Origin: Promethearchaeum sp.
Lineage (GTDB): Archaea > Asgardarchaeota > Lokiarchaeia > Sigyniarchaeales > Promethearchaeaceae
Assembly (NCBI GenBank): GCA_030612265.1
Contig: JAUWOE010000007.1
Location: 1-39,418, forward strand
Length of the DNA stretch: 39,418 nt
Direction of reading: 5' to 3'
The notes beneath the pieces are model-generated. The model did not search any database. It was not told the origin of the DNA and worked only from the letters and a program-made list of their open reading frames with translations. The translations under genes and the position numbers were made by a program. Positions 1 through 39,418 of this stretch are shown here, one piece after another; the stretch's first letter is position 1; each line of letters opens with the position of its first letter.

Positions 1-1
1 A

Positions 2-3000
2 ACCGACAATGTACAGCAAATAAATGAAATTCGATATTCATTTGTATATGGGCGCTTGTTTTTTGATGTAGAAGGTAGTTACCCAAATTCATATAATGTG
101 ATAAGATCAGAAACTGTTTTTAATTCTGACGAATATATTGACAATTGGGTTCATACTGCAGTTGTTTATGAAAAAATTGGTGGAACTGGCACTTTAAGTT
201 ATTATATTAATGGTAAATTAGATGCTTCATATGATTTGACAACCGCAGTCTTTTGTGATTTAACTGATATAAATATTGGTTCTCGACATTATTCTACACG
301 ATATGATTATGAATTCTATGGAGATATGGACGATTTTAGAATTTATAATAGTGCTTTAACCAGTAATGAGATCCAATATATATATGCCAATAGTACAGAA
401 GCTACTTGGTGGAACAACGGGACTCACACTTTTAATTATAGATATGAACTCGAAGCTTCCGCCGAATTACCTGTAGAAGACTATAATGCAATTCAAAGAG
501 TTAACTTCACCAATCAACTAAATGATATGAGAATAGAAGGGACCGTAGATGTTAGTTCAATAAAATTAGTTGAATATAATCACACAACTCAAATTAATGA
601 AGAATGTGAAACTTATGACTTTACTGAAGATGCCGGATTTAATGCAAAAACTAATGCAACTGGAACATTAAATTGGAATTTAAATGGATCAACTGGAACA
701 CCGATGGACCAACTGGACATCCCATATTCTGATGGAAGTATTCGTAATTGGAGTGTTATAGGAGGACCTTATTATCGATGGGATGGAGCTTATATAAATC
801 GTGGGGAGATTCCAATTACTGATTTTTATTCTCCAGGAATGATGACTAATTTATATACCTGGCAAAATTATTATGATGTAGATGACGGCTACATTGATTT
901 TACAGACATGACAACCAATGGTATTGGCGCAACTAATCATGATAATTATCATCGATCTGCATGGGCAATGACCTATGTATATTTTCCTGAAGATATCTCT
1001 AATCTTAATTTTTGGTTATATACAAATTTCAGAACTTATTTCATTTTTGATCAACAAGAGATTTTCTATCGGGAATATGGTTTACAACAAGGGGATGATA
1101 TTTCAGACACGATTCATGTTTTTAATTATGGTTCAGTTTCTGCAGGTTGGCACAGTATTTTGACACAAACAGATATTAATGGATCAGTAAATGCTGATAG
1201 ATATGGAGAATGGGGATTTTCACTCAATCTTTCTAGTAGTGATTCATCAATCGTTGAAATTCCAAATCTAAATATCACAACACGAAGTGATATCTGGGAA
1301 TCTAGAAAATATTTTGTTTATTTTAATATTACTGAAACAACACCCGATTCAAAATATGATAATAATTACTATGGAAATTTAAATCCAGAACGGAAAAACT
1401 TGTTGGGTGGACCAAAAATCACAGTTAAGCCTTTAAATTACCGACAACATAACGTTAATAAAACAAATGTAATTCAAGCTGATTGGTGGAATGTTGATTG
1501 GTCATATAGATTATTGGTAAATATTAGTGGTTTGGAAGGTCGTTATTATAATGATCATCTGATTGAAGAAACTATTGATTTTACTCAAGTTATGGATGAT
1601 GCAGGAATAACAGGCATTTTTGATGAAAATTCAATAAGGGTTATAGAATGGGATGAATTTTTCGTTGTAAATAATGAAACACCTTCTCAATTTGATAAAG
1701 ATGATGACTATGTGGTTGAAAATAATGCTGTTGGAACTTTATGCTGGGTTATGGATGGAAAAACAACCAACTTAAGAGAACGTTATTATTTTATTTATTT
1801 CGATACAAAAGAATTTGAATTGAAAGATGCTCCAGACTATTCCGCAAGTAGTGATATGTTACTCACAACTAATATTCAAGGAAAGGATTATACAATTGAA
1901 AATGAAAAAATCAGAATCTCGATGAAAGAAGGGCAGATAATACCTGGAATTGATGATGACCATATTTATGAAGTTTATGATAAGAGAAGTGATGTAGATC
2001 TCCAAAATCCGTCTACAAGAGCGGGGTGGGAGTTATATTCTTGGAATTATGGAGGAATTAACTCTGAAAATTTCGATGAGATAACAAGTGTAGAAGTTGT
2101 TAGTAATGGTAACATTAGAAGTGTTATTAAGATGACTTATGATTCTACGAATTTCATATACGAAAGGTTTTATACAATAAACTATCTTGATGATACAGTT
2201 AGAATTGAGCATCGAGTTGAATGTAAACCTTCAGTTTCCTATGTTGGTTATGGTTTTTGGGAATTCGTGCAAGATTGGTTAACAACATCAAATAATACTG
2301 CTTTTGGTATGGGTGGGATGAATTTTGGATCAGATGCAAACACAAATTTTGATGGATCTCAAGAATTCAGTTCACTGGATTCTTATAACAGTTTTTATAA
2401 TGAATATACCGAACGTTTCTATGAAGATGCATGGTATTCAGTTTGGGATGAAACATATAATAATGGAATTGGAACAATCTGGGATCCAGAAACCACAACA
2501 GGGACATATGATACGTATATTGATCATGTAGATATGGGTGTAGGAGGTTTAACATCGAATTTAGGATTTCGCCCCCAAAGAATATACTCACCAAATTCTT
2601 TTGTTTTCACTATGTGGGGTCATATTTTCCATGATAATGACGGATCATTAACGAAAATTAGGGCAAAAGGGCTACAAGATCCACCAAATGTTAAAATCGG
2701 AGATGCAGTTTTAGGTGGAGGTGCAAATTTACAACTTAAAGCTTTAGATAATAATGGCCAATCCATAGATGGAGCGTATATCCACCTAACTAATAATTCC
2801 GGTGAAGATCCAAGATTAAAACAAACAAACTCAATAGGCAATATCACATTTAAGGGTTTATACGAAGGAACATGGAATATTGATGTTATTTATACCGTAG
2901 GTGATGTTAACTATACCATCTACTCCGATAGTATAGAATTGAATACATACGGTGATACAGTTCTAAAGTTCTATCAAACACTAATCTGTAATCTCACGAC

Positions 3001-5704
3001 TCTTGATTTACTGGTGACTGATATGGATGTAAACGATTCCGATTATTGGGGATTATATCTTGCAAATGTGACCCTTGTGAATGCAACATCCGGAAACCAT
3101 GAAAATATCACATCTTTCTACACAGATACTTTAGGTGAAATACAAATTCGTTTACCAATTACAACTTGGGAATTTTCTGTGCAATATCAAGGTAAAGCAA
3201 GAAAATTTCAATTAGAAGAAACACCTCCTCTAGAATTCAATAAAACCTTAGATTTATCTTCAGTCTCCTCGGAAATTTTTAATTGTACAATTGGGGAAGC
3301 AAAAACAACCTTAACAATAAATGATACATCCACTGCAAGTTGGGGTTCTGAACAACAAATTGTAAATTCCCCATATTATGTAAATGCTTATGTTGAAGAT
3401 GATATAGGTTTTAATTTCTATTATAAAGCCATTTCGGGAGGATCTATTGGAGGAATTGTAGGAGCTACTGGAAATTGGACATTAATTTCTTTAGATCAGG
3501 GTAATACTATAGTAAATTATTCTTTAGATATAAATGAAGATTTTACTATGGCTTCAGGAAATTATAACTTTACTCTTTATGGAAATGAATATAATGTAGG
3601 TTCTTATATCTTGAAATTAGAATTGGAAAAGGTAGATAATCAAAAAGCTTATATTGATCTCACAATTAATTTCTTAAACTTTACAGCACAACTGGAATTA
3701 ATTAGTCCTGATGAGAATTTAAAGATAGTATGGGGAGATAATCTATTTTTAGAATTCAATTACACAAGTATAATTCCAGTTGAGAGGGATATATCAAATG
3801 CTGTTTTGTATTATAAAATTAGCAGTTATGGTATAGGTCCTACTCTATTATTACATGATGATTCTATTCCACTAGGTCCAACATATAATTTTACATGGAA
3901 CAATATTGATTTACCCGTCGGTATTTATACTGTTAATGTATATGGAAATGAAACAAATTATGCATTTGCTGATATCAGTTTTAGTATACAAATACTTCCT
4001 AGAAATTCAAGTTTAGATTCAATGATAAATCCAAATTTCAGAGTCTCTGATACGTATCTTAAAGGTGCCGACGGTGAAACAATAACATTTCAAGTTAATT
4101 ACACTGATGGAAATGGAGATTATATGGGACCTGAAGCAATCGTGAGTGCATATATAGAAGGCGGAGGATCGTATAGTAACCTTGAATCAATAGATTTAGA
4201 AAATGGATTATATGATTTCTCAATCAACTCCAGTAAATATGACTTTGGAGAATATACAATTAAAATCCAGGGGCAATATGAGGATGCATATTATACAACT
4301 CAGATAGCATACCTTACAATGGATATAATCGATTTCTGGGATACCTCTTTATCATTAATTACTCCTCCGACTATCTATCCATGGGGAAACAACGTTTCAT
4401 TCCAAGTAAGATACTATTGCACAGAACAACCAAGATCCAACTTATATCTGCCAAATGCAGCTATAACGCAATTAAATATCTCTTATCTAGTTGATACAGT
4501 AGAATATGAATATTTAATTTTAAACAGTAGTTCACGTGGAATAGTATGGGATTGGATTGATCAAGATGATGGAAAATATTTGATTAATTTTAATTCAAGT
4601 ATTGTAAATATTTCTTCTCCAACGATATTTTATTGTGCTCCAACAATAAACTATAGTATTTATAGAGAAGCCACAATTAAACCGTATATTACAATTTATC
4701 CTGTTGAAACCTCTATTTCTTTACAAATTGGAGATAATCCACTAAACTCTCTTGAATTGATGTATCAAGAAACTGAAGAGATATCTGCTATTTTGAGTAT
4801 ATCCGATGATGATAGTGGCTTAAAAGGGAAGGAAATTGAAGGCGCATTAATGACGTATTCAGTTTATAACGATGTTGGTAATGAACTGGAATTGAGTGGT
4901 CAATTTGAAGATGATGGAAATGGTCAATATAAGTTCATTTTTAATCACACTGAAGAAATTGGATTAGGAAATTATACAGTAAGAGTAAATATGAATATAG
5001 AAAACTATACATTGTCAGAAATTGCATCATTTTCCTTGAAAATAATTCCAAGAGTAATCTCAGTTTCATATCAAGGAGATTTTATTGAAGATCACGAAAC
5101 AATTTCAAAACCTAAAGGAGATAACTATATTTTCAGAATTACGTTAAAAGATTCTTCATCAGAGCTTACAATAACAAATGCTATAGTTATAATTACTTTT
5201 GAGGAGCTGGGAATTACTTTGAATTTAGAGCATAAAGGAGATGGCGTTTATGAAGCTGCAAATACTTTTGAAAATGTTGCAGCTTTCACAACTGATAAAA
5301 CAGTGCATGGAATAATGACAATTGAAGCCGAAAATTATGAGTTTGATCCAATAACCATTATAGTTACGATCGAAAGAGAAGAAATTTTCACTGGTGTTCC
5401 GGTTTTCTATTTTCTGATTGCGTTAAGTGCAGTTTTAATCATTATTGGAAGTATTGCTGGATATAGAGTTTATCAAAAAGCACAAATTCCTGCATTTGTA
5501 AAGTTAATTAATAAATTAGAAAAGCAGATTTCAGGTAATAAAGAAGCCCTTAGACAAAACATGACTTTGACAATGGAAGAAGAAATAATAGAGAAATTTA
5601 AAGATGAATGGGCAATTTTGGATTATAACATTGAAAATATATGGAAAAATCCAGAAGAAGCCGGGGAATATAAAACTCCCGCTGATAACACAGGAGGTTC
5701 ATAA
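2..5704 (+). CDS. Large secreted/surface protein, 5'-truncated by the window edge: LamG-like domain, two DUF2341-like modules, Ig-like beta repeats, C-terminal TM helix and ~90-aa cytosolic tail
   Basis: The frame is open to the left window edge (TDNVQQINEIRYSFVYGRLFF...), so the listed start at 56 (TTG) is probably not the true start. LamG-like 'NWVHTAVVYEKIGGTGTLSYYINGKLDAS...GDMDDFRIYNSALTSNEIQYIY'; DUF2341-like 'WWNVDWSYRLLVNIS'; many N-x-S/T sequons; TM 'VFYFLIALSAVLIIIGSIAGY'. Confidence 0.85.
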   Translation, partial: TDNVQQINEIRYSFVYGRLFFDVEGSYPNSYNVIRSETVFNSDEYIDNWVHTAVVYEKIGGTGTLSYYINGKLDASYDLTTAVFCDLTDINIGSRHYSTRYDYEFYGDMDDFRIYNSALTSNEIQYIYANSTEATWWNNGTHTFNYRYELEASAELPVEDYNAIQRVNFTNQLNDMRIEGTVDVSSIKLVEYNHTTQINEECETYDFTEDAGFNAKTNATGTLNWNLNGSTGTPMDQLDIPYSDGSIRNWSVIGGPYYRWDGAYINRGEIPITDFYSPGMMTNLYTWQNYYDVDDGYIDFTDMTTNGIGATNHDNYHRSAWAMTYVYFPEDISNLNFWLYTNFRTYFIFDQQEIFYREYGLQQGDDISDTIHVFNYGSVSAGWHSILTQTDINGSVNADRYGEWGFSLNLSSSDSSIVEIPNLNITTRSDIWESRKYFVYFNITETTPDSKYDNNYYGNLNPERKNLLGGPKITVKPLNYRQHNVNKTNVIQADWWNVDWSYRLLVNISGLEGRYYNDHLIEETIDFTQVMDDAGITGIFDENSIRVIEWDEFFVVNNETPSQFDKDDDYVVENNAVGTLCWVMDGKTTNLRERYYFIYFDTKEFELKDAPDYSASSDMLLTTNIQGKDYTIENEKIRISMKEGQIIPGIDDDHIYEVYDKRSDVDLQNPSTRAGWELYSWNYGGINSENFDEITSVEVVSNGNIRSVIKMTYDSTNFIYERFYTINYLDDTVRIEHRVECKPSVSYVGYGFWEFVQDWLTTSNNTAFGMGGMNFGSDANTNFDGSQEFSSLDSYNSFYNEYTERFYEDAWYSVWDETYNNGIGTIWDPETTTGTYDTYIDHVDMGVGGLTSNLGFRPQRIYSPNSFVFTMWGHIFHDNDGSLTKIRAKGLQDPPNVKIGDAVLGGGANLQLKALDNNGQSIDGAYIHLTNNSGEDPRLKQTNSIGNITFKGLYEGTWNIDVIYTVGDVNYTIYSDSIELNTYGDTVLKFYQTLICNLTTLDLLVTDMDVNDSDYWGLYLANVTLVNATSGNHENITSFYTDTLGEIQIRLPITTWEFSVQYQGKARKFQLEETPPLEFNKTLDLSSVSSEIFNCTIGEAKTTLTINDTSTASWGSEQQIVNSPYYVNAYVEDDIGFNFYYKAISGGSIGGIVGATGNWTLISLDQGNTIVNYSLDINEDFTMASGNYNFTLYGNEYNVGSYILKLELEKVDNQKAYIDLTINFLNFTAQLELISPDENLKIVWGDNLFLEFNYTSIIPVERDISNAVLYYKISSYGIGPTLLLHDDSIPLGPTYNFTWNNIDLPVGIYTVNVYGNETNYAFADISFSIQILPRNSSLDSMINPNFRVSDTYLKGADGETITFQVNYTDGNGDYMGPEAIVSAYIEGGGSYSNLESIDLENGLYDFSINSSKYDFGEYTIKIQGQYEDAYYTTQIAYLTMDIIDFWDTSLSLITPPTIYPWGNNVSFQVRYYCTEQPRSNLYLPNAAITQLNISYLVDTVEYEYLILNSSSRGIVWDWIDQDDGKYLINFNSSIVNISSPTIFYCAPTINYSIYREATIKPYITIYPVETSISLQIGDNPLNSLELMYQETEEISAILSISDDDSGLKGKEIEGALMTYSVYNDVGNELELSGQFEDDGNGQYKFIFNHTEEIGLGNYTVRVNMNIENYTLSEIASFSLKIIPRVISVSYQGDFIEDHETISKPKGDNYIFRITLKDSSSELTITNAIVIITFEELGITLNLEHKGDGVYEAANTFENVAAFTTDKTVHGIMTIEAENYEFDPITIIVTIEREEIFTGVPVFYFLIALSAVLIIIGSIAGYRVYQKAQIPAFVKLINKLEKQISGNKEALRQNMTLTMEEEIIEKFKDEWAILDYNIENIWKNPEEAGEYKTPADNTGGS

Positions 5705-5706
5705 AA

Positions 5707-6822
5707 ATGGCAATTGGAATGTTAGTAATGCATTGGGACGAACGTGTTGGTGTTGAGGTTTTAGCGAAATATCCAGAAGAAATTATATTAGATGAAAAAA
5801 CTTTAATGCAGCTGTATTCTCAACATGAATTCACAGGAGAGCCAGGTATGGTTTCTATGATGGCTGGATCTACAAACCTTGCTTCATATTATACAGGTCC
5901 TGAAAGTTCGATTTATATTATTATGATTCTAAATACAACTGAAGATGGAGATGCCTATGAAGATGGTTTAGCTGAGATTTCAAGGCAAATAATGTTAAAT
6001 TTAGACTCAGAAACATTGGAAGCAGTCTTGCCTTCATTATTTCAACGTCTGTCTGTCTATCCAACCTTGAATGATGAGCAACTTCTATCGATGATATATT
6101 TAGACGAACCCAAAAGAATGATACTGAAAAGACTCCAACAAGAAGCAGCAATACCTAAATCGGAATTAGCAATATGGCTAAAAGATACGAAAAGAGATTC
6201 ATTTATTGATATTGAAAGTATTATTGCAAATTTAGTGAAATCTACAATAGTTAAAATTGCTTCAGTTAAAGGACTTGCAACAGATGTGGTATTTCTCAAT
6301 GAAGATATAATGATTTTACGCAGACCACCAGTAAAATTATTCTTAGACCCCGTGGAACATCATTTACCTAAATCATTAAAAGATTCCTATACAACCCAAG
6401 TTCGTAATTTCTTTAAAAATTATAAACCTTCAGAAAATGACAACTTGGAGATCATCAATAAAGTGATTTTAAACCCGCAAAGCTATGAAATTTTGAAATT
6501 ACTTAGAGAAGCGATGGTTACTAAAAATGATATTGAAAAATTACGTAAAAAAGGCGTTGAAGACATAGATGATTCTTTGAAAGCTCTTTGGGAAACCAAG
6601 ATGATAGCAGTATTTCAAGATGAATCAGGAACTGAATATTATTGCCTAATAAGTGACTTCTATGTATCTTTATACTATCCAAGATATAACTTAGATACAA
6701 TTAGAAAGCAATTTCTCAGCAAAGCTCAAAATCCAAAAGCGTTATTAAAAGCCTTAGATATAATGAGAGAGGAATATCTTTCAATTACTAAAATTCAAAA
6801 AGTATCCGCAAGAACAAAATAG
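5707..6822 (+). CDS. Cytosolic protein with possible longin/roadblock-like N-terminus and winged-helix-like segments
   Basis: Starts 2 nt after the stop of the surface protein. N-terminus 'MAIGMLVMHWDERVGVEVLAKYPEE...SSIYIIMILNTTEDGDAYEDGLAEISRQIM' suggests an alpha/beta longin-like fold; 'NPQSYEILKLLREAMVTKNDIEKLRKKGVEDIDDSLKALWETKMIAVFQDESGTEYYCLI' is wHTH-like. Confidence 0.75.
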   Translation: MAIGMLVMHWDERVGVEVLAKYPEEIILDEKTLMQLYSQHEFTGEPGMVSMMAGSTNLASYYTGPESSIYIIMILNTTEDGDAYEDGLAEISRQIMLNLDSETLEAVLPSLFQRLSVYPTLNDEQLLSMIYLDEPKRMILKRLQQEAAIPKSELAIWLKDTKRDSFIDIESIIANLVKSTIVKIASVKGLATDVVFLNEDIMILRRPPVKLFLDPVEHHLPKSLKDSYTTQVRNFFKNYKPSENDNLEIINKVILNPQSYEILKLLREAMVTKNDIEKLRKKGVEDIDDSLKALWETKMIAVFQDESGTEYYCLISDFYVSLYYPRYNLDTIRKQFLSKAQNPKALLKALDIMREEYLSITKIQKVSARTK

Positions 6823-6845
6823 AGTAATTTCTTGTTCGTTCTATT

Positions 6846-8321
6846 TTATTTTTTCTCACTTTTCTTTCTATTTTTTAAGAATCTTCCATAATAATAAAAT
6901 TGCATCAAGATTTTAGGAATATTTCCTATATAATTTACGACAGGTATTCCTGCTTCAATCATTTTCATCTGAAATTCATGTCTTTGGTGATATCCCTCTT
7001 CATTATCAACGTTCATGCTTGAATTACAAATTACAGGTTTATCTGATTTACTAATAATTTCTGAAAGAGAATCTATTGTCATTTTTTGAGCATCATTTAT
7101 TCCTAACATTTTTGATAACATACTAAAACGTTCTGCTTCTCGAACAAAAACAACGCTACCAACACCTTCATCTTCTAAAACAATTTCCATAGCTTTAGAA
7201 AAAAGTCTTGGATCATAGGATAATTCTCCTAAATCAAGAGGATTCTTTAGATTGGTATTAACTGGGGGAAATATCTTAGATAATTTATCAATTGTTTCAG
7301 TTTGTAAATCGACTATATTAAATCCTGCTGACTCAAATTTATCTGTAAATTCAACACCTATTCCTCCTCCTGCAACTAAAATTGCGATATTTAAGTTCTT
7401 TGGAGTAACTGGTCTTGTTGACGCAACTTGTATTAGATCTAAGAATAATTCAAAATGATCTGCCAATAATATTCCCGATTGCTTACACATCGCTTTCCAA
7501 ACATTATAACTCCCAGCTAAACCCCCTGTATGGGAATGAGTTGCGCTAATCCCTCTTTTAGATTGACCACCCTTCCAAAGTACAATAGGTTTGTTCGGAG
7601 TTATTTTTTGAGCTAAATGCATAAATTTACGACCATTAGGATTCGATTCTAAATATAAAGCAATAATTTTTGTTAATTTATCGTGATAAAAATATTCTAA
7701 CAATTCATTAATTGAGATATCGTATGAATTTCCAATCGAAACACAATTATGGAAACCAATTCCCAACGGTCCTAAATTTAAGTATAAACGTGCTAATGTT
7801 CCACCAGACTGGGAAATATAGGACAAATTCCCTTTAAAAACACCCCAATCTGGATAAATAGCTATCCTACTATATGGATTAATAATGCCTAAACCATTCG
7901 GTCCAATAAATCGGGTACTTACTGAGTTGATTGCATTTTTTAATTCGTTTTCTAATGATTTGTTATCAGCTTCTCCAAATCCTGATGTAAATATTACCCC
8001 AAATTTGACAATTTTATTGCATTGCATTACAATTTTTGGAACCAAATTTGCGGGAACTGCAATTATAACTAAATCAATAGGTTTTGGAATATTTTCATCT
8101 AGTAAACTTGGATAAACTTTTTGTCCAAACAATTCTGAAATTTTTGGATTAATTAGATAAGTTTTTCCACCAATTTCTTCAAATCCAGTATATTGAAGAG
8201 CTAACCAAAATTTGCTCCCGCCTATTTTATTATTAGAAGCTCCTACAATTGCAATTGACTTGGGATAGAATAATGAATTAAATTCTTTAATAATATTCTT
8301 ATCGGTTTCAATTTGTTTCAT
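6846..8321 (-). CDS. Acyl-CoA synthetase (NDP-forming) alpha-subunit-like: CoA-binding plus succinyl-CoA-ligase-like domains
   Basis: 'FYPKSIAIVGASNNKIGGSKFWLALQYTGFEEIGGKTYLINPK...VYPSLLDENIPKPIDLVIIAVPANLVPKIV'; 'YISQSGGTLARLYL'; no ATP-grasp domain within the 491 aa. Confidence 0.85.
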   Translation of the reverse strand: MKQIETDKNIIKEFNSLFYPKSIAIVGASNNKIGGSKFWLALQYTGFEEIGGKTYLINPKISELFGQKVYPSLLDENIPKPIDLVIIAVPANLVPKIVMQCNKIVKFGVIFTSGFGEADNKSLENELKNAINSVSTRFIGPNGLGIINPYSRIAIYPDWGVFKGNLSYISQSGGTLARLYLNLGPLGIGFHNCVSIGNSYDISINELLEYFYHDKLTKIIALYLESNPNGRKFMHLAQKITPNKPIVLWKGGQSKRGISATHSHTGGLAGSYNVWKAMCKQSGILLADHFELFLDLIQVASTRPVTPKNLNIAILVAGGGIGVEFTDKFESAGFNIVDLQTETIDKLSKIFPPVNTNLKNPLDLGELSYDPRLFSKAMEIVLEDEGVGSVVFVREAERFSMLSKMLGINDAQKMTIDSLSEIISKSDKPVICNSSMNVDNEEGYHQRHEFQMKMIEAGIPVVNYIGNIPKILMQFYYYGRFLKNRKKSEKK

Positions 8322-8407
8322 TCGTGATTGATTTTTAAAACTATGACATTTAAGATTATTTTATTCTTTTTCACTCTCGTAGTGAAAATATCTGATTTTC
8401 TTCATAA

Positions 8408-9853
8408 TCATTCAAAAACTATCTTTATAATAAGGAATTCCCAAGGATTTAGTCTTAGATTAATATATTGTTCATTTAAAATGAAATTCTCATGATTACG
8501 GTTTTTATATTTTCTTGAGAATATTGGTTCAACTAAAATTTCATTAGTATGCACTTTCTCCCCACATAATTTTTCCAAATCTATGGTGTCTTCTAAATTG
8601 TAAGCAGAATAATTGCATAAAACAAGTATGTATATGGAATGGTCCTTCCAATAATAAATTATCAAAGGATTTATTGAATCGACTAATTTCCAAATTCCGT
8701 TAAAAGAGATATTTTTTGTTAAAATATGAAGAAAATTATCGTAGAGTTTCTGAATTTCAAAATCGGGAGGTTCTAAGGGATATCGTCTTAATTGAACCGG
8801 CAATTTTATTGAAAAGCCCAAATTTTGTCCATAATGGACTAATTTACTACCCGGAAGAGTTAATGTGATCATTGCTGCTGCAAGGGATTTTTCTAACCCA
8901 AAACTAACAATAGCTCTTTGTTCATCATGGTTTTCAATAAATCTAACTAAATGATTCTGATATTTCATATCAGCGTGAAGATGCTCTTTTATTTCTCTTA
9001 CGGACTCATACAGTAATCTATCATATAATCTTTTATCATAACAAAAATCAAATCCCTGTTGGATTAATTCCCATTCCATATCCCAGTAGACTTCGGCTAT
9101 GAATAGGAATTCTGGATAAATTTTTTTAATTTCGCTTATAATTTCGACCCAGAATTCTTTCTCTAATGGTTTACCTGCATAAAGTCCCCAAGTTTTTTGA
9201 AAAACAGAATTTGTGAGAAGCATAGCCATATCACACCGAACTCCATCACTTTTTTTTGCAATTTCGCTTAATGTTTCAATTACTTGTTTCCGAAATTCCT
9301 TTGAAAATGGATTTGCTTGTAAAGTATCTGTCCAGGCAGGAAAGTACGGGTCTTTTCCATGAGCAAATACATTATTTTTGGTTTTAAAAAAAGTAGTCGG
9401 GTCAATTTGAGAATCGATTTCAGAACCTTGAATAAAATATTCAGGATGAGTTTCTTTCCAAGGATTATCACGAGATAGATGGTTGGGGACAAAATCTAAA
9501 ATCAATTTTTTATTTCTTGATTTTAATTCATTGTAAAATTTAGTTAAGCCATTATTTCCTCCTAATTTTGGATCAACGGTATATTTATATATTGCATAAG
9601 GAGACCCTATTACATCTTCAACCGAAAAATCATTTAAAGCATTTTTATAATCATTTAATAATCCATTATGAGTACTCGCTATAAATTTACTCCTTTTACT
9701 TCGTTTCCAAACGCCCATTAACCAAATAGTATCATATGAATCGAAATCTTTATCAAAAATTATTTTTGGAACATTTTTTAAGGTAATAGGATAGTTATGT
9801 TCAAGGGAAAGCTTATTCAAAAAAGGCCATGTATTTATTTCGAAAATTATCAA
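8408..9853 (-). CDS. GH13 family alpha-amylase-like glycoside hydrolase
   Basis: GH13 motifs: 'LILDFVPNHL', 'DGVRCDMAM' (nucleophile D), 'FIAEVYWD' (acid/base E), 'FIENHDEQRA' (third carboxylate). Confidence 0.85.
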   Translation of the reverse strand: MIIFEINTWPFLNKLSLEHNYPITLKNVPKIIFDKDFDSYDTIWLMGVWKRSKRSKFIASTHNGLLNDYKNALNDFSVEDVIGSPYAIYKYTVDPKLGGNNGLTKFYNELKSRNKKLILDFVPNHLSRDNPWKETHPEYFIQGSEIDSQIDPTTFFKTKNNVFAHGKDPYFPAWTDTLQANPFSKEFRKQVIETLSEIAKKSDGVRCDMAMLLTNSVFQKTWGLYAGKPLEKEFWVEIISEIKKIYPEFLFIAEVYWDMEWELIQQGFDFCYDKRLYDRLLYESVREIKEHLHADMKYQNHLVRFIENHDEQRAIVSFGLEKSLAAAMITLTLPGSKLVHYGQNLGFSIKLPVQLRRYPLEPPDFEIQKLYDNFLHILTKNISFNGIWKLVDSINPLIIYYWKDHSIYILVLCNYSAYNLEDTIDLEKLCGEKVHTNEILVEPIFSRKYKNRNHENFILNEQYINLRLNPWEFLIIKIVFE

Positions 9854-9923
9854 GGTTTATCTATTCAATTGATTATTTTTCGTAAATATAATTTTTTTTA
9901 AATTTTGAAACGAAAGAAATATT

Positions 9924-12626
9924 GTGGAAGATGGAAACAAAGGTAAAATATTAAAAGATTACCTCAGTGCCTATAAAATAATTCAGAATTACTTAATGGA
10001 AAATGATAATTTTTCTGAATCTAACGTAAATACAATTCATTATTTCTTAGGTCAACTCTTAGCATTCGGCTGTATATATTTTTCTAATTTTAACCATCAG
10101 ATTGAACAAAAAAAAAGGAAAAAAGCAATTTTTTTACAATTTTTTAAAAAAAAAAGTAATAATGAATACAATTATGATCTAAGCATTATTCAGAAATTAT
10201 TACTTGAGATAAATGAAATTTCCCGTAAAAACCTCCCTAAATTGTTCCAAGATAATGAAGAATCAAAGAAATTATCCGAGTGGAAATTTAAAATAAAACA
10301 ATTAGAAATGCTTTATAATATGCTTTGGGATTCGAAAGAATTCTATTTAATTGAAGAATTAGATAACATCGTAGAGAAAAATGATATTGAAAACATAATT
10401 CATCCAGGAATTTTAGGTGAAATTTTTGAAAAAACACAGCATATAGAACAAAAAAAAAAAGTTCAAAAAGGAGTTTTCTACACGCCTCTTTCGGAGATTA
10501 AATTTTCAGTCTTTATTGCAATTAATAATCTTTTTATAGTTAAACACCCAAATATTTCAAAATATGATAAAGATCACTTGATTGAGATCATATATAAAAT
10601 TTTTAAAAATCAAGATGATATTTCAGCGCGAGATTTAGAACATCTTTTGAAATTTTCTGAATTCTTTCAAAATTTACGAATATTAGACCCTGCTTGTGGA
10701 TCAGGTGCATTTTTATATCAAATTCTTAAATTTTTCCTTATAATATATAAAAATTTTAATCTTGATAAGAAATTACAGCAATTTCCTTCAATTTTTGGAA
10801 TTGATATAAATAATTGGGCAGTATACACAGCTCAATTCCGGTTATGGGCCTTAATATCAACAAATTTAGATAAAAAAGGTGAAAAATTTGAAAAAATTGA
10901 AGAAATCAATAATGTTTATCATTCAAATATAAAAATACTCCAAGGTGATTTTATTCTTGAAAATGATCAATTAGATATCAACAATGAAGGATTTGATATA
11001 ATCATTGGAAATCCTCCATATATTCGGCATAGAGATATATATAATCTACAAAATAATTCCCCACAAGCAAATATTATTTATCGAAACCAACTGCATTCGT
11101 CTTTAAAATTAATTCCAAATATTACAGAAACTGGGAAAAGTAGGTTGGATTATTATATCTATTTTCTTTATCATGGGTTGAAAAAATTGCGTTCTCAAGG
11201 GATCCTTACATATATTGTGTCTAACTCATGGATGAATGTAAAGTATGGTTATAATTTTCAAGAATATATTTGTAGATTTTTTAAAATCAAGCAAATTTTT
11301 GACAGCGAATTTCGATCATTTCAAACAGCACAAATTAATACAGTTATTGTAATTTTGCATAAACCTATAGAAAATATTGATAAGAAAAATGTTGTAAAAT
11401 TTATCAAATGGAAAATTCCCTATAACCAATTGTTTTATGGGAAAAACTTTAGCGATTTTATAAAGAATTTATATGAAAGTAATTATTCCACTCAATCGGA
11501 GTCTTCTAATTCCGATTTTAAGATTGTAGAAAATGAATTTTCACGTGAATTTTCTTGTTCTCAGAATTTTATTTATACTTTGATGAAGAATAATTCAAGT
11601 GGTGATAAAAGCAAGCTTAATTATGTTGGTTATAATTGGGCTAATTATTTTTTCAATGCACCTTCCTTTTATTTTGAATTAATAAATAAATGTGGGAAAG
11701 GTATAGTATATTTGAGAGATATTGCTACTGTTCAACGCGGTTTGACTACAAATTGCAATGATTACTTCATAGTAAATAAAATACATAAGGATATCTACGT
11801 AAATGGTTATGGTGATAAAATAACATTAGACCCTGAATTTCTTCTTCCTATTGTTTCATCTCCAAGACAAATATCTAAGCCATATTTTGATCCAAATATG
11901 CTAAACACTAAATTATTTTACTGCAATAAATCAAAAAAAGAACTGGAAAAAGAAAAATTTGTTAAAACCTTAGAATATATTCGGTATGGTGAGAGAAAGA
12001 AAATTAAAATTAAGAAAGGTGCTAAAAGAGGAGAAAATATTATAGGAATACAGAATTTAGCATCATTCATAGAGAAAAATACAAATAAATCAAAAAATTG
12101 GTATGGTTTAACATCAAATTTAATCGATTTCAAGAGTATTAGTTTAGAATCCCCAACAATAATTGTTCAGAAAATCTTCAATACAACTTATAAAATGGGT
12201 TTTTCTGACGAAGAATTTGTTCCGAATAACACATTTTATAAAATAAATTTAAGGAAAGAGTATTTAGGTCAAGAAATGTTAGTTTTTAATTTATTGTTAA
12301 GTGCACTCTCAATGTTATCCATTGAACTTCAAGGGCGGACAAATTTTGGTGGAGGTGCTTTAGATACTGCAACCTTTAATATTGCAGACATAATTCTTAT
12401 AGATCCTTTACTTCTCACTAAAGATAATATTGATTGCATTAATCAAACGGCAACTCCTCTTTTGAATAAAAATTTTGAATCTAGTCAAATAGAGTTTCAA
12501 GATAAAAATCGGAAAAAATTTGACAAAATAATTTTAAAATTTCTCCCAATTTCTCTGGATATTGAAACGCTATATAAAACAATAATTAATATTCAAAATA
12601 AACGTATTTCACGCTCAAAAACATAA
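9924..12626 (+). CDS. Eco57I/type IIG-like N6-adenine DNA methyltransferase with C-terminal TaqI-like specificity region
   Basis: 'ILDPACGSGAFLYQIL' (AdoMet motif I), 'FDIIIGNPPYIRHRDI' (NPPY motif IV), 'QKKKVQKGVFYTP' upstream; C-terminal 'LRDIATVQRGLTTNCNDYFIV' typical of TaqI-like TRD. Start codon is GTG. Confidence 0.88.
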   Translation: MEDGNKGKILKDYLSAYKIIQNYLMENDNFSESNVNTIHYFLGQLLAFGCIYFSNFNHQIEQKKRKKAIFLQFFKKKSNNEYNYDLSIIQKLLLEINEISRKNLPKLFQDNEESKKLSEWKFKIKQLEMLYNMLWDSKEFYLIEELDNIVEKNDIENIIHPGILGEIFEKTQHIEQKKKVQKGVFYTPLSEIKFSVFIAINNLFIVKHPNISKYDKDHLIEIIYKIFKNQDDISARDLEHLLKFSEFFQNLRILDPACGSGAFLYQILKFFLIIYKNFNLDKKLQQFPSIFGIDINNWAVYTAQFRLWALISTNLDKKGEKFEKIEEINNVYHSNIKILQGDFILENDQLDINNEGFDIIIGNPPYIRHRDIYNLQNNSPQANIIYRNQLHSSLKLIPNITETGKSRLDYYIYFLYHGLKKLRSQGILTYIVSNSWMNVKYGYNFQEYICRFFKIKQIFDSEFRSFQTAQINTVIVILHKPIENIDKKNVVKFIKWKIPYNQLFYGKNFSDFIKNLYESNYSTQSESSNSDFKIVENEFSREFSCSQNFIYTLMKNNSSGDKSKLNYVGYNWANYFFNAPSFYFELINKCGKGIVYLRDIATVQRGLTTNCNDYFIVNKIHKDIYVNGYGDKITLDPEFLLPIVSSPRQISKPYFDPNMLNTKLFYCNKSKKELEKEKFVKTLEYIRYGERKKIKIKKGAKRGENIIGIQNLASFIEKNTNKSKNWYGLTSNLIDFKSISLESPTIIVQKIFNTTYKMGFSDEEFVPNNTFYKINLRKEYLGQEMLVFNLLLSALSMLSIELQGRTNFGGGALDTATFNIADIILIDPLLLTKDNIDCINQTATPLLNKNFESSQIEFQDKNRKKFDKIILKFLPISLDIETLYKTIINIQNKRISRSKT

Positions 12627-12753
12627 CCTTCAGTTTATAGTGCAGTTATTTGAACACGTTTCCTAAAAAAACTCGTAGAATTGAGAAGAATTCCAGAATT
12701 TACCACTAATAACAATAATATTTTAAGAGAAAAACAAAAACAAAAAAGAGAGA

Positions 12754-12776
12754 CATTAAATTTGATCAATTTAATG
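12754..12776. terminator. Inverted repeat at the convergent gene ends (possible terminator)
   Basis: CATTAAATT-tgatc-AATTTAATG, perfect 9-bp arms, overlapping the end of the 12766 minus-strand CDS. Confidence 0.4.
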
Positions 12777-13542
12777 AGAATAAAACATCCTGATTTTCAA
12801 TATTTTCTTCAAAATCATTAATATTCCCTTGAATTATATCGGATTGTTCCTCAAATTTGTTGTAAAATGCTGGAAGCATAAAACCAATCCCAATAATAAC
12901 AAAGGTAACCATTTCGATCAATTCTGCAACATAAGAAAGACCCCAAGTTCCTGAACCAAGATTAACCCAAATTGATCTTATTAATTGAGAACCTATGTAT
13001 AAACTCCATCCGATCATTAAAATTAAGGAGTTTATCTGTGGCAGTCTTTTCTGGTGGTGTATAATTCCAAATGTAATTATTGAAATAAAAATTGGAGGAA
13101 AAGCGATAATTACATTGATTATCAATAATTGCTGGTAAGACTGAGCAATTAAAACAGCAAATAAACTAATTGAAGCCCATCCCAAACCGATTCCAATTTG
13201 TAGTTTTCTCTTACCTTGAAACCAAATAACTAGCATTAAAATTACATACGGGATTAGTACAATTACAGGGCTTAAAATAAATCTTCCTTTCGCAAACCCT
13301 AATACTAGAGAATCGCTAATAATACCGGATGTATCATTAGAACGAAATCTAATATATAAATAAATATCAAAGATTTTTCCAATAGCATAGAAATAAAAAC
13401 CCAGAGAGTTCAAAAAAGGAAAATCAGTATAGTACCTCTGGTTTTGTTTCAACCATTTTCTAAATAAAACAGTTCCTAAAGAGAAAATAACAATTGACTT
13501 CAGAGATGTACTTAAAATTAAAAGAATTAGATTTGTTTCCAT
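12766..13542 (-). CDS. Multi-pass membrane protein (about 7 hydrophobic segments), unknown function
   Basis: Repeated hydrophobic stretches, e.g. 'FILSPVIVLIPYVILMLVIWF', 'LLIINVIIAFPPIFISIITFGII'. Confidence 0.7.
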   Translation of the reverse strand: METNLILLILSTSLKSIVIFSLGTVLFRKWLKQNQRYYTDFPFLNSLGFYFYAIGKIFDIYLYIRFRSNDTSGIISDSLVLGFAKGRFILSPVIVLIPYVILMLVIWFQGKRKLQIGIGLGWASISLFAVLIAQSYQQLLIINVIIAFPPIFISIITFGIIHHQKRLPQINSLILMIGWSLYIGSQLIRSIWVNLGSGTWGLSYVAELIEMVTFVIIGIGFMLPAFYNKFEEQSDIIQGNINDFEENIENQDVLFSLN

Positions 13543-13648
13543 AATTAAAACCTCCCTATTGCATTTATATTTAGTAATTTAAACTAGGAAAAAATTTAGT
13601 GTTGAAAATAAAAATACATTTGAAAAAGAAAAAAATATTGAAAAAATC

Positions 13649-14365
13649 TTAAGAACCGCGCATTATCTTCTTTAGACGTTCTAATTCTTTTAACATCTCA
13701 TCTCGCAATCCTCCCAAACCCTGTTCTGAAGATGCGGGAGCGGCTGGAGATGCTGACGAGGGAGGCCCACTTGGTGCAGCAGGTCTTTGAGCAAAGGAAG
13801 GTGTTTTCACAGCTCCTGGGGGCCCAGATGGAGGTCCTGAGCTACCTGGAGAAGGTGGTAATTTTGGAGGAGGAGGTAATTTTGATGGAGGACCCTGAGG
13901 TACACTTTTTGGAGGTGCTGATGGAGGCCCAGCTTTCGGAGGTCCTGATGGAGCCACAGCTTTCGGAGGTCCTGATGGAGCCCCAGCTTTCGGTGGTCCC
14001 GATGGAGGTCCAGCTTTTGGTGGTCCCGAAGGAGGTCCAGTTTTTGAAACTGGAGGTAAACTTGTTATTGCTTGACCAGTCGCGGCTGGTTGTGTTGTTG
14101 ATAACATACTGAATAATAAGGAAGCCGCTTTATCTCTGGCAACAGCTTTTTCTCCAGTAGCTACCGGTGCAGAAGGTTCGACGGTTGCAGATACCCCACT
14201 TTCTACCTTTATTTCTTTAACACGTTTTAAATCTTTTTTTACTTTTACTAGAGATTTTTGAAAAGAAGTTATTGATTTACTCGTGGCATCAAGACTATCT
14301 GTAAGATCTTCAATGCCATCCATTAGAAATTTTATAATTTGATTTAATTTATCCTTAACCAACAC
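13649..14365 (-). CDS. Proline-rich, low-complexity protein with N-terminal helical/coiled-coil region and C-terminal amphipathic helix
   Basis: N-term 'LNQIIKFLMDGIEDLTDSLDATSKSITSFQKSLVKVKKDLKRVKEI'; tandem 'SGPPKAGP' repeats; 'PPSKLPPPPKLPPSPG'; C-term 'LGGLRDEMLKELERLKKIMRGS'. Confidence 0.8.
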   Translation of the reverse strand: MLVKDKLNQIIKFLMDGIEDLTDSLDATSKSITSFQKSLVKVKKDLKRVKEIKVESGVSATVEPSAPVATGEKAVARDKAASLLFSMLSTTQPAATGQAITSLPPVSKTGPPSGPPKAGPPSGPPKAGAPSGPPKAVAPSGPPKAGPPSAPPKSVPQGPPSKLPPPPKLPPSPGSSGPPSGPPGAVKTPSFAQRPAAPSGPPSSASPAAPASSEQGLGGLRDEMLKELERLKKIMRGS

Positions 14366-14516
14366 TTATCACCTCGTTATTTTATCTGGGTGTTATTTTA
14401 TATTTTAATAGTGATATTATAATGATATTATTTGAATAATTACTCTTATTTTTTATTGTATTTTTCAAATCCTATTAATAATTTGAATGTTTAATAATTT
14501 ATAATTTCTGTCGATT

Positions 14517-15425
14517 TCATTTTTTTTCTGAGAAAATTTTAAATTCCAAATCTCGAATCCTTTTATCAAAAAGATCCATTAATTCATGAAACTGTTTAAT
14601 TTCTGATTTCAACAATAATAAATCTTCAGAAATAATTCCAAGTTGCTGAAGTGTCCAGTCTCCAATTTCCATCTGTGAAACCGGATTCATTAACCACTTC
14701 AATATGTTTAAGCAAAATTTCTTATTATCAAGAGAATTAAGGCCATAAATAGGTTCTGATGTTAAAAAATCAGATGTGCCTACACAAACAACTCTTCCTT
14801 GACCGTATATTGCATAAGCAGCAACAGGATATGTTTCAGAATAGGTTTCAATTGAAGTGTATCTATCCCATTCAAATTTATGGGGATTAAATATTTCTAC
14901 CCAACTATTTTTACTGGATTTACATAATAATTGAGCATTTTTAGCTAAACGAAGGGAACATGTACCAGGAAATACTAGTTTATGAAGTTCATTCATCATA
15001 TTATCAAAACTAAAAGAATCAATTTGGGGAATAACTTCTTTTCCTAAATTTTCCAAATCTTTAACGATTGAATTTTCGAAATATATTCCAAAATGTGAAG
15101 TGAGTTCATTTAAATTAGTTTTTTGAATGAAATCTCCACCATATCTATGTAAGATTAATAAAGAACCACCTTTCCTTACAAAATTTAATAGTTCAGAAAT
15201 TTCATCTAATAATAGATATGAATTTTGCGGAACTCCAATTATAACCGTTCGGATTTTTTCGAAAGTTTTTGAATTAAATTTGGATTTCGAGTCAGTTACT
15301 TGTACTTTATACCCATAAGCTTCAAGAAGATCAAAAAAATATAAAAAATCAGGATCCTCTGGTGTGATCAAATTTGTATGAGAATTATCAACAAGTAATG
15401 AAATTCTTTTTGACCACGATGCCAT
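14517..15425 (-). CDS. GIFT/GATase-like alpha/beta domain protein with C-terminal helical tail
   Basis: 'KRISLLVDNSHTNLITPEDPDFLYFFDLLEAYGYKVQVTDS...TVIIGVPQNSYLLLDEISELLNFVRKGGSLLILHRYGGD...YAIYGQGRVVCVGTSDFLT' resembles the GldG/IFT52 (GIFT) / DUF4350-like layout. Confidence 0.65.
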   Translation of the reverse strand: MASWSKRISLLVDNSHTNLITPEDPDFLYFFDLLEAYGYKVQVTDSKSKFNSKTFEKIRTVIIGVPQNSYLLLDEISELLNFVRKGGSLLILHRYGGDFIQKTNLNELTSHFGIYFENSIVKDLENLGKEVIPQIDSFSFDNMMNELHKLVFPGTCSLRLAKNAQLLCKSSKNSWVEIFNPHKFEWDRYTSIETYSETYPVAAYAIYGQGRVVCVGTSDFLTSEPIYGLNSLDNKKFCLNILKWLMNPVSQMEIGDWTLQQLGIISEDLLLLKSEIKQFHELMDLFDKRIRDLEFKIFSEKK

Positions 15426-15452
15426 ACAAATTACATGCTAATTTCAATATAA

Positions 15453-17580
<2,128 letters not shown>

Positions 17581-17600
<20 letters not shown>

Positions 17601-19311
17601 CCAACTCCAACAATTCTTCAGTTCTTATTATTTTATTAGGTAAATTAGGAAAATTTTTAATGAGACGGTTAATCTGCGGGGTAAATTTGGAAGTTATTGG
17701 ATGTGAAAGCACATTTTCTGAAAAATCATCTAAAATAATTTTACCCTCAGAGAAGAAAAGAATTCTTTCTGGATATTTAGTTAAACTCTCGATATCATGG
17801 GTAACTAAAATTACTATATTACCTTTTTTCCGATATTCGTCCAAGTAATTAAAAAAATGGTCTTTTTGTAAAGCATCCATGCCGTGAGTAGGTTCATCCA
17901 TAATTAAAATCTTAGGTTGAATTACAAGCATTGTTGCTAATGCAGTTCTTTGCTGTTCTCCATAGGAGAGATAACGCGGATAAATTGATAATAAAGACTT
18001 AAGATCTAATCTTTCAGAATATTCTTCTAGAAGTTTTTTTGCATTTTCTGAATGAATTTTAAAATTTTTTAAAACTACTTCTAGTTCCTCTTTAACCGTG
18101 TCTTGATAAAATTGAATACTCGGATTTTGGAATATATACCCAACATCGCGTGAAATTTGTGCTACGGATAAATTCTTCATATTTTTCCCATTAATTTTTA
18201 TCGTGCCATTTCTAGGTCGTAGTAACCCATTAAAAAGTTTTAAAAATGTAGTTTTTCCTACTCCATTATCGCCTATAATTGCAATAAATTCACCGGGATA
18301 AGCTTCAAAATTTATATTTGATAAGATTGTATTGTTCTTCTCGTATTCAAAGCGAACATCCTTAAATTCTACTAAAGGAGTAGAATCGAGAAATTTTTGC
18401 ATATATTGCCCTTTATTTTGTTGAAAATATTTTGTATTTCCTTCACTGAACTTCAAATCTTCAAAAAACTCTTTTAGAATTAGTGAAAATTCTTGAATAT
18501 TATTTGGTATATGGTTTGGAGAAATCTGATATTTGGATAGTATTTTTTTATGTTTAATGATTTCCAAAAAAAACTTGATTATGGGAGGAATGAAAAATTG
18601 ATTTGAATTATTTTCTTTGAGGAAAATTTGGTTCGGTTTGCCATCTTGAATAATTTGACCGTCATTCATAATAATTAAACGATCAACATATTCAATAACA
18701 CGATCTATCCTATGTTCAATTAATATTACCGTTATTCCCAATTTTTTATTCAGATTTTGAACAACATGTAAGATTTCTTCTGCAGATTTTGGATCAAGTT
18801 CAGAAGTAGGCTCATCTAAAATTAATATCTCAGGTTGCATTGCCAATATCGCCCCAATTGCCACTTTTTGCTTTTCACCACCTGAGAGAGAGCTTATAGC
18901 TCTTTTTCGCATTGATTCCAACCCTAATAGTTCAATAGTATCATTTAACCTATTTTCTATTTCATTTCTGCTCAAATTTATGTTTTCTAAGCCAAAAACC
19001 AGTTCTGATTCAACATTATTCATGAATAGTTGATTTTCAGGATTTTGAAAAACCATTCCTATCTTCTGAGCAAGAATTCGAGGTTTTTTTTCAAAAACAT
19101 TCATATCTAAAACTTTTACCGAACCTGATATTCGCCCACCATAAAAATTAGGTATCAAACCATTTATTGCGCGTATTAATGTTGATTTTCCACTTCCTGA
19201 AAGTCCAGTTATAAGAACAAATTCACCTTTAGAAATTTTTAAGTTAATATCTTTTAGAGCCTCAGAATTTTTCCCAAAATAATGAAAATTCAAATTACAA
19301 ATTTCAATCAT
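17581..19311 (-). CDS. ECF transporter ATPase, two fused ABC ATPase domains
   Basis: Two Walker A (GLSGSGKST, GDNGVGKTT), two signature motifs (LSGGEKQKVA, LSYGEQQRTA) and two Walker B (ILILDEPTSELD, ILIMDEPTHGMD). Confidence 0.96.
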
Positions 19312-20237
19312 CTTTCTATCTTATCCTCCAGATATAATAGTCCAATTACCAAGATATTTGAAATGAATGAAATTAATAATGCATAGTATTCTAAATTGGC
19401 AAGAAATATTCCAGATAAGGTTGGATAAATAATAAATTCTCCAAATCCCTGAAATGTTATATAAATTTGAAAAATTAGTAAAGAAATAACGAAAATCATG
19501 ATAAAATAATCACTTATTGTTATTCTTAGTTTTCGGTAAAATTCTCTTTTCCCTTTAATATCGAATGCTCTGGCTTCTAATGCCTCAGCATTTTGAATAG
19601 ATCTTTCCAATGAATTGGTTAATAGGGGTAAAATAAGTTTGACGTTATTATTAAATTTTCTAAAGAAATTCCCCTTTTCCAACTCTAAACCCTTGCATTG
19701 TTGGATTTCTCTAATTCTTTCTAAATCTTTCAATATTAATGGAAAGAAATTGAGGGAGAGAGTAATGATAAAAACAATTGAGTGTGGAAACCTTAATTTA
19801 ACTAAAACTTGAATGAGTTCATCCGTGTTAATTATTAGATTGAACGTGCCGAAAATTAAAAATATTAAAGTTAACCGCAATATAATGAGTAAACTTGAAA
19901 CAATAGTTTCAAAAGTTATTTTAAATCCTCCTAATATTGGAAAATCATTCAAAATTTGGAAAATAATAGTCGTCCCTTCAGGATAGAGGATAATATTTAT
20001 AAAAAAAGTAAATAGCGAAATTATCAGCATAAACCGAAAATATATCAAAATTTCTTCCCAACAATTACTAAATAACACTAAAATGAGTATATTAAAAAAA
20101 ATAACTCCAAGATAAAACGGATGGTCAAATATGAAACTTTGAATGAATAAATTTAATAGAATAAATATTTTTACAACCCCATTAGAACGATATATAAAAT
20201 TTTCTTTAGGTCTGTATGTAAGCTGCAAAAAATTCAT
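19308..20237 (-). CDS. ECF transporter T component
   Basis: 'ERIREIQQCKGLELEKGNFFRKFNNNVKLILPLLTNSLERSIQNAEALEARAFDIKGKR' matches the EcfT coupling-helix pattern; 4-bp overlap with the ATPase gene. Confidence 0.92.
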   Translation of the reverse strand: MNFLQLTYRPKENFIYRSNGVVKIFILLNLFIQSFIFDHPFYLGVIFFNILILVLFSNCWEEILIYFRFMLIISLFTFFINIILYPEGTTIIFQILNDFPILGGFKITFETIVSSLLIILRLTLIFLIFGTFNLIINTDELIQVLVKLRFPHSIVFIITLSLNFFPLILKDLERIREIQQCKGLELEKGNFFRKFNNNVKLILPLLTNSLERSIQNAEALEARAFDIKGKREFYRKLRITISDYFIMIFVISLLIFQIYITFQGFGEFIIYPTLSGIFLANLEYYALLISFISNILVIGLLYLEDKIER

Positions 20238-20310
20238 CCCATAATTTTAAATTACCCAAATTTTAAGAGAAACATAGTTATTGAAAGTTTAAATTAATTA
20301 TTATTACTCT

Positions 20311-20330
20311 ATAGGATAGGTTTCCTATCT
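20311..20330. promoter_or_regulatory. Palindrome upstream of the ECF operon (candidate operator)
   Basis: ataGGATAGG-ttt-CCTATCtt, located 75-95 nt upstream of the ecfT start on the minus strand. Confidence 0.35.
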
Positions 20331-20396
20331 TAAATAATTAAATATTATATTTCAAACTTTGCGACAATCCGAAAGAAAGTAGAAAAAAATATTTAT

Positions 20397-21143
20397 TTAT
20401 TTGGCTTTTCCTTGATCTGCTACTGCTTTTTGAGCTTTTTCGATGGCTTCAGTATCTCCAAGGTAGTAGTGTTTTATTGGTTTAAATTCTTCATCCAGCT
20501 CATAGACTAATGGAAAACCTGTTGGGATATTAAGATGAGGTATTTTTTCATCAGAAATATTATCTAAATATTTAACTATTGCACGCAAACTATTGCCGTG
20601 AGCAGCGATCAATATCCTTTTACCAGCTTTTATTGCTGGTATAATTTCATTATTCCAGTAAGGCATAACACGCGCTATTGTATCCTTCAAACACTCGGTT
20701 GCTGGAATATCTTCTGGTTTCAAGTCTTTGTATTTAGGATCAATTCCTGGATAACGTTCATCCGATTTTTCTAAAGGAGGTGGAGGGATATCGAAACTTC
20801 TTCGCCAAATAAATACCTGATCCTCTCCTTTTTCTTCCGCAGTTTTAGATTTATATAATCCTTGAAGAGCTCCGTAATGTCTCTCATTTAATCTCCACGA
20901 TCTAACTACAGGAATCCACATTAAATCCATTTCTTCCAAGACAATCCATAAAGTATGGATAGCTCTTTTTAAAACTGAAGTATATGCAATATCGAAACTA
21001 TAGCCCAAATCTTTCAGAATTTTACCACTATTATGTGATTCTTCAATCCCACGTTCAGATAATTCTACATCCGTCCAACCTGTAAATCGGTTTTCTTTAT
21101 TCCACACACTTTCTCCATGACGTAAAAATACAATTTTGTACAT
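20397..21143 (-). CDS. gpmA: 2,3-bisphosphoglycerate-dependent phosphoglycerate mutase
   Basis: '[31 protein letters not shown]', '[37 protein letters not shown]', '[20 protein letters not shown]'. ATG at 21143 preferred. Confidence 0.96.
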
Positions 21144-21211
21144 TAATAATTTCTCCAATCTAATTATTTTCTGAAACAAGTTAAATTGGAAGAAATAAAA
21201 TAAAAAAAAAA

Positions 21212-21793
21212 CTATTTTAAGCTAATCACACTTGTATGTGAAAATTTCTGGGAAAATCTAACTTGGTTTTTTTCCATAGCAGATTCACTTTTATCTCGTG
21301 AAATTAATCCGATTATAACATCTAAAGGTAAGAATAACTTTCCGATTGTATGTAATGCTGCTTGCTTGGTGGTTATTTTTCCAAAGGTATTTTCGTCAAC
21401 TGTTTGTATTTTTAAAATCATTTTTCCAAGGGTTTGACCATTGTTGAAGGCTTCAAGTAGGAAGAGATATAGAAATGAAACAGCAATAACAGGCCAACTG
21501 TTATTCCACATACTTGATACTAAATCAAATTTCCATGACATGCCAAAAATTAATCCAAATAAACTTCCTATGACTGAAAACAAGACACCATCAATAATGT
21601 AGGCAACTAATCGATCACCATCATCAGCATATTTTGTAGATTTGGAAAAATTGCTTTTTACTTCATTATTGTCTTGACTAATGTTAGTTTCTACTTGTTG
21701 ATTTGAAAATAATTCCAAACCGCAAGACTCACAAAATTCAGAGTTTGAGTTTATTTTATTTCCGCATTGAGGGCAATATTTCTGAATACTCAT
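21212..21793 (-). CDS. Zinc-ribbon plus RDD-family membrane protein
   Basis: N-term '[28 protein letters not shown]' ribbon; '[25 protein letters not shown]...[15 protein letters not shown]' RDD pattern. Confidence 0.85.
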
Positions 21794-21887
21794 AATTATA
21801 TAATATATATCAGAAATAAGAATAATGTTAAGTCCAATTATTATCAAAAAATTTTTCTCAATATACTGCTAATTTTCTTTTTTTTGT

Positions 21888-23110
21888 TTAATTGTTTTCT
21901 TTGGATACAATTCCAAATAGGAGAATTATAGGAATAGTTCCTAAGACATATATCCCTGCCGTAACTAGAAAATTAAGTCGAAAATTATTAGTTGGACCTA
22001 TAAGATAGCCCCCAAAAACAGCAGACATATTCCAAAACGAACCCCATGCCAAAGCTTCTAATGAGTTCCATTTTCCTCTTTTTTTTTAGGAACGAAATCC
22101 ATTAAAATTGAACGACTTAAAGGCTGTGAAGCATTCATTAAAGACCCATGTATTATGAAAACAATAATTAAAACCCATATTGGGGGATATGTAGCAATTA
22201 AAAATAGACAAATAGTGGCAATACTTTGTACAATAAAGATCATCTGGGGGCGCCCCTTTGATTTAGAAAAGTGTTGGGCTATTAATCCGGAGAATCCTGT
22301 AGCAATAGAAGTGAATCCAGAAATTGCTTGAACCATAATAGGTGACATTAAATAGATTTCCATGAAGAAAATATGAAAAATTTAACAGTCATTCCTGCGC
22401 CCAATCCAATTATTATGTTACACCCAACAAGAATAAACGGAATATATCTAACTGGAATGAATTTTAATTTAGTTTTTAATTTTGTTTTTAATTCTGTTTT
22501 TAATTCTGTTTTTGAATTAGAATCTAAATCTTTATTTAACGAAGAATTGGAGGATTCATTAACTAGTGTCAATTCGCCATTTAAATTATTATCAATGGTA
22601 ATTGAATCGCTACCCGTTCCAAGTGATTTTTGATCGCTAAAGAAAAACATCATTATCAAAGAAATAAATGAAAAAATAAGCCCAAACCCCATTACAAGTT
22701 TTAAAACATTTAATTCCCATACGTCACCCAAAAATAAGAATAGAAAAATATTTAGAAAAAGACCCAAAGCCATTCCAATTTGACTTTTTAACTGTCGCCA
22801 TGAACAAATATAGGATTTTGTTCCCGATTGAGCTGAATCAGCAAAAGTTGCTTCTAATGAAGGCCGAGTAATTCCTTAGTATAAACCCCAAATTATCAAA
22901 GCGATGAAAATCATAGTAATTGAATTTGCAAAAAAGAGAAATCCAATACCAATAAGACCAAAAATTGCTGCTATTCGTAACATCCAATCTCTTCGTATTT
23001 TATCAGCAAAAAAACCAGAAGGGAAAACTACAATTGTCATAATAATTCCAGTTGCACCAGAAGCCAATCCTAACATTTCAATGGATGAATTTGATAGCAA
23101 AATGCTTATG
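21888..23110 (-). pseudogene. MFS transporter pseudogene (in-frame stop, two frameshifts, missing N-terminus)
   Basis: Reading through: '...SSIEMLGLASGATGIIMTIVVFPSGFFADKIRRDWM...WGLY*GITRPSLEATFADSAQSGTKSY...GLGAGMTVKFF/IFFMEIYLMSPIMVQAISGF...MDFVPKKK/KRGKWNSLEALAWGSFWNMSAVFGGYLIGPTNNFRLNFLVTAGIYVLGTIPIILLFGIVSKENN*'. Confidence 0.85.
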
Positions 23111-23161
23111 TGCTTCACTTTCATCGAACTTTTTTTGATCTTCACTCATTTTATTCAACAT
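23078..23161 (-). pseudogene. N-terminal stub of an unrelated ORF fused to the MFS pseudogene
   Basis: 'MLNKMSEDQKKFDESEAHKHFAIKFIH*' in a different frame, overlapping the start of the MFS remnant. Confidence 0.45.
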
Positions 23162-23223
23162 TTTTTGCAGTTTTTCTCTAAAATATATTAAAACTAATCA
23201 AAATTATTCTCTAATTTAAAAGA

Positions 23224-23354
23224 AAGGCAATCTAGGGGACAGCGCACCAAACTGATGCGTAAAAAGAGGACCTCCATAAAGAAGGTTAAATCAAGCTATC
23301 TCTGATGAGATAGCATCCAAAAAGACAAAATAATTAATCCCCGTAAATTGCCTT
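23224..23354. ncRNA. Candidate structured non-coding RNA (strand unresolved)
   Basis: Closing stems AAGGCAAT (23224-31)/ATTGCCTT (23347-54) and GGGGA (23235-39)/TCCCC (23338-42). Internal hairpins GCTATCTC-TGAT-GAGATAGC (23295-314), CGCA/TGCG (23243-46/23256-59) and ACCT/AGGT (23270-73/23283-86). No ORF. Confidence 0.55.
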
Positions 23355-23461
23355 ATTCTCATTTAATCCGTTTTTCTATAAAAATTTATGCTCTATTTAA
23401 AATAACTTAAAATTAAATGGGTTTATAAATATATTTAATATATTCTTTCTGTCGATGAAAA

Positions 23462-24028
23462 ATGCAAATTAAATCGAAATACATTCAAAATTGGGGCAAA
23501 ATAGATTCATCAAAGGTTCATGATGATTCAAAAATCCCTCTGATTCATATTATTGGTTATGTTGGTGCAGGTAAATCGACATTTATTAGAAAATATCTAA
23601 GTAAATTTCCATCTTTTGACATTAAGGATATTTATCAGAAGAATTTTTTCAATCCTAAAGATTTGAAAAATGATCCTGAAAAATATTTACAATTTCAATC
23701 AGCATTAGATTTTTCTTTTTCCCAATTTTATAAAAATCTTGAAATTTATAAAATTCCAGTTGGGATAGTGGAATCATCAGGGATTAATCGAGCACTAAAT
23801 AACATCCTAAGAAGGTTTTATGTTTATAGAATATGGATAATTCCATTTGATTTGAATGATAAAATTAAACAATCAAAAATCAATAAAGAAAGACCTTATT
23901 CCGAAAATTTAAATAACCATCTTATGAAAAAGTTTGAAAAAAATGAAGTCCCATTTAATAATCAATACAATTTCATCGAGGGAAGTTTTATGAAGGATTT
24001 GCCTACGATTTTTGAAGAATATTTTTAA
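23462..24028 (+). CDS. P-loop NTPase / kinase-like protein
   Basis: Walker A 'IIGYVGAGKSTFI'; 188 aa; no confident subfamily. Confidence 0.75.
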   Translation: MQIKSKYIQNWGKIDSSKVHDDSKIPLIHIIGYVGAGKSTFIRKYLSKFPSFDIKDIYQKNFFNPKDLKNDPEKYLQFQSALDFSFSQFYKNLEIYKIPVGIVESSGINRALNNILRRFYVYRIWIIPFDLNDKIKQSKINKERPYSENLNNHLMKKFEKNEVPFNNQYNFIEGSFMKDLPTIFEEYF

Positions 24029-24110
24029 GACATAATTATATTTGATTCTTTTTTCATTCTATTCTATTATGAAATATAAGAAATTACTTGGGGATAAGTG
24101 TGTCTGAGTC

Positions 24111-24131
24111 TTTATATATCGACGAATCGAT
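24111..24131 (+). promoter_or_regulatory. Candidate TATA-like box with adjoining inverted repeat
   Basis: tttatat immediately followed by ATCGA-cgaa-TCGAT, ~33 nt upstream of the ATG at 24164. Confidence 0.35.
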
Positions 24132-24163
24132 TATTTATTTAACACAGTGAAATGTGAACAATT

Positions 24164-24832
24164 ATGAAAAACACTAATAAAGTTGTTTTATTGAGCATAA
24201 TGGGAATTTTGCTCTTTGGATCATATATGACCTTAGCCACGGCACAAGAACCACCAGTTGAAACACCAGTTAACACTAACCAATATCAAGGTTCAATTGC
24301 TGGAAATGAAACCAATCAATTTACTTTTCGACATAGATTCCAATTTCAGTTAAGAACCAATGCAACTGTGGAACTCGACATGGATGTTGAAGTTGATCAG
24401 GTTGGAGATCGAGAATTTCAATTAGAAGTAAATACTCAAGAGCATGCGGAATTAACAATAAGAATTAATGGATCTGATGAAAGTATGGGTCTGGAAGAAG
24501 GAAACCAATTACAAGCACGAAATCAAAACAGATACCGATATCAAGAACAATTCAGATTAAATATATCATGTGATCAACCTGTTGAAGCTAAATTATCAAT
24601 TAATACTACTGATTCAGGAGCTAAATGGGCTTATTATGATGAAGACAAAGAAGATTGGGTAACAGTTGAATCGTCTTACCAAGATGGGGTTTTAACAGCA
24701 GAAACAAATCATTTCTCAGTTTGGACAGTCCTTACTCTTGATGAAAGTTCAATTCCAGCATATACATTAATCGGATTTGTGACAATTGGTAGTATAATGG
24801 GATTATTGATAATAACCAAAAAGAAAAAATAA
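24164..24832 (+). CDS. Secreted, membrane-anchored protein with beta-rich ectodomain and C-terminal TM
   Basis: Signal peptide 'VVLLSIMGILLFGSYMTLATAQ'; C-term 'AYTLIGFVTIGSIMGLLIITKKKK'. Confidence 0.85.
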   Translation: MKNTNKVVLLSIMGILLFGSYMTLATAQEPPVETPVNTNQYQGSIAGNETNQFTFRHRFQFQLRTNATVELDMDVEVDQVGDREFQLEVNTQEHAELTIRINGSDESMGLEEGNQLQARNQNRYRYQEQFRLNISCDQPVEAKLSINTTDSGAKWAYYDEDKEDWVTVESSYQDGVLTAETNHFSVWTVLTLDESSIPAYTLIGFVTIGSIMGLLIITKKKK

Positions 24833-24901
24833 ATTCGAAAATATAAAATAATTAATCCTATCCTCTTTTTTTTTATACAATTTTTTAAAACGGGAATAGA
24901 A

Positions 24902-26200
24902 ATGGTTAAAAATTCAAAATATTCAATATCAATAATTATAATTTCTTTATTTTTGCTCTTTTACAGTTTTAATTCTGAATTAACTTATGTTCTTGCCCAA
25001 GGATCTGGTTCTCAACTTCACACAGGGTCTCAATCACCTGAAGATGGAATTATGCAATATGCCTTTGAAAACAATATTCAGGTGAATTTTAGTACAACAG
25101 TAAATACAACGGTTGACATTGAGATTGAAGAAGGCTTAGCTAATAGATTTTTAGGGATTAATATCAATGCTTCAACTCCTATTAAAATCTCCTTTAAAGC
25201 ACGAAGAAATTTTGAGGTGAGTCCTGGAAAAAAAATGAATTGGCATGGAAAGCCAGATAATAATCAGAATGTAAACAATATTCAAGTTTCTCAAGATATC
25301 AAAGAGAATACTATTGAAGAATATAATATTGATTATAATTATGATACTTTTTATCAAATCGATATTGAGGGGGAGATTAATTCAATTGAGATATACACTT
25401 CCATTGATCCAACATTAGGTATTTCAAAATCCGATACATCCTCATTAGGTTGGGCTATTTTTAATAATGAAACACAAGCTTGGGAGATTTTATCAGAAAA
25501 AACAGAGCAAGATTTGATATCAACTAACTTAGACCAAAATGAAATAGAAAATAACCAATTAATTCTAACAGTTATAAATTTCACACCAATTTCTCCTGGT
25601 TCATTTTTTTCTTCAACTTTGGGAATTATCTTAATCGTTGTAGTATTGATTACGGCAATTTTCGGTTTAATCATGTCAAATACAGAATATCGTGATTTTC
25701 TACTTAATAGAGTTATGTATATTAACACTGGACCCCATAGATTAACAATTGAACAAGTTTTAGAAAATGAAAACAGAGATAAAATAATTACACTTATTTT
25801 AAAGCAACCTGGGATCCATTTCAATGAAATTTTAAGGGAATTAGACATTTCTGCAGGAACCCTTGTTTGGCACTTAGATATATTGGACACTTTCAGAGTC
25901 ATTCAAAAGCAGAGAATTGGGCAATACTTAGTATATTATCCGTATATATTAAAAAATCCAATATCTACATTGGATTTAAAACTTAAAAAAAGTCGTACAA
26001 CCTTAGAAATTCTACAATTGATTAATGATCACCCCGGAATGTATCAAAATCAGATTGCACATCGAATGGATCTCAATCATAAAACAGTTAAATACCACAT
26101 AGATAAATTAATTGATAGTGAATTAATTCTAACAAAGAAAAAAGGTCGGCGAAATTTCTTCTTTCCAAGCCAAAATTCAGAAAAATTTTCCTCCAAATAA
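24902..26200 (+). CDS. Membrane-tethered regulator: signal peptide, ectodomain, TM, cytosolic tandem winged-helix domains
   Basis: N-term hydrophobic 'ISIIIISLFLLFYSF'; TM 'LGIILIVVVLITAIFGLIM'; wHTH 'LKQPGIHFNEILRELDISAGTLVWHLDILD' and 'INDHPGMYQNQIAHRMDLNHKTVKYHIDKLIDSELILTKKKGRRNFFFP'. Confidence 0.88.
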   Translation: MVKNSKYSISIIIISLFLLFYSFNSELTYVLAQGSGSQLHTGSQSPEDGIMQYAFENNIQVNFSTTVNTTVDIEIEEGLANRFLGININASTPIKISFKARRNFEVSPGKKMNWHGKPDNNQNVNNIQVSQDIKENTIEEYNIDYNYDTFYQIDIEGEINSIEIYTSIDPTLGISKSDTSSLGWAIFNNETQAWEILSEKTEQDLISTNLDQNEIENNQLILTVINFTPISPGSFFSSTLGIILIVVVLITAIFGLIMSNTEYRDFLLNRVMYINTGPHRLTIEQVLENENRDKIITLILKQPGIHFNEILRELDISAGTLVWHLDILDTFRVIQKQRIGQYLVYYPYILKNPISTLDLKLKKSRTTLEILQLINDHPGMYQNQIAHRMDLNHKTVKYHIDKLIDSELILTKKKGRRNFFFPSQNSEKFSSK

Positions 26201-26410
26201 CAAAACTTTAATAATTGAACATTTTCTAATCAATCCAATTAGTCTCTCCTTTGAATTACTATTTTATAACTTTTCTTTTCACTTATCTCAGTTTTTCTCT
26301 TATAGACCAAAGGTATAAAATGGTTTAAAAACATAAAAAAACTTTTAATACTTACTAATATCTATGAAGAAAATTGTAGAACATAAGAAAAAATAGAGGA
26401 TTTTAACCAA

Positions 26411-27481
26411 ATGGGAATCATTCCTTCAATATTATATAGCACAAGGCAATTTTTGCGAAATTCAAAACGATCATTGCAATAATGGCAGGAATTGTCATTT
26501 CGATTACATTAGTAAGTGGTATTTTTATTGCTGGAGAAAATCTAGCCGAATTTAGTATCCAGAAAGGTTTAAACGATGTTAAATTTGATTATATCTTAAC
26601 ATTTTCCGAATCAAACAATTCCAATCGTGAAGATGTATTGAATGCTTTTAATACGGTAAAGAATGAATATGATGACCTCGATATTTTGAAAAGTATTTAT
26701 ACAACATCTACAAGGGCTTTTCTTAATATAACTGGCAAAACTGCTCAAACAAACTGGATTCCTGAAACTATCCGTTCTCAAAGGGGATTCGCAATTACGA
26801 CAAACGAATCTTCTCCTAATCCAGATAATTTTCTACAACAAGTAGCAATTAGTGCAATCGATGATATACTAATCAATGATAGTGTATATGATGACATAAT
26901 ATCATTTGATAAAAATTCGAAAAAAACGTATAGGCATAGTTTTTCAATTCATGAATTTAATTCCCTCTTTAACAGCCGAAGAAAATGTCAGTCTTCCTTT
27001 ATTACTATCTGGATATTCTATGAAAGAACAAAAGGAAATTTCACAGAAAATGCTTGAGAGAACAAAAGTCTCTGACCGAAGTAAACATAAACCAGGAGAA
27101 TTAAGTGGAGGAGAACAACAAAGAATTGCAATATCAGCAGCTATTGTGAACAATCCAGATATAATTATTGCTGATGAACCTACTGGTGAACTAGATTCAG
27201 TTACACGCGAGGAAATCCTTGATCTTTTTAGGGATTTAATAGAAAAATATCCTAATAAATGTTTGATCATAGTGAGTCATGATAGAGCAGTAGAACGAAT
27301 CGCAGATCGAATTCTGACAATAAAGGATGGTGTAATTACTAGAGAACGCCTTCCTGGAGAAAATTTAAACGAAGTAGAAGGATCTGATGTTTTAAAACAG
27401 AAATTATATAAATATCAAGATGAAATCGCGGAATTGAAGGAAAAATTAAACTCTATTAATAAATTAATATCGAAAACTTGA
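26411..27481 (+). pseudogene. Deletion-fused ABC transporter remnant (FtsX/MacB-like permease N-terminus joined to LolD/MacB-like ATPase C-terminal part)
   Basis: 'MGIIPSILYSTRQFLRNSKRS' / frameshift / 'IMAGIVISITLVSGIFIAGENLAEFS...' then a frame change at ~26905 into 'IRKKRIGIVFQFMNLIPSLTAEENV...ELSGGEQQRIAISAAIVNNPDIIIADEPTGELD...IIVSHDRAVERIADR'; no Walker A. Confidence 0.85.
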
Positions 27482-27522
27482 AAAAAAGGAAAATTATATA
27501 CATTTTCCTAAGAGTTTTACCT

Positions 27523-27858
27523 TCAAAAATTATACGATTTCTTTGATTTCTTTGATTTCTTTGATTTTTTGAAATTTGTTATTTCTTGAATAAGATTTTT
27601 CTTATCATAGTGATTCAATAAATTAAAGTATTGTTGGCGATATTCTGGAGTTATTTTATCTTTATTTCGACGATAAGCAATTAAAACCAATCTATCACGA
27701 TCTAAAGTTCCTAAATCCATTTTATATACTTTTTTACCAAGATACTCTTTTTTTTTGTTATGACGAGACTGAAAATTTTCCAAATCATCAACAAAATCAA
27801 ATAAATCGCGTTCTAGTAAAAAATCCTCATAAATCTGGTTTTCTGAGATAACATTCAC
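27523..27858 (-). CDS. Small hypothetical protein with (KKS)n C-terminal tail
   Basis: 111 aa; C-term 'FKKSKKSKKSKKSYNF' encoded by a 9-bp tandem repeat. Confidence 0.55.
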   Translation of the reverse strand: MNVISENQIYEDFLLERDLFDFVDDLENFQSRHNKKKEYLGKKVYKMDLGTLDRDRLVLIAYRRNKDKITPEYRQQYFNLLNHYDKKNLIQEITNFKKSKKSKKSKKSYNF

Positions 27859-27898
27859 CTAGAATCTGTTTAATACTTATATATAAGAACATCGATAA

Positions 27899-28309
27899 TT
27901 ATTACAAATCCAAAGGTGTTTATCGATTTATTCTGGTTCATATATTTTAATATTATTTATCCCAAATTTAAAGCGAATCCAAGTAGGAAAATTAGGTTTT
28001 CTTAAATTCAAACAAGGATATTATTGTTATGTCGGATCTGCGTTAAAAGGAAAGCTTATAACTCGAGTAATAAGACATATATCACCATCATCTTTAAAAA
28101 AAATACATTGGCATATCGATTATTTACTTACTATCAATGATATAATAATTTCCAAATTGATTTTAATTCCCTCCTCATTCCGTGAAGAATGTATATTTGC
28201 TCAAACCATTAAAAAATTAAGTAAAGAAGAAGTTCTTGGATTTGGTTCCTCTGATTGTAATTGTAACTCGCATTTGTTCTATTTTGGAAGGAATGAACCT
28301 TTCAATTAA
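27899..28309 (+). CDS. DUF123 (GIY-YIG-like) domain protein; no canonical start codon in frame
   Basis: Frame open 27899-28309 but absent from the ORF track: '...YSGSYILILFIPNLKRIQVGKLGFLKFKQGYYCYVGSALKGKLITRVIRHISPSSLKKIHWHIDYLLTINDIIISKLILIPSSFREECIFAQTIKKLSKEEVLGFGSSDCNCNSHLFYFGRNEPFN*'. Confidence 0.75.
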   Translation, partial: LLQIQRCLSIYSGSYILILFIPNLKRIQVGKLGFLKFKQGYYCYVGSALKGKLITRVIRHISPSSLKKIHWHIDYLLTINDIIISKLILIPSSFREECIFAQTIKKLSKEEVLGFGSSDCNCNSHLFYFGRNEPFN

Positions 28310-28371
28310 GTATTTACACTACCAAGAACAATTTAATGTACCTATGAATTTTCAAAAAAGGTTAGATAAAA

Positions 28372-29385
28372 ATGGTCAGTTACAAAGAATTGGGGTTAGT
28401 AAATACAAAAGATATATATGCTAAAGCAATTACTGGAAAATATGCAATCCCGGGATATAATTTCAACAATATGGAGCAGTTACAAGCGATAATTCGCGCA
28501 TGTGTGGAAACTGAATCTCCAGTTGTATTACAAGTATCTAAGGGTGCTAGGATTTATGCAAATGAGACAATGCTGAGATATATGGCACAAGGCGCTGTCG
28601 AATACGCAAAAGAATTAAGGAATGATCATAAAAGCATTCCAATTACCCTTCATTTAGATCATGGAGGAGATTTTGAGATTTGTAAAGCTTGCATCGACTC
28701 TGGATTTAGTTCCGTTATGTATGATGGAAGTTCATTACCATTTGATGAAAATATAGCGATTTCAAAACAAGTCGTCGAGTATGCACATTCAATGAATGAA
28801 TATGTAACTGTAGAATGCGAACTTGGTGTTCTAGCTGGCGTAGAAGATGATGTTTCAGCCGAGGTGAGTCATTACACAAAACCGGAAGAAGTTATTGAAT
28901 TTAAAGAAAGAACTGGTTGTGATAATCTTGCGATTTCAATTGGAACATCTCATGGCGCTAATAAATTCAAACCTGAACAATGCACACGGAATGAAGAGGG
29001 AATTCTTGTCCCACCACCACTTGCTTTTAACATTTTGGAAGAAATAGAAAAAAAATTACCTGGTTTTCCAATTGTGTTACATGGATCATCATCTGTTCCA
29101 CAAAGTTATGTGAATACAATAAATTCTTTCGGAGGATATCTAAAGGATGCAGTCGGAATCCCCGAACCACAACTTAGAAAGGCAGCACAATATAATGTAT
29201 GCAAAATTAATATTGATTCTGATGGTCGCTTAGCTATGACCGCAATTATTCGAAAAACATTGAATGATAAACCAGGAGTTTTTGATCCGAGAAAATATTT
29301 AGGTCCTGCGCGCGATGAATTGGCTAAAATGTATGCCCGAAAAAATAGAGAAGTCTTAGGATCTGCAGGACACGCTTGGGATTAA
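28372..29385 (+). CDS. Class II fructose-bisphosphate aldolase
   Basis: 'YAIPGYNFNNMEQLQAIIRACVETESPVVLQVS', 'ITLHLDHGGDFEICKACIDSGFSSVMYDGSSLPFDENI', 'ECELGVLAGVEDD', 'LHGSSSVPQ', 'NVCKINIDSDGRLAMTAIIRK'. Confidence 0.95.
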   Translation: MVSYKELGLVNTKDIYAKAITGKYAIPGYNFNNMEQLQAIIRACVETESPVVLQVSKGARIYANETMLRYMAQGAVEYAKELRNDHKSIPITLHLDHGGDFEICKACIDSGFSSVMYDGSSLPFDENIAISKQVVEYAHSMNEYVTVECELGVLAGVEDDVSAEVSHYTKPEEVIEFKERTGCDNLAISIGTSHGANKFKPEQCTRNEEGILVPPPLAFNILEEIEKKLPGFPIVLHGSSSVPQSYVNTINSFGGYLKDAVGIPEPQLRKAAQYNVCKINIDSDGRLAMTAIIRKTLNDKPGVFDPRKYLGPARDELAKMYARKNREVLGSAGHAWD

Positions 29386-29516
29386 TCATATTATACAAAT
29401 TTTTCTTTTTCGTAAAAGTATCAATATTATTCTAGTAATATCAAAATAACAAAGGTACTCTTTAATTAATAGATCACTAAATAAATTGCACACAACTTTT
29501 TTTATATTTTTCTTTT

Positions 29517-29534
29517 TCCCTTCTTTTGAAGGGA
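29517..29534. other. Hairpin at the right end of the IS607 element (terminator or part of omega/reRNA)
   Basis: CCCTTC-TTTT-GAAGGG just downstream of the tnpB stop (minus-strand orientation). Confidence 0.5.
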
Positions 29535-29591
29535 TCTTATGTTATTAAAACCTATAAAAGTGTATAAGTTTTATTTCAAATCGCATATGAT

Positions 29592-30779
29592 CTACGTGAT
29601 CTTTACGATTTGTGGCGATAACACCTTCGCCTCTATTCCCTTACCTTGAAAGGCTGTAGGAACTACTTTTCTCATGATATTCATGGCACCATTGACATCT
29701 GCATTGATTTTGATCCCTTTGCTAGACTGGAATAATCCCCGCTTAATCCTCTTACCCATATAGGCATCATGTTTTCCGATTGGTTCCTTGTCCAATGCAG
29801 AACATTTGCTAGTGTAAGATTCATTAGTCAGAATGACATCGATTCCAACAAATTTCGCTTTATATTGAATCATCCTTATTAATTGATAATGAGGAATAGA
29901 AACAAAGTTTTGGTTATTCCTTTTACCAATGTTACTCTTTTGTTTCCATTTCTCATTATACCCGATGATTATTGTGCCAATATTATTATGGATACAATAA
30001 TCAATTAGTTTCCGAGAGACTTTATGGAAAAAATCCTTGATTTTATTATTCCGTTTCCTTGTTTGGATTGACATCCGCTCTGTTTCTGGATGAGAAGAAT
30101 CAACATAGGAACGATTCAATCCCCGCACCTTATTATACCATTGATTGATAGACTTAACAACTTTCCCTTTAACAATGAGAGGATGCAACCCTATATTGTT
30201 TGCAGTAGTTATGAGGTTGTTAATTCCTAAATCAATGGAAATTATGCGATTTTTATTTAATCCTAAGTCTTCCTCCTCACGATTATAAATGATTTCGTAG
30301 ATATAATAACGTCCTTTGGGAATAATGCGGATCTGCTGATACTTTTCAATCCTTATTTTTAATGGTGGTAAACTCGTTTTCTTTGGAAAATAGATCATTC
30401 CATTTTTAATTCGAGAATTTTGATTGGTGAAGATTACAATAGATTCCCCATTTTTTTTCTTATAATTCGGCATTTTAGGTTTAGCGAAAAATTTGCTCGG
30501 ATGATTTTGATATTCTTTTAATGCTCTCCAATAGGCTTTCCAATTTTGAATGACCAATCGTAAGATTTGCTGGGATGTTTGGGCTGGAAAAGCTTTGTAG
30601 GCTTCGTGGTCTTTAAGAATTACTTGCAAATCATAATAACTGAGAAATTCTTCGAGATTAAAAAAAAACTGACGGTAATGAAAATTCGCCAAGTTATACA
30701 AATTCTTTGCTAAATGACAGAGACGGGACAATTCTGGCGTTCTTTTATGTTGGATTTGTTCTGTTAATTGAATTTTCAC
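29592..30779 (-). CDS. tnpB: TnpB, RNA-guided nuclease family
   Basis: RuvC motifs 'IISIDLGINNLITTA', 'IIIGYNEKWKQ', 'INADVNGAMNIMRKV'; 'SYTSKCSALDKEPIG...GKRIKRGLFQ'. GTG start overlaps the tnpA stop (taGTG). Confidence 0.93.
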   Translation of the reverse strand: MKIQLTEQIQHKRTPELSRLCHLAKNLYNLANFHYRQFFFNLEEFLSYYDLQVILKDHEAYKAFPAQTSQQILRLVIQNWKAYWRALKEYQNHPSKFFAKPKMPNYKKKNGESIVIFTNQNSRIKNGMIYFPKKTSLPPLKIRIEKYQQIRIIPKGRYYIYEIIYNREEEDLGLNKNRIISIDLGINNLITTANNIGLHPLIVKGKVVKSINQWYNKVRGLNRSYVDSSHPETERMSIQTRKRNNKIKDFFHKVSRKLIDYCIHNNIGTIIIGYNEKWKQKSNIGKRNNQNFVSIPHYQLIRMIQYKAKFVGIDVILTNESYTSKCSALDKEPIGKHDAYMGKRIKRGLFQSSKGIKINADVNGAMNIMRKVVPTAFQGKGIEAKVLSPQIVKIT

Positions 30780-31369
30780 TACACCTCTTTGATAAGTTCT
30801 TGAATGAATTTTCTTTTTCGTTTAGAATACATTTTCATAACAAAGCAATGTATTAAAGAAATTATTTCTTCCATAACTTCTTGAGAGTCTAATTTAGGAT
30901 TCCCGACCTCGGAAATTACCATAATGTCAGTTCCAAATTGTTTAAACAAATAAGAAAAGAGTTCAAAAGACTTTCTACTTAATCGATCCTTATATGTGAT
31001 AATAACCTTTTTAACCAGTTTTTGAAGAATATCCTCTAATATCTTGAAGAAATTCTTCCTTTTCTCAAATGAGATCCAGGAAACATCATCGGAAAACATT
31101 CCATTCAATTGAATGCCATTTGAGAAACACCATTGTTTGTTCAATTGAATTTGATTTTCCAAATCTGGTTTCTGTTTTTTTGTTGAGAATCGTGCATACG
31201 CATATTTTTTCCTCGGAACGCCTTCGTTGAAAAATATATGACCCGATTCCTCATCCCAGTTCCAATATCCATTGGGAAGTTTGTACTCTTTTATTTTCTC
31301 ATCTCTCTGATATTTATAAAGAGTAACTTTGCCAATTTGTAATAATCGACATACTTCCCCAGATAACAT
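30779..31369 (-). CDS. tnpA: IS607 TnpA, serine recombinase with N-terminal MerR-like HTH
   Basis: 'LSGEVCRLLQIGKVTLYKYQRDEKI', 'KYAYARFSTKKQKPDLENQ' (catalytic Ser), 'ITYKDRLSRKSFELF'. Confidence 0.93.
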   Translation of the reverse strand: MLSGEVCRLLQIGKVTLYKYQRDEKIKEYKLPNGYWNWDEESGHIFFNEGVPRKKYAYARFSTKKQKPDLENQIQLNKQWCFSNGIQLNGMFSDDVSWISFEKRKNFFKILEDILQKLVKKVIITYKDRLSRKSFELFSYLFKQFGTDIMVISEVGNPKLDSQEVMEEIISLIHCFVMKMYSKRKRKFIQELIKEV

Positions 31370-31428
31370 CTTATATAGGTTATAAAAATATAGAAATTTA
31401 TAGGTTATACCGCTTTAGTTTACTAAAT

Positions 31429-32025
31429 ATGGATCTTCAAAATCGAGCAGAGCAAATACTAAATATTCAAAAAAATGCAGTTAATAATTTGAAAATTAAT
31501 GAAAATATGATTTCATCTATCAAAGAAATTGTAAAAAAACAAAATAAGAAGAACCATATAATTACAACGGGAATGGGAAAGGCAGGTATAATTGCTACAA
31601 AAATGAGTGCCACATTGGCAAGTATCGGAATTCCGTCATTCTATGTAAACCCCGCGGAAGCTGCACACGGTGATTTAGGAAGAATATTGCCTGAAGATTT
31701 AGTAATTGTTTTTTCCCATTCTGGTAAAAGTAAAGAGATCCAGATTATGATAAGTAAATTACATGAATTAAATTCCCATGAAAATTATGTGATCTCCATT
31801 GGAAGCAGCTCACAACCTGAATTTTCAGCAGATTCAGTCATTAATTATGGAAATATTGATGAATCTTGCATTGTAAAGAAAGTTCCTTCAACATCTACTA
31901 CCCTCATGTTAATTATTGCAGACATTATTGCAATTACTGTAGCGGAAAGTATTGGATTTAATGATGAATGGTTTAAAAAACGGCATCCTGGGGGAGATAT
32001 TGGGAATTCTTACAGAAAAAATTGA
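31429..32025 (+). CDS. SIS-domain sugar-phosphate isomerase (KdsD/KpsF-like)
   Basis: 'HIITTGMGKAGIIATKMSATLASIGIPSFYVNPAEAAHGDLGRILPEDLVIVFSHSGKSKEI', 'HPGGDIG'. Confidence 0.9.
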   Translation: MDLQNRAEQILNIQKNAVNNLKINENMISSIKEIVKKQNKKNHIITTGMGKAGIIATKMSATLASIGIPSFYVNPAEAAHGDLGRILPEDLVIVFSHSGKSKEIQIMISKLHELNSHENYVISIGSSSQPEFSADSVINYGNIDESCIVKKVPSTSTTLMLIIADIIAITVAESIGFNDEWFKKRHPGGDIGNSYRKN

Positions 32026-32048
32026 AAATTAAAAATTAAAAATAATTA

Positions 32049-33197
32049 TTACTTTGTAATTTTCGTTCCACACCCTGAACAAAACATATATTCATTGCTG
32101 ATCAAAAATTTTAGGGAATTTTCATCCAAGTGGGCACCACATAAGTTGCAACTGATGGGAATACTTCGCATAGAATCGACATTTTTCGGGATATCGACAC
32201 TGGGGTAAGAATCCATTGATTGACAATCTGAAGTGTGTGGGGTGGACGCCCTATATTGAGGTGGGTTTATATCATTAGTTGTTTCTTCCAGATAATTTTT
32301 AGAATTTGTTGGTGATTTGAATGAGAAAATTAGGACAATTCCAACTAAAGCGAATAAACCAGCTTTTCCAACTTTTGGAGTCGGATTTTGGTTGGATGAA
32401 GGAAAATCAACTCTAAATGAGACCGCGTGATTGGATGAATTATCGGTGTTTTTAATTACCACATATGGGTAAAATGAATTTTCTTGGGTAAATCTCCCGA
32501 ATTTCCAGGCTTGTGGATTGGAAACATCATATTCTGTGAACTTCATATCGAGTGTATAGTTTATTGTTCTAGTGAACCCTAAATTTTCCCAGACAAGATA
32601 ATAATAATCAGATTCTTCACTGGTAAAGGTAATGTGGGAAAGAGATGTGACATATTTATCTTCTTCGGAATTATAATCATAGTTGGGATTCTCAAATTTG
32701 CTAAATTCCGAATCTCCTTTTATAATATAAAAATTCAATCGATGGGCTAGTGAACTCTCAAAATTTAGCACGAGTTGAGAGCCCGTTTTCATATAGAAAT
32801 CTAGATATTTGTAATATTCTGAATTCAATAAGAAGGATTCATTTTTATGATAAGTAATTGCATCGGTTAAGGAAGGTTCTTCATTAAAAAAAGACGATTC
32901 AATTTCATTTTCTGCAGTGACGTCAATGAAAATGGCGTTTTTAGTGTTCAATAAGTAGGTTTCTTGTGGAGTTATTATTATATAATCTGAATTAGTTTGG
33001 GGAAGAACTGAATTTTCCCCAATAATTAGAAATACTCCTGTGAAAATAAACCAAAAACTACAAATGCAAATTAGAATACATTTTCCATATTCAAATCGGC
33101 CACGATTGTATCGTTGATGGCGGTCAGTATGTCGGTAGAAAGGTTGATCTCGATATTGGTATGCATTATTATTATTATTATTATAGGGGAATGACAT
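32049..33197 (-). CDS. Membrane protein with poly-Asn N-terminus, beta-rich ectodomain and C-terminal zinc ribbon
   Basis: 'MSFPYNNNNNNAYQYR', TM 'CILICICSFWFIFTGVFLII', TM 'AGLFALVGIVLIFSF', 'CNLCGAHLDENSLKFLISNEYMFCSGCGTKITK'. Confidence 0.75.
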   Translation of the reverse strand: MSFPYNNNNNNAYQYRDQPFYRHTDRHQRYNRGRFEYGKCILICICSFWFIFTGVFLIIGENSVLPQTNSDYIIITPQETYLLNTKNAIFIDVTAENEIESSFFNEEPSLTDAITYHKNESFLLNSEYYKYLDFYMKTGSQLVLNFESSLAHRLNFYIIKGDSEFSKFENPNYDYNSEEDKYVTSLSHITFTSEESDYYYLVWENLGFTRTINYTLDMKFTEYDVSNPQAWKFGRFTQENSFYPYVVIKNTDNSSNHAVSFRVDFPSSNQNPTPKVGKAGLFALVGIVLIFSFKSPTNSKNYLEETTNDINPPQYRASTPHTSDCQSMDSYPSVDIPKNVDSMRSIPISCNLCGAHLDENSLKFLISNEYMFCSGCGTKITK

Positions 33198-33324
33198 TGT
33201 TATCTATCAATAATAATAGCTAAATACGACTAAAAAAAAAAAACGCATCAGATACATAATGATACATATGGAACCATATGATGAATAGTGGAATTTACAG
33301 CGTATTTGGTGAAGTAATAAGGTT

Positions 33325-33387
33325 AAAGAGAAAAAAAGACCGAAAAAATCTTCAGTCAGTTGTCATCTGCACCATTAATGCAGAATC
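33325..33387 (+). repeat. Conserved hairpin element, copy 1
   Basis: aaagAGAAAAAAAGACcgaaaaaatcttcagtcAGTTGTCATCTgcaccattaatGCAGAATC; shares 12-, 11- and 8-nt exact blocks with 35364-35423. Confidence 0.6.
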
Positions 33388-34903
33388 ATAGTGTTGGAAG
33401 TTCTTTCAAAATTTTCTTTAGTAGTCCATAAATAACCCCAACATCTGCAATGAGTAATTTCTCTTCGGGACTGTGAGGATTTCTAATAGAAGGTCCAATT
33501 GCTACCATTTGAATCCCCGGAATTTTATCACCAATAACGCCAGTCTCGAGGCCACCGTGCACCGCTTCAAGTTCGACTTTACCTTTTAAGAATTCTTCAT
33601 ATTGAGCTTTAAAGAATTTTAAAAATTGACTTTCGGGTTCAGGTTTCCATGCTGGATATGAAGGATGCATAATAATTTTCCATTCCGCTAATTTTCCAAT
33701 CTGACCTATTGATAGCCTAGTTGCCTCTAATTCATCTCCAATTGCGCTACGAGTCGATAGAATTATGCTAATTTTTGATTCCTCCGTTTTAATAATTGAT
33801 AGATTGTTAGAAGTTTCTGTAAGACCCTCCACAACAGGAGATTTACGAATAACACTTGAGGGAATAATATTGGCAGTAGAAATAATCAAATTGCTTTCTT
33901 TTTGCGAAAAATAAGGTTTTGGTTCTGTAATTTTCCATTCAATACTCATATTTGGCTCAAATGGTTCAGAAGATCCTTGATAATAATTAAATAGAGATTC
34001 TTTTTCCGATGATAAAATAAGTTCAGCCTCCCCTATTTGACCCGATGGAATGCCAAATTGAACAGAAGACTTTCTTGTGATAGCGTTATGTTTAGTACCA
34101 CCGTTCCATTGAACTAAATTTATTTCCATTTTCTGAAGAACAGCACTAAGCATTCGGGCAATAATTTTATTTGCATTTGCTCTTGGTAAATGAATATCTC
34201 CACCAGAATGACCTCCTCTTAAACCAGAAACAATTAATTCAAGAAAATTTTCATGAACTTTTGAATAATCATCTGATTTTTCCAGATTTTTCTCAAAAAG
34301 AATATCCCCTCCTCCAGCAGATCCGATTGTTATCTTTCCAATATCTTCAGAATCAAGGTTTATCAACAATTTACTTTTAATTTCGAGTTTTTTGTCATCC
34401 AATTGAAATGCTCCTGTGAGACCCGTTTCTTCATCAACTGTCAATAAAATTTCAAGCGGACCATGCTTAAATTCCTCACTCTTATCAAATAACATAGCTA
34501 GTGCAATTGAGACTCCAATTCCATTATCTGCTCCGAGGGTGGTTCCATCAGCATCAACCCATTCTCCATTATCTTGGATTCTTATAGGAATAGGTTCATT
34601 ATCAAAATCAAAACCTCCAGGTCGATCTGTTTCACAAACCATATCCATATGTCCTTGTAAAATAACTGGTTGACAAGATTCCATACCATTTGATGCTGGG
34701 AGCTTGATTAAAATGTTTCCAATTGCATCTTCATTAAGGGATAGCGATATATTCTCTTTTTCAGCGCGATTTTTTACCCATTCTTTTATTTTTTCGCGAA
34801 TTTTTCCTTCTTTTTTTGATTCGTGGGGTGTTTTCGAAACTACTTCTTCAAAAATCTCCCATACGAGCTTTGGTTCTAAATTTTCTAAGACCATTGATAT
34901 CAC
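33386..34903 (-). CDS. pepD: Aminoacyl-histidine dipeptidase (PepD-like, M20 family)
   Basis: 'VILQGHMDMVCETD', 'DADGTTLGADNGIGVSIALAML', 'LLTVDEETGLTGAFQLD', 'SGLRGGHSGGDIHLPRANANK', 'VHGGLETGVIGDKIPGIQMVAIGPSIRNPHSPEE'. Confidence 0.95.
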   Translation of the reverse strand: MISMVLENLEPKLVWEIFEEVVSKTPHESKKEGKIREKIKEWVKNRAEKENISLSLNEDAIGNILIKLPASNGMESCQPVILQGHMDMVCETDRPGGFDFDNEPIPIRIQDNGEWVDADGTTLGADNGIGVSIALAMLFDKSEEFKHGPLEILLTVDEETGLTGAFQLDDKKLEIKSKLLINLDSEDIGKITIGSAGGGDILFEKNLEKSDDYSKVHENFLELIVSGLRGGHSGGDIHLPRANANKIIARMLSAVLQKMEINLVQWNGGTKHNAITRKSSVQFGIPSGQIGEAELILSSEKESLFNYYQGSSEPFEPNMSIEWKITEPKPYFSQKESNLIISTANIIPSSVIRKSPVVEGLTETSNNLSIIKTEESKISIILSTRSAIGDELEATRLSIGQIGKLAEWKIIMHPSYPAWKPEPESQFLKFFKAQYEEFLKGKVELEAVHGGLETGVIGDKIPGIQMVAIGPSIRNPHSPEEKLLIADVGVIYGLLKKILKELPTL

Positions 34904-34982
34904 CTACAAGAAAATTATCCTAATTTAAAAAATCATCTGTTTCTTCTATTTGAAAAACTCAAAAAAAAAATACTAATAATTT

Positions 34983-35158
34983 TAATTGATCAAAATCTGA
35001 AGGGTTGATTATTTTGGTTATCCCTAAATTGCTGAGATTGAAACCGTTCTGATTCTTTTTTCATTATATTTTCATGATATCTTAACAATACTAATAAATA
35101 TTGAGTGGATGACACTATATCATAGTTAAAAATAGGCAAAACCAAGCCACAAACCATT
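34983..35158. repeat. 176-bp direct repeat, copy A
   Basis: Ungapped match to 35910-36085, 5 mismatches by eye. In minus frame encodes '...FNYDIVSSTQYLLVLLRYHENIMKKESERFQSQQFRDNQNNQPFRF*'. Confidence 0.95.
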
Positions 35159-35220
35159 TTCATTAAGGGATAGTGAAATTTTCTATATAATACTCGCCCA
35201 CTTAAGCTATACTCCGCCAA
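34990..35220 (-). pseudogene. C-terminal fragment of a membrane-type protein gene
   Basis: Short 76-aa ORF within repeat copy A; the same frame in copy B has a nonsense codon (MKK*SERFQSQQF). Confidence 0.45.
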
Positions 35221-35423
35221 CCACTACATCAATACTATCAGATGATCCAGATAATCTGCTTCTATATAATAAATCCCATAACTACTCCCGTAAAGGAGGA
35301 TATTTATATCCGACTGAAGGACACATCCTTAAATCAGTTGATGTTTTCAACTTATGAGCTATAAAAGAAAAAAAGACTGAATATCCATCAATCAGTTGTC
35401 ATCTACTCCGTAGGAGCAGAATC
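35221..35423 (+). ncRNA. Hairpin-rich intergenic region containing conserved element copy 2
   Basis: Serial stems: CAGAT/ATCTG, CTCC/GGAG, GGATAT-tt-ATATCC, ACTGA..AGGA/TCCT..TCAGT, GTTGA/TCAAC, GACTGA/TCAGTT, CTCC-gta-GGAG. No long ORF. Confidence 0.5.
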
Positions 35424-35531
35424 GTTATTTGGAATAAATTCATTCTACATTTTCATTAAAATTATCATAAATATTAAATATGATTGAATAATGTTACTTA
35501 TTTATCTTTTTTGAAAAAAGAGGATTTTAAA

Positions 35532-35900
35532 ATGAGTTATGTAGATGTAAATGAAATAGCACAAATTATTGCTGATTATGGCGGAAAGATTAAAGATTTT
35601 TATGATAGTTATAAAGGAGCAAAAGAAAATATCATAAAGGAATTAGAAGAGAAAGGAAAAAAAGTAGTTGAAAAAAAAGTCAACAAACAAGCTCTTAAAG
35701 AAGCAAGTTTTGACACTTTGAAAGGTGAATTAACAGATATTGTATGGGGGAAAGTAGAAGGAGGTATTGAATCAGCGATACGTGAAAAAGTCAGCAATGA
35801 TATGGCAGTTAAAGCTGCAAAAAAAGGTGCCGAAAAAGCGGTATCTAAAGCTGTTGAATCTAGTATTGATAAAGCATTTGAAAAATTAGAAAAAGAATAG
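35532..35900 (+). CDS. Small, highly charged, helix-rich protein of unknown function
   Basis: 'MSYVDVNEIAQIIADYGGKIKDFYDSYKGAKENIIKELEEKGKKVVEKKV...AVKAAKKGAEKAVSKAVESSIDKAFEKLEKE'; ATG at 35532 preferred over the track start at 35484. Confidence 0.65.
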   Translation: MSYVDVNEIAQIIADYGGKIKDFYDSYKGAKENIIKELEEKGKKVVEKKVNKQALKEASFDTLKGELTDIVWGKVEGGIESAIREKVSNDMAVKAAKKGAEKAVSKAVESSIDKAFEKLEKE

Positions 35901-35909
35901 TAATAATGC

Positions 35910-36085
35910 TAATTGATCAAAATCTGAAGGGTTGATTATTTTGGTTATCCCTAAATTGCTGAGATTGAAACCGTTCTGATTATTTTTTCATTATATTTTC
36001 ATGATATCTTAACAATGCTAATAAATATTGAGCGGATGACACTATATCATAGTTAAAAATAAGCAAAACCAAGCCACAGACCATT
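35910..36085. repeat. 176-bp direct repeat, copy B
   Basis: Ungapped match to 34983-35158. Confidence 0.95.
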
Positions 36086-36120
36086 ATTTTCAAAAAAGGA
36101 CCAAAAAAATCAATAATAAT

Positions 36121-36732
36121 CTAATAATAATCTCTTGATTGCTTTAATTTTCTAGTTCTCATCTTTTTTACAATAAAACCAAAAATAAATCCAAAACCGA
36201 ATCCAAAAAGGTGAGCCCACGTACCTATCCCAGGAAGAAATGAATAAATTATTGAGTATGTGAGATAAAATAATGAAAAATAGAAGGTAGTTCTGTTTTC
36301 TTTGGGAACTAATATGATAACTGCTCCCATTAAACCGTAAACTACCCCTGATGCGCCTAAACCAGAACTATAAATTGGAGATAGGAGAAAACTAAAAAAG
36401 CTCCCAACCAGACCAGAAAAGAAATAAATTATAAGAAACTGCAATTTAGAATAAAATTTCTCAGCCATTGAACCATAAATCAAGAGTCCTAATATGTTGT
36501 TGAAAAGATGAATAAAATTCGCATGGACAAAAAATGAAGTTATTAAAGACCAAAGTTCTCTGCCTTGGGAAATATTTAAATTATTTTGAGCCAGCAGATA
36601 GAGAATTTCATCATCTAAAAAGAGATTTACAACAATGAAAACAAGAATATTAACAGAAACAAATCCGATAGTCAGATAAGAGTGTTTCATATTATCTAAA
36701 GTTAATTCAAAAGACATAATTATTAACTCCAT
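36121..36732 (-). CDS. Rhomboid family intramembrane serine protease
   Basis: 'FVHANFIHLFNNILGLLIYG', catalytic 'GASGVVYGLMGA', catalytic His 'WAHLFGFGFGFIFGF'. Confidence 0.93.
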   Translation of the reverse strand: MELIIMSFELTLDNMKHSYLTIGFVSVNILVFIVVNLFLDDEILYLLAQNNLNISQGRELWSLITSFFVHANFIHLFNNILGLLIYGSMAEKFYSKLQFLIIYFFSGLVGSFFSFLLSPIYSSGLGASGVVYGLMGAVIILVPKENRTTFYFSLFYLTYSIIYSFLPGIGTWAHLFGFGFGFIFGFIVKKMRTRKLKQSRDYY

Positions 36733-36818
36733 TAAATGAACAGCGTGTTTTATATTTTATTTAAATGCTTTGAAATTTTCCGAAAATCTTAATTTCCAGA
36801 TCTTCCGATTACAATAAT

Positions 36819-37730
36819 ATGGCAATTTGGACTTTGGCTTTCGAAATTCCAACAATGATTCTCTTTCTCTTCGCAGTTGGAATGCTGATCAAAGGAAAAG
36901 ATTATAGTCGATTATCAGATTTAATAACTGCCTTTGTTTTTGGAATTACATTGGAGTATTTAAATATGGCTATAACCAAAGGCTATCATTATCATGAAGA
37001 ATTTCTGCTGCAATTTGGTAACCCTCCAACTAATGTCCCGATCGTTATTGGTTTAGCATGGGGGATGCTATTATTGACAGCACAAGATGTTTCTCGAAGA
37101 CTTAAATTACCATTACATATTCGGATTTTCTTTGAAGTGTCATTTGTGGTTAGTACTGACATATTGTTGGATGTGATCGCTATCAGATTAGAAGGAGGTT
37201 TTTGGGTTTGGGATACTGTTACTACCGATCTAACTATTACCAATGCAAGCTTTTTTGGAGTTGGGTGGATGAATTTCATAGGTTGGTATTTTGTAATCTT
37301 CTTCGTGAGTTTGTTTTTACACATAATGAATAAAAAAATTAAACATAAATCATGGATGTGGCAAATCGCAAAAATCATTATAATTCCGATAGTAAGTTAT
37401 CTCGCTCTCTTTGGTATACTCTATGCAATTCATTTTGGTCTTATGGATTATGCCTGGCTAGTTTTCCTTGGATTATATTTCATCTCGATATTGATATCCT
37501 TGATTTATTTACTAAGAAATCGTCCAATCGAAGTTGAAAAAACTCGCTCTTTGTTTCCACTATTATTCTATCTGTTTTCCTACCTATTTTCAGTGGCGGC
37601 AATGATTTATTTAGAACTGTTGACTGAAGTATTATGGTTTTTCTTTGTGGGTTTATTATTATTTGGGATAACGATGTTTATTGTTGTTGTTATCACAGAT
37701 TTTAAGAATCTTGCATGGGATGCCATTTAA
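36819..37730 (+). CDS. Carotenoid biosynthesis (CruF/COG2324-like) membrane protein
   Basis: Multi-pass; 'YHYHEEFLLQFGNPPTNVPIVIGLAWGMLLLTA...STDILLDVIAIRLEGGFWVWD...FFGVGWMNFIGWYFVIF'. Confidence 0.6.
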   Translation: MAIWTLAFEIPTMILFLFAVGMLIKGKDYSRLSDLITAFVFGITLEYLNMAITKGYHYHEEFLLQFGNPPTNVPIVIGLAWGMLLLTAQDVSRRLKLPLHIRIFFEVSFVVSTDILLDVIAIRLEGGFWVWDTVTTDLTITNASFFGVGWMNFIGWYFVIFFVSLFLHIMNKKIKHKSWMWQIAKIIIIPIVSYLALFGILYAIHFGLMDYAWLVFLGLYFISILISLIYLLRNRPIEVEKTRSLFPLLFYLFSYLFSVAAMIYLELLTEVLWFFFVGLLLFGITMFIVVVITDFKNLAWDAI

Positions 37731-37748
37731 CCTTTCTTTTTTTTAAAA

Positions 37749-38366
37749 TCAATTATTTAAACTCATTAGGATCTTTTCTAGATCTAAGAAACTAGAAAAA
37801 CCATTTTTAAAATGCGAATTAAGAAAACTATTTTTCACGGCGAACACCAAATCCGCTTGCATAGCCCCTTGCAGATCAGAATTTCCATCCCCAATAAAAA
37901 TGACTTTCTTTTGCTGGGTTTGATAATATTTCACTTGATCAACTTTAAAATCAATAGAATCTGGATAGTGCAAAGAAGGAAATTCCAACTGAAACCTTTT
38001 ATCCTTTACTTTGGCCGCTACAACAGGGAGATCAAGGTTATTTTGTAATAACACAGATCTAATGACAAAATCCAAACCAGCACTAACTATTATAACATTA
38101 ATTTTTTGCGATAAGCAAGAAGAGATAAAATCTGCAAATCCTGGTCGAATAGGGATTGATCCCATCGAAGATATTATTGATGGAATATTGGCTTGAATCA
38201 TTCCAAATTGTTTTTGCATACATTCATATAAATTTATCAGACCTTCACTTAGTAATTTATCATATTTTTCCCAGTCTCCAACGGCAAATTGCTCCAAGAT
38301 GGGGACACATGTATCTTGAAGAGTGATTGTTCCATCAAAATCGCATAAAATTATATAGTCTGACAT
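37749..38366 (-). CDS. HAD-superfamily phosphatase, MtnX/SerB-like
   Basis: 'IILCDFDGTITLQDTCVPILEQFA', 'IVSAGLDFVI', 'VIFIGDGNSDLQGAMQADLVFAV'. Confidence 0.9.
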   Translation of the reverse strand: MSDYIILCDFDGTITLQDTCVPILEQFAVGDWEKYDKLLSEGLINLYECMQKQFGMIQANIPSIISSMGSIPIRPGFADFISSCLSQKINVIIVSAGLDFVIRSVLLQNNLDLPVVAAKVKDKRFQLEFPSLHYPDSIDFKVDQVKYYQTQQKKVIFIGDGNSDLQGAMQADLVFAVKNSFLNSHFKNGFSSFLDLEKILMSLNN

Positions 38367-38443
38367 TAGGTTTCAATTTAGAAAATCAATAAAATAACTA
38401 ATCTTATTAAATTTAAATAGAAAACTGTTTTAATTGAATGTTG

Positions 38444-38548
38444 ATGGTAAAATATGAAAGAAAAAGCATGAAATCAATTTTAAATCGATTAAAATATATA
38501 GATTCATGGTTTTGGTGCCGTTATACTCTTAACCCATATCAAGGATGA
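38444..38548 (+). pseudogene. N-terminal stub of a radical-SAM (SplB/COG1533-like) protein
   Basis: 'MVKYERKSMKSILNRLKYIDSWFWCRYTLNPYQG*': matches the 'NPYxGCxHxCxYC' preamble and stops where the first cluster Cys is expected. Confidence 0.7.
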
Positions 38549-38626
38549 CATATGTTATATTTGCTATCAGAATTACTTAATTTTGCTATCAAAATTAAAA
38601 AAGATTTAGAATTTCAATATTTTTTT

Positions 38627-39337
38627 TCATTTATTTTCAATTTCAAAATTGTTTTTTATCCATTCAGCTAACAGATCTAAATTATTTTCAATACCAAAGA
38701 TTAACAAACGTGCATTTGACATATTTATTTCTTCGATGATATTTGTTGGGAGAATTAAGATTCCAATTGATGAATTAAAGGCAAATAAATATGAGGATAA
38801 TTGCTCAATTCCTGTTTTTTTTAGATCAACAGAGTTTTTTATTTCAATTAGAATAGGATTGTTTTCATTTTCGAGAAATAAATCCACTACAAAAATAGAA
38901 GTTCCTCGTTTTACTCTTTTATTTCTAATAACATTGAAATCTAAATTTTTTATGAGGTAATTATGAATTTTTTTTTCTACTGATTTATAAAAATCAATTC
39001 CCATTTCAAGTTTTTTGGGTTTGAATTTCAAAACTGATGGTATTAATACTTCTTTTATCCATTTCTTATTAGTTGATAATTCATTATCGGATAAAATATT
39101 ATGAGCATTTCTATTTCTGATATAAATTCCTTTCAATTTATCATCTTCAGAGAGATCTAAATGAGACACATAATATCTAAATGTATTTAAATCTTCTAAA
39201 TCTAAAGAAAGTCTTAATCTATTTTCGATATATAAAAAGAGAAGATGTAGATTTCCTTGATTCCATTTATCATTTTGAATTTCAATGATTTTTTTATCAA
39301 TTTTTTCGATTTTCTTCAATTTATGAATTTTGTCCAT
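38627..39337 (-). CDS. PD-(D/E)XK nuclease-like protein (NucS/EndA-like core)
   Basis: 'TSIFVVDLFLENENNPILIEIKNSVDLKKTGIEQLSSYLFAF' matches the D-...-(E)xK-...-QL nuclease core. Confidence 0.65.
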   Translation of the reverse strand: MDKIHKLKKIEKIDKKIIEIQNDKWNQGNLHLLFLYIENRLRLSLDLEDLNTFRYYVSHLDLSEDDKLKGIYIRNRNAHNILSDNELSTNKKWIKEVLIPSVLKFKPKKLEMGIDFYKSVEKKIHNYLIKNLDFNVIRNKRVKRGTSIFVVDLFLENENNPILIEIKNSVDLKKTGIEQLSSYLFAFNSSIGILILPTNIIEEINMSNARLLIFGIENNLDLLAEWIKNNFEIENK

Positions 39338-39344
39338 TTTCTTA

Positions 39345-39418
39345 TTCTCCTTTATCTTCTAACAATATCTCTAATTCTGAAGCGTTATAATTAATTTTTG
39401 TAAACATTTTTTGGATAA
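39345..39418 (-). CDS. C-terminal end of an upstream CDS truncated by the window edge
   Basis: Minus-strand frame open to the window edge: '..IQKMFTKINYNASELEILLEDKGE*', stop 7 nt before the nuclease ATG. Confidence 0.5.

Follow-up and report, generated by a model that had tools for sequence, protein, structure and literature searches.

Asgard archaea are the closest known prokaryotic relatives of eukaryotes, and the literature that we searched describes few of their non-coding RNAs beyond the universal ones. Among characterized archaeal systems, the nearest in kind to the element reported here are the small RNAs associated with Sm-like proteins (SmAP/LSm) in Sulfolobus acidocaldarius, where SmAPs bind U-rich RNA and the small RNA genes carry a TATA motif 24–30 bp before the transcription start (PMC12817955). 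Our element is like them in being intergenic and apparently independently transcribed, with a TATA box at an sRNA-like distance and a U-rich stretch. However, its covarying helices make it far more structured, its U-rich core is almost invariant, its binding of SmAP is putative and, as far as we searched, it is not homologous to any described sRNA. With the eukaryotic Sm-class snRNAs it shares an interhelical U-rich site with GG after it (CUUUUUGGA), but this is a resemblance only: here the site lies inside a closed multi-branch junction, and no snRNA family in Rfam matched. Riboswitch aptamers also combine a closing stem, hairpins and a conserved junction, whereas this element has no conserved downstream gene and has its own promoter and a candidate terminator. 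Finally, 5S rRNA is of similar length, has paired 5′ and 3′ ends and is multi-copy, but differs in branching and sequence.

The window that we analysed is a 39,418-nt stretch of a Promethearchaeum sp. contig (JAUWOE010000007.1), in which positions 23223..23355 of the minus strand almost certainly constitute the gene for a structured non-coding RNA of about 133 nt (Table 1). The support for the existence of this RNA family is comparative, drawn from sequence data on its fold, strand, conserved promoter element, multi-copy occurrence and restriction to two related Asgard genera. A first-pass annotation had proposed a multi-branched structured RNA of no recognized class and free of ORFs in this interval. 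That proposal is now backed by further copies, covariation, a conserved promoter and the lack of an Rfam match; no ORF of at least 60 aa was found over 23224–23354, and all of the complementary arms that it named are present at the positions it gave. Its expectation that the folding would be better than chance was borne out as well. The stretch 23224–23354 folds at −52.2 kcal/mol (z −7.2) on the minus strand and at −40.5 kcal/mol (z −6.5) on the plus strand, with none of 200 dinucleotide shuffles equally stable on either, and eight further copies, checked singly, each gave a fold z between −5.7 and −8.1. The closing stem P1 joins the 5′ and 3′ ends, and hairpins P2, P3 and P4 are arranged around a central junction; thus the nested hairpins inside the closing arms stand as annotated, while their number is corrected to three clear ones plus a possible mini-hairpin (GUCU-UUUU-GGAU). 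Three points go beyond that annotation: the RNA lies on the minus strand, it belongs to a multi-copy, lineage-restricted family, and its conservation peaks in a U-rich junction segment rather than in the perfect 8-bp stem.

Table 1. The RNA gene with its parts, and other features of the window (coordinates of the window, RNA parts written 5′ to 3′ as minus-strand RNA).
Feature	Position	Strand	Basis or remark
RNA gene, 133-nt model match	23223..23355	-	covariance models R1/R2, 143.5–143.8 bits; homologues
TATA box TTTTTATA	23377..23384	-	32 nt upstream of the first G of P1 GGC
P1 5′ strand AAGGCAAUUUACGGGGA	23338..23354	-	fold; covariation (curated helix table)
Conserved U-rich junction segment UUAUUUUGUCUUUUUGGAU	23315..23333	-	alignment A2; GUCU/GGAU mini-hairpin with UUUU loop possible
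Hairpin P2 GCUAUCUC-AUCA-GAGAUAGC	23295..23314	-	both sides changed in 6 of 8 pairs
Junction UUGAUUU	23288..23294	-	invariant in A2; UGAUU also in divergent copy L023
Hairpin P3 ACCUUC-UUUAU-GGAGGU	23270..23286	-	highly variable yet paired; covariation (curated helix table)
Junction CCUCUUUUUA	23260..23269	-	CUUUUA core conserved
Hairpin P4 CGCAUCA-GUU-UGGUGCG	23243..23259	-	fold; third pair C-G, G-C or A-U among copies
P1 3′ strand UCCCCUAGAUUGCCUU	23224..23239	-	pairs with 23338–23354 (fold, covariation)
U-rich tract UCUUUU, candidate terminator	23218..23223	-	directly after P1; U- or pyrimidine-rich tracts there in most copies
Broken MFS transporter gene	22058..23145	-	three ORF fragments, MFS_1 matches in two
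Three adjacent ORFs, ECF-type transporter-like: substrate-binding membrane component, double ATPase, transmembrane T component	16821..20237	-	by eye
Overlapping ORFs in different frames, ABC permease piece and MacB/LolD-like ATPase; possibly a frameshifted pair	26482..27481	+	by eye
IS607-type-like element: serine-recombinase-like ORF (30779–31369), then TnpB-like ORF (29592–30779)	29592..31369	-	by eye from translations

The strand was read from the base pairs themselves. In a hand-curated helix table, the helices taken as minus-strand RNA contain 35 G.U against 3 A.C pairs, a ratio that the plus strand reverses, and several conserved pairs are C.A mismatches on the plus strand and G.U on the minus. 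We therefore assign the RNA to the minus strand; a plus-strand RNA is ruled out by this bias together with the position of the promoter.

Covariation was measured in 13 aligned copies (alignment A2). Under the RNAalifold structure, 97.2% of cells are paired and 13 pairs show double-sided changes. The covariation score was reached in none of 500 shuffled controls and the number of double-change pairs in one of 500, while sliding the partners by 1–3 columns dropped pairing to 42–51%. Covariation above shuffled and slid controls, the general criterion for a structured non-coding RNA, was thus observed, and the main ground on which the first-pass annotation would have been refuted, a lack of covariation in homologous copies, fell away. 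RNAalifold placed a different helix where the single-sequence folds give P3, and the covariation of P3 comes from the hand-curated table; the RNAalifold-based test is the more independent measure, because the table, assembled by eye, is biased towards the structure. P1 has been rebuilt with different sequence in the subgroups: GGCAAUUUA-GGGGA in most copies, GGCU-GCGU-GCGG in those at the phosphofructokinase (PFK) locus, and GGCU-CCGCACGGA and GGCU-CCCUAUGGA in genomes G007 and G005, respectively (bulges omitted), each with a matching 3′ strand.

The source genome (G000, a 3.77-Mb MAG) holds five intact full-length copies found by blast, namely the window copy (C274) and those on C167, C25, C253 and C220. 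Further copies occur in four related Asgard MAGs, two of the same genus (G001, G002) and two of the same family (G005, HM1_B6_4; and G007, Ca. Harpocratesius repetitus FW102, Promethearchaeaceae), with about five copies per genome in the best-sampled genus. Of 228 Asgard genomes searched with a covariance model, five carry the RNA, in a filtered search with limited candidates per genome that can miss distant members. A second covariance model, which included the very divergent G007 copy and was run with laxer filters on 38 relatives, added nothing convincing, and we read its weak extra matches as chance. When 84,980 species genomes were scanned with a pattern, the same taxa were returned, along with non-Asgard matches that are chance; viral contigs gave motif-only matches and no copy, and no copy was found in phage and plasmid collections. 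Among the genomes searched, the family as delimited by these sequence models is restricted to two related Asgard genera, that of the window and that of Ca. Harpocratesius repetitus. Orthologous RNAs are 86–98% identical, against 65–72% for the downstream flanks at three loci; at the PFK locus the flanks are themselves 79–86% identical between orthologues, so that the contrast there is smaller. Truncated copies lie on G002:C197, G001:C341 and G002:C167. In the first of these (L025, G002:C197:5774-5907) the P1 5′ strand is replaced by an unrelated self-complementary GGTCGCACTTGCGACC, and this copy is probably a pseudogene.

None of the known RNA classes that we looked for accounts for the element. 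Comparison with Rfam 15 (4227 families), a check that the first-pass annotation had also called for, gave no gathering hit in the window and, at E up to 1, no match in the loci with copies; two chance-level matches fell outside the element. ARAGORN detected no tRNA or tmRNA. RNase P, SRP, 16S and 5S RNA were each located elsewhere in G000 and were set aside as candidates; true 5S genes also lie elsewhere in G002 and G007. In Ca. Harpocratesius repetitus, three tandem 5S rRNA copies spaced about 375 nt apart were seen (G007:C1:1399892-1400758; L148/L151). Harpocratesius encodes the RNA-guided Argonaute HrAgo1 (PMC11217426), and we considered an Argonaute-linked RNA; this was rejected, as a Piwi domain was found in G007 only and not in the other four RNA-bearing genomes (MAGs 74–89% complete). 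Our literature search found no description of such an RNA. With neither an Rfam match nor a description in that literature, it counts as a new family within the broad class of structured archaeal non-coding RNAs, and its U-rich, near-invariant junction is unusual.

All eight intact copies at four loci (C274, C167, C25 and C253, in three, two, two and one genomes, respectively) carry TTTTTATA at −32/−33 from the first G of P1 GGC. Two PFK-locus copies have AAAATATAT at about −34, a distance measured by eye, and no clear box was seen in the G005 copy or in the divergent G007 copy L023. A TATA box at a fixed distance and conserved between copies, as is required of an independently transcribed archaeal sRNA, is therefore present. 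From this distance and the spacing in Sulfolobus, the predicted transcription start would fall at or around the start of P1.

Conservation within the RNA is unevenly distributed. Its most conserved part is the 19-nt P1–P2 junction UUAUUUUGUCUUUUUGGAU, with 17 of 19 positions invariant and the other two at least 90% conserved over the 13 rows of A2. The segment is identical in L023, whose helices and P4 loop differ strongly, and copy C253 departs from it at the first bases. UGAUU in the P2–P3 junction and CUUUUA in the P3–P4 junction are also kept, while the helices change sequence freely. Within the segment, GUCU and GGAU can pair around UUUU on thermodynamic grounds; because this pair never varies, comparison speaks neither for nor against the mini-hairpin. 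The same 19-mer recurs just past the stop codon of a HAD-like hydrolase gene (L013:2673-2691, minus strand, L030 and L031, on G000:C187, G001:C245 and G002:C52), exactly in G000 and G001 and with one mismatch in G002, and is followed by a second, degenerate copy after a spacing sequence that differs per species. A binding factor common to both would fit this recurrence, and so would a plain U-rich terminator. An isolated genome-wide regulatory motif was rejected, since in most of the eight genomes near matches to the 19-mer (at most three mismatches) are about as frequent as matches to the reversed pattern used as control; some genomes show a modest excess.

How might such an RNA work? It quite likely acts in trans, and it is probably a scaffold for an RNA-binding protein; a protein site is proposed because it would account for a sequence that stays fixed while the helices change freely. 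The gene's own minus-strand TATA promoter would drive transcription of a non-coding RNA of about 133 nt, in which helices P1–P4 would form an interchangeable scaffold that presents UUAUUUUGUCUUUUUGGAU, with UGAUU and CUUUUA, to the partner. That partner would most likely be a U-rich-binding protein, for example an archaeal Sm-like protein (SmAP/LSm), the outcome being a small RNP or a protein-sequestering RNA, and the several copies per genome might serve dosage or separate expression control. A U-rich-binding protein is a model that we hold tentatively, leaning slightly against it, and the one pointer to SmAP, which is perhaps the partner, is the U-richness of UUAUUUUGUCUUUUUGGAU. SmAPs are widespread in archaea but the RNA was found in five MAGs, and the partner could therefore be lineage-specific. 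GUCU may also pair with GGAU, which would shorten the unpaired part of the segment and count against this model. Taken as a whole, a stand-alone minus-strand RNA that acts in trans and whose U-rich junction docks a U-binding protein, perhaps SmAP/LSm, strikes us as a tentative explanation that falls only a little short of an even call. A stronger version, in which the RNA is the subunit of an Sm-core-type RNP, with an Sm-like ring closed on CUUUUUGGA in the junction to make a structured snRNA-like particle outside eukaryotes, is improbable.

The same conserved segment could instead be the seed of a trans-acting antisense sRNA that pairs with target RNAs, the stems merely stabilizing the molecule. 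Multi-copy sRNAs that share a seed are common in bacteria, and conservation of so long a junction segment across 14 copies is in keeping with this reading. However, complementarity of the segment to 16S rRNA is no better than that of shuffled motifs (164 of 200 as good), complementarity to RNase P and SRP RNA is weak (9 of 100 shuffles as good for each), and there is none to 5S; 23S rRNA was not located, and the rRNA results cover 16S and 5S. The near-match counts given above point the same way, and the conservation of UGAUU and CUUUUA in the remaining junction strands would not be needed by a pure seed. We thus regard an antisense role as unlikely, though deserving of some weight.

The scattered and partly truncated copies, and P1 arms that resemble terminal inverted repeats, could suggest a small MITE- or SINE-like element, mobile or selfish, in place of a functional RNA. 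On the other hand, those arms carry compensatory substitutions between copies, which are unexpected for transposase sites, and the internal hairpins covary too. Orthologous copies are kept between species, with their TATA box, and are better conserved than their flanks; neither sequence-conserved terminal repeats nor, in flanks read by eye, target-site duplications were seen. This origin is accordingly very doubtful. A catalytic RNA, such as a self-cleaving ribozyme, might use the conserved junction as its active site, and ribozyme cores typically show conserved junction strands between stems that vary. However, no Rfam family matched even at relaxed thresholds, ribozymes included, and to our knowledge so U-rich a core is unlike those of known ribozymes; we consider this reading highly improbable.

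Gene neighbourhoods bear on the last alternative. As the first-pass annotation described, the window copy is flanked on one side by the broken MFS gene and on the other by a gene whose P-loop match is weak; the latter, upstream and divergent, is common to the orthologous loci. At the PFK–THUMP locus the RNA sits between a THUMP gene and the phosphofructokinase gene, on the opposite strand to both (G000:C220, G001, G002, G007), and no copy was seen beside the THUMP gene in G004, G005 or G006. A cis-acting riboswitch or leader of the downstream minus-strand gene (in the window, the MFS transporter) is largely refuted and barely credible. In its favour, the P1-closed junction with its conserved core resembles an aptamer, the window has the MFS gene downstream in the same orientation, and an ORF begins about 20 nt downstream of the C25 copy. 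Against it, that MFS gene is itself broken and was not seen in G001 or G002, the genes that follow the C274 and C25 copies are not the same from one species to another (including the C25/C183 pair), and at the PFK locus of four genomes the RNA and the gene after it lie on opposite strands; no downstream gene is conserved.

As a compact, multi-copy family that is supported by covariation, has a defined promoter and contains one highly conserved segment, the RNA is directly testable. If its partner is an Sm-like protein, the family would bear on the origin of the eukaryotic Sm RNPs; if it is not, the RNA would be a lineage-specific regulatory or RNP RNA of the Promethearchaeaceae.
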